Below, one piece after another: positions 1 through 64,000 of a stretch of 64,000 nucleotides of DNA. The position numbers and the translations under genes are program-made. The notes under the pieces were generated by a model. It saw only the letters and a program-made list of their open reading frames with translations. It made no database searches and was not told the origin of the DNA. Where the stretch lies: NCBI GenBank assembly GCA_947561395.2, contig OX387192.1, forward strand, positions 1,240,001 to 1,304,000, written 5' to 3'. This stretch comes from Buxus sempervirens. Taxonomy: Eukaryota > Streptophyta > Magnoliopsida > Buxales > Buxaceae. How positions within the stretch are numbered: position 1 is the stretch's first letter; each line of letters opens with the position of its first letter.

Positions 1-3000
1 ATATATTAATCCTAAAGTATTAATATATGTGATTTGATTTCAGTTAGACAGAATTTTGTTACTCCAGTCAATTTTATAGAACTAATATAATGGAAGCATC
101 TAGAAAGGCATGTTTCCATGTCCGAAGTATAGAAACATGGGAGGATGATGAAAAATGGGAGGGGAAAAAAAAAGATTCCAATTTTTATTCATCGCCTCAT
201 AATGACAAACTTAATAGTGCTTCCACCAAAAATAAAACCCAAAAAATAACTTAGAAAACTAAATGTCATTTTGTGCATAATTTTTTTTTTTGGTCAGCGA
301 TAGATATTCTGTCATTACCTGCTCTTAGAATCCAGTATGGCTTCCAGAAAGTGGAGATCAATGAAATTTTTTTAGTTTATATTTATTATATCTTTTTATC
401 GGCACAGATCTGTGATGTTTTGACCTTCACATATTCTGCAGAACACATGCATGCATTATATGATAGCAAAATAAAGGGGTATAAACACGTAGGTGCAATA
501 ACACACCAGTTATGTACCACAGTTTTTTGGCTCAATTTGTTACCAAAGTTGTTGAAAGTCTCTTCCCTGCATGTTGAAAGTTGATAAATAAGATGCAAAA
601 CAATATAGTTAACCAGAAAACCTGAAGCACTAAATGTTCTACCAGTTAACAATTTCGTATCCATGAGACAATGCTATTTTCTGGGCTCGTAAGACAAAAT
701 ACTGATATGCTTCAGATTCATTCAGTCTGTGCTTACTTAACCTGCACAATCAGAAGGTGGGTCAAGAAACTTGTTCAAGTTTCCTGATAGAAGATCGGAT
801 AAATGAATACAGATAAAGATAAAATACCCGTAAGCTTTGATACATTTACTAGCCCCCATCAGATTCATGGGCCTTGTCCCTTCCTCTTTACTTAATAATT
901 GATTCATTATTTCTCCTGAATCCAACTTATTATGTCTTCTTATTGTAGTTGCTGTGACAAAACATATTATCTTTCATAGAGATTTTCATTTAAGTGTGGG
1001 GGAAAAATGCTAAATAGAAAATAAAATGTGGATTGGAAGGTTTTCTCTAGCTTCCTAAAAGAAAAAGGCAATTCTGGACTTTAGCCTTGGGGACGTGGGG
1101 AAAACATGGAAGCTATTAGAGAAATATTAAGCCCAAGTACAAATCGGATCCTGGCTGGAGATGGCAATGGAGCCTCAAATAATTTCCCTTAACAAATCTG
1201 AAATAAATTACAATATGGGTTAACATTACATCATGAAGTCATTAAAAGAAAAGAGAGGATAATGGGATAATGGGTAAATATGTCGAACTATCTTGAAAGA
1301 CTTGGTGAAATGGTTTGTGGTGGGAAGAGATGTTACAATTTGTGGTTTAAGGATGTACTGGTTTGTCATGTTTTTGAAACTGTTTTGTATATTCCATGAC
1401 ACAGAGAATAATTGATGGAAAGCTGCTAGGAATGAGTAAGAACAAGTAGCTTGGATTTTGAAAGACTCTTAACACAATTGGAAAGTAAACACTCCAGCAA
1501 ATATCACCTGTTTCATGTCCCATGCTACTTGTTGAAGAGGGAAAACTCAATGAGTAGCTTGGATATTGCCCCTTGTCCTCCCCTTTTAATTATTAGCTCA
1601 TATTTATTATCAAAAGAGGGGAAAAAAATTCGGGGATTAAAGTGAGGAAAAATTCATCAACAGGCTTGATATATAGTCAACGGATCCAATATCCGAATCC
1701 CACTTACCTTAAGTGAAAAAAAAGGGCTCCATACGTATTTACGGAGACAGTAAGCCATCCAGGAAACAACTACAGAATTAACTTCTCAAGCATACATCCA
1801 AGTATAAAGACCCAATTTTCATGTTCTTGCACAAAAACTCAACTACCACAAAGTTTTTCCTTTCAATAGCTTTCCAAAAGAGACTATGTTGATGTAAACA
1901 GTATTGTGATTATAGTTTATCACAATTAAGAGACACTTTTGAGATCTTGTATTGGGAAAAGATATATTTCTTGTCACAAATATCTAAGGTTGCGTATTGA
2001 CAGGAATATATAATGGAAAAGTGGTACATCTTCTGTTAAGCTTGATGGTTACTTTCACATGAACCACGTCAGACAAACAGTAAGCTTGTATGTTAATTCT
2101 GATATCATCAAAAATCAGTTGTAGTCATAAGCTGCATAAATGAAAATTTATTGCTACATCAGTGAAGAAAGTGAGGATCCCAATCCTTCTCACTTAAACT
2201 TCTACTCTAAGAGAAAATGGGAGGTTAAACATCTCACCTATGTGTTTCACATTCTCATAGTCATATTAAATGATGTTAGCACAGCAGTTATATGTCTACT
2301 GGTAAGTTATGCAAATTCAAGTTCTAGCACTGGTTTTACCATTATGCAAGATGCAGAGGTACATTAATGACATCAGGTTTCGGTGCATGATTTCATGAAT
2401 AGTAAATACACATTGTTTATTCTACAACATACTCCATGAATGATAAGAGTGGAAAAAGTGAAGCAGATTCAATAAACATGATGTACATGATGGGCATAAA
2501 TCATATCTGTTTCACCTTACTATAAGAAGAAAAATGAGATAACAGTATCATTACCAGTTCCTTATACGAGGAGTTTTTGTCCAGCAGCCTGGTATCAATA
2601 ATGGAAATGTAGGCATCAGTAAATTTTCAGAGTTGATCACTTTTCATTTTTAAAAAATAAAGATAAAACCAATGAATTTCCCCAGAATAATCAAACAACA
2701 TATATAAAATGAAAGACAACACACAAATGCAACATTTTCTACATGTTTAATGAACAAAAAACAATCTTTTTTTATAGCTTCCACATTTTTTATGGCATAA
2801 GACTTGCCCTTTCTGTAATGAAATTCCTTACAATCCACCACCGCCAAAAAAAAAAAAACAAAAGGAGAAATGAAAAGAAAAAAACTTCAATGCAAACATT
2901 TCTGATATTTTATTGCAATGATATACTGATGTTAAAAACAAGGTACCTAAAAAGAAATCAGAGTGAGGATTATCACAGCAGAAAACGAGCAGCAGCTAGC

Positions 3001-6000
3001 TAACAGAAATATAAGGAAAAAGGAAAACTACGTTAATGTACATGGAATCCATGGATGCATATATGTAGACATATAAATATACAAATAAAAACATATATAC
3101 ATCCCTGTGCTATGCATATATATCTATATATCTATATATATATATATATATAAGCAACCTATCATTGATCCACAACTTTTCAGTCAGTAGAACAGTAAGA
3201 TTCATGTGACCTGTTTAGAATAGAACTCTACACAAGCAAAGTTCTAGTGCAGAAAGGAGGATGTATAAAAATTTTCCAATAATACTCCACTGAACTGGGC
3301 ATGGGAAGATTGGCTCAGCTAAATACCAAAATCTGAGTTTGTACACACTGGATAATAGATCTCTTTACATTAATGAAATCTTGCAGAGCAAAAACTTTCT
3401 ATATGCATGAAAAGATAAATAAGTCAAAATCATTTAAGAAAGTGAATACCAATGATCAAATGCTCATAATGATTTCATTACACTTGGTAAACTAGACTTC
3501 TTCTTATTACCTTCATATCCTTCCAACATAGAAAACTAATAAATCAGCAGCTGAAGGTTCATTTTATCATTGTGAGAATATAAGGATAGGTCAGTAATGA
3601 TTCCAAATATCTCTGAGAAAATATCTTAAAGAAGAAGAATGTAGATACATTTTAAATATTACAAAAGACCTCCCAATATACATATATCATCTTTGGTTTT
3701 CAAGGTGATTGTCTAGTGACCAAAGCAGCACAGGTCATATTGGAATCGGATAGTTAATTTCCTGATGTCCTTAGAAGTCATCCCAACAATAACATTTAAA
3801 CTAATTCCAATTTCACTTCATCCAACCTAACTTGTTCATAGAGACGAAATGGCAAAGTGTCACAGTATGCAAGGCTGAAATGGGCAGAAACCATTGTTGA
3901 AGAAACATTGATTCCAGAAAATGTCAAATGTATACAACAATTTCTTTTAAGTACTCAAGCAAAAACTTCTAGTCCTATGAATAGTTTAAAAAGAATCTTG
4001 TTCCTTTAATTACATTTATATTACAACCATCTAATGAGGGACCTTTAATCCAACATGATTATAAATACCGCATGCATTTATCTAATTTATTATATCAGAC
4101 ATGTAGATCACAAAAATTAATTAATGATTCAGCATCAAAAGTGCTTAGTGACTGCATGTGTATTACATACCTATGTCAAAGGTTTTCTTGGTATATTTAT
4201 TTGCATGCATATCCATTGGATAGCCTAGTGGGACCACTTTAGCACTCTTGATGCAACTCTTTTTTCAAATATTGCAGATTAATAGGCCTCCACTCTTCCT
4301 AGACTTGCCAAATTTCAGCCCAAAAGATATCCAAATGGACCCTTTCTCCAAGATCTTTCTTGATTTGAACAGTAAAGAACATGAAATTCAGATATTGCTT
4401 TGACATTGTAAATTGCTAATATAGAGTAGGTCCCTGCACTGTGTGCACAGACGGATTTCTCAAATTTCCTATAAGAGGATCACCTATATGATGGATAATC
4501 TAGATTGGCGATGCTTGTCCTCCGTAAAACAGAAAAGTCCATAACTTTCCAGTAATCTAAACAGGGTGAAGTTATTGAACACATGCACACATGATGCCAT
4601 GAAACATTCATGAAAATGTCAATACCAGGATATAGGGCATGTAATAAAGCACAAAGAAATATAAAATATTTGATAAGTTTCATCAAGCTTACCTGTATGT
4701 ACTTCATCACCTCCCAAGTGAACGAACCTGAATTTAAAGACTTTACTAAAATCTGAAACATTGAAAATTTCAAGGAGAAACTTACAAAATTGGGCAAAAA
4801 ATTCAAATGAGTTGCAGAATGAAGTCAAAATCAAATTTCATAAAGAAATGTCATTACCTGAAAGAATGCCATCTATTACTTTGAAAGTGAAGTCATTGCT
4901 CACATCAAGTGGCTCTTGACAATGTAATGACGGCCATAAAGAAGGATAGCCAATACCCCTGAAAATGTACCGTTAACTTCTTGAAAAATTTATTGCATTG
5001 ATGCCAAAGGGCACGATAAAAGGACAAATGATGTGACCCTTTGTTTGATACACTCAGGTCAATGGATTAAATGCAATTGTCAACGCAACCTCAAGTAATG
5101 TAATAAGGGAGTTTTCATGGGGATACATCTGAGGGCACATATTTTCAACATCAGTGCTGCAAATAGGATCCCAAACATCCAACATGCATGAGTGATGCAT
5201 TAATGTAGATTACAACACTCTCCACTGTAGACTATAAAATAGGAAATTGAAGAAGAGGATTGATGTAACATGCATGGGGAACTTCCCTGGTAGTAGTTGC
5301 TCATCTAATTATCCTTTTCATGTGGGCATGTGTAGGTTTGAATCTCCAAGTTTTATTATTCTGAATACTGATAACAGTTTCAATTCCATCGAAGAATATC
5401 CATTGGAGTTAATCAAGCCAAATGGTTCTCAACTCTACACATTTGCTTGGGCCAATCTTGACACTTTTACAACTTATGATGACACAATTTACTAAATATG
5501 TCTACTGCTGAATTTAATTATGAGTTCAGGAAATAAAGTTACCAATCCTAAATCATACCGTAGTAGGACAACACTATGAAGTTGACAACTTTAATTCTTT
5601 ATATAGACATTTTTATTATTTTTGTTTCAATTTATAAAAAAACTTTTATGGGTAGAGATTATTTTAATATTGAATACTTGTGTCCAACCCAGATCTGTCA
5701 TGGGCCAATGCCTATTAAACACTGGGATAAAATTTATCAGTGATGTTATTCAATCAATTTTCACATCTGGGTTGTTAATGGACCTATCTGTAATTCAGTT
5801 AGTAGCTAGGGGTCTGACCCTTTTTGCTATGGGTTTCTAAGAATTGTCAATATATATTGTAGGGTTTTAGATGCATACTGTTAACAAATCCAAAACCGAA
5901 ATACATAGCGGAATTGATGGATCACAAACCAAATTTCACTAACGTCTAGAGAATCTGATAACCAGACACCTCTTTGCCATCCACAATGTAAATCCTTCCC

Positions 6001-9000
6001 TTGAATGGATGGGATTCCCAGATTCTGTCAGGATTGAAACACTGATCTCCATAGAGATTTTCGTTCAGTATTGGAACACTGATCTCCGTAGAGTCTCATT
6101 TCGACTGACAAGTTTCCTTAAAGACTGCTCCTCTTTTCTCCTTCTAGTTGCACCTAACAACCTCTCACAATTCTCTAAATAAGCAGTCTCAAGGTGGTAT
6201 TTATAGAGATATTGGGATAGAGTCCCACATCTGTTAAGATTCCTATCTAGTCTTTAACTCTATCTCCATCCAACCTTTGCAAACTCATACTAAGCATCAA
6301 ACACTATAAGTAGGTTTGATCAACAAGAAGTGCAACCCATGTCACCCATAGGTTGGACCTACAATATAACCAATATAATATGAGAGATGGAAACAATAGA
6401 TGTCTCTCCTATTTCTTTGAGACATGAGATATGGAAACAATAGATGTTGTCCTCTTTCTTTGCTTCTATTTCTTCTCTATCCTTCCTCTTCCTTTATATT
6501 ATTCATGCACTCTAAACCTTAATATTGCGATACCAGAGCAATATGCAAACAACTCCAATTTTGTTTGCTTTGCTGTCTGACGATCTTGCCCCACTTAGTT
6601 CTCTGGTCATCCACTTTCAATAGTGGAGTCTCATGATCTTGATATACCTACAGTCCTCCATAAGGGTAACAGATTAAATAGCTACCATGCATCAAAATAG
6701 CATATGGGAGCCTGTTCTGCTTCCTTCTAACAAGAAGGTAGAGAGCTGTTGATGGGTGTATAGCATTAATTTCCTTTTTGAAAGTTTCTGCAGAGATAAA
6801 CCTAACTTTGTAGCAAAAAGCAGCACAAAAAAAATTATGGCATTGACTATGCTAAGACATTCTCTCTTGTTTCTGACTGTCAGACTTAAAATGTGGCTGT
6901 TCACTCTAGTGCAGAATCCGTATGGCACATGCCACCAATGAGCTTGTATGTTAATGCACCTGTAGGCCAAGTTAGTATTTTCTATATGTCACCTAATTAA
7001 TCTTTTCTAAGATAATTAGGCTGCTGGTGATATTGCATAAAACACAGTCCTTCATGAGCATAGAAATCATACTATGGTTCACTCTGATTTTGGGCATAAG
7101 AAAGTTGACTTTGATACATAGTCACTGGCTTGAGGGAGGGGCGAAGTGGACCTATCTGTGAGCTTTTTAGTTGTAATGGACTTTTCTATCTGTTTCTGTT
7201 TTCAAACATTATGTATAAATATAATGGGAGACATTTCATTTTTTTTCATCCTTCGTAATCCAACACCAAAATCATAAAAAATGATTTACTAATATAATGC
7301 ACAGTAGTTAAGAGAAGCATTATATATAAGTATAAAATGCCTATCGATTTAGCTAATTCAAAATATCAAGCATATTGTTGTGAATCATACAATGTGAATA
7401 GCAAAATTAGAGAAGAAGAAGAAGAACAGAACATGCAGAATTTAAGCGGTTCGACAATGTGCTTACATCCACTGTGTACGGCAAAAGTTTCCACTAAAAA
7501 ATTCAATTACTGCTTCAAACACATATCCTTTTCCTCTTACTCATAAAAGGAAGATATAACATATTTATTTTTAAACTTTAACATATAATTTGAAAATAGT
7601 GAAAAATATCAAGGTCGTAGTTACCATGAGAGAGCATGCCCTGGTACATCAATTTCAGCTAATACATTAATCCCTCTTCTTTGAGCATAACTGCAAAAAT
7701 TCAAGATCAATGTTTTAGAGAAAGTACATATAATGGAGAAAGCGTGTATTTTCATCCCAGAAAACAAAGCAACAACACTTACTTCACTATTTTAGCAGCA
7801 TCCGCAATTGTATATCGCTCTGAAATAGAATAAGCACCATCCCATAGTTTAGGATATGATGGTATTTCCAAGGGGAAAGATTGTGTATCTACAATGTGCC
7901 AGTGTAGCACATTCTGCATGAAAGCAAATTAAAAATTGGCACACAAGTCAATGCAAGCAAAATATTGTCCATAACAACTTTAAAGCTATCAACAAATTCT
8001 TCAAGTAACTACCATAGCATCTGAGATTCTGACTGATAAAATGGAAAGGGCAGTGACACTCCCCACAAAAACGAGGAAATGAAAATATGATTACCAGCAT
8101 TTATATTTAGTAAGCATACTAATAAATGATTTCATCTGAGGATACTAATCTCATTAATTATTTCCACATGTAAATTGTTATGCAGAGGCATGTCTCAGAC
8201 ACAGCAATTTTCTTAAAATATAGAAAATATAAATGAAATAAACTGTGCTGGTGAAAGAATTGCAGGAACATGATATGGAGAAAGTATCCAGATGTCTGCC
8301 AAGAAAAACAAGAACATGGACTTGCATTTAACCATTCATATGATCTACAGTCACCTAAAATACAATGTTGACCCCACATGCATTATACATATATATTCCT
8401 AATCCAAACAAAATTTCACCTTAGATGATAGCACGCAAAAAATTATTCTAGAACATATCTGCCACAAGCATAAAACAGATCGCACATAATATATCACTGG
8501 CATACTTTATACCAATTTTGAGATGAAATACATTACTAGTTGAAATATCACAGGTATAAATTGTATCTTTTCTCCATCACATACCAACTTCGTGAAGGAC
8601 ATGGCATCAATGACATTCCTTATCATTGGCAGAGGCAGATAGTGTCGAGAAGTATCTGCAATGAGACAAATTTATAGTTCAGAATAAATTCATTTCAATC
8701 AACCAGCAGATTGTCAATAAAATCTGTCGGCTGAGATATAGATCAAACTATTGGAATAGCTCAAAGTGAATTCAAAATAAAGTCGCATCATAAAAAATGA
8801 ACTTCTGCTAATGGTTTAGGAGATGACTCCTTTTGTTATCTGGTCCTAAGGTGACCCGGCCTCCTTTGCTCCTTTCATGTCTTAAATCAATTATGGAGAG
8901 CATACTCAAGTGCCATATAAAGAAAAAGACCACTTTTCTCCTTCAGGAAAACAGGACGAAGAAACAAGAAAAGTTATTGACTCCTATCTATCATTCTGTT

Positions 9001-12000
9001 TGAGCAGCATGTGGCTGTATCTGCAATCTTGACAATGCTAAAAAGTGCACAAGAATCCAGTAGAAAAATAGAGGGAATGAAGGGACTATGATGGTTCTGT
9101 GGTAAATGGAAGCAACCAGGCAATAGGGCTCTATCAAGGGTTTCTTACTCGAGACATAGGACCGCCATTGTTGATGCCATTGGGAGATGCAAACATATAG
9201 TCTTGGTTATGTCTGTTCCGATGGCCCTGCTGGGGGCCGGGGACCAACGGCAAATTCCTCCACTCCTCCACCTACCCCCAAACTTTATATGCACCTTCTG
9301 TTCTTGGTCATGCCAGATTTTTGGAGTTCTCTCTTTCAGCTCATGTTGGTTTGAAAGACAAATAATTGGCTGTGTCTTTCTCCACATCTGAGATTGCCAG
9401 ATCTGAAGAGGACTTGTCTAATACTCTCGTCCTCAAGTTTTCCAAAGGTTGGCCTTCCATGGATGAGATCAGATCTTCCATCAATTCGTGGGGTTTGAAT
9501 TCTCCATTCGCCATTGGTCTCATTGATCCTTGACATGTTATATTGAAGCAACCTCAGAAGAGGATTTTTTATCTGTGCCTAGACATGTAGCTCCTCTTTC
9601 TTAAAGGGTTTTCTCTTTCAGATGTTCAAATGGATGCCTGACTTCAATCCAAAGAACGAATCAGTGATTGCACCAGTTTGGGTTTACCTTCCATTGCTTC
9701 CTTTAAATTCTTTAACCCTTGTCTTCATCCTCTTGCCTCGGCTATTGGCGGGGTCTTGATGTTTGATCAAGCTACTCTTGCTCTTGTTTGTCTGAGCATG
9801 GCCAAGGTTTGTGTTGAACTCTCTATTGTGAAGCCTCCACCGTATTGTGTCTGGATCAATACTGGTAAGGGCAATCGGTTTTGGCAATGTATAATTTATG
9901 AAAAATTGCCCAAGTATTGTCATCATTGCTTGTAACAAGGGCATTCCGATAATGACTGTAGAAGATCTGGCTATTTCATTGGCCCCAAGAAATCTGATAA
10001 AGTTGTTCCTCATCATGTTGCTCATCCTAGAAAGAAGGATAAACAAGTCTCTTTTGCACCTACCCCTTCTGATCCTATGACTTCAAAGCCTATGGAAGGC
10101 TTTGACAATCTTTCTAATCTTCTTGCAGTTGGTGGTTCTATTCAAGAGGCTTTTGCTGTTTCTAAGGAGCCGAACGCCAGAGTCCTTCCTGTTGCTGATG
10201 TTTCAGAAGCCGGTTTCTTGCAACCAAATAATCCAATTGTTGGCTCTATTGCTTCTACTTCTAATTCCTCGGCTTTGCTTGGTGATCAAGGTGTGACTAT
10301 TGATGCAGCAGCTAATGCCTCGCAAAGGATCATTCTGCCTGTTGATTCTATGGCTCCCTCAGTGCTTCTTGGCAAACAAGGTGCAGTTGTTCAAGTTGGT
10401 CCTGCAGCTGTTGCCTTGCAACCAATTACTTCAATTGTTGGTCCTTTAGCTACTGCTTCTAATCCCTCAGCTCTACTTGGCATTCAAAGTGCTTCAACTC
10501 CTTTCTCTAATTCTCAAGCTTGTACTCTTCATGATGGGAGTGACACAGGGACTTTGATGGCTGAAGAAGGGAATGGACTCCAATCTGATAATATGATATT
10601 CCTAATCATGTTGCTAAGTATTCTTCCGACATATCTATTTCAGATTCTGAAGTTGTTGTTCAATTTTCAACTGTTCCTAGAAGAAGACAATCTCGTTGAG
10701 ATTATTTAACTATGCATAGTGGTGTTTGCACGAGAGCTAGATCCAATTAACCTTTTTCTTGCTACTAATGATTTGGTTCCTTGTTTGGGAAATTAGGGGT
10801 GTTTGCCACCCTAGAACAATTCATCAACTAAAAAAGTTAACTCACCAAACTTATTGCTTTGCTCACTGAGAGCCTATGCTTGATGAAAGTGTCATTGCTT
10901 GTTTATCTAGGTAAATTAGTTTTCCTGGTTTGGTGAATTCTCAACCATTTGGTGGAAAATTTTCATTCTTCTGGAAAGACTTTTTAGATAATAATGTTGT
11001 ATTTTACCTCAAGTGAAATGCTTCTTGTTAAGGTTGTTGATAGATCTTCTAATTTTTCTAGCTTTCTAGCAATGTTTTATGCCAAGTGTTTCCAGGATGA
11101 GCAACTACACCTTTAGGCTGATTTACACTTCTATTTCTCATATTCATGGCCCTTGTTTTGTAGCCAGGGACTTTAATATTTGCAATTTGCCATCTGAAAA
11201 TTTGGGTGGACAGCTTCCTTCTTCCTCATCTATGGATGAGTTTAACTCTATGATCCACAGTTTTGGCCTTAATGATGCTGGTTTTTCAGGTCCTAAGTAT
11301 ACTTGGTGTAATGACAAACCTAGCAATCGCTGAATTTGTGCTAGAATCTTTGTTAATACAGAAGCCAAGGTTCTCTTTTAGTCTCTTAAAGTCGAGCACC
11401 TCCCTCAGATAAGATCTAATCATTCTCCACTTCTCATCTTTGTAGTGGACCAATCCCTTCAAGACCCTAAACCTTCCTATTACTACAAAATGTGATCTAA
11501 CCATACGGATTTTCATGATTTCATTTCATCCACTTGTGACATTCAGGGTGTTGGGATCCTTCGAAAATACTTTCTACTAAACTAAAGAGTCTTCAAGGTA
11601 TTTTAAAGCATTGGAAGAAGCATATTTTTGGTGAACTATTTCAAATAATTCAATCTATCAAGGATCATATTTTGGATTTTGAATTCTCTTTGGGATCTAG
11701 TTGGTCTTCAGTAGCTTATGCTTCCCTTATCTCTGCCAAAACAATTATGATTCTGCTTTTCTCCAAGATGAAATCTTTTGGAAATAGAAATCTCGGATTC
11801 AATGGCTTCAAGAAGGGGGCTCTTAACACTAAATTTTTTCATGCTACTACCAGGCCCGGACAAAGAAGGAATCGTATTACTTCTCCCATTTCTCCTGATG
11901 GCTCTACTTCTAGTGATCCTTCTATTATTCACAATGCAGCCATCTCTTTCTTTTAGAATGTTCTCTCCACCGAAGTTAGCAACAAGCAACCATGTGAATC

Positions 12001-15000
12001 CTTGATGTAATTCCCTCCTTAGTTAATGATGATAATAATGCTTCTTTCTTGAGGATTCCCTCTGATGAGGAAGTTAAGAAACCTGTTTTTAGCATTCCTA
12101 AAGATAGTGCCTGAGACCCTGAAGGATTCTCTACTGGTTCTTTCAAGACTACTTGGACATAGTCACTTTTGATGTTATTTGTTCTGTTGAAAGTTTTTCT
12201 CGGGTACCCCTCTACCTTTATCCTATAAAATCTGCTTTATTTCTATTATTCCTAAGACAGAAGAGCCCAAGTAATTCTCTAATTTTTGCCATGTTGGCTT
12301 ATGTAATGTTGTTAACAAGTTTAGTGCATAAGTTCTGGCTTATAGATGTTAGATATTAGTAGTGTTAATTGTTGATTATTGATGTAATTAGCTTAATTAG
12401 CTTGTGGGTATAAAACCCACTTACTATTCACCATTTGAAAATTAATATTTAATCTTTCACTATTCAACTTGGTATCGGAGCAAACAAAAAAAACAACCTC
12501 CGTCGCCACCGCCGCCGCACAGCACCACCGTCCCCGACTTCTGCTTCTTCTTCCTCGAGTGTGCACCCCCGTTCTTCTTCTTCCTCCTCGCGCGCGCACC
12601 CTTGTTTCTTCCTCTTCCTCCTCGCGTGCGTACGCAGTGTCCTTCTTCTCCTCTTCTCGCGCGTGCGCAGTGACCTTCTTCTCCTCTTCTCGCGCGCACG
12701 CGCAGCGACCTTCTTCTCCTTTTTTCTTCCACCTCTTCTCGCACGAGCGTAGTAGCACTCCCATCGTCGCTTCCTCTCTTCTCGCGCATCTCTACCTTGC
12801 GCAACTTCCTCTTTTTCCTGGTAGCCCTAGGTTTGGCTCTATGTTATTCTGAGTAAACCTAGGGCTCTTCCCTTCATGATGTCCTCTGTGACTTGTTGAT
12901 GCCCTAAGGGTTGTTTTCCTCTTCCCTGGTTATTCCTTTGATTCTCCATGGCAGAATCATCTAGTGCCCATTCGGATTTGGCACCTCCTCTAACTGGTGG
13001 AAGAGTTACCAATGTTCTGTTGAATGGACGTAATTTTGCAACTTGGTCTCGGTCCTTGAAATTGTTTATTGGTGGCCGAGGTAAGTCTGCTTGGCTTTTG
13101 GGAAAAGCTCCACGTCCAGCTGATGATGATCCTAAGGCAGATCAATGGGATATTGATAACTGCCTCATTCTGAGTTGGATCTATGGCTCTATGGAGCCAC
13201 ATATTTTCAATATGTTTATGTATCATGAGAATGTTGCTAGCCTTTGGACTACTTTGACTGCGAAATATGCTCATTCCCGGAATGAGGCTCGACACTTTGA
13301 GTTGTACCAGGAGGTTACTCGTGCCACTCAGGAGAGCCTTGGATTGACTGTCTCTCAGTTTTTTGGCTACCTATAGACTCGTTAGGATGAGATGGCTCAG
13401 TATGATCCCGTCAGTGACTTTGGGACGATGGCCACTGTGGCGGTTCAGAAGTTGGATCGTCTTCATACTTATGCTTTTCTTATGGGGCTTAAGCCCAAGT
13501 TTGAGAATCTTCGCACCCAGATTCTAAACTCTACTCCAGTTCCATCTTTGATGGATGCATTTGCGATGATCAATCAGGGGGAGCATCGGCGCCTTATTTC
13601 CACTCCTACTGCTATACCTACTACTGGCGAGGTTACAGATCAGATGGCCTTTACTAACTCAGCAGGTCCGTCTAATACTTGTCCTTCTGGAAAAAAGCGG
13701 TCGACCTGTCACTATCGTGGGAACCCTGGACACCTTAAGGAAACTTGCTGGAAACTTCACCCCGAGTTGAAGCTCCAATTCCAAAAGAAGAATGGCCTCC
13801 CTCCTAGAGCTGCTGCTATTGCCGAGACCACAGAGCCTCTTGCCCCTTCCCTCTTTGCTCAGGTGGCAGCACTTCAGGCCCAGATCGCCCAGCTGTCATT
13901 ACCAAGCTCCACCACTATTTTATCCTCAGGTATCCCCACTGCCTTCCACGTTCGCTCTGAGTCCCCCTCTTGGGTTCTTGATTCCGGTGCCAATGATCAT
14001 ATGACGGGTGAGTTATCCTTTTTTTCTTCCCCATTGACTCATACTCATAGATCTGTTCGTTTAGCTGATGGGTCCATTGCTACGATTAGTAGTGAAGGCA
14101 TGGTCAAACTTTCATCAAATATCACTCTTTCATCTGTTTTTCATGTCCCAAAATTTGCTTTTAATCTTTTATCTATTAGTCGTCTTGCAAAATCCCTTGA
14201 TTGTGCTGTTATCTTCTTACCTGATCATTGCTTCTTGCCGGACTGGACTTTGAAGAGGATTTTTGGCAAGGAGTATGAGCGTGATGGACTATACTACTTT
14301 GGCGATCCACCACCTTCTCAGCCTCCTGACTATGCTCTGCGTGCTGCTGCTGCTACTCCTGTGTTTGATTTTCCTTTTTCTGTTTCTGCCCATGACAATC
14401 CTTTGTGGCATGCTCGTTTGGGTCATATTAATTTTCAGTATCTTTGTTTAATGTTTCCTAGCCTGTCTGTTGCTTGCAAACAATCTCATTTTAAATTTCA
14501 TGTGTGTGAACTTTCAAAACATTGTCGAAAGCCTTATATTTCTCGTATGCATCGCTCTCCCACTATGTTTGATTTGATTCACTCTGATGTTTGGGGGCCC
14601 TCCCTCGTTACTGCGAGGTCCGGTCATCGGTATTATGTTATTTTTATTGATAACTTTTCTCGATGCACTTGGGTCTATTTGCTTAAGAAAAAATCTAATG
14701 TTTTTGCTACTCTGTGCCAGTTTCTCACTATGGTTAAAACTCAGTTTTCCACTGTTGTTCGGGGTATTCGGTCTGACAATGGGGGGGGGAATACATCACC
14801 AATGATCTTGTAGCTCACTTGTCCAACTTGGGCATTCTACAACAGCTCACCTGTCCTTATACCCCTGAACAAAATGGAGTTGCTGAACGCAAAAACTGCC
14901 ATCTTATAGACGTTACCCGATGTCTTCTTCGGGGAATGTCTATCCCAAAGTCGTTCTGGCATATAGCTGTGCTTACAGCCACTTACCTTATTAACAAGGT

Positions 15001-18000
15001 TCCTAACAAAGTTCTGGGAGGTTCTTCTCCACTTAGTGTTTCTTCTGCCCGATAAACCCTTGTTTCTCCTTCCTCTTCGAGTTTTTGGATGTGTCTGCTT
15101 TGTTCAAGATCGGCATCCTTCTCGAACAAAGCTTGACAATAAATCCATCCGTTGTGTCTTTATGGGTTATGCCTCCCAATCCAAAGGGTATAGATGTTTT
15201 GACCCTTCCTCTGGGCGTTTAATCACCTCCCTTGATGTCACTTTCTGGGAGTCTACTCCTTTTTTCTCTTCCCTTGATGTTCCGAGCAGCTCGCCTCCTT
15301 CTTGTGGCCCATCCATACCTTGTCCTCTTCCTGTTTTTGATCCGCCTACTAGTGTTCCTGCTGATACCCCTACTGATACTAGCACTGTTTCTCTGGACAC
15401 CTTACCTTCTGTTGCAGGTCCCCCCCTTCTTCAGTATAGCCATCGCCCTCGGCCCCCCTTATTGATCTCCTTTACGAATGAAGGTACTCTCTCTCCCTCC
15501 TCCTCTACCTCACCTCGACGAAACCCTCTCTAGGATCGTCGACCCCCTGATCGTCTTAACTTATTTTGTAGCACTAACCATCCCATTGAGCGGCATATGT
15601 CGTATAGTGCTTTATCTACATCTTTTCAGGGTTTTCTTGGGGCCGTTGACTCTATTTCCATTCAACGGTCAGTTAGGGAGGCTATTTCTAGTCCGGTTTG
15701 GCCGTCTGCTATGCAAGAGGAAATGAGGGCATTACAGGCTAATCACACGTGGGACTTGGTTCCTCTTCCTAAGGGGGAGAAACCAGTCGGTTGTCGATGG
15801 GTGTTTAGTGTCAAGCACCATGCTGATGGGACTGTTAGTCGTTTTAAAGCCCACCTTGTTGCTAAAGGCTTTACTTAGGTGCCTGGCAAGGACTTTACTG
15901 CTACCTTTGCTCCAGTCGCCAAACTTACCACTGTTCGGCTCTTGATTTCTCTTGCTGCCTCTCACTCCTGGCCCCTCCACCAGATGGATGTCAAAAATGC
16001 CTTTTTAAATGGGGATTTCGATGAAGTCATCTACATGGATCCTCCTCCGGGTTTTCGGTCTAAGGGGGAGTTTGCCGACATGGTTTGTTGTCTGAAGAAA
16101 TCGCTGTATAGGTTGAAGCAGTCCCCCCGAGCGTGGTTTGCTCAGTTCAGTGATGTGGTTCTCAACATGGATTTTTTGAGATGTCATAATGATCATAAAT
16201 GCTTTCTCTGGCGCAATCCTAAAGGAAGGTGTGTATTTTTATCTGTCTACGTTGATGATATCATCTTGACTGGAGATGATGATGTTGGGATTACTCAGGT
16301 CAAGAAGGACCTCAGTTCAGTTTTTGACATTAAGGATTTGGGTAATCTGAAGTATTTTCTGGGCATTGAAGTTGCTAGATCAAAAAGTGATATTTCCCTC
16401 TCTCAACGGAAGTACGTCTTAGATCTCTTGAGTGATATCAGGATGACAGGATGTAGACTGGCATATGCTCCTATGGATGTTAATATCAAGCTTTCAGCTG
16501 TGTCTGGTGATATTTTACCCGATCCTTGTATCTATCAGAGATTGGTTGGGAGGCTTATCTACTTGACCAATACCCGGCCTGATTTAGCCTTCGCTGTAAG
16601 CTTGGTGAGTCAGTTTATGCATGCACCACGGACTGCTCATATGGATGCAGTTTATCATATTTTGAGGTACCTTAAGTCTTGTCCAGGCCTTGGTCTTTTT
16701 TATGACTCCACCATTTCCTCCGATGTCTCATGTTTCTCTGATGTGGAATATGTTGGGTCTAAAACCGATAGGAGATCCACGTCTGGTATTTGTTCCTTTT
16801 ATGGGAACCATCTTATTTCCTGGAAAAGTAAGAAGCAATCTGTGGTTTCCTGGTCTTCTACAGAAGCTGAGTATAGAGCTATGGCCCAAGGCACTTGTGA
16901 GATTATGTGGCTTCACTCTATCCTTGGAGAGCTTGGCTTTCCTGTTCGGTTACCTTCACTTCTATACTGTGATAACAAGTCAGCAATATTGATCGCATCT
17001 GATTCTGTTCTACATGAGAGAACTAAACACATTGAGATAGATGTTCACTTTATTCGGGAGAAAGTTCAGTCTGGTGCTATAGTTCCTCATTTTGTGCCAT
17101 CCTCAAAGCAGACAGTAGATGTTCTTACCAAGCCTGTTGGACCTTCTCTTCTGAGATCTTCTCTTTGCAAGCTGGGCATGATCGATATCTATGCTTCAGC
17201 TTGAGGGGGAGTGTTAGATATTAGTAGTGTTAATTGTTGATTATTGATGTAATTAGCTTAATTAGCTTGTGGATATAAAACCCACTTACTGTTCACCATT
17301 TGAAAAGTAATTTTTAATATTTCACTATTCAACTATAGATTGGGCTTGGTTCTTTCTTAAGCTTATCTCGTACCAGCTGCATGCCATTGTTAAAGACAAG
17401 TTAATTACTGAGGATATTGGATTGGTTCAGAAATGCTCCACTACTTAGATAAGAAAGCTTTTGGAAGAAATGTGATGGCAAAGCTTGATGTGGCCAAAAC
17501 CTATGAATGTATTGAATGGAAAATTTGTGAAGAGGTTCTCAAAAGATTTTGCTTTTGCTCTTTTTTCATCATTCTCCTTTTTGACTGCATAAGAGATGGC
17601 ATTTTATCCATTATTTTAAATGGCTCTTACAAAGGTTTTTTAAGGCATCTTGAGGCCTCAAAGAAGAGTGTCATTTAGCACCTTTTCTTTTTATCCTTGG
17701 AGCTGAAGTTCTTAGCAAAGGATTATCTCCAGCTTACTGTCAAGGTTTGCCATTTTAGTGCCGCTTAGCATTTCGCCAAACCACTGAAACGAAATTTTGG
17801 CAGCATGCCTCTGAAATTTCACCAAAACAAGGAAAAAATAGGTTCTGGCGAAATTTAGCAAAAATTAGCTAGATGCCAGCGAAATGTAGCAACGTGCTAG
17901 TGAAAAGTTGGTGAAACGCAGTGAAACAATGCAAAAATTAGGTGATTTCAATTTAAAATACTCAAATTGTGTGAAATTCAGCCTAACTTAGACGAAATTT

Positions 18001-21000
18001 TATATGAAAGAGCTATATTCCTCCATATCAGAACGAAAATTTAAACGTTTATTGCTTTAAATAACCCATTCGCTTGGCATAAATAATTAATTTTGACGGA
18101 ATAAATGTAAAGATTTCTTGTCCAAATAGAGGAGGAATAAAGCTTTTTGTACAAAATTTCATCTAAATTGGGCTAAATTTCACACGATTTGAGCATTGTA
18201 AATCAAAATCATCAATTTTTTGACTGTTTTGCAACATTTCCCTAGAGTTTCACCAGCATGCCGACGAAAACAAGAAAATTCCATTTTTCCCCTTGTTTCG
18301 TGCTTCTAGGGGGCGAAATCCAAAATTTCGCAATGACAAACACTGCTTATGGTAGATATATGATTAGGTCTTTTTCTTCTCCAGAAAGGCACCTTTGATT
18401 TCTCATCTTTTATATGCTGATGATATTCCTCATGTTTCTTAATGGAAGTAAATCCACTATTTTGGGTTTAAAGAGTTTCCTTTCTGATTACTATTTATGT
18501 TCGGATTAGCTTATCAATTCAAAAAAAGGCTTTTGTATGGTTGGGAAATCTATGCTTGGAAATCAAATTGGCAATGATTTTGTTACCCTTGGTTGAGGCT
18601 AGGAAATTTCCCTATGGAAAAATATGCCTTTAGACTCCAATACACCTGGTTTTTTTTTTGGTTGTGTGGGGTGTTAATAGGTGTAACAATGTGGAATTAA
18701 AATTCTCTATCAATCAAAAACAAGTTAATGATTACTAGGCTGCATAAGTCTTCAATCAATCTCAAACAATCAATAGCCAATCACCAAAATCTCAGTAGCA
18801 TGATTAATAGGCTACACAAGTCTTCAATCAATCTCAAACAATCAATAGCCAATCACCAAAATTGTGATAGTTTGAGTATGCTTTGTGGAACATGAAAATT
18901 TTTTATATTTTTGAAACTTTTAACATGGGATGATTGTTTTGCAAAACTTATTCCAATTGTTTTATTTAAATGCACAAGTGATTGACTGAGCACATTGTGT
19001 GTTTTGCACCTTTCACTCACACGTAGAGTGTTTAGAATAAGCCCAAGTGTCTACATTTCAATTGGCGTCAAATTCAGAGTTTAAACGAGTAAGTTATGAC
19101 CAAGGTTAGACGTTGGGTAGACGAGTGCTCAAGCGAAGCCCTAGCAGTCTTTAACGTTGGACACTATTTGTGTTTTTTTCTGCAACCCAAGGCTGGCGCT
19201 AGACGAATGTGAGACAACGCTCAAGCAGTGTAAGTACTAGAGATTTCCTTTGTAAGTTTTCTTCTTGGCGCTAGACGATGGCTCAAGTGGTGGTCAAATG
19301 GTGAACTCCAAAAGTCTACTGCCAGCCTTGCGTTGCAGAAAAAACACATACATTGTACAATGTTAGAGACCATTGGAGCTCCGTTCGAGTGCTAGTCTAG
19401 CCATTGCCTAGTCACGGTCTAACCGTGGTCACAACTTACTCATTTCAACTCCAAATTTGACGCCATTTGAAACGCAGACACATACTTATTCTAAACACTC
19501 AAAAAACACTTTTGGTATGTTTAAATACCAAATTTAAAAACCATTTGAAATATGAACACTTAGACTTATTTTAAACACTATGAACCCTATTTTTGCATGG
19601 AATTAAGCCAATACAACCAACTAGGACTTAACACCTATGTCTTATTTAGGCGCACCCCACTTTATTGTAGTAAACTAAAAATAAGTTTTCTTTTTTAATT
19701 CTCTTATCGGAAAGATACAAATTAAGATTGCAGGTTAGAAAGGTTGGCTCTTATCCATCAGAACCAAATTCATTCTTATTCACCATGTTCTCAGCAACAT
19801 TCCTCTATATCTCATGTTTGCCTTGCATATCCATAAATTGGTTTTGCAAAAAATAGATGGTTTGTGTGCCATTTTATTTTGGGTGATTATGAAGGTAATC
19901 TTAAGAGGAAATGGATAAACTGGCTTTGTATTTGTAGACCCTTTTATGAAGTGGGTTTGGGTTTAAGAAGATTGGATTTTATTCTTAAGATATTCAAGTT
20001 GAAACAAGCTTTGAGGCTCATTCAAAATAATTCCATGTGGGCTGATGTTGTGAGGAAAAAGTATTTAAAGACTAATCATATGTTTAATCTAATTACTTTT
20101 CCTTCTAGCAAATTCACAGTTATCTTAATCCGATCAAGCTTCATTCTCTTTGGATTGTTGGCAGAGGAGAGAGTAATCTTAAACTGTATCCTTGGCTGCT
20201 TGATTCTTCTGTAGAACTCTTGGATTCTATCCCAGATGATTTTTCTATTAAAAATGGTTTTCACATTGGTTTTTGGTTAATTCGTTTTATCTGACCACAA
20301 TGTTTGTGTAGCTCACAGTTTGGGTATTCATCTTTCCTTCAATGAACACAAGATTATTTGGAAGCTTTCATCTTCTAGAAAGTTTTCTCCAAAAATCAAC
20401 CTATGAGTTATGTGTTCCTCATTTCACAAATCATAGCATTAGGCATTTTATTTGGTACAAGTTGGTCCCCAAGAAAGTCTCTTTGCTTATTTGGAAGATC
20501 CTTCATAATGAAATCCCAATTGATTGTTCTCTTTATAAGATTGGCATTTATTTAGCCCCTGAATGCTATGGTTCTTCTTCTCATGCAATTGAAGATCTTG
20601 ATCATCTTTTTCTCAAGGGAGAGTTGGCTTCAGCATTATGGTCTCATTAAGGCAATTTATGTATGCTCCTCTTCAGGCTTGTTCTTTTTTGCTCAGACTT
20701 ATGACTTGGTTTAGTCACTCCTCTTCCAGACCGCAAGTCAGTATTCTTCATCTTCTTGTTCCTTGTTTTATTATTTGGGAGGTTTGTCTTGAAAGGAACA
20801 TAAGACACTTTGATGGCATCTTTCTTCCTTTGATCATATTATCTATAAAGTTGATTCTTGCATTTGAGAACCCATGGCTTTTTTCTACCAAACAAAGGCT
20901 TTTAATACTTGACGAGTTAACTCTTGTACTTCTTGGCTTACTCATCTCACTTTATCCTTCTCCATCTTTTTGTTCTCTTGTTTGGAAGAAACCTCCTCTA

Positions 21001-24000
21001 GGTTATCTTAAGCTGAATATTGATGGTTCCTCTCTAGGAAATCCAGGTTCAGCAGGTGGTGGGGGTATTATTAGCAATTCATCTGGCAGCTTTGTGCTCT
21101 AATAATGAAGCTGAGGTTTGTGCTCTTCATTAGAATTAATACATCTTCTTATCTTCAGGTTTCTTGGATTTGTTAATTGAAAGGGACTTAAAAAATCGGA
21201 TAAATTGGCTTAGTGATAAATCGTCTCCACCATGGTATTTGTGTTATTGGATTTCTAAGCTTAAGTCTCAATTATTATCCTTAAGATATCATATCACACA
21301 TGGTTTTAGTGAAGTTAATTTTGTTTCAGACTTATTTGCTAAAGTAGAGCTTTGAGTTCCAATCAAATTTTCTCTTCCACTGAAAATCTTCCAAAAGAAA
21401 CTTTGGGATTTACTAGACTTGACAAAGCTGGTTTCTCCATTGCTCCAGATTCACAAACGATAGACAGTCTTGGTTTATGTTAGTTTCTCCTTTTTTTTTT
21501 GGGATTCTGTAGTTTGGACAGTATTGATCTTCTTCATGTTGCCTTTAGATTATTTTCAAGTTTTATCTTGGTCTAGGGGTAAGGCTTAGACTTACACCCC
21601 TCTTTGTAATTTACTCGATCATTAATATACAGATCAGGGTCGCAGCCTCACAACACACCCCCTCCCCAAGAGGGGGAAAAAAACTGATGGAGTGCCTAAT
21701 TGGTCTTTTTGATTTAATGGGTTTCCCTTTATTTAGAAAAAAAAGGGCTTCTGCTAATGGATATAAGGTATTGCTTCATAAAAAGCACAATATCACAAGT
21801 AAACAATATATTGCTCTAGGACCATCTTATAATTTGACTGGTGCATGGAACTCAAGCTCATAAGTTTTTCTCTTTCTTTTTTCCAGATTATAGCAGCCAT
21901 GCATAGGTAGGTTTAGTACTCCCATAATCAACAAAAAATGGATTAATCAATTAAAAAAGGAAATTTAATCCACATGTAAAATTGCCCTATATGAAAGTAT
22001 GAAACAGAACAGGACACAGAAAATATCTCACCAATTAGAAGCCCTCGAAATGGGAATCTTGGTTCATCAAAAATATTCCATGGGGCCATATGAACTTCAA
22101 CTGTCCTGGTTTTAAAGTTGAAATAGCACAATTGGCTAAATGTCTGCAATATATATCCAAAACAAATACTTGTACAGTCATAAGATAAGAAATTGGAAAC
22201 AACTACAAATTCCAATACTGTAATGAGAAAAACTACAGCAAGTAACCTGCATCCCGTGAAGTGCCCCATATATTGTCTGTGCCTGAATTTCATAATACCA
22301 CAAGATGACCAAAATTAGAAGAAAAAAAATCATTATAAACTGCAAATAAATCTAAAGGTATTTTCATGTAGATTTAAAGAAGGTCTACAATGGTGTAATG
22401 GGCCAAGTTCTGCACAATATGATAAGAGCCACTTTTTTCTGTAAGCATCTATGACAATACCTATTCAACAGAAAGAAAAATAGAGAAAAAAAAACTCAAC
22501 TAGTTAACCAGATTAACCTGCTTAATGACATTTTTTTAGCAGTGTTTACCATTACCATTCCAAACAAAATTTCGTATTAGAATATTCCCATCATGACAAT
22601 TTTTACAAGAAAAATCTCATGTCTGTAATTCATTTTCAACTGATTAGTACACCAGATGTGTGGCATGTGTAACAAACTGCCATGGTAGAACATCCTTAAG
22701 GTTTAACCTGATATCATAGCTTTTGCTAATGAAAGATAAGTATACAATCTAACACAAAGATAATATACAAGAAAGAGCATTTGAAATTCATCAACTCAAA
22801 CATTGAGTATATAGTTTATGATTAATGTAAAATGGTTTGAAAATCAATACAGACATCCAAAAGCCTACATATTTGTTATAGGAAAGATGGTATAACCTCA
22901 CAGACAGCAACACATTGATACAAGTTGAATAAGGATCTTTTGGTGTGACATTGTTTGGAAATTATAATCAACTATACAATTTATACATATTTTTTTCCCG
23001 ACTTTAGATCAAAAGCAATAACTTGAAATGTAAAAAAGAAAAAGAAAAAAAGCATGTCAATCTTTCAATATGGTAATAGTATAAATATTTAACTACAAGA
23101 GAGTGCTTGGTTTTACAGAACATTAGCCGGGAGGAAAATCACCACATGACAATGAAGTGCTAAATTGTTATGAAACATGGCACCGGCACAAATGATAAGG
23201 CAAAATTTATCTAACACCCACCTCAAGATGCACAAATTCTGGCTTTCCAGATGAAGGGATAAACAACCTATACGACTCATCAACTGCATATTGCAACTGC
23301 AGAGAAAAAAACAATTCACTGACAAAAATCAATATTTTAATCTATAAACTGAACAAGAAAGAAAAATTGTGAAAGCAAAAGTAAACTAAGGCATTCTAAG
23401 AAATCTAATGCATTTAGAATTGTGGCCATAGTGACAGAAATTGGTAATTGTACAAACAAAATAGAAATTGCAGATAACAAGGCAAACAATTTATATGGAG
23501 AAATTTTAATAACACATAAAGACAATAGATTGGAAAAATACTCTTTGTAGTTTAATTACAAAGATATATTGTTAGTTTCTTACGCATTTGTGCAGTACAG
23601 TGAAAAATAAAAGTAATAAAATCTCAAAATTCAGGAAAAGGAACAGTTTTATCTGATTTTCAATATCGACATCATTTCCCTTTTTTTTTTTTTTTCCTTT
23701 TCTCTTTATGGGAGTCATACTCAAGCCTAAGCATACAGGGTCGACATCTATCTAGTTCACTTAATTTTATAGGATAGTACGAAGTTAGGATTGAGTCCAT
23801 GTGAGGAATTGAATGAAAGTCATTAACACAACTCAAAACCATATCAATTGATGAAATTGTCAACATAAAAACTACTTCACTTTAACTGAAACCAGTATTT
23901 TACTATATATAATGTAATAACTTTGTCATATTGAAAAGAGAAGACCAAAAAAAGAAAAATAAAAGGGAAAGTAAAGAAACATACTTCCATTTTTCAAGCA

Positions 24001-24552
24001 ATATTGGTTTAGCGCCAAGACTCAAAATCCATTTCATTTAAATTATCTTATCCAGAAATTAACGGATAAAACTAATTTTAAAAAAAAAACATCATCTGAA
24101 AGTTTTGCTTTCTCCAAAATGAAAGCATTCCTTAGATACTACCTCCTTTTGAAAAATTATTAGGAAACTAACATATATGTAGACCAGAATATCTGATGTT
24201 ATAGAAAATTCAATTCCTCTGATGATACCTCATCAGCTGGTGACAAGATAATCACATGTAATCCCTGGAGAAGCATCGAATCGTTGTAATAGTTCGAATT
24301 ATTGTCAATGACATGAGATGCTTCCATGACATCCAGTAGTCTTGAGAATCCATCTTTTAATATCCCAGACGCATCAACATATTTGCTCTTGTCAGTCCGC
24401 AACCCAAAATCTTTATTTATGAAAAGAGTCTGATCCCCGTGGCTCACTGATTTTGGCATTGGCCATATATTTATCCCTTTGACCCCAGAAACAACAACGG
24501 CAACAGAAAAGAACAGAAATCCTGGACAAAGTCTCCAAGCGTTCTTCCCCAT
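1..24552 (-). CDS. HEXO3: beta-N-acetylhexosaminidase (GH20), HEXO3-like, 3' end off window
   Basis: Glycoside hydrolase 20 that removes terminal GlcNAc/GalNAc from N-glycans. HEXO3 of Arabidopsis acts at the cell surface/apoplast, and the N-terminus here ([20 protein letters not shown], then a [10 protein letters not shown] motif) looks like a signal peptide plus mature start. Exons on the minus strand, all with GT/AG borders and compatible phases: 24552-24229, 23296-23222, 22282-22247, 22143-22032, 8655-8585, 7913-7783, 7690-7625, 4958-4858, 4752-4693, 2588-2555, 741-643, 566-507. Together they give 1169 nt (about 390 residues of an expected ~530-550). Visible motifs are [56 protein letters not shown], the catalytic Asp-Glu pair in HLGGDEV, and KTVVHNW. 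No stop or frameshift is seen in the exons. The remaining C-terminal exons must lie left of base 1. The ATG is chosen because the signal peptide follows directly; a TAG just upstream could be a splice acceptor of a 5'UTR intron. Confidence 0.93.
742..2554 (-). other. hexosaminidase intron 10
   Basis: Intron between the exon ending [11 protein letters not shown] and the exon starting [13 protein letters not shown]. It is AT-rich and I see no mobile element or coding segment in it. Confidence 0.75.
2589..4692 (-). other. hexosaminidase intron 9, with TA-rich microsatellite
   Basis: AT-rich intron between the GGDEV exon and the short 34-bp exon. A (TA)n/(TC)n-like microsatellite sits at about 3116-3152. 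No coding segment is recognised. Confidence 0.75.
4959..7624 (-). other. hexosaminidase intron 7
   Basis: Large intron between the PGHALSW exon and the [11 protein letters not shown] exon. Its middle part (about 5858-6653) has a less AT-rich, repeat-like composition, but no clean target duplication or coding domain could be found. Confidence 0.65.
8802..8814. repeat. left target-site duplication of the LINE
   Basis: CTTCTGCTAATGG, 13 bp, repeated exactly at 21748-21760 just after the LINE's A-rich tail. Confidence 0.85.
9100..10709 (+). pseudogene. LINE ORF1 remnant (DUF4283-like domain and CCHC zinc knuckle)
   Basis: RNA-binding ORF1 protein of the LINE. The plus strand reads [20 protein letters not shown] and FAIGLIDP around 9395-9530. 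It then reads a block containing [21 protein letters not shown] and [13 protein letters not shown] (about 9678-9900), and a knuckle YCHHC-x-QGHSDNDC (CX2CX4HX4C) at about 9914-9960 with a stop inside it. From 10077 to 10709 a long open stretch has internal repeats of the type SALLGxQG / LPVxSxAPSxLLG. Several stops and frame changes make it non-functional. Confidence 0.75.
10770..11520 (+). pseudogene. LINE ORF2 endonuclease domain remnant
   Basis: APE-type endonuclease of the LINE, which would nick target DNA for priming. The sequence begins with a degraded [16 protein letters not shown] motif near 10785. It continues with [38 protein letters not shown] and KYTWCNDKP (about 11155-11330), ending with [17 protein letters not shown] near 11370-11450. 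Stops interrupt it. Confidence 0.78.
11660..12341 (+). pseudogene. LINE reverse transcriptase, N-terminal part
   Basis: Linker and first part of the LINE RT. Visible in shifting frames are [37 protein letters not shown], then [33 protein letters not shown] and [14 protein letters not shown]. The copia element interrupts the domain at 12341; it resumes after 17339. Confidence 0.72.
12347..12469 (+). repeat. copia 5' LTR
   Basis: 123 bp, begins TGTTAGATATTAG and ends CTATTCAACT. It contains a TATAAAA box at about 12408. It is unusually short for an LTR and lacks the usual terminal CA. Confidence 0.93.
12470..12481 (+). promoter_or_regulatory. copia primer-binding site
   Basis: TGGTATCGGAGC directly after the 5' LTR. 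It differs by one base from the common plant copia PBS TGGTATCAGAGC complementary to initiator tRNA-Met. Confidence 0.85.
12482..12947 (+). other. copia leader, pyrimidine-rich repeats
   Basis: Untranslated leader between the PBS and gag. It contains repeats of a CTTCTTCTCCTCTTCTCGCGCG-like unit of about 33 bp around 12560-12750. Long open frames here on both strands are composition artefacts. Confidence 0.7.
12948..17204 (+). pseudogene. copia gag-pol polyprotein, disrupted
   Basis: Gag starts at 12948 ([15 protein letters not shown]). The nucleocapsid knuckle [14 protein letters not shown] (about 13706-13750) has Arg in place of the second Cys. Protease motif [13 protein letters not shown] follows at about 13969, integrase zinc finger HARLGH...C near 14410-14510, and core motifs [18 protein letters not shown] and [15 protein letters not shown] shows [11 protein letters not shown] and [11 protein letters not shown]; RNase H shows [11 protein letters not shown] and [12 protein letters not shown]. 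Breaks: TAG at 13374, TAG at 13386, a frameshift at a run of nine G (14781-14789), a return to frame near 15040, and TAG at 15531 and 15876. The frame 15879-17204 is open to the natural stop. Confidence 0.9.
17201..17211 (+). promoter_or_regulatory. copia polypurine tract
   Basis: TTGAGGGGGAG directly before the 3' LTR, the typical copia plus-strand primer. Confidence 0.85.
17212..17334 (+). repeat. copia 3' LTR
   Basis: 123 bp, same ends as the 5' LTR, five substitutions relative to it. Followed directly by the target duplication ATAGA. Confidence 0.93.
17340..18640 (+). pseudogene. LINE reverse transcriptase, middle part, interrupted by a foldback element
   Basis: Continuation of the RT after the copia insertion: [20 protein letters not shown] and [15 protein letters not shown] at 17433-17550, then GLSPAYCQG up to about 17745. 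After the foldback insert the reading resumes with [12 protein letters not shown], and the catalytic YADDI motif lies at about 18416-18430, followed by [20 protein letters not shown]. Frames shift several times. Confidence 0.72.
17746..18346. mobile_element. foldback (long inverted repeat) element A inside the LINE
   Basis: About 600 bp that interrupt the LINE RT between AYCQG and RYMIRSF. Arms are imperfect inverted repeats: 17933-18024 pairs with 18131-18220 (both contain a stretch ending in ATTCCTCC next to the loop), and the outer parts share CAAGG, GCATGC and TTTCGCC motifs. The loop is about 105 bp. No coding capacity. A clear target duplication was not found. It may be a non-autonomous Mutator- or hAT-like element. 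Confidence 0.72.
18651..19720. mobile_element. foldback element B inside the LINE
   Basis: About 1.07 kb between the RT YADDI block and the LALHIHK block of the LINE. Inverted arms: 19021-19150 pairs with 19365-19506 (shared TGTTTAGAATAAG, GGCGTCAAATT, GAGTAAGTT). Both ends carry GTGGGGTG and AGGTGT in opposite orientation. A direct repeat of about 61 bp (18730-18790, 18802-18862) lies near the left end. No coding capacity; exact borders are uncertain. Confidence 0.65.
19730..20660 (+). pseudogene. LINE RT thumb and zf-RVT-like region
   Basis: After the second foldback insert the LINE resumes with [20 protein letters not shown]-like sequence (about 19795-19850). Then come [20 protein letters not shown] and [20 protein letters not shown]. 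At 20440-20650 there is a zinc-finger-like RT-associated region ([36 protein letters not shown]). Confidence 0.7.
20970..21355 (+). pseudogene. LINE RNase H domain remnant
   Basis: C-terminal RNase H of the [24 protein letters not shown] with the first catalytic Asp, [14 protein letters not shown], then [10 protein letters not shown] after a stop/frameshift near 21103, and [20 protein letters not shown] near the end. The 3'UTR and A-rich tail follow. Confidence 0.75.
21748..21760. repeat. right target-site duplication of the LINE
   Basis: Exact second copy of CTTCTGCTAATGG. It follows a run of eight A and three G, as expected at the 3' end of a target-primed insertion on the plus strand. Confidence 0.85.
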
Positions 24553-24990
24553 CTACAAAAATCTATCAGCAAAAGAAATAATATTTAAAATTTAGCAGCA
24601 AAACAAAGAAGATCTTGTTACAGTAATTCATGAATGTTTAATCAAACAGAGCTTCTGCATTTTAGATTGCATTACAGAAATTTGTAATACTACAAGTAAA
24701 TATGTTTAAAATTGTTAATGAAATTAACTAGCTCAAACTAAAGGCATTAAGAAACAACAGAAATAAGGCCCCAAGAAGAATTTTCTGCAGCTTTCTTCCG
24801 GATCAAATGAGCTTAACGAATGGCATCACCAAAATTCAAACGAGAATCACTCTTAAAAACACATCAAGGCACAAACCAGAGAAGAAAACTCGCCACCAAC
24901 AGCCACAAGCGCGGAGATCTGATAAGCATATGCAAATCTCCGAAAGATCGAACCTCGAAACCCCCCAGAATATAACTGCAAAAACAACAG

Positions 24991-25165
24991 AAACCCTACA
25001 ACGATTAGTCTAAGGTTTCTGCAGTGTCGCTTCTTCAAAGTACAGAATCGTGAGGGCTCAGAAGAGCAACGACGTTACAAAAACCCTACAATGACTAATC
25101 TAAGGTTTCTGCAGCGTCGTTTCTTCGAATTACAGAATCTCCGGGGTCCAGAAGAGCAGTGGCAT
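24991..25165. repeat. tandem duplication in the 5' region of the hexosaminidase gene
   Basis: Two ~90-bp copies (24991-25080 and 25081-25165), each starting AAACCCTACAA and carrying CTAAGGTTTCTGCAG and CAGAAGAGCA. They lie 440-610 bp upstream of the ATG on the minus strand, in the likely 5'UTR or core promoter, and are diverged at roughly one base in six. Confidence 0.75.
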
Positions 25166-25169
25166 TCTG

Positions 25170-26200
25170 GGTAATTTGAAAGGGAATAGAAACCGAAGCC
25201 CTGACGACGAAGATGAGAGCTTCGAAGCTCCTAAAATAGAGTTTTGTTTTCTTCTTCCGTGCTTTCCATTTACTGCATGTGTGAATCATTCCTCTCTTTT
25301 TTTGGTAAGCATGTGATTCCTTCCTCTCCATCTCGTTTCCTTTTACTGCATGTGATGATTATTTCCACTCCATCTTCGTTCGCTTTTTGTCGCTTCCAGT
25401 CCTGCGTGACACTCTGAACGTAAATTTGTAAATTTAGCGCCATTTGTCCCATTTAATGATGACCTATTAAATGACCATAGTACCCTTCTATATTAATCCG
25501 TATAACTTATACTTGAAGGATTGGACGCGTAGTACTGCAGGAACAAAGAGAGAGAAAGGGAAAGCAGTTTTGTAATCGCCAAATTTTAAAAGAAAAAAAA
25601 AAGTTTTAAAAGAAGAGACCGAGTCATGAGTGTTGAAACACTGTAATAATGAAACCTTAACCGTGTAATGTATAGGCTTTTTGGAAAACTCGTGTATAAA
25701 GTTTGGCACGCTTCCCAAAGGCCCTTCTGGCAGGTCATATATTAAGCCGTGCGGGGTGGCGTCCAACGCGGCAGGCTCGCGTTGCTCCGAGGCTGATGCG
25801 GCAGCCTTGGGCAGGTTCGGTTTTCCGAACCTTTAATCCCAATCCGAACCTTTAATAAAATATCTCTCTTTTATCTCCTTTCCATCATTACACTCCGCCC
25901 GTATTACAGACAAAGAGATTTTTTTTTATCGACACGTACACCCTACCCCGCCCGCATTAAAAACAAAGAGACGTTTTTTTCCCATCACAATTGACAATTG
26001 AGGGTAACATTACCCAAAAAAAAAAAAAGAAATTTGACAATTGAGGGTAAGCGGCAGTCATGGTTTGGTCCATGACACACGCCCCAAAGTTATAGTCACA
26101 CGTGTAAATTCTTTTGAAAGATAATAATTAATACCCCTCGTGATCATCCCCAAATTTGAGAGAGCTGACGTTTGCCATTCAGGATAGAAATTAAATTTGA
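25170..26200. other. upstream region of the hexosaminidase gene, no gene seen
   Basis: Non-coding sequence. A short direct repeat built on TTGACAATTGAGGGTAA occurs at about 25990-26005 and 26034-26050. No supported gene. Confidence 0.5.
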
Positions 26201-26216
26201 TTTTTTCATTGAATTA

Positions 26217-26420
26217 CGCCTCCGTTTGTTTTTTGTTTTGATGTAAAATTTGATGGGAAAATGTTTTCGGAAGAAAATGTGGTTTCCACGTGTTTGTTTC
26301 TATATAAAATATAATATAATATAAAATAATTTTCTTAAAAGATAGTTATTTTTCAGAAAATGATTTACCATTGAAAATCCCGTATGTTATTTTCTAGAAA
26401 ATGACATACCATTTAAATGT
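26217..26420. mobile_element. possible MITE
   Basis: Starts with CCGTTTGTTTTTTGTTTTG and has inner inverted stretches (GAAAATG.../...TTATTTTCTAGAAAATGAC), a style seen in plant MITEs. I could not fix ends or a target duplication. Confidence 0.35.
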
Positions 26421-26424
26421 AATT

Positions 26425-26810
26425 GTGTAACTTGGGTTGGTTTGGTTCAGTTCGGATTGAGGCCAATACAAGAACAAACCAAAAATATTTATATTCAAAC
26501 CGAACCGAACCAGATTAAAAACCAAACTGAAAATAAATAAGAAAACAAAAACCCAAATTAAATGCCATGAAATCAATTTTGTTCGGTTTGGTTCATATTA
26601 GACCAACAAATGCTTGTGCTCAAACAAGGGTATTATTTGTAATATATTGTATTATATATATAATATATTCGGTTTAGGCAAATATTGAATTTGGTTTGGT
26701 TCTATTTAACCGAGCATCCGACCCAAAATTGAACTGACTTAGTTCGGTTTATAATTTGTGGATCGAAATCGAACCTAACAACTACCCAAATCGAACAGAC
26801 TCGAAGAGCT
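26425..26810. mobile_element. hAT-like non-autonomous element (GGTTYGGTT repeats)
   Basis: The stretch is packed with GGTTTGGTT/GGTTCGGTT motifs in one orientation near one side and their complement (AACCGAACC) elsewhere. Such subterminal repeats are common in plant hAT elements. Ends and target duplication are not resolved. Confidence 0.4.
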
Positions 26811-27869
26811 CAAGGATGATCTCTACTCAACCGCAACCGGTTATTATGATTATAACTCAATCATCCGTGATCACTATCCAATCTCCTACACCTAAATTGT
26901 AGTAAGAAAGGATAATCTAGGACTTCTCTCACTGTTCCCTGTCGTAGTGACACTTCAGGCTACTAGTTACTCTAATTAAGGTAAAGACCCTGCCACCTGC
27001 AAGGAGGTTGCGGCTGCCTCTGACTTCTAATCCTGTACTCCGATTACAGCTACAGGGTTACGAGTAGCCGGTCTCGAAACCATCTTTAGTCAAGCCAAAT
27101 GATTGCCAAAACAATGGCTAAATAGTACTCCTGAGTAAACCCCCGAATTGACTTCGTTAGCAGCCATCCTTTGCTCCTCTTCCTTATATTTTGATCACGG
27201 CTATAAGGTCAGGAAAGGCCGATCCTGCTGACTTAGTTGGTTTTCTTTTGTTTTATTTCCTTTTGAGTTACTTGAGAATTTGTTGTAATCAATAGTTGCA
27301 TTTCGGGCGACCAATACCTGAATAAAAATACTTCTTTATCATTTACTGTTTGCTTTCAAACACGAACAAGAACCCAAACGAAGATCGAACCCTTAGTTTC
27401 ATTCTATCGTCTGATCCATTTTATTACATGTGATTTGCAGTACGGCTAGACCGACACCGGTTTAGATTCGGAACAGGTGCTCAAGGTCAGGATCTGACCC
27501 CATCCTGACCCCAATCATTGTATCAAAAGATACTGGCACGCCGGCATGAAAACACATCATCCCCACGGCCACGTGTCACGTTAGGACCAATTTGGGACCA
27601 ACACTTGTACAAGTTATTTTATTGATTTGTATCCGCCATTAAGGGCATTCTTGGAATAGTTGGTTTGTAATAGTGAAATGTTACTAAAAATTAATTCCTT
27701 TGGTAAATATAAACCAAAAGTTAAAACACAAAACTTTGCTGACTAAATTTTAATTGTTTTAAAAATATCATTAAAAATTAATTTTCCATACAAAGTCCAA
27801 TGTCTTTTTGCTCAATTAATGGGTGAGATGCATGATAAATATACGTCACCTTTGTATGTAATTGGTTAC
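26811..27869. other. unclassified repeat-like non-coding DNA
   Basis: No gene is recognised. Sequence from about 27290 to 27600 (AATAAA signals, then a stretch with TTGCAGTACGGCTAGACC) resembles part of an LTR or its junction. A similar stretch with TTGCAGTACGACAGAGC is at about 39730. Confidence 0.4.
27865..27869. repeat. target duplication of solo LTR E1
   Basis: GTTAC, repeated at 38354-38358. Confidence 0.8.
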
Positions 27870-27944
27870 TGTAGACACCCCAAATTGCACAGTGAAAATG
27901 ATGAATAATTGGCCAAAATCATTCTTTCTTTTGTGGCCATCATA

Positions 27945-28040
27945 AAAAATCGGATACAAATAAATTTAATTGTATCCGATGGATTTCGTCGGATACAAAG
28001 GATATTACTTGTGTCCGACCTGAGTTGTCGGATACAAGTA
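27945..28040. repeat. palindrome array in LTR E1
   Basis: Short hairpins built on TGTATCCGA / TCGGATACA arms, repeated about three times, upstream of the LTR's TATA box. Confidence 0.75.
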
Positions 28041-28075
28041 TTTTGCTCAAAATTAGGGTATTTTGAAAGTTTTTA

Positions 28076-28083
28076 CTTTTTAC
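28076..28083. repeat. left 8-bp target duplication of the hAT element
   Basis: CTTTTTAC, repeated exactly at 31194-31201. Confidence 0.85.
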
Positions 28084-28255
28084 TAGAGCCGGCAAAAAGC
28101 GAACCGACCCGACGGGTCAACCCGATTATAAACGGGTTGGGTTGACCCGTTTAGTAATTGGGTTGGGTACGGGTTGAGGTTTTCCCAACCCGTCTGAAAT
28201 CGGGTCAACCCGATTACAACCCGTCCACCCGACGGGTTACCCGATTAAAATGTTT
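28084..28255 (+). repeat. hAT left terminal and subterminal repeats
   Basis: The terminal sequence is followed by alternating CGGGTTG and CAACCCG motifs. They also form large inverted repeats with each other (for example GACGGGTCAACCCG). Confidence 0.75.
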
Positions 28256-28719
28256 ACAAAATTTTCGGAAATTTCAAATTACATTTACCTTTTAGCGGAG
28301 CGGAATTAGCCATTTAGGTTTAGGGTTTTCGACTTTTCGTTTTGTCTTCGCCAGAATCGCCACAGCCATTCGCCAGTTTTCCTCTCGCCGTCTCGCGGTA
28401 AGTCTCTCGACTCTCGCCCTCTTCTTCCTTAGTTCCTCTTCGGCTAATGCCGCTAATCGGCTCTTCCATACTCCATAGTTCCATTCAGGCTTTCAGCTCA
28501 GCTCCTCTCGTCTGTTTCAGATCCCTGGGAGATCAGATCGTCCTTTGGTTTTCTATACTCTTTTTGTGATTTTGTTGTCTTGGGCCTTTAGGTGGATTTG
28601 ATACTGCTCATGTTGCGGCCAGGTGACCATCGCTTGAATTAAGATCTTTGTTTCGTTTCGTTTTTTTTTTTTTCGCTTTTCCTCTCTAACATTGATTCTT
28701 TTTGGTTTTCTGATTCTAG

Positions 28720-30720
28720 ACCTTATGATCGAGCCGCCATCAAGTTCCGGGGAATTGATGCTGACATCAACTTTAACCTTAGCGATTATGAAGAGGATCT
28801 GAAACATATGGGATGGTTAGGTTTTGGAATGTTGCTGATCAATCAGATGAAATCTTAGTTGTGTTATTTATCTCATTTTTATTGTTCTGCAGATGAGGAA
28901 CTTTACCAAGGAAGAATTTGTGCATATACTCCGTCGTCAGAGCACTGGATTTTCAAGAGGGAGCTCGAAATACAGAGGGGTAACGATGTATAAATGTGGG
29001 CGATGGGAAGCTCGGATGGGGCAATTCCTTGGAAAGAAGTGAGGAACGCTAAAAACTAAAAATTGTTATTTCATCATTTTGTTTTCTCATAGATTTATAG
29101 AGCAAAATTACTTGTTTGACCTGATTAACCATCAAATGCTTAAATTCATTGTCTGTTTGGCAAGATTTCTGGTGTATGGTTTGAAAACCTCATTCAACCA
29201 TGTTCCTAGAACAACCAACAGGTTTTCTGTGAAAATAGCTAGAGCTGGAGCTCATAGACAATCTCTATGTTTGGGTTTGTCGTATGATGAGATAATAGAG
29301 GGGTTGAATCTTTGTAATCTCATTCAACCATGTTGGTCTTTTCTTTTGTGTGTTTTTTTCCTCATTCGTGTCTTTTTGTATAAAATAAAAATGCTTGGGA
29401 ACTCTGCTTTGATAATTGGGGGAACAATGGTTCCCTAATGCTTTTGATGCAGGCAGCGATTACAATCTTGATCTCAACTTGGGGATCTCTCCCCCTTCTT
29501 TGGCTGATGGTCCAAAAGGGGGTGACAATGTCGAGGGATTTCATATCCATTGCGGTCCTTATGATATGTCTGTTGAAAGGAGAACAAGAGTAATATTTGA
29601 ACTAAAGCTTTTCTAGCAAATCAACTAACACTTGAAAACATGTAGCAAGATCTATTAGTCTGTTTCTTCTGTTGTGCTCATACAGATGGATAACTCACCT
29701 TCAGTAACAGTGGGCGGTCAATGCCCCAATAGCCTGGCAATGAGACCCGAGCATCCTCCCATGTGGACTGGTGTATATCCTGGTTTCTTTCCCAACTTTG
29801 AGGTAATTTTCCTATCCTTTGTTCTGAATTTAATTTTGTTTTGAAAATAAATTGAGCTGCCAGTCTGCACTTTTTCGATTCTAGCTCATGAAGATTTAGA
29901 ATTGTAACGTATGGCATATGTTGCTGGATGTTGATGGTTGGACTCTCTACATTAATATATCAGAAAAGTAAATTTATGCTCTGTTTATTTTTATATTTGA
30001 GATTATAGTTGAGGTTAATTCCCTTCCAACTCACAGTTTATCTTGATTTTAATCTATTCCAGTTCAATCTTCAGTAAAAGCATTTCTCAACTTGCGATGT
30101 GATTCCTGAATTGATGTTCTTACCCATCAATCTCAGCATCCTAACTAGATTCAACTTCAACTATTGAATGTTTAGAAAATTTTTATTTCATTTCTTTCTT
30201 TGGATATTGTGGTTACTTAGGTCATGAAGTTTTAATCATGAGAAAAATGATGTTTGTTGAGTTTGACTGATGTTCATGGTTGCTGACTTTTTGCTTAGAA
30301 AGACAACAATTAGGTCGTCGCTTTTATAATTTTTAGCTGCATTAAAAAAAAAGTGATAGTATGATGGTTTATTTGTTTTATTTGATAAACAGACCATTAA
30401 AAGTTTGTACATGAGTAAATTTGAAGATTACAGGGGTTATATAATGGGATGAATGACTAGACTTAATAGCCGATTTCATTGTTAATAAATGTAAACATGG
30501 TTGTTATTATTCATGGAAGGAAAGAAAAAATTCTTTTTGTTGCTGACAGGAAAGAGCGATAGAGAAGAGGGTCGAAGGAGGTCCCTCAATGGGACTCTCA
30601 AACTAGACAATGCAAATGCATGGCCATGGTGGTGCTACCTCAGTGCCGCTGTTCTCTACTTCGCTTCAAGTTTGTTTTCTTTATATGAAGGCCACAGTAA
30701 GCTTCTTGGAGCCAAGTCTT
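28720..30720 (+). pseudogene. captured fragment of a euAP2 (APETALA2/TOE-like) transcription factor gene
   Basis: Five exon-like pieces with AG acceptors and mostly GT donors. 28720-~28806 gives [20 protein letters not shown], the end of AP2 repeat 1. 28893-29038 gives [20 protein letters not shown] plus [20 protein letters not shown], the linker and first half of repeat 2. 29453-29589 gives YNLDLNLGISPPS. 29686-29802 gives MWTGVYPGFFPNFE. 30550-~30720 gives ERAIEKRVEGGPSMG plus MQMHGHGGATSVPLFS. Exons coding the second half of repeat 2 (the YLGLFD part) are absent between 29038 and 29453. The donor after the first piece is lost, and TAG at 30604 replaces a Trp codon expected in a NWxWQMHGHGG context. 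Retained introns show capture at DNA level. It is unlikely to make a functional AP2 protein. Confidence 0.85.
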
Positions 30721-31054
30721 GAAAACGTGCTAAAGCTGATGCCATAGTTACCCTCTAAATTCTTTTCTCAGAAGGGAGGAAGAGAGGTTTCCACCTGTAT
30801 CAACAGCAACCAACAGCTTATTAAAACATAGGGAAACCTCAATAAGGACTGAGTATAACTGTTTGCTGAATTGATGTATTTGTATCTGTATGGGCCGATG
30901 GGCGTCAAATCCAATGGTTTTAGGCTTTTAGCAACGTGTATTGAGTCTATTGACGAATGGTGGCAAATCCGAAGATGTAAAACATGTAAAACAGTAGAAA
31001 TAAAAGTGCAAAACTGGTTTTTTGCAAAAATAAAAAATAAAAAATAAAAAAATA

Positions 31055-31193
31055 ATCGGGTTGGCGGGTTGGGTTCGGTTTGGGGTTTTCCCAACCCGCC
31101 AGTAATCGGGTTCAACCCGACCCAACCCGATTACTTCTCAACCCGATTATGACCCGCCCGAACCCGACCCAACCCGACCTGTTGCCAGCCCTA
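31055..31193 (-). repeat. hAT right terminal and subterminal repeats
   Basis: Dense GGGTTGGG/CCCAACCC motifs ending in CAGCCCTA, the inverted counterpart of the left end. Confidence 0.75.
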
Positions 31194-31318
31194 CTTTTTA
31201 CTGTCTTATCATTTGTTTAAGAAGTGGAAATCTTGAAAATAGCCTTAGGGTTAAGTGGGAGAATGCTAGACACTTCCTTGTGTCTACTATTAGGGTTTCC
31301 CCTAACCCTAGCCTTTGC

Positions 31319-31329
31319 CTATAAATAGG
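31319..31329 (+). promoter_or_regulatory. TATA box of LTR E1
   Basis: CTATAAATAGG in the context TTTGCCTATAAATAGGAGGC, shared with E5 at 57857. Confidence 0.7.
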
Positions 31330-33126
31330 AGGCCTCTCCTCAAGCAAATGGCCAAGAGTTGGAGATTGAAGAGCTCCGAGTGAAGAAGGGAAACCTCTGC
31401 CCCATTGCTTCCAGAACCTAGGTAAGCCCTAACCCTCTTTTAATTTCCTATTTTTAAATTCTAGGGTTATTTCTCTTCTTCTACCTTTCTGTAAAATAAT
31501 GGCCTATTGTTTGTGCTTGAAATCTCTCTCCCTACTCAAAGTACCTCGAGACTCTCTCTAGCCGTAAAACGTGAAGAGAGATCCAAGGGAAACGAGAATG
31601 GGAGTTGACCCTTAGTTATAGAACCCTCTTGAATGGCCTATGATTGTGTGAAATCCCATTCCCTACTCAAAGTACCCCAAGATTATTTCTAGCCGAAAAA
31701 GGCGAAGAGAGAACTAAGAGAAACGAGAATGGGAATGGAACCCTAGTTATAGAACCCACATTTGATTGATATGCTTTGAATGTTATATGTCATGATGTGT
31801 TGAGGCGATTTTTTACACATGCACCCATTGCACTTGTTTTTTTTCGAATCGGCTTGTATTTTGGATCTATCGTATTCATTGTGATAGATCTGAAATAAAT
31901 GGCCCCAAGAATTTATGGGACATTTCTTAATGATTTTCAAAATGATACAAGCAAGTTTATCTTTGAGTATTGAAGACCTCATGGTCTAACCTCTCGGTTT
32001 TGGGCATTTTTGCTCCATTTTAGGGTTTTTGGCATATTCTCTCAAATCGAAGAAAATGGTGAGCCAAATTCGTGCCTTATTTTCTCCTGAAGGATTTTTA
32101 ATACTTTTCCAAATGATTTTGGTTCGAATTGCACGGATTACACACACTTGATCACTGTTTTGGATTGATTTTACTTAAAAATGTTAAAACTGGACAACAT
32201 CTATACCCTAACTTCGGACACTCATAACTTCATCATCCGGATAAATTTTAGAGTGATTCCAAAGACATGTGAAAGGTGAGACTGTCTAGTACTTGTCTGT
32301 AAAATTTCAGCCATTTTTATGAAGTGGATTTTTGACACCATTCGATCAAAGTTGACAGGTCAGTTCAAGCCAGATTGCCCAACCTGTCACTTTGAATGAG
32401 CACCATCTGCTCGTTTTGAGTCCGATTTATGTGGTTTTGGTTTCTGTGTTCTCCTTTGGGAGTCTATTTTCAAATCCAGTTGGTTTCAATTTTTTTTTTT
32501 TTGCTTTTATTTGTGTCGTGGGTAATTGATTTACTCAAAACTGCTCAATAGCACATTTCTAGGCTAATCTGTGATCTTCGAGGCCTGTTCGGGAGGTCAC
32601 CCAAGGCACATCCAGATGTAGTTTTATATGGGGCTAGTTTCATTTGAAAGATGGCACTACATACTTCATTCATCCAAATTTTCACAGATTTATATGGAGC
32701 CAATCTCCCCAAATGGATTTCCAAAGTTGCTCACTTGTTACTTTTATCGATTTACAACAGCATATTTCAAGTGAGCATAACTCTTAGGATTTTAATTGGA
32801 TCTACTTGAAAATTTTCCTGAGTCTTCTATTTATCATAATCTTTCAAATGGATTTGGTTTAATTCAATTTAAATTTGATTTGAATGATTTCAAGACAAAT
32901 GGCTCTATCTTTTACCGAATTTTGCGGATTTGTCTTAACTTGGTTGTGTTCAAGTTTTGCTTTGATTTCCATTTAATAGTGATGTCCCAGAAGTGATTCT
33001 TCCATAAAAGAGGATTTAGAATTCATTGGACTTCTCATGTGGAGGTATCATACATGTGTTTGATTTTTTTCAAGTTTTTTTTTTATTTTAATTAGCAAGC
33101 CTTCTTTATTTTGAATATGAACAATA

Positions 33127-33131
33127 CTTGG
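33127..33131. repeat. target duplication of E3
   Basis: CTTGG, repeated at 38108-38112. E5 has the uninterrupted target (CACTTGGCAACCACC at about 59519). Confidence 0.8.
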
Positions 33132-34179
33132 TGTGCGCACCTGTCTCCGGGTCGCACTGGGTGAAAGTGGGGGTTTGGAGTCGCCACCGCCTGATGGGGT
33201 GCAGGCGGACACCTGGGTGCCTAGATTTTCTATTAAATTGGTCTGCGGCTTGAGATTCTAAGTAGGTTCTCGGTTGCGGTCTGGGGAAGTCCGTAGACAC
33301 TCCAGTCCACCCCGTCAAGTGACGGGTCCCATAGGTTTCCCTGGTTTGAGTCAACTCTGGTCTCTCACTCACCCGATTCCTAATCCAGCATTCAAATTGG
33401 TTTAAGTCTGGCGGGACCGCCAAAGTGGTGTGGGTCCCTTTACTTGATTTTATCTTTTTAGTTATTGAATGAAGTGAGTCTGATTGGGTGGGCCCCGTTG
33501 GAAGGCCCATGGATCCCTTGGTGGGCCAAGTGTGGCCCACATGTTCCATTGGTGGGCCTCAGTCTAACCCTGAGAGGCCCTTTGGGCTTTGGTTCAAGTG
33601 AATTGATTTTACTTTAAAGTTTGAGTTTGATTATTTAGTGATTTCCATGCAAAGTGGGCCGGATTGCTTCGCGGGCCTCTGAGTGGGCCACACAATGGCA
33701 GCCAAAAGATTCATTGAGCTTTATCTTGATTAAGTTCCAAAAATGGGCCAGGCCTTGGGCTTGGGGCCCTTTTTACCTGGGCTTGGGCTTGAAAGCCCAA
33801 GACTTCCTGAGTTAGGGTCCTGAAACCCTAAGTTGGTTAGGGTTCATGGGCTTAGTGGGCCCGACAGGCCCAGCCCGTGGTCTCGGCCAAACCACACCTA
33901 GATCTAAACATGCATGTGGCCCCAGTCGGGCTTTGGTGGGCCTCGAAGGGTCTGGCCCACTCTACTATTTTAATTATCTTATTTAAGCACAAATAAGCTG
34001 GTCGGGCTTGGTGGGCCCCGTTGGAAGGCCCACCGGAAATCAATTTGGACCGGGTCGGTCCATGGCCCATCTTGGGTTTCCGGGTGACCCGGAAACCCTA
34101 TTGGCTTGCCCGGAGTTGATCAAACAAACCAAAAATCACACAAGATCATCAAAAATGGCAAAAAATGAATTCTGGCCGT

Positions 34180-34290
34180 GTAGCCGGCCTGAGATATCGG
34201 TTACACACAGGTCTCTGTGTATCCGGTATCTATTACCGGCTACACAGTGGTCTCTGTGTATCCGGTCTCTGTATCCGGCTACACACAGGC
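34180..34290. repeat. second palindrome array of LTR E3 (split by E2)
   Basis: Hairpins of the TGTATCCGG...CCGGCTACA type separated by CACAGGTCTCTG-like spacers. The last unit continues after E2 at 36131-36180. Confidence 0.68.
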
Positions 34291-34292
34291 TT

Positions 34293-34297
34293 ATGTT
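34293..34297. repeat. target duplication of E2
   Basis: ATGTT, repeated at 36131-36135. Confidence 0.8.
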
Positions 34298-36130
34298 TGT
34301 GAGACATGGGAAAAAAATCAAATCCTATGATTTCCTCAATCATCACACGGGATTAGATAAAACAAAGAGTCGCCACCATTCAATTTAGGTGTGAATGGAC
34401 ACCAAAATATTAAATAAGCACACAAGGCAATTTTAGAGCAAAAATAACCCTCCTTTAAAAACAACCAGAGATGGGTAAGGGGATTAGGTTATGAACAGGG
34501 GAAGGTGTTAGGCACCCCTATTCATCCACACAAGGTGGTTGCCAGGTATTGTTCATGTTTAAAATAAAGGAAAAAGCTTGCTATAAAAATCACACAAAAA
34601 TCACAAAAAAGGCAAAAATATATGGTTTTTTTCATATGAATAGTCTGATTGATCCAGAACTATCAAACATGATCATACCATTCCTAGGGTTTCATGATCA
34701 AAATAAAATTGAGATAAAATCAAATAAAATCAGTTTAAAGTGAAAAATCCAAAAATCTGGCTTCAAGTCAAAATTCTAGAAATCTAGAAAATATGATTTT
34801 TATAAAATATTTCAAAATTGAACTTGAATAGTCCAGGACATAGATAAAGCCCAAATTTCACATTAAATCAAGAAATAAAAACCAAAAATACCCACGTTGA
34901 TGAAGAACACCAAAAGAGAGAATTTAGACCGTAGGGTCTTATCTCAATAATGAAAAACAATTTAAAAACCACATCATGAAACCCTAGAAGTTATTTTCAG
35001 GCTTCTAGATTCAGATCTACCATATTGATCATGATATATCTAAGATCCTAGCCTAAAATCATAAAAATCACGAAAACAGTGCTGTAGGTGCAAAAGTGGC
35101 AAAAATCCAAATTTTATCAAAAAGTGGGGATCTCATGCTATAAACATCATGGATTCATGTTATTCATTCAGATATATCATAAAAAGCATTAAAACATGAT
35201 CAAGATATTTAAAACAGCCATATCTCACAAATTAGAGCACATGGGGGTCTACCCTACGGATCCACCTGTTTTCTTTTCCCCTAGTTCTCTCTTCACGTTT
35301 TACGGCTAGAGTGACTCTTGAGGTACTTGGAGATAGGTTTGGTTACACAAACACAATCAAAGGCTTTATTTTAAAAGAAAAAGAAAAAAACAGATATAGG
35401 GTTCTATTCTAGGGATCCACCTGTTCCCCTTTCCCCTAGTTCTCTCTTCACGTTTTACGGCTAGAGAGACCCTTGAGGTACTTAGAGACAAGTTTAGGAA
35501 GACAAATATAACAGATATGGCCTTATTCTACAGTAATAGAGATGATCCTATTACATCTAGAATTGAAGACAGAAAAATAAAAAGGGATAGGGGACTTACC
35601 TGGATTGAGCAGGCAGGCAGCAGGAGTTCTTTCTCTTCTCTTGGGAGCTTCTTAGAATTCCTTAGACTCAAAATTTCGTGGCCTTTAGCTAGAGGAGAGA
35701 GCCTCTATTTATAGACAAGCACAGGGGCAAGGCTGGTCCAGAAGGATATATCCTGATTCTCAGGATAGAGTGAAAATTGGAGATAATGCCCATCCATATC
35801 CAACCAAGGATAAATGAGATAATTCGAACAGATAAATAAGAGAATTCGATTATCCAAGAGAGATATTTGGGTGCAGATAAGGCTCAAAAATTAAAAAGGT
35901 AAAATTCGCACAAAGACCCCTGTGCCCGTAAATATATTACGGTCGCGCCCTGCCCGTATCATTAATACGGGCACGCCGTGACCGTATATCAACTGCAGGT
36001 ATGACCAGTCCGTAAACAAAATATGGTCATGACCAATTTGGCCAGATTTTACATTTTTTTGACCTGTTTCAAATCCCAATTAATATTTTCAATTATTTTC
36101 TCATTTTTAGTGCAATTTGGGGTGTCTACA
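34298..36130 (-). mobile_element. solo LTR E2, nested in E3
   Basis: On the minus strand it begins TGTAGACACCCCAAATTGCA and ends CCCATGTCTCACA. The perfect duplication ATGTT flanks it (34293-34297 and 36131-36135). Length 1833 bp. TATA box on the minus strand near 35708. The shared stretch with GTTAGGCACCCCTA is at about 34509. It interrupts one of E3's palindromes. Confidence 0.85.
35925..36030. repeat. palindrome array in LTR E2
   Basis: About four ~28-bp units with palindromes such as CCGTAAATATATTACGG and CCCGTATCATTAATACGGG. Confidence 0.7.
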
Positions 36131-37261
36131 ATGTTGATCCGGCCTGAGTTACCGGATCAACACACAGAAGCCTGTTTTTTGGTTTTTTGCACTGGGATTG
36201 AGTTTCTAAGCCTCTTGGGATGTTCCAGAGGTCGTGTGGGCTCCTGTGTGAGCCCACGCTGGTTCAGGTGAGCCACTTGGCTCTCCTAAAGGGCTTTCCA
36301 AGCCGGATCATGGGAGAAGGGTAGGGGCCTCCCTTCTTCTACCTCTTGTACGAAATTCAGTAAAGGAACGGAGGTCAGGTACCTCTATTCCAGGTGTTTA
36401 CAGACCCAGGGAACAACAGCCATGCGGGAATGATACCAAGGACACAACCCCATCATGCATTGGAACTTTAACCTAGATAGTTAAAACAACAAAACCATGC
36501 TTATCACCTACCATGCACACCTAAGACTATCCTCATGTATAAACAAATAAAAAGAAAAAGGTACCAACATCACTTACCACATCCCTACGAAACCAAGCCA
36601 CACGACTAGCTAGAAGAAGATGTCTAAAGAAGGGAATAAGGGGGGTTACTTGGGGGGTACACGGGATGAGATTTAAAGGGGAACACCCTCCCCTGTCAAA
36701 TAAGAGCACAACAACAGCAATATGGGACAACAAAAAGTGACTTTAGGGTGCTTGAAAGCCAACTAAAAGTCATTCATCTCCTCCCTAAGGTTCAACCGAA
36801 GCACCCACCTCACCTTGGGTGGACTACCTCCTTATGGTGGTGCGGAAAACATAAAGAGGATGGGGAAGAAACACTAACACAGCCATCCTAACAGCATACA
36901 CATAATGCACATAGAATTTTATGTATTCCAAATCACACCATGCTCATATATGAGAAACAAAATAGAACAAAGACCTCACCTTGGGGGTCTAGACCCCTTT
37001 TGGAGTATGTGGGCTTCTCCTTGAAGCCAGAACAGGTGCCGGAGTCCTCCCTTTTACGCACCAACAGCAGGTACTCTCCTCCTTGGTGGGATGAGGATGG
37101 AGAAGAAGAAGAGAAGGAAGAAGGGGAAGCTTTTTTATGATGCTTGGGGGGTTATGGGATCAAAGGGGGGTAGGAAGGAGGAGTTTTCGGAGCTGACACA
37201 GTGGGGGAAGAAAGGGGAGAAAAGCCAAAAGGAAGCCAACCCCGAAAATGAGCTGCTGTTT

Positions 37262-37272
37262 GCTATTTATAA
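37262..37272 (-). promoter_or_regulatory. TATA box of LTR E3
   Basis: Minus strand reads GCTTATAAATAGCA directly after the palindrome array. Confidence 0.6.
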
Positions 37273-37276
37273 GCAA

Positions 37277-37530
37277 ACTTAATGTATCCGGACTTCAAGT
37301 CCGGATACACTAAGGCTCCTTTGTATCCGGACTTCAAGTCCGGATACACTAAGGCTCCTTTGTATCCGGTCTTCAAGCCCGGATACAAACACAATCATTT
37401 GAAAATTAAATGTCGCTGCGAGCTTGTTGGTCAAGTGGCGTGAATCCTGCAGAAATATCTTCATATATCCGGTCTTCATGTCCGGATATGAAGGAGAGGC
37501 TGTGTATCCGGTATACATGACCGGATACAA
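37277..37530. repeat. first palindrome array of LTR E3
   Basis: Five hairpins of the form TGTATCCGGACT/AGTCCGGATACA. The first three are in tandem with a CTAAGGCTCCTT spacer (37281-37386) and two lie at 37466-37530. The array sits just upstream (minus strand) of the TATA box. Confidence 0.78.
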
Positions 37531-38358
37531 ATCGAAAAATTACGGATTTGCCCTTCGACTTGACCGATTCGACCGATTTGACACTTTTGGATATCTACGG
37601 ATTGCCCCGTACGAATTTTTGTTTAGTCCCTGAGATTTTTGGATATTTAAGATTTAGCCCCGAGATATTTTGCTGCGTTGGCTGCCACGTGTGCAGTTCC
37701 TGCGCCACGCGTGCAGTTTCCGGCTTTTGTTGCCCGGAAACTTCGATAGCTCATATCTCTTTCATCTGATCTCCGATTTGAGCAAACTCAATTGAGTTGA
37801 ACTCGTATCGGAGCCCTCTATTCGATGACATGGGGTTAAGCACTTGGCACGGGGTACGAGGAAAAGTCAACTTTCGGCTCATTCTCAAGTTTGACCGCCC
37901 GCAGAACCCTCATCCGGACTCCGATTCCAGCAAACTCAGTTGCGTTGGAGCCGTGTCGAGATTCTCTATCCATTGAGATGAAGCATGGTGGCCAATTTTC
38001 TCTTGATCAAAAGGTCAATTTTTAATCCCTCAGGGTTTGACTTTTCTGCTGTCTTTTATCACATTTTTTCTCTTTTATTTGGTTTGATCAAAATTTGGGT
38101 GCTTACACTTGGCAACCACCTTGTGTGGGTGAATGGGAGTGCCTAACATCTTCCCCGTTTATAATCTAATCCCCTTACCCATCTCTGGATTTTATTTTCA
38201 AGTAGGGTTATTTTACTCTAGTTTTGCCTTTTTGCTTATTTCGATGATTTTGGTGTCCATTCACACCTAAAAAGAATGGTGGCGACTCTTCCATTTTATG
38301 AATCCCGTGTGATGACCAGAAAGTCACTGGATTGATTTTTCCCATGTCTAACAGTTAC

Positions 38359-40037
38359 ATGTTACATGTAGCTTATATAGTCCCGTGTGGGCACTTGATC
38401 CTTATCCTTCTTTCCACATTTAAATATTTGGTATTTCAATAATGAATAAGGCAATTTAAAATTAAGAGTTCCCAACCAACCCAACCTACAACGTTAAATT
38501 GGGAGCCACGTTGTGATCCAGAATTTTGTCCCATTTGTTTGCCACCTAAAGTTGGTGTTTCTTTATGGAAAAGGCTCTAGCAAACATCCAAATTTTAATT
38601 TTTCTTTTACGAAGACTAGAAATTTAGAATACTTAAACACGTACATTACATATATGCATTATTAACTACATTGTTAACTACTTTTAAGAAATTTTATGCC
38701 CATCACTACATATTTGTTATCTACCCCCACAACATTCAATCTAACACATGTAAATGGCACATATGCATTATTGGAGGGACCCACAATATATAGTATCGTC
38801 AGAAGGTGAACCAACTGCTCTGCCACCATGCTTTCCTTGGTGTTGCCGTGTGGATTTAGATAGGATCGAGATTTTTTTATTTTATTTTATCGGATTGGCA
38901 GATATAGACTCAGAAGAATTGAAAAAAAAAATATAATAAATAAAACAAAACAAAACAAACAAAAAGGAGAAAGTAAAGAAACAAAAAGCTCATAGCTTAT
39001 TGCGGTATCAACGGAACCTGCAAGGCCGGCCTGAGCAAGGTCTTGATGGTCGTGTTTTTGGGATGATATGAAAACTGATATAATGGCCCCACGAGGAGAT
39101 ATTCAATCATCCTCTTCGCATTACGGACAATCTCTCAATCATATACTCAGCACATTAAATAAGATTTATAATATTTTATTTACACCTGCCAATAAGATGA
39201 CAATATGTTGGCCAAATACGATATTTAGACACGTGTACTTCCATGTGACCCACAAAATATGAACCGGCCAAATTAAAGAAACTGAATAACTCACCAGGCT
39301 CGAGTATAAATTCCACTGCGACGAAAAGATTGAGGACCAACTCCAACACAACGTAACTCAACCATATTATCAGTGGATGCCCCATTTAACTCTCCCCTGT
39401 CCTCCGACAATATAGTAGTGATGACAAGGAGAGGCCAATACCATTGGTTTTGTTGATTTTCTTTGATTTGTTTCTTTTCCCTTTCATTTAGAGGCTGATA
39501 GTATGGGTCAACATCTCTTCATCATTAGGTGACCGTAAATTATTGTATATGAACACATATGCATACAGAATACAAACATACCTTGGCTGACTTTTATCGA
39601 TTGAGGCTTCAACAAATTACGTGTTCACAATCATTGCTATTTGTGAACCTATTAACTAAGAACCTATACCGAAGTACGAACTCTAACCTTTGTATAATTG
39701 CCTGATTTTTCATTTATTATACAAATGTCTTGCAGTACGACAGAGCTAACCACGTCTTGGATTGGATCAGATGCTTAGGGTCAAAATTTGATCTGACTTA
39801 TTGTACTCGTGAGGGTACTGGCCGGCTCTCCCGCATAATATCATATCATACTTGCCATGTGTCAAGTCCGAAAGGGGAAGGGTCCAAAATATTCATAACA
39901 TCTTTAGATTTGAATCATTTGAATGGATCATCCTACTTTTAAGAACATACATAATACATGGTATAATTTTATTGAGAGAGATAATACTCATTTGTCATAT
40001 GATTCTTCCTACTGAGAAGAAAAATAGAAAACAATAA
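38359..40037. other. non-coding spacer, no gene seen
   Basis: AT-rich sequence between solo LTR E1 and a MITE. It contains A-rich and TTTTATTTTAT-like runs around 38870-38960 but no supported gene or complete element. Confidence 0.5.
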
Positions 40038-40154
40038 GAGCTTATTTGGTACAACTTTTCAAAGTTACTTTTTAACTCTTCAAAGTAGAATTTCTTAACT
40101 TTTCTAAATTGAAAAGTTGAAAATTAACTTTAAAAAGTCATACTAAACAGCCTC
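40038..40154. mobile_element. Tourist-like (PIF/Harbinger) MITE
   Basis: 117 bp with inverted ends GAGCTTATTTGGTA and (from the right) GAGGCTGTTTAGTA. Inverted similarity continues over about 45 bp, and the 3-bp duplication TAA lies on both sides (40035-40037, 40155-40157). Non-coding. Confidence 0.8.
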
Positions 40155-40477
40155 TAAGAGAAAGATACGTCCATAAAAATGGGATTAGGTGTGCATACAA
40201 ATTATTATACCTACTTATCAGAATAAGTACTCCATGCAAATCTATCTTGAATGAACATTGGCCTCTAGTTAAAATTCATATATTCATGATAGAGATCAAC
40301 AAAATCATTTATTCATCAAAACATGATCATCTTTGTACCTTTGCTATTGGCTTTTGACACACAGAAATCTTGAAGACGATTGTGATTTGTAGCTATTGCA
40401 ATAGAGCTAGTTAGCACAAGGAATCCCACTAGAAAATTTGTGTGGCCATTTGAGATATTTTCATTTGGTAGTGCATG

Positions 40478-43400
40478 TATGAGACCATGGAAAATCACAT
40501 ATGGGACTTCCTAATCGTCACATGAAATTCACAAAATAAAGGAGTCACCACCATTCATGTTTAAGGTGTGAATGGACACCAAAGTGAGCAAAAAAGAACA
40601 AAATAGAGCTTAAGTAGCTCTAATTTATGGTCTAGCTCAGAGATTGGGTAAAGGGGTTAGGTTATAAGTAGAGAAAGGTATTAGGCACTCCTAATCATCC
40701 ACACAAAGTTGTTGCCATATGCTTATTCATGCTACATATGTGCTTGCCTACAAAAATCACTCAAAAGAATGTAAAAGTAACAAATACATGTGTGATTCCT
40801 CTATATGAGTAATCCAATAGATTCTGGACTCTCTCTATGGATATATCATCTCTAGGACTTCATGATCAAAGTAAAAATCAAGGTAAAACTTGAAGAAAAG
40901 CAAATTAAAACAAATCTAGAAAAATCAACACAAGGTCATGCTATTTGAGCTAGGAATTTCAATCAACCGTAAATCATTCAATTCAAACTCAAATTGAGTG
41001 AAACCAAAACCATTTAAAAGCTTGTATGAATTAGAAAATTCAGTAAAAATTCCAATCAAATCCGATTAAAATTAAAGAAGATATACTTGTTCAAAGTTAC
41101 TATTTTAAAACAATAAAAGTGTTGAGTACCCAACTTTGAAAGCCTATTCGTGGAGATTGACTCCATATAAATCCTTGAAAATTGGTGTGAATGAAATATG
41201 AGGTACCATCTTTCAAATGAAATATGTCTCACTCAAAACTTCATCCATTTGTAGCTTGTATGCGCTCTCAAACATGCTTAGAGGGTCACAGATTGACTCT
41301 GTAACTTACTAATGAGCAGCACAGAGTCAATCAAGCACACAAAACTCAAATCAAAGTGAAATATAATAAAACCAATTGGATTTCAAAATAGACTCATAAA
41401 GTAAGACTCAGAAATTGGAATCACTCAAATCGAAGTTGAAATGAACTTTTGGTGTTCAATCAAAGTGACAAGTTCAACAATCTGTTCTGATCTGACTCAT
41501 CAACTTTAATCAAATGGTTTGAAAACTCGGCTTCATATAAATTGCTCAAATTTTACAGGATTAAACCAGACTTCCTTAGCTTTCACATGCCTCTGGAACC
41601 ATTCAAAAATTCATCCATATGATGAAGTTATGAATGATCCAAGGCAAGGTACAGGTTCTGTCCAGATCTGTAAAAATAAGTAAAAACCAAGACAAAACCC
41701 AGTGTGTGTTTGTTTGATCCATTAGATTTGATTTGAGAAGACTTCAAATGAGTTGAAAATAACCCAGAAACATTTAGGGCATAGATTTGGCTCGGATCTC
41801 TCATTATTTGGAGAGGAAGAGCCAAATCTACCCAAATTGAATGAGATTTGATCAAATCAAGAGAGATTAGACGATAAGGTTTTCTCTAAAAGATTAAAAC
41901 CAATTAAAATCAAATCAAAAAGTCCTGAGAAGTTGCTCTAAGGCCTTTGATCTCAGATCTACTATATTAAGCATAGTAGATCTAAGATTTATGCCTATTT
42001 TGACAAAATCAAGTTATTGTGTGCATTGAATTGTGTAGGAAAACAGATCTGAGGAGAGAATTGAGATCCAATGCTATTGAAGAGCATGGATCTATGTAAT
42101 TCCTTCAAATTTGATACAAAAATTACACACAAACATCAATCACATACAACTATAAGCAAATCATGCAATTATCTCATCAAAATGGTTCTAAACCTAAAGG
42201 ATCCATTCCAATACTTGTTTCCCCTAGCTCTTTCTTCACGTTTTACGGCTAGAGAAGATGCTTAAGGTACTTTAAGCATGGTTTGAGGTTTTAAACACAT
42301 ACAAGGCCTTATCTACAAAAAGGTAGAAGATGAGAGAGTGCTTGAATTGAAATAGAGATTAAAGAGAAGGCTAGAAGCTCACCTTGGTTGCTTGAGGACT
42401 TGAGTGGAGAATTGGACAGAGGTTCCCTTATTTTTCAAGAGCTCTCAATCTTCAAAATCCCAGCTATTTGCTAGAGGAGAGACCCTCTATTTATAGGCAA
42501 GAGCAAGGACAGGGATGTCCCAAGGGTAGACACAAAATCCTTCAAATTCAAGTCTAAGGCATGAATTGGGGGAATTTGATGAATTTCGGAGGCTAATTTG
42601 GGGAATTTAGGCATCCCAGAGAAAGGCTTAAAGGTAAATAAGTGAAAGCTCACTGGGTTTTTCAAATTGAAACAAATCACTTGTAATCGAAAACTTAGTT
42701 CGGCTACACAAAAAAATTTTTCAAATTATATTTCGGTCATAATCAAATATATGTATAACCGAAATCAAATTTCAATTATACATAAAAATTTCATGACCGA
42801 AATTCAAATTCGGTTACACATAAAAACTTTATGACCGAAATTCAAATTTGGTTACACATAAAAACTTCATGACCGAAATTTAAATTCAGTTACACATGAA
42901 ATTGAGTTTGACCGAACTGGGTTTTTGGTTCAAGGCAAAAAAGACTGTCTGCATAGCTTCTGCATAGCCTTGACCCTTACCTGCACAAGCAATATTTATT
43001 TACATGTAATATTATTTAAGTAAATGTCCTCGTATTTTTTAATTTCCATTTACTTAAGATATTACATGTAAATAAGCAAACACTCCCCATTTGAATCCAT
43101 TAAAAATAGTTCTATACCCAAATTCCAAGTGAATAAAAAGTCAACTTTCCAGTTCAAGGCTAAATTTCGATTTTTTAGGTCTAGTAAAAAAATTCAACAT
43201 TTTAATACTAAGGTATTTGTCAAGATTTAAAGGCTCAAAAAATTCATTTATGCAATAACATTGCTAAAAACCTGATTACCGGAAAAAATTATCTTGAAAT
43301 CTTGCCTTAAAAAAATTTCATTTTTTAGGTCAAAAGTCAACAAAATTCAACCGGAAAAGTTTAACTTTGCCTAAAAGATTGAATTTGGGCATTTTCCTTT

Positions 43401-43520
43401 GTAGTTTTGGATTCAAATGGGTTAAGGATCTCAAATCCAATGCTAATAATTGAAAATTTCAATAAGAAATTTCTCTCCTTCGAGATTTATCAAAAATCGT
43501 GCAATTTTGGGGTGTCTACA
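40478..43520 (-). mobile_element. solo LTR E4 of the TGTAGACACCCC family
   Basis: On the minus strand it begins TGTAGACACCCCAAAATTGC and ends GGTCTCATA, where the family has TCTCACA. It is flanked by the perfect duplication GCATG (40473-40477 and 43521-43525). Length 3043 bp. It has a palindrome array near 42680-42910 and a minus-strand TATA box near 42490. No internal region. Confidence 0.83.
42670..42915. repeat. palindrome array in LTR E4
   Basis: About five ~40-bp units with the palindrome CCGAAATTCAAATTCGG (or near variants) separated by TTACACATAAAAACTT. Same position relative to the TATA box as in the other LTRs but a different sequence. Confidence 0.72.
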
Positions 43521-43919
43521 GCATGATGTGTGAATAAATGCTACGTTATTCCATTTAATAGCTAAAATTTAGTCCCAATACAAAGTGGAAATGTGAACAT
43601 GTTTTTCCTTCAACAAAATTGACTACTTTATGTTTTACACTTTTTTTTTTTAATTTTATGAATCATTTATATTTTTTCAGAATGTTTTGAGAGCTCATTC
43701 ATGGTGATTGAACTGTAATGATTTAGCCTAGGAAGTCTGAAGTGGAGCATTATGTTTCATATTATCATAGGATTAGAGAATTTGACACTATAATCCACTC
43801 CATAATTAGAATCCACTTTCGAATTGGGTTTTGGGATTCTTACCTAGATTCTGGGCACCTTACATTGAAATCTCAAATTGTGGTTCTAGGATTCTAGCTA
43901 ATATATTAATTCCATAGGA

Positions 43920-44660
43920 CTTAAAAGTTTATAATATTATGATAAAATATTATATTTTTATTGATAAAATAATAAATAAGCAAATATATAAATATTATAT
44001 AATATAATATCAATTATATTATATAATAAATAATATGCATAATATAATATATAGTATATATTTTAACAATACGTAAGATTACATATATAATATACAAGAC
44101 CATATATTATTATATATAATATAATATAGATAATATATATAATATTAAAATGTTGTAATGTAATATTATATATAATATAATATTAGGTATATAACATTAT
44201 TATAATATAAGATATATTTTGTATTATATATAATACATGTTATGTATTGAAACATAAAAAAATATATATATAAATTTTAATATTAAATAATATATAACCT
44301 AATATATTATAAAATATTGTAAAATATATTGTATATTGTATAATATAAACTCTAGATATTTGATATCTTTCTTTTTGAATGAGATCTCAATTCCATCTAT
44401 GGTTTCATTAGATATCTTACAACAAGAGTCCCTCATTTTTCCAATCCACTTCCTCCACCACTGCAAATCTATATATTACCTATCATATAATATAAAATAT
44501 AATACACATAATGCATATTATAGTAAATTACAAGAAGATTATATAATATATAGTATAAAATACTATTATATTACATCATATTAATATAATATATCATCTA
44601 ACATATTATATATTATAAATACATTATATTATATTGTTCTAATATATAATATATTATTTT
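43920..44660. repeat. very AT-rich block (ATATAAT repeats)
   Basis: Low-complexity TATAATAT sequence. The part from about 44104 recurs at 47770-48130 as the left end of the second tandem unit. Confidence 0.7.
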
Positions 44661-46532
44661 TCTTATGCCATTATTAATATAAAAACAACAAGATCAATCT
44701 TGGAAATTGAGGTAAACCAAATGAGATTGTAGATTCTAGTTGCCTAATTGAATTATTAAATCCAAAGAATCCAAGTAGGTTTCTGGATTCTAAAAATCAA
44801 AATTGAAAAATCTGAATTTTCACAATCCAGATTTTAATATAATCCAAAATCCCTACCAAATGCCCCCTTTATATGTAGAAAGGGTAGGTTTATTGGCCCC
44901 GTAGAGCATAACCGGGCATTCTAGATTTGCACACATTAACACTTCAAAGGATATATTGATTTTGAATTTTGTTAGAAGAGTTAAAAATTAAAGGATACTC
45001 ATTATACAAAGTTACAAACTAGTAGGGTGCACATGCAGTATTGCACACAAGTACAAAGGAAAAGGATGTTAGACGAATGAAAAGTGAAGGAAGAGGTGAA
45101 AGGGAATAGTTGCAAAACTGTTACATTTTGAAGGACTAAGACATGGATGTATATTTAAACCCTATGATAATGGGCTTAATTAACAATGAAATCTAAGGGC
45201 ATGTTGGAAAAAAATGAACACTAATCTTGGCACGATCCCCAAGGGGTGCATCGCGTTATATATAGTATAGATTGCCAAATAGAAGATTGTGGGTGTAGGA
45301 TATCTTTCTTGGAATAAGCATTAGCACAAGCCAATTCCTTGTTGGACAATTGGTGTTACTTAGTCCTCCTAGGCACATGAAAACCCACAAAATCAATTTA
45401 TAACACAAGTGCATGAATTTGGCAAAATAAGCAAAAGCATGATTTACCAAAATCCAATAAAATTAAATGCTCACAAACCAATATTAATTGATCATCAAGT
45501 GCAATTAACTATAAATACGTCTTCAATTGGTATATGTATCATAAGAAAGAAAAATAAATATATCTATACTTTAATGCTCTTGCATGAAGCAACAATATGA
45601 ACATGATGACAATGATAAGCTATGAGAATGAACTTATTGCCCATAACCTTTGATATCTCACAAGCCTTATAAAAAAGTAACATAATGCAAGCATTGATAA
45701 GAGTGATCAGATATTGTATTCGAGCCATCTTATATACATAGTTACACCTCCATTGATCAACTTAAGCTTTTAAGTGCAACAGTTGTTTAACGTTCTCAAT
45801 CTGTCAATAATAAGCGTACTTGTGACAAAAGAAAGGTCATTTTCCATATCATTATCTTTTTATTCTTAAATTTGTTTACTACATGGTTCCGAAATAATCA
45901 TACAAATCTTTATCATATAATTGCTAATAAGGAATACACTCATTCTCTTTTGGACTAGCAATAGATAATAAAGGAAGAAGACTAAGTCACGTTGCGATTT
46001 TGTTGTAACGTCACATGGTTCAAATGTTGAGGCTAACAAATAAATGTATGTAGTTATCGTAAAACAAGCTTCGTGCCACTTGTGACAGCCCATAGTCTAC
46101 AGGCATCCTCTTTAAATAGATGGTTTCGTCTAGTGCGTTTCATGTTACCATCGCAATGTACTGATGAATGCCCGTTGAAATGGGGCCCACACCCCAAAGC
46201 ACACACAGTCGGTAGTATCATTTTATTATTGGCTTTTAGTACCATACTCTCCCTCCTTACCATATATATATAAAAAGAAAAGAAAATGTCCTTAATTGCC
46301 ATAAAACCGACAAACAAAGGAATATTTTCTGCCTTAGTAAGGTAAGCTTTTTGTCATTTAGCTGACAGAGATAGTTGTCTTTACCATCATGATTCCTACT
46401 TTCTTGTCACAAATGCTTGTCTACCTTTTGCATAAAAGGCAATAAAAGGATTTTGCTATGGTGCGGGAAATTTTTTTTGAAACTATACCGAAAACACTAT
46501 AGGCAAGTCAGGGTGTAGGTCCCTATTGAATA

Positions 46533-46539
46533 GGGGGGG

Positions 46540-46578
<39 letters not shown>
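46533..46578. repeat. long poly-G tract in the upstream region of B3-like gene 1
   Basis: Seven G, one C, then 38 G in a row. The duplicate at 50261 has only GGGGGGG at the matching place. Confidence 0.9.
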
Positions 46579-46580
<2 letters not shown>

Positions 46581-46702
46581 GTCATCCTCTGATTGGTCTA
46601 CTTTTTCGGTACCATACAGAGACTTGCAATAAAATTATACATAGCGACAAATTTGTTTCCCACTATAAACTCTACAGAAGAGAAAGGTATTTTACAAGGT
46701 AA

Positions 46703-47286
46703 TTGAATGAAGCTTTCAATTTATCTCTAGGAATGGATCAATGGCAACTTCTATTTGTGAAAGAATTGAAACAAGGAGATCTACATAGAGTGATGCGGTC
46801 TCATAACCTAGACCATACCCCATTTCTAGCAAGCTTTCCCAGTGAAGAATTGAAGACATTGTTTGATCAACATCTAAAGATTGAAGCTTGGTTAGAATCC
46901 GCTGGAGGACAAGAGAAGGGTTGTATGCAACTAAGTTATTATTGTCACCAACGGCCATTGAATGGGATTCCAAGGTTCTATTACAAAATCTATTGGCAAC
47001 AAATTGCACGATCAAACAATCTTAGGCCTGATATGGTTGTTATTGTATCCTATCGATGGCAAGGTGAAAACCTGCATTTGTTGATTGAAAAACAATTGGA
47101 AAGGCCAAGAGGAAGAGAACCTTTTGCTTTAAGAGGTACAAGGTTTTCTTCTTTCTTTCTTTTAATTTGATGATTTTTTTTCCTTTTTTTGGCGGTTCTA
47201 ACAGATTAACCATTCATGCATGCCCTTTAATGTTTAATTAACTTGTTGCAGCTGTAGATACAACCTTGCAGCTTGGACCTTCTTAA
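46703..47286 (+). CDS. B3-like (DUF313-like) protein, copy 1
   Basis: Two exons, 46703-47135 and 47252-47286, joined by a GT/AG intron with phase 1. The product has 155 residues ending ALRAVDTTLQLGPS. The part SEELKTLFDQHLKIEAW, CMQLSYYCHQRP, FYYKIYWQQIARSNNLRPDM and VVIVSYRWQGENLHLLIEK resembles plant B3-like DUF313 proteins (pattern YxLxxxWxxIVxxNxLxxGMxVxLWSFR). That match is from memory and moderate. An ATG at 46733 (MDQWQLL) is an alternative start. A TATAAA lies near 46664. If it is B3-like it would act in the nucleus; function is not known. Confidence 0.6.
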
Positions 47287-49618
47287 TCAAACAAGATGGG
47301 GTGGATCTGATCAGTTGAATGGCAGTTCTATTTATTATTGTGTCCTTTGATGTCAATGGTGGTTTTGATTATATGGATTGCAATTTTTTTTTCTTTTGAA
47401 AACTTAAAGGCATGAATCCAAATCTTAGCTATTATATTTTTGTTGCATTAGTTATTACAAAAGCATGAAATGATGAGATCTTTACCATTTATGTGAAACA
47501 TGAAGTCTCATGTTAAAGTTCATATGTGATCTTTCCCTAAATCATTCAAAGAAAAGAAATGCTTATTCTCTTTTTATTGTGTTGTCCATGGAATGCTTTA
47601 TTTGTCGATTAAGTTTTAATTAGGAAAGTCAGTATACTTGGGAATACATGGAGTAGGGCTGGAGATGAGAAGTCTAGGCATCTTTTGGCATTCATTTTGT
47701 AAATGAGTTCTAGGGCTTGGAACAAGTTGAAGTAACAAAACAAGTGTCTGGTTGCATTTTTCGAATATATATATTATTATATATAATACATGATACATAA
47801 TATATATATAATAAAAAAATATTATAATGTAATATTATGTATAATATAATATATGTTATAGTATTGAAACATAAAAAATACATATAATTCTAATATTAAA
47901 TAATATATAACCTAATATATTATAAAATATGATATATATTGTAAAATATATTGCATATTGTTCGTAATAATATTTTACCTATCATATAATATAAAATATG
48001 ATACACATAATATATATTATATTAAATAACATATAATATTATATAATACATAGGATAAAATACTATTTTATTTCATCATATTAATATAATATATCAGCTA
48101 ACATATTATATATTATAAATACATTATAATATATTATATTTTTCATATCCAATTATTAATATACAAACTACATGATCAATCTCAAAAAATCAAGCTCAAT
48201 GAAATGAGATTCTAGATTCTAGTTACCTAACTGAATTCTTAAATCCAAAGAATCCAAACAAGTTTCTAGATTCTGAAAATCGACATTGAAAATTGGATTT
48301 TCATAATCTAGATTTTAATTAAAATCCCCACCAAATGCCCCCTTTGTATATAAAAGGGCTAGGTTTATTGGCCCCGTAGAGCATAACTAGGCATTCTAGA
48401 TTTGTGCACTTTAACACTTTAGAGGCTATATTGATTTCAAATTTTGTTAGAAGGGTTCAAAATTAAAGGCTACTCATTGTACAAAATAGCAGGGTGGACA
48501 TGCAGTATTGCACGCATGTAGAAAGGAAAAGGATGTTAGACGAATGAAAAGTGAAGGAAGAGGTGAGAGGGAATTGTTGCAAAACTCTTATGTTTTGAAG
48601 GATTAAGGCATAGATTTCTATTTAAAACCTATAATAGTGAAATATAAGGGCACACAGGGAAAAACGAACATTGAACTGGCACGATTCCCAAGGGGTGCCT
48701 CGTGTTATATAGGATAGATTATCAAATAAGCGATGGTGGGTGTAGGATATCTTGCTTGGAATAAGCATTAGCACAAGCCATTTCCTTGTTGGACAACTGG
48801 TGTTACATAAGTCCTCCTACACACATGAAAACCCACAAAATCCAGTTATAACGCAAGTGCATGAATTTGGCAAAACAGACAAAATCATGATTTACCAAAA
48901 TCCAGTAAAACTACTTGCTCACAAACCAATATTAATTGATCATCAAGTGCAATTAACTATAAATACATCTTCAATTAGTATATGTATCATATGAAAGAAA
49001 AATAAATATATCTATAATTTAATGCTATTGCATGAAGCAAAATTAAGAACATGATGACAATGATAAGCTATGCGAATGAACTTTTGCACATAACCTTTAA
49101 TATCTCACAAGCCTTATTAAAAAGCAACATAATGCAAGCATTCATAAGAGTGAAACATGAGATCAATTGTTTTACATTTACATATATAGGTTCTTTGTTG
49201 AGATATTGTATTCGAGCCCTCTTATATACATAGTTATATCTTCATTTATCAACTTAAGCTTTTAAGTGAAACGGTTGTTTAATGTTCTTAATCTATAAAT
49301 AAGAAGCATACTAGTGATAAAAGAAAGGTCATTTTCCACATCATTATCTTTTTATTCTTACAATTCTACTACATGGTTCAAATGTCCGAAATAGTCATAC
49401 GAATCTTTATCATATAATTACTAATAAGGAATACACTCTTTCTCTTTTGGACTAGCAACAGATTATAAAGGAAAAAGGACAAAAATCATGTTGCGATTCT
49501 TTTTTAACGTCACATGGTTCAAATGTTGAGGCTAACAAGCACATGTATGCAGTTATCATACAACTAGCTTTGTGACACTTGTGACAGCCCATAATCTATA
49601 GACAACCTCTTTACATAG

Positions 49619-49840
49619 ATGGGAAGATATCGTTTGCTGCCGCTTACTGCTACTATTCATGCATCGACCATGACATGCTGCCATGTGTAGCATCTCATGG
49701 TTGGATTTTTTTTCATCAAAAAGTATCTTTTTACATTTTCATAAAGGAAAAAAGCTGCAAGCGTTAGATGTTACATGTTTCAACATCTGAATCAAGCAGT
49801 AGTGACAGCTGCAATCAATGGCGGCAGACGATTTCAAACC
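49619..49840. mobile_element. MITE unique to tandem unit 2
   Basis: 222-bp insert flanked by the 8-bp duplication TTACATAG (49611-49618, 49841-49848), with inverted ends around ATCGTTTGCTGCCGC and, from the right, AATCGTCTGCCGCC. Unit 1 has the empty site near 46115-46125. The 8-bp duplication fits hAT. Confidence 0.8.
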
Positions 49841-50390
49841 TTACATAGGTGGTTTCATCTAGTGCATTTCATGGTACCACAATGTATGGATGAAAGCCTG
49901 TGGCAATGGGGGCCAACACCCCAAGGCACACGCAGCCTGTAATATCATGGCATTATCAGCTTTTAGTACCATACTTTCCCTCCTTATCATATATATAAAA
50001 GGAAAAGAAAATGTCCTTAATTGCCATAAAACTGACACACAAAGGAATATTTTCTACCTTAATAAGGAAAGCTTTTTGTCATTTAGCTGACACAGATAGT
50101 TGTCTTTACCATCATGTTTCCTACTTTTCTGTCACATATGCTTATCCTTGTTTTGCATAAAAGGCAATAAAAGGATTTTGCTACGATGCAGGAAATTTTT
50201 TTTCGACACTGTACTGAAAACACTATAGGCAAGTGAGGGTGTGGGACCCTTATTGAATAGGGGGGGTTGTCGTCCTCTGATTGGTCTACTTTTCCGGTAC
50301 CATACATAGACTCGCAAATAAATTACACATAGCAACAAATTTGTTTCCCACTATAAACTCTATAGAAGAGAAAGCTATTTTACAAGGTAA

Positions 50391-50981
50391 TTGAAAGAAG
50401 CTTTCAATTTAGCTCTAGGAATGGATCAATGGCAACTTCTCTTTGTGAAAAAATTGAAACAAGGAGATCTACGTAGAACGATGCGGTCCAAAAAGCTAGA
50501 CCATACCCCATTTCTAGCAAGCTTTCCCAGTGAAGAATTGAAGATATTGTTTGATCAACATCTGAAGATTGAAGCTTGGTTAGAATCCGCTGGAGGACAA
50601 GAGAAGGGTTGTATGCAGCTAAGTTATTATTGTCACCAACGGCCATTGAATGGGATTCCAAGGTTCTATTACAAAATCTATTGGCAGCAAATTGCACGAT
50701 CAAACAATCTTAGGCCCGACATGGTTGTTATTGTATCCTATCGATGGCAAGGTGAAAACCTGCATTTGTTGATTGAAAAACAACTGGAAAGGCCAAGAGG
50801 AAGAGACCCTTTTGCTTTAAGAGGTACAAGGTTTTCTTCTTTCTTTCTTTCTTTCTTTTAATTTTATAATTTTCTTTCCTTTTTTGGTGGCTCTAACAGA
50901 TTAACCATTCATGCATGCCCTTTAATGTTGAATTAACTAGTTGGAGCTGTGGATACAACCTTGCGGCTTGGGCCTTCTTAA
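50391..50981 (+). CDS. B3-like (DUF313-like) protein, copy 2
   Basis: Same two-exon structure as copy 1: 50391-50823 and 50947-50981, 155 residues ending AVDTTLRLGPS. Differences are few and mostly conservative (for example VMRSHNLDH becomes TMRSKKLDH), and no stop or frameshift is seen, which suggests recent duplication or selection. The splice acceptor reads TTGGAG rather than TTGCAG as in copy 1. The upstream block with AACTATAAACTCTA-like TATA sequence is shared. Confidence 0.6.
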
Positions 50982-51455
50982 TCAAAGAAGATGGGGTGGA
51001 TCTAATCAATTGAATGGCACTTCTCTTTATTGTTGTGTCCTTTTATGTCAATGGTGGTTTTGATTATATGGACTGCATTTTTTTTTCTTTTGAAAACTTA
51101 AAGGCATGAATCCAAATCTTAGATATTATATTTTGTTGCATTAGTTATTACAAAAGCATGAAATGATGAGATCTTTACCATTTATGCGAAATATGTAGTC
51201 TCTTCTTAATGTTCATATATGATCTTTTCCTAAATCATTCCTAGGAAAGAAACGCTTATTCTCTTTTTTTTGTGTTGTCCATGGAATGCTTTATTTGTTG
51301 ATGAAGTTTTAATTAGGAAAGTCAGTATACTTGGGAATACATGGAGTACGGCTGCAGATGAGAAGGCTAGGCATCTTTTGGCATTCATTTTGTAAATGAG
51401 TTCTAGGGCTTGGAACAAGTTTAAGTAACAAAACAAGTGTTTGGTTGCATTTTTG

Positions 51456-52380
51456 GAATGATTTTTCCCCAAATAAGTTTTAAAAAATACGTTGTAAACA
51501 TGAATCACCCCTATACATGTTTTTGGATTTTTAAAACTCATTTTACGTAAGTGTGGTGTCATACTTGTAATATTTATAACCTTTGAAAGAATGAACAACA
51601 GGTTTAGAAAACTGTTCAAATTGTTCAAACCCATTCCTAGAACTCATTCCTAGATATAGAATGAATGCCACACGCCTTGTGAATGTCTTAATTTAGAAAA
51701 AAAAAAAAAAAAAAAAGGTGTACGGTTGAGCATTCCTTGTTGTATCGTTGGGCTAAAAAAAGTTGCTTCTAATAGAGAAGACATACGTGGAGTGACATTG
51801 TACCATCAAGATGTGAATGAGAAGTATGTTACTCTTTATGTGCATAAGATCTCTCAAAACTTGCTAAAACATCTTTTTGGAATGGATAAAAGACCTTTAT
51901 TTTGGAAGAAATTGTGCACCACTTATTATCATATAACAAGTTATTATATACATTTGATTTAATAATTGTTATACGATTAAAACATCTTCAGGACTTGATG
52001 ATAGTACTATTGACAAGGCGCCCAAGAGAATATATATTAACTGCCAATGAATAGTATGTTATAATAGAAAAAAAATTTAAAAGTTCCATAAATTGTTGTC
52101 ATAAAAAGGGATGTAGTCTTTTGATTAAAAAATTTGCTTGAGTGTAACTGAAGTTATTTCCAGAACGAGTGGGCTAATTAATAACTTTAAGTAAAAATAA
52201 AACAACTATGCCTATTAAGGCATAGCAAACAACTGAAGAGGTTTGACTAATCTGAAATAGCATAAAAATTGTGGGATTTTGTGATGAAAATTCTTTACCA
52301 TTTTTTTCAAACTAAATATAGAATGCCTTCGGGTATAGCTAAAGAGCTGTGCGTTCCTTTTTGGGGACTTAAGAAAACTT
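51456..52380. other. non-coding stretch, no gene seen
   Basis: AT-rich sequence with an A20 run at 51697-51716. No supported gene or element. Confidence 0.5.
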
Positions 52381-52382
52381 TT

Positions 52383-53295
52383 AGGCCCTAATTGGTTCGT
52401 GGAATTAGAGGTAAAATTTGAAGTAAGAATTGGAATTAGGCCCTCAAATTTTTAATTTTTGATTAAGTATTTAAAATTGTAATTATAATTCAGCCTAATT
52501 TCATTGAATTCGTTTTTAGTGTATTTTTTTATGGCCAAATTTACATTGTGATATAATAAAATCCGGATTCTTCTACCCAAGAATTCGGATAGAGAAAATT
52601 TCAAGTCATTAAAAAAACCAGTCTATCTAGAAAGAAGGTTCTAACAAGAGAACTCTAGAAAGAAGAGTGCTTTAGAGAGAGAAAATCTAAAATCAAAAGG
52701 TTTTAGAGAAAAAAACTTTAGAAAAATAGAGGATGATATCAAAGAGAAAATCTAAAGAGAGAAAACTATAGAAAAAGGAAGGAATGCTCAAGAGAGAAAA
52801 TCTAGAGAGTAAAGGTTCTAAAGGGAGAACTATAGAGAGGGGAATGCTCTAGAAAGAGAACTCTAGATATAGGGTAATACTCTAAGAGATAATTTTCTAG
52901 TGAGAGAAAGGGAAGGGGAATGCTTTAGAGAAAGAAAATCCTTTAGAAATAGAATTCTACAAAGAGAAAGCCTTCTAAAGAGAAAATTCTAGAGAGCGAA
53001 AACGCTAGAGACAGAAACATGATATAGAAAGAGAAAATCCTAGAAAGAAAAAGAAGAAAAGAAAATTCATATTATTATCAGTTTCTATAGTTAGTGAATT
53101 GTCACTGAATTTTATAAGCTCGTCTGATCAATTGAATTGAAATTAAAACTAAATTCTTATGAAATTCTCCAAGTTTCAATTTCTTCTGTTATCCAATCAG
53201 AAGAATTTCAAATCTATTAAATTCCAATTCTTAATGATTTGGAATTTGAATTAGAATTCTTAACTTCAATTCCAATTCATCGAACTAGTTAGACG
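52383..53295. mobile_element. possible MITE with an internal minisatellite
   Basis: Left end GGCCCTAATTGGTTCGTGG and, read inward from the right, GTCTAACTAGTTCGATG, followed on both sides by GGAATT/AATTCCAA-rich sequence in opposite orientation. Looks like a PIF/Harbinger-type element, but the target duplication is not certain. Confidence 0.5.
52610..53065. repeat. purine-rich minisatellite (CTAGAGAGAGAAAAT-like units)
   Basis: Degenerate repeats of about 18-24 bp built from TCTAGAGAGAGAAAA and GCTTTAGAGA. One strand is almost all purine apart from CT steps. Confidence 0.75.
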
Positions 53296-53812
53296 GTTAG
53301 ATTTTAGAGAAATCTCTCATCTTTCTCCAATCCTTTGCCCTTTGCACAAATCCTTAGCCATACCTTTTTGTACCTTGAAATTCAAACATGAAGGAGCTCT
53401 TACTCTAATTTTTTGTTGTAATAATTTGTGTCGTAATTTCATCTTATTATTTAATTTTAGAGTAACTATGTTATTAGGCCATACGCAGATTTTTTTCCTG
53501 TCATAAAACTCATAAATCTAATTTTTCACCTCATTTTCTTTTATAATTTTTGATTCAATAGATGAAAAATTCATGGAAATAGTTATATAATTTGTTTCAT
53601 AATTTTACGCACTTATTTTACCTTTATAAAATTCATATATATTAAAATTTCATGAATTTCATGTATGATGATAATATAGGTTGTTCCAAGTATAGAAAAA
53701 TATCTCTTATAATAAATTTAATTCTGAATTCTATATTTCATTTTTAGCCACCACAAATTGTTCAACACATACAAAAAGTAGAAAAAAAATAAAAATAAGG
53801 AATATATATAAG

Positions 53813-54006
53813 TATATACAAATATGTGTGTGTAGTTGGAACATCAAGACACACAATATATATATTATATATACATATATAAATGTCTATACGGTGCTAC
53901 TTAAATGGCAGTATATACAAATATGTGTGTGTGTATTGGAACATCAAGACACACAATATGTTTTATATACATATATAAATATCTGTATCGTGCTACTTAC
54001 ATGGCA
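53813..54006. repeat. tandem duplication of about 97 bp
   Basis: 53813-53911 and 53912-54006 share TATATACAAATATGTGTGTG, GGAACATCAAGACACACAAT and GTGCTACTTA. Confidence 0.85.
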
Positions 54007-54173
54007 CAACTTATATTTACATGTAGCGTTTCATGAAGCTAGTAGATGAAATCTTCATTGTATCATTAAATGGAAATGTCACATGTTATTGTATGATGAG
54101 GCGACACATTGAACATTCGGTCGTTATGCCACATCAACGCGGTCACATGTACCATTGAAGGGTTCATCTAGAT

Positions 54174-54350
54174 TTGTGATATCCCGAGTCCTACATTGCT
54201 TGGGGAGGAGAAGGTTAAGGGTTATATATGTAGGTCTGTGACTCCCTCAAGCAACGAGACCTTTTAAGATAAAACCCAAAAGCAAAACCGTGAGTCCTGG
54301 TGGGCCAAAGCGGACAATATCGTTGCAGGTGGAGTCGGGGTGTGAAAAGA
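54174..54350 (+). mobile_element. LTR fragment (AAGCGGACAATATCGT family)
   Basis: Contains GTCCTACATTGCTTGGGGAG, CTCCCTCAAGCAACGAGACC, AAAACCGTGAG and GGGCCAAAGCGGACAATAT. This order is very common in plant LTR-type repeats. No partner LTR or complete element is seen. Confidence 0.55.
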
Positions 54351-54948
54351 TTTTTGTGGTCATTATATACGATTTCGACCATTTTTTGCTTTGTATTGCT
54401 TTATTTTACCAGTAAAACAAAATTTATGTTGTAGTATTATGTTTGAATCATACATTGTAAATTTATTCTTTTGCAAATTAAGGTGATATTTATAAGTTTG
54501 TTATTGTACAACTGTCATTGTGCCACTTGTGCCAGCCCTTTCGGCATATATAAAAAAAAATGTCCTTAATTGCCATAAATTGACACACAAAGGAATATTT
54601 TCTGCCTTAATAAGGCAAGCTTTCTGCCATTCAATTGATGCAAATAGTTGTCTTTACCATAATCGTTTCCTATTACAAATGCTTATCCTCCTGTTACCTA
54701 TAAGGCAATAAAAAGGCTTTTGCTAAAGTATCGAAACCTTTCTTTCGTTTTTTTTACACCGAACACTATAGACAAAATTTTTCGATGTTGACCAAAAACA
54801 TTGTAGACATAAATGGGTTGTAGGCTCCCTATAAACATTGTAGACATAAAATTTTGGTACCATAGAAAGACTTACCATAAAATTGTACATAGCAACAAAT
54901 TTGTTTCCCATCATAAACCACAAATGAGACATGTATTTTATAAGACAA

Positions 54949-56000
54949 ATGAAAGAAGCTTTCAATTCAACTCTAGGAATGGATCAATGGAAACTTCTCT
55001 TTGTGGTCTTTTAACCTAAATCATATCCCATTTCTACCTAGTTCTCCTAGTGAAGAGTTGAAGACTTCATTTAATCAGCATTTGAAGACTAAAGCATAAT
55101 TAGTTAACGTAAGTTATCAGAAAAGGATGCAACTTTATTTCAACTTTATTTCCTCGCTACATTACCACGATGTTGGGCTTTGGCCCAACACCGCCAACAA
55201 TCCCCCCAGTAACTACGACCACAAGCAAATGCCTACTCCAACACGCAGGCCAAAACTTTCCAACAACAACATGCCTTATAGGGCCCCCAGCACTTGCGAG
55301 CAAGCCAACACCTTTCAACTGGAGCTAACCATATGCCAATGCTTCTCAACCATAGCATACCTTCTTATACCTTTCGACCCAACACCCCTAAGAGTTAGAA
55401 TTTGCTTGAGCGGAAGAGAAGGCATGTATGTAGCTAAGTTATTATTGTCACCAACATGATGGGATGCAAAAGTTTTGTTATAGAATCTACTGGGAAGAAA
55501 TTGTAGGATTAAATGTTCTTAGGCCTAGCATGGATGTCATTGTATCCAAGGTTTTCAATTTTGATTTCGATGGGCGTGCCGATCCCTGAAAAAATCGGCA
55601 TGCCGGCTGCGTGTCGACGAAACACCGGAAAAATCAAAAAGGCAAAAAACTAGAAAAAAATTGATTTTTTTTTGTCAAAATTTCGCCAGCACGCCACTCC
55701 TTTTCGCCGGCACGCCGTAAAAAAATCGCTGATGAAAATTTTAAGAAATTGATTTTTTTTTTCTCTTTATTGCCTGTTTCGCTCGTTTCAACCTGTTTCA
55801 CTCGACACGTTTCGTCGGCAAGCCGCAAAAAATCGATCGATTTTCAAATAAGCGATTTTTTATGTCGAAAAGCATCGATACTTGAAAAAAATCGATTTTT
55901 CGGTGGCATGCCATGCTGATTGTATCCTATCGATGATACAGTGAACACCTATATTTGTTGATTGACAAAAAAAATGGAAAGGCCAAGAGAAAAAGCTCAT
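54949..56000 (+). pseudogene. B3-like gene, copy 3, broken
   Basis: Starts MKEAFNSTLGMDQWKLLFVV, then loses frame. Further matching pieces are at 55025-55120 (FLPSSPSEELKTSFNQHLK-like), 55430-55547 (QLSYYCHQ... and the NVLRPSMDVIV-like stretch) and 55928-55990 (YR...LLIDKKxERPREK). It is interrupted by a ~270-bp insert (about 55140-55400) and by a 371-bp insert at 55548-55918. The conserved upstream block is also present (54490-54720). It cannot encode the full protein. Confidence 0.72.
55548..55918. mobile_element. Mutator-like non-autonomous insertion
   Basis: 371 bp inside the copy-3 pseudogene, flanked by the 9-bp duplication ATTGTATCC (55539-55547, 55919-55927). Interior has repeated inverted motifs (GGCATGCCGG, CGCCAGCACGCC, GCCGGCACGCCG, AAAATCGATT). 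Nine-bp duplications fit the Mutator superfamily, though clean terminal inverted repeats are not evident. Confidence 0.7.
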
Positions 56001-56034
56001 TGATCAGCGCAACCTTACAGAGGAGCATGTGGAG

Positions 56035-56798
56035 AATCTGTTGTAAAAATCGTGATGATAACTGTTCTGTAAATAAAATAATAGGCAGTAGAATTCAAAC
56101 CAGAAACTCAGATTGAACAAACAGGAAATCAGGGAACCAAATTCGGATATGTGAAGTGAATGAAAACAGTAGCAGATAATAGATGATTAACAGGCACTAA
56201 TCTAATAACAGATGTAAACAGATACGAATGGAGATGATTGGAATAAACTTATCAGTCGAAGTGAGATTCAGAAACCTCTGTGCTTAAAGCCTTAAGCGCC
56301 CCCTGTAGAACGAATCTCCAGTGCGACGGGTTGTTCGACGCTATGACTTCCAGCTTTCAACGACAAAACGTCTCTCCAGTAATCCGCACAGAAATACTGG
56401 ACTGAAATAGAACCTTAATAGCAGTGTCACTCGATTCACTTTTGGAAGAGAGGAGGAAGAAGAAGCAGATTTTCGTCTGTACCCAAAACCCTAATCTCTC
56501 TCTTCTTTTTATAAGAGAGGAAATGAACGTTTGTGTCTCTTGAGAGGCACACGTTCACACGATTAACATTAATTAAATATTAATTAACGTTTAATCCAAC
56601 GGTTATAAAACCCAAACGTTTTAGAAAGCAAAAGAAAAACGATTAATATTCAGCATAAAAAGATAGCATCACACACACACACACCACGCCACGCCACGAC
56701 ACGACCGACCGACCGACCGGACGGACAGCGGCGGCGGCGCGCGCGCGCGTGATTCAAAGAAACCCCGACAACAAGGAACATCGTCTCACTTTAGGGGT
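56035..56798. other. unclassified repeat-like non-coding DNA
   Basis: Non-coding sequence with no target duplication or domain that I can identify. It may be part of an LTR on the minus strand. No gene is supported. Confidence 0.4.
56672..56752. repeat. compound microsatellite
   Basis: (CA)n, then CCACG repeats, (GACC)n, (GGCG)n and (CG)n in succession. Confidence 0.85.
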
Positions 56799-56968
56799 TG
56801 CACCCCTTTAGTTCCCACTATTCAATATAAACCATTGGAAATTCTCATAAACTTCCAATGTTTGACCAAAGCAAGTTAAATTAATGAGGTGTCTTTCAAA
56901 CGTGCAATTTTGAGTTGTGTCTATTCTTTGCTGTTCATTGTGCTACAACTCCAGCAAGGAGGGGCAGC
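56799..56968 (+). mobile_element. 3' internal stub of the E5 retroelement with polypurine tract
   Basis: Sequence ending AAGGAGGGGCAGC directly before TGTAGACACC looks like a polypurine tract before a 3' LTR. Upstream extent is uncertain. Confidence 0.55.
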
Positions 56969-57404
56969 TGTAGACACCCCAAAATTGCACGATTTTTTAT
57001 AAATCTTGAAGGAAAGAAATATTTTATTAGAATTTTCAATTCTTTGCATTGGGTTTGAGATCCTTAACCCATTTGAATCCAAAACCGTAAAGGAAAAGGC
57101 CCAAATTCAATCTTTTGTGCAAAGTCAAACTTTTTCAGGTTGAATTTTGTTGACTTTTGACCCCAGAAAATGAAATATTTTTTAAAGCAAGATTTCAAGA
57201 TAATTTTTCCCGGTAATCAGGTTTTTAGCAATGTTATTGCATAAATGAATTTTTTGAGATTTTAAATCTTGACGAATACCTTGGTTTTAACATATTGAAC
57301 CTTTTTTCCAGACCTGAAAAACCGGAATTTTGCCTTGAACTGAAAAGTTGACTTTTTATTCACTTGGAATTTGGGTCTGGAACTATTTTTAATGGATTCA
57401 AATT

Positions 57405-57418
57405 GGGGGGGGGGGGGG
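57405..57418. repeat. G14 homopolymer in LTR E5
   Basis: Fourteen consecutive G followed by TGTTTGCTTATTTACATG. Confidence 0.9.
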
Positions 57419-57542
57419 TGTTTGCTTATTTACATGTAATATCTTAAGTAAATGGAGATTAAAAAATACGAGGACATTTACTTAAACGATATTACATGTA
57501 AATAAGTATTGCCTGTGTTAAAATTAGGATAAAAGCTTCTTT

Positions 57543-57690
57543 TTTTTGTATTCGACAAATAATGCCGGATACAAGTAGCCCTTAATGTATCCGGCAACAT
57601 ATGCCGGATACACATAGGCTCTAGTGTGTCCGGCATCATATGCCGGATACATTAAGGCACTTGTGTATCCGGCCTGACATGCCGGATACG
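57543..57690. repeat. palindrome array in LTR E5
   Basis: Four hairpins. The best has exactly complementary arms TGTATCCGGCA and TGCCGGATACA around a 5-base loop; spacers are of the TAGGCTCTAG type. Confidence 0.8.
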
Positions 57691-57856
57691 CTAGTTTTGC
57701 TCAAAATTAGGGTTTTTCGAGAGTTTTCACATTTTACCATCATGTCCTTCATTAAATGAAGGGAAATCTCAGAAATAGCCTTAAGGTTAAGGTTGGTGGG
57801 CTATAAACATTATGTTGTGTCTACCATTCTCACAAACCCTAACCCTAGCCTTTGCC

Positions 57857-57864
57857 TATAAATA
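57857..57864 (+). promoter_or_regulatory. TATA box of LTR E5
   Basis: TATAAATA within TTTGCCTATAAATAGGAGGC, about 165 bp after the palindrome array. Confidence 0.7.
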
Positions 57865-60129
57865 GGAGGCTCCTCCTCAAGCAAATGGCCATTAACTCTC
57901 TTGCCAATAATTCTTGCCAAGAATCTTTGCCAAGAAGAGCTCCGAGTGAAGAGGGAAACCACTGCGGAATTGCTTCCAGAACTCAGGTAAGCCTTAAACT
58001 TATCTTTTATTTTCTATTTTACATTTCTAGATCTAGATCTCTTCTTCTACCTTTCTGTAGAATAAAGCCTTGTCGTGTGTATGAAAACCCTTCCTCGGCT
58101 CAAAGTATCTTAAGACTCCCCCTAGCCGTAAAACGTGAAGGCGGGATCTAGGAGAAACAAGACTGGGGATTGACCCTAGTATTAGAACCTATTTAGAATA
58201 AAGCCTTTTGAATCTTTGAAGCCCGTTTCATATTCAAAGTACCCCAAGATTATCTTGAAGAACCGTGCTTAACGGGGAGAGAGAACTAAGGGAAACAATA
58301 ATGGAACGGAACCCTAGGTTGCTTTTAGAACCCTATTTTAAATGAATGAGAATGCATGCTATGTTGTTATATTGTTCTTGAATGATTTTCACTTACACAT
58401 ACATTGCACCCGTTTTGGCGGATAGGCTCATATTTTGGCTTTATTACATTTATTGTGATAAATCTGAAATAAATGGCCTCAATCAATTCTGGAATGTTTT
58501 TAAAAGGTTTTTAAAAGATTTGGATTCATCTTGCACGAATCACACACACCTTATCACAGTTTTGAGTTGGTTTTGTTCAAAAAAGGCTTAACTTGACAGC
58601 AACTGTACCCCTACTTTGGACACTCATAACTTCATCGTCCGGATGAATTTTGGAGTGACTCTAGAACCATGAGAAATGTGAGGCTATCTAGTTTATGCCT
58701 ACAAAATTTCATTAATTTCTATCGAACAGATGTTTGACACCTCTCTGTCGAAGTTGATTGGTCAGTTCAGGTTTAAATACGGAACTTGTCACTTCGACTG
58801 AGCGCCATGTGTTCGTTTTAAATCCGATTCGAGTGATTTTTGTTTTTGGGCACTCCTCTATGAGTCTATTTTCAAATCCAATTGGTTTCATAATTGTTTG
58901 ACTCCATTTGTGTCGTGAGCAACAGATTTACTCGGAACTGCTCATCAGTACTTTTTTGGGTAAATCTGTGATCTTCGGGGCCTGTTCGGGAGACCACCCA
59001 AGGCACATCCAAATGAATTTTTGTATGAGGCTAGTTCCATCTGAAATTTGGCCATACAGACTTCAATCACACCAAATTTCGTGGATTTTTATGAAGTGGA
59101 TTTTTCTAGGGGATTTTCCAAACTTGCATGCTTATCACTTTTGATTTTCCCCAGCAGCAACTTTAAAGGAGCATAACTCCTAGGATTTCAACCGGATTTA
59201 CTTGAAATTTTGCATGAGTCTCCTATTTACCATAATCTTTCAAGTGGATTTGGTTTGATTCAATTTAAAATTGGATTTGAATGATTTCAAGACTAATGGC
59301 ATTACTTGTCACCGAATTTTCCGGATTTGATTTAACTTGGCTTTATGCACTCTTTTGCTTGGATTTTTATCCTTTTGTGACATTTCAGAAATGATATTGA
59401 CATAAAAGAGGATCTAAAATCCATTTGGATCTTCATGTGAAGATATCATACATTTGCCCTTTTTCAAGGTTTTTAATGATTTTTAGCAAGCTTTCTTATC
59501 TTTTTTGCATGAACAAACACTTGGCAACCACCTAGTGTGAGTGAATGGGGGTACCTAACACCTTCCCTCGTTCATAATCTAATCCCTTTACCCATCTCTG
59601 GATTTGATTTTCAAGTAGAGTTATTTTTACTCTAGAATTTGTCTTTTGGCTATTTTTGCTTACTTTTGAACCTTTTGGTGTTCATTCACACCCCAAAATT
59701 CTGAATAGTGGCGACTCTCCCACTTTTTACATCGAGCCCCGTGTGTTGACGGAGGGTGAATCATCCCGGTGATTTTTCCCGTGTCTCACAATTGGCTCAA
59801 ACCTTACGAACACAACACAAACGAGACGACCACAACACAGCTACACATAATAAACAGATTTGAAAGTGAAGAGTCTCCAAGTAAAAAAAACTTACAAATA
59901 ATATGACGACTTGAGGAGCACTGAGCAGCGAGAAGGCAAGAAGAATGCAACAAAGATCTGAAATAAACAGATTGCTTGCTCTCTTAATGTCTCATAATGT
60001 CACTGATAGGGTTTGAGGATATATTGTCATCCACTTCAATTCAACAGTTGCATGAATCTTTTCACAACTAACCAATCATATCTCCTACGACTTTGATTTG
60101 GAAAGAAAAAAGGAAGGAAACAAATCCCA

Positions 60130-60320
60130 GTTGCACGAAGTGCCCACTATCCAGTTCCTCAAGTCCTTTACCGCTCCATAGCTTGAGGATATAGAAATCC
60201 TTTACTAAACATTTCTCACACTCAAGTTCCTTCCCACGTAACAAGCCATAGCTATTTAGGTAGGTAACTGGATCAGAATCATCAGATGGGTCATGGGATT
60301 CTGGCGAAGACGAAACCTAA
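60130..60320 (-). pseudogene. unidentified coding-like fragment next to the second hAT copy
   Basis: The minus strand is open for about 63 codons reading SSPESHDPSDDSDPVTYLNS, YGLLRGKELECEKC, LVKDFYILKLWSGKGLEELD and SGHFVQLGFVS. It looks protein-coding in composition, but I do not recognise the family. It follows directly on a leader (TTCGTCTTCGCCAGAATC) shared with the AP2-carrying hAT. Confidence 0.45.
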
Positions 60321-60743
60321 AGAGTAAAGACGATTCTGGTTCTATCAAAAAGGCAAAAACAGGTTGTGGCTATGGCGATTCTGGTTCTACCAAAAAATAA
60401 AAAGGCTGTGGCGATTCTGGTTCTACCAAAAAAGAAAAAGCCTGTGGCGAATGGCGATTCTGGTGAAGAGACGAAGAGTCGAAGACAAAAAGACGAAAAC
60501 CCTAAACCTCAATGCCGCTCCGCTGAAGGCTAAATATGATTTGAAAGTTTCGAAAATTTCACAAACGTTTTAGTCGGGTAACCCGTCGGGTGCACAGGTT
60601 GTAATCGGGTTGACCCGATTTCAGACGGGTTGAGAAAACCTTAACGCGTACCCAACCCAATTATTAAACGGGTCAACCCAACCCGTTTATAATCGGGTTG
60701 GTCGGGTTAACCCGTCGGGTCGGTTCGTGTTTTTCCGGCTCTA
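60290..60743 (-). mobile_element. second copy of the Pack-hAT family, truncated or divergent
   Basis: On the minus strand it begins TAGAGCCGGAAAAACACGAA, matching the left end of the element at 28084. It continues collinearly through the CGGGTTG-rich subterminal region and the leader with GCGGAGCGGCATT and repeated CCAGAATCGCCACAGCC. No opposite end was found to the left, and no target duplication. Confidence 0.7.
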
Positions 60744-60970
60744 AGCACTGGTGGTAGGGACTTTAACTTTTTACTTTTTCATTTGTTATCATTATCAAAA
60801 TAATAATTTGTTAACATTTATATGAAATATCTCAATGCAAAAGTTAGAATATATCACAATAAATTATATCAAAAGTAGCACTGGTGGTAGGGTTTTTTAC
60901 TTTTTACTTTTTCACTTTTTATCATTTATCAAAATAATAATTTGTTAACATTTATATGAAATATCTCATT
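60744..60970. repeat. tandem duplication flanking the second hAT copy
   Basis: 60744-60876 and 60877-about 60970 share AGCACTGGTGGTAGGG and AATAATTTGTTAACATTTAT. Confidence 0.8.
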
Positions 60971-61146
60971 TTCTATGAAACACTTTATACAAAACAACAA
61001 CTTCACTCATGAGGTTACTTAGTCAATTACAATTAGGGAAATTTGTAGATGCACCCCCTGAGGTTTCTGATAATGACAGTCAAACCCCCTCACGTCTAAA
61101 ATCGATCACTTACCTCCCTTGACCTTTGCGTAATGTACGCCTACAT

Positions 61147-63535
61147 TGTAAGACCTCAAAAATTTTCAGAAATTTTAATTAAATAAAATTTAGTATTTTA
61201 ATGTGGATTTTACTGAAAAATTGGTAATGGAATATATAGGTGATCACATTGATGAAGGAGATTAAGAGTATGATGCAAATCCAACCGTTGGATCATGAAA
61301 TAATGAGGTAAGCATTAAGTTAAGAGTTATTTTTAAATCTGCTTGGTTAGTGGTATGAAAGTTGGTAGAGGGGAGATGCATGGGATAACAGGGATTAAAA
61401 TAGGGTTTTATATGACTAATTGTATACCTATTCTATACATAGTCTCTGGAGGCTAGAGAAAAGAGGAAGAACTGAGAGAGGAGAAGAAGAACTAAGGAGC
61501 TTTGCTGGCCTTGAAGAGTTCTGCATCCCAGAAAGAGCTTTGTGTTGCTAAAGAGGGAGAGATAAGATCCTAAACTAAAAAGAAAGAGGAGGAAGATGGG
61601 GACTTTGAACGAACAGAGGTAGGTAGCACACTTGTTTAGACGTTAATGAATTTTATGGATGTTCGATCGTTTAGCATGTTTTTGAAGGGTTGTATATATG
61701 TTTTGGATATGAATAGTGTTGATTTTAATGTATAGATTGTAGTATATTGAATAGAAAACCAATTTCAGATTGAGATTAGTCGCTGTATGTCGAGAGCTTG
61801 ACACGATTGCCTGAGCGGTCTTGTCTAGTGGCTCGCCTGTATATTTTAGATAATCAGTCGCCCAACCAATCGCCTAAGCGACAAGGGTCGAGCGACAATT
61901 CAAAATCTGATAATATACTTAGGTCGCCTATTTGATCGCCTAAGCGTCTACGTTGAGCGCCCGTCACTATTTTTCTGATTAATTTAATGTGTGGATGCCC
62001 AACCAGATTGCCTAAGCGCCTGGGTTGAGCGACCAACACAGATTCTGATTTTTTTGAATTTTAAGAGAAATTTCAATATAAAATGATTTTTAATGATAGT
62101 AAGTATTTGAACCAACAAATATTAAGTGTTTACAATTATATTCATTGATCTTTTGCTTTAAAAACAAATTAATGAGTAATTTAGGTTTGTTTGCTAAAAA
62201 GTGTCTTATTTTGGATATACATTGATTTTTGGACTATTTCAAAATCTGATTTGAATTGATTGAAGAATTCTTACTCCGTATAATATATTTTAAAAGTATC
62301 TCAACAATTGAAACTTGATTAGAAGAACTTTATACCGGAATTATTATGTTGAGTTATTTTCGGATAGAGTATAAGCTTTGGAAAACTCTATATGCCACTA
62401 GGCACTATTATTAAAACACATTGATTTGTGAGTGAGTTGTTATCAATGGTGTCTAGTGGGCATAGCTGCATATGGATCCATAAGGTTAAGCTAGAGAATG
62501 AAGAGGTTTTTCTTTGGTCAGATACTCCTAGTTTGCGTTCGCGCTTCCTTTGCAAGTTAGTTTGCATTGGAGGGTCTTCATGCCAATAGGGTCTCATTTC
62601 ATATTTGAGTTACTAGTGAGTACCCTATATGTGTGGATTAGCGGCCATCCCCATGTTCAAATTTAGGGGCTGCATGCTTGGGTGGTATATGCCGAACTCC
62701 GTATTTCAAATATGAGTTACTGGTACTTGAGTTTCGTGCGCAATAAGTCGATAACTAGGCCTCATTTCTTAGATTTCATTCGAGTTTGAGGATTATTATT
62801 AGCTTCTCTTATAAGTCGCATGGTGGTGTAGTGGATGGAGAAATTTTTGTTAAAGGCCCACTTGTCTTAATGAGTCCTACAAAGACATATAATGGTTTGG
62901 TTTTGGATTTTGCTTATTATACCTTTGTGTTGAAAATCATGTTGTTGGGAAAGATTACATCTGCTGAAATGTCTTTATTTGATTATTATTTTATTTGTCG
63001 AGATCGTATCCTATTTTTCTCGTTAACTTTATCGAGCATGAAAGAATAATTATTTTTATGTATAAACTGTTTATTCATGCATAGTGTTACCTACTAGGAT
63101 ATTCGTATCTTGTACGTGTTTCGTTTTGTTTTGTTTTGTTTTTCGGTTGATCCGCGTGAGGGAGAATTGGGGTTTGGTTCTCAGAGTGAGTTTGCTTATT
63201 TTCTTCCAGCAGATTATTACTATCCTGAGTAGTTGGTGATTGGAGGTTGATACAGATGATGGACACATTTGATTTCTTTTTTGTTTATTTTATAGATTGG
63301 ATGTTTATGAGAGTGATAGTAATAGAACCCATTTTACCAGACTTTGATGTGATGGTTTGGATGACACTTTTACCCATGCGTATTGGTTTTTATTGATGAT
63401 AAACTTCTGCACTCTGAGTTTAATTGTTGAATGAATTAAATTTAATTGTCTAGTATTTAGATGCTTTGGGCCCAGTAGCACTTCGGATTTGGGTTTGGTG
63501 CCTGTTTTGCATTAACCCGGATTCGGGGCGTTACA
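61147..63535 (+). mobile_element. solo LTR of another family
   Basis: Begins TGTAAGACCTCAAAAATTTT and ends TTCGGGGCGTTACA, with near-identical 5-bp flanks TACAT (61142-61146) and TACAC (63536-63540). It is 2389 bp with no coding domains. The flanks join into one repeat (TGCACCCCCTGAGGTTTC left, ACCCCTTACCATCAAG right), so it is nested in an older element. Confidence 0.7.
61790..62040. repeat. tandem repeats with GCCTAAGCG motif inside the solo LTR
   Basis: Three to four diverged units of about 75 bp, each with (C/A)CCAA(C)CAGATTGCCTAAGCG-like sequence followed by GTTGAGCGxC and TCTGAT. Confidence 0.65.
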
Positions 63536-63654
63536 TACACCCCTTACCATCAAGTCTTAACTAATGTTGTTGCTTGTGTACACATAGAAAGACCAAAATA
63601 CCCTTTATTTTTTAAAATTACTTCTCTGCCCTTATCTTCAACCTCCAACATCTT

Positions 63655-64000
63655 TTGTTATTTATAAACAGATTATATTGTAGTACTGCAAAATGCAAAA
63701 TGTTAGCAACCTCCGGTAGTGGTGGAAGCTCCGATCACTTCCTTCGGAATGTTAGCAACCTTGACCTTGGCTATGCCATTACCATGGTAGTCAGAATATT
63801 AGCAACGCCTGCTATTGAGCCTAATGTAATAGCCCGCCTTCCTCTCCAAACCCTACCCTAATCCCATCTGAATGGTATCATACTCCCCCAAATAATCTTC
63901 ATCGCAAAAGACGATGATGCTAACGGAGACGGAAACGAAGAAAGCCATTGAGGGTCTTGATCAAATGGGCATCAATTCGTGCCACAAGTTCCCATTTCTC
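63655..64000 (+). pseudogene. RING-H2 finger ATL-like gene, 5' part, frameshifted, runs off right edge
   Basis: The plus strand reads MLATSGSGGSSDHFLRNVSN then LDLGYAITMVV, the usual ATL N-terminus before its membrane segment. After a stop at 63859 the same frame gives GIILPQIIFIAKDDDANGDG. A one-base shift at 63938-63945 then gives AIEGLDQMGINSCHKFPFL, matching the ATL (G)LDQxxINSYPKFPF motif that precedes the RING-H2 finger. The RING itself would be beyond base 64000. ATL proteins are membrane E3 ubiquitin ligases. The stop and the shift indicate a pseudogene, or sequence errors. Confidence 0.6.

Follow-up and report, generated by a model that had tools for sequence, protein, structure and literature searches.

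A hAT-type element of Buxus sempervirens carrying an intron-containing AP2 gene fragment that apparently replaced most of an earlier transporter-gene cargo

In a 64-kb stretch of Buxus sempervirens DNA (the window, C15:1240001-1304000), we found a hAT-type element of 3110 bp (28084-31193) that holds DNA of two host genes. Our preferred reading, to which we assign a probability of roughly 0.88, is a non-autonomous Pack-hAT that arose by serial capture and was then amplified, its cargo being decaying passenger DNA. In this history, an ancestor element would first have acquired a portion of a C1 gene for a TPT-family transporter, and a break within the element, most likely followed by error-prone repair, would then have led to AP2 capture, with a ~2.1-kb stretch of a floral-regulator-type AP2 gene on C3 copied as DNA and joined by 2-3 bp of microhomology. 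The AP2 DNA would have entered the middle of the element and displaced most of the TPT cargo, leaving 194 bp, and a transposase acting in trans would have carried the chimera to its present places on C15, C4 and C11. There is no settled account of gene uptake by cut-and-paste transposons, and here one genome holds the donor, three descendants, an AP2-less sister and an empty site, so that both captures and their joins are readable per base. The genome searched comprised 676.5 Mb in 247 contigs and gave 109 AP2-domain matches. Subtracting 28083 from a window position gives the element coordinate (e); the features are as follows.

28076-28083, no strand: target-site duplication, left copy, 8 bp, CTTTTTAC
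28084-28095, plus: left terminal inverted repeat TAGAGCCGGCAA, from end comparison
28084-28545, plus: element's own 5' part, e1-462 (~462 bp), with CGGGTTG repeats and a putative 5'-UTR-like intron; common to the AP2-less L048, L049 and L050
28118-28223, no strand: left subterminal CGGGTTG/CAACCCG cluster, 6 copies by motif count
28546-30660, plus: first cargo along the element, AP2 gene fragment, e463-2577, from intron 2 into exon 10, introns kept; donor C3:55934416-55937031, minus strand
28592-28622, plus: AP2 exon 3 equivalent (this and the other exons from comparison with the donor exons)
28720-28807, plus: AP2 exon 4 equivalent, splice donor GT changed to AT in the window and C4 copies
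28893-29038, plus: AP2 exon 5 equivalent
29431-29432, plus: deletion point, ~400 bp with donor exons 6 and 7 gone, 2-bp overlap TT, same in all three copies
29453-29589, plus: AP2 exon 8 equivalent
29686-29802, plus: AP2 exon 9 equivalent
30550-30658, plus: AP2 exon 10, first part, ending where the donor's miR172-like site starts, with a stop at donor W454
30659-30852, plus: second cargo, e2576-2769, 194 bp of the 3'-UTR of a TPT-family transporter gene (C1:69071352-69071545, 96.4%)
30852-31193, plus: element's own 3' part, e2769-3110 (~341 bp), parts common to L047, L049, L051, L052 and L053
31057-31176, no strand: right subterminal CGGGTTG/CAACCCG cluster, 7 copies by motif count
31182-31193, minus: right terminal inverted repeat TAGGGCTGGCAA (reverse complement), from end comparison
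31194-31201, no strand: target-site duplication, right copy, 8 bp, CTTTTTAC, perfect match to the left copy
57659-58065, plus: related repeat without the element (empty site), from alignment to the element's joined flanks
60452-60743, minus: truncated second member of the hAT family, 82% to 28084-28362, from sequence comparison

The borders of the element were established from its ends and from the empty site. The initial annotation had reported a perfect 8-bp duplication, hAT-like ends and subterminal repeats rich in CGGGTTG, and all three were confirmed. The duplication is the one listed on either side of the element, and its length is that of hAT target sites. Elements of this superfamily have short terminal inverted repeats whose second base is A and whose fifth is G, and the ends found here read TAGAG and TAGGG. 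When the flanks were joined with one copy of the duplication and compared with 57659-58065, the alignment was gap-free across the insertion point, indicating that the borders are correct and that the element sits inside another repeat; over the full comparison, 298 of 409 columns were identical (73%), and the 36 gap columns lay further along. CGGGTTG occurred 18 times in the window against 2.3 expected, a count reached in none of 100 shuffles, with 13 copies in the two ends of the element, four in the family member at 60.6 kb and one elsewhere. Host gene DNA lies between the ends, and the native ~462 and ~341 bp leave no space in which the element could encode its own transposase, which makes this a Pack-hAT. 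TGTAGACACCCC occurs four times in the window, at 27870 and 56969 on the plus strand and at 36119 and 43509 on the minus strand, and two of these occurrences begin the repeat copies aligned in the empty-site comparison. Tandem arrays with a 39-bp unit were seen at 27950, 34198 and 37283, the hAT element being inserted in the first.

Next, the origin of the inside was traced. It had been described as five AP2 exons with their introns in place; the introns are indeed retained, and six exon pieces rather than five were recognised, corresponding to donor exons 3, 4, 5, 8, 9 and part of 10. The AP2 assignment was also right for this fragment, though not for the whole inside, since 194 bp belong to a second gene and the first 462 bp are native transposon sequence. 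The proposed search for a parent gene led to a locus on C3 which, when read with GT/AG splice sites, consists of ten exons whose frame stays open for 522 codons, and no element ends were present in the 10 kb examined around it. Blastn aligned the cargo, introns included, to this locus in three pieces, with identities of 93.5, 95.9 and 95.9%. The donor lies on another contig, has the exons seen in the cargo and is highly similar in its introns, as capture at the DNA level had been expected to leave. A genome search with the AP2 part alone gave nine candidates, all nine of which were scored, and the remaining AP2 places matched far less (72-75% over 83-469 bp, or 91% over 65 bp), so the C3 locus was taken as the donor. 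Four other loci (L009-L012), which held five of the six AP2 matches below the cut-off, were considered as donors and discarded because they did not match the element. The 5' part was likewise considered as a further captured gene and rejected, being common to family members: blastn found e1-465 in L048, L049 and L050, all without AP2. This part holds an intron-like GT/AG pair (GT at 28398, AG at 28519-28520), which may represent a 5'-UTR-like intron.

The donor protein contains two AP2-domain stretches (Pfam), and CTGCAGCATCATCAGGATTCT in donor exon 10 agrees at 19 of 21 bases with what we take to be the miR172 complement; by these two features the gene is of euAP2 type. The cargo runs two bases into this site and stops. 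In the element, the best match to the miR172 complement on either strand was only 13/21, and on the plus strand of the window outside the element it was 14/21, which we took as background. The microRNA probably controls the original AP2 gene at a site that the cargo omits, and the element offers a clean example of partial duplication of a floral-regulator-type gene that leaves the microRNA site behind; the position of the cargo end, a single event, may be due to chance. No complete AP2 domain was recognised in the joined cargo pieces: they gave no Pfam AP2 match even up to E 10, and they matched WRI1 (7wq5) in a phmmer search against PDB sequences (E 2.8e-24). An Rfam search of the window at gathering scores found nothing.

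The AP2 part stands between element ends at three places, in the window on C15, on C4 at 30.52 Mb and on C11 at 19.45 Mb. All four internal joins are common to the three copies, and flanks and duplications differ, which indicates one capture followed by amplification. These data bear on the view that the AP2 exons are a decayed native gene with hAT ends nearby by chance. Nothing beyond the presence of AP2 exons speaks for that view; it conflicts with the intact donor elsewhere, the exact target-site duplications and the empty site, it is refuted by three copies with both cargo borders the same, and it can practically be dismissed. The initial annotation's preference for captured cargo is borne out by the same intact donor and shared borders.

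The second cargo provided information about the order of events. The 194-bp piece starts ~30 bp past the stop codon of the C1 gene, whose C-terminus gave a Pfam TPT match with E 1.8e-19 (from two exons, their join assumed). A sister element (L047, C4:18074589-18077846, duplication matching at 7/8) holds ~1.3 kb of the same C1 gene in three pieces and no AP2, and its right-hand cargo junction is identical to that of the AP2-bearing element. With this longer TPT cargo, the identical junction and the lack of AP2, the simplest history is that TPT was apparently captured first and that AP2 later replaced most of it, an order that we infer from one sister element. The joins overlap by TGG (native/AP2), CT (AP2/TPT) and TT (internal deletion), and by 1 bp at TPT/native. 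The probability that three joins would all have overlaps of at least 2 bp was ~0.005 under a simple model, a figure that leaves the TPT/native join outside, and the 2-3 bp overlaps are no more than suggestive of repair.

A different route, tandem insertion with re-mobilisation, would have two elements, one on either side of the AP2 stretch, outer ends that moved together, and inner ends that were later lost. Tandem insertion has been proposed for Pack-CACTA, extended to other superfamilies and put forward as general for Pack-TYPE elements, according to the accessible part of PMC8903248, and a short family member (L055) does lie on C3, ~140 kb from the donor. However, no inner ends were seen at either cargo border, both borders join straight to inner native or older-cargo sequence with 2-3 bp overlaps, no family end occurs in the 10 kb around the donor, and L055 is a ~0.4-kb copy without either cargo. 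We therefore regard this route as unlikely; in this case the joins speak for repair-type copying rather than for tandem insertion. L055 was also rejected as a possible progenitor, being merely a short copy without AP2 or TPT cargo.

Under serial capture and amplification, the copies can be placed in a tree of the form donor,(C11,(C4,window)), favoured by 23 cargo sites, with one site for each of the other two groupings. Window and C4 cargoes differ at 24 of 2107 sites (1.14%), the window differs from the donor at 75 of 2104 sites, and the three copies differ from the donor by 3.05-3.56%. Using a substitution rate of 6.5e-9 per site and year, these values give ages of ~0.9 (window/C4) and ~2.5 million years (copies/donor), which are rough only. 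To the donor branch, which also contains the element stem, we assigned changes at 3 of 628 exon sites and 31 of 1474 intron sites, compared with 25 of 628 and 47 of 1474 within element copies (Fisher p 0.0045; one exon and three intron sites fitting no single branch, plus gap columns, were excluded). This contrast suggested constraint on the exons in the donor gene and none in the element. Both the window copy and the C4 copy have the stop at donor W454 and lack the exon 4 splice donor, and the C11 copy has lost the exon 8 acceptor. With cargo exons changing at about the rate of introns, and with these stops and splice losses, there is no sign of protein-level constraint on the cargo. The C11 copy also contains a nested insertion of 2.6 kb (L045 1182-3807), which is bounded by the inverted ends GGATCGCA and TGCGATCC and is probably a DNA transposon in its own right.

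Two functional readings were weighed against these data. In the first, the native 5' region would drive a sense transcript for a new short AP2 protein; the 5'-UTR-like start with its intron-like GT/AG pair, sense to AP2, agrees with such a chimeric gene, but the exon 5 to exon 8 join shifts phase (2 to 1), the stop and the splice losses just described interrupt it, and most changed codons are non-synonymous (11/14 in C11, 12/16 in C4, 11/15 in the window), which makes it highly improbable. In the second, raised in part by the initial annotation, AP2-antisense transcripts from the element would give rise to small RNAs that dampen the donor, the cargo itself escaping miR172. Of the 1556 21-mers in the donor coding sequence, 286 have an exact match in the window copy, so in principle the donor could be silenced in trans; the cargo lacks a miR172-like site, and the available text of PMC8903248 discusses, for Pack-TYPE elements, how transposon small RNAs come into conflict with genes that resemble them. 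Set against this, the cargo lies in sense orientation to the element's 5' end, its exons are without constraint, and the element, being inside another repeat, may be silent. Such regulation would be quite unlikely. It is very doubtful that the family acts as a rolling recorder of copied genes, its cargo overwritten time and again with fresh host DNA by gap repair, and that AP2-matching small RNAs or decoy transcripts from the present cargo, which ends exactly at the miR172 site, would escape miR172 and alter donor output. The evidence favours passenger DNA.

A whole-genome search with the element gave 2375 first-look candidates, of which 40 were scored, so that family counts are lower bounds. 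The suggested search for other elements with these ends was productive, as a 30-bp left-end pattern (starting with TAGAGCCGGCAA, with C or T at position 7) had 49 exact genome matches and its reversed control none. Both ends could be placed at six of ten viewed places (L048, L051, L053 and L054 fall outside the tally), and the duplication was perfect at three of these (window, C4 and L049), matched at 7/8 in L047 and likewise in L050, and in the C11 copy reached 8 bp only when the terminal TA of the element was included. L049 (5185-8261) is a family member of ~3.1 kb whose inside may hold other cargo. The truncated member at 60452-60743 adjoins a 92-bp direct repeat (60744-60834 and 60877-60968, 93%).

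Pack-MULEs, too, capture DNA directly and form chimeras of more than one gene, but they belong to the Mutator superfamily, with a longer target-site duplication and longer inverted repeats than the 8 bp and short repeats seen here. Gene fragments with introns are known in maize Ds hAT elements (PMC3260210, accessible part), where Ds2 and Ds-l4 resemble the present case in their hAT ends, intron-bearing fragments, donor on another chromosome and replacement of the inside by filler DNA; unlike what that part describes for them, the order of two captures is legible here from a sister element, and the loaded element exists in three copies. Grapevine Hatvine-6 (PMC2528002, accessible part) is similarly a hAT group whose variable inside contains exons and introns of genes, yet its members share transposase coding sequence, whereas the AP2-bearing copies consist of native ends and two cargoes, to which the C11 copy adds its nested insertion. 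Pack-TYPE elements including maize Pack-hAT have terminal inverted repeats, an 8-bp duplication for hAT and host gene DNA inside, as here (PMC8903248, accessible part); the borders of the present element resemble repair joins more than remnants of tandem insertion. In the main text of a 2026 review of plant capture (PMC13317346), as far as available, hAT is absent. Among the titles and abstract beginnings surveyed, with most subscription papers outside, we found no hAT-captured AP2 gene and no cargo overwriting another in a hAT element. Gene transduplication by hAT elements, and this type of capture, are already known; the notable part is the serial overwriting, and the readability of its history is unusual.

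Elsewhere in the window, a tandem duplication (44471-47766 and 47970-51459, 83-89%) contains a pair of open frames, 155 and 156 codons long, and the first of them had no Pfam match. Copia-type polyprotein pieces (Pol_BBD, gag_pre-integrs and RVT_2) lie at 13392-17204, accompanied by 123-bp repeats of 96% identity at 12347 and 17212.
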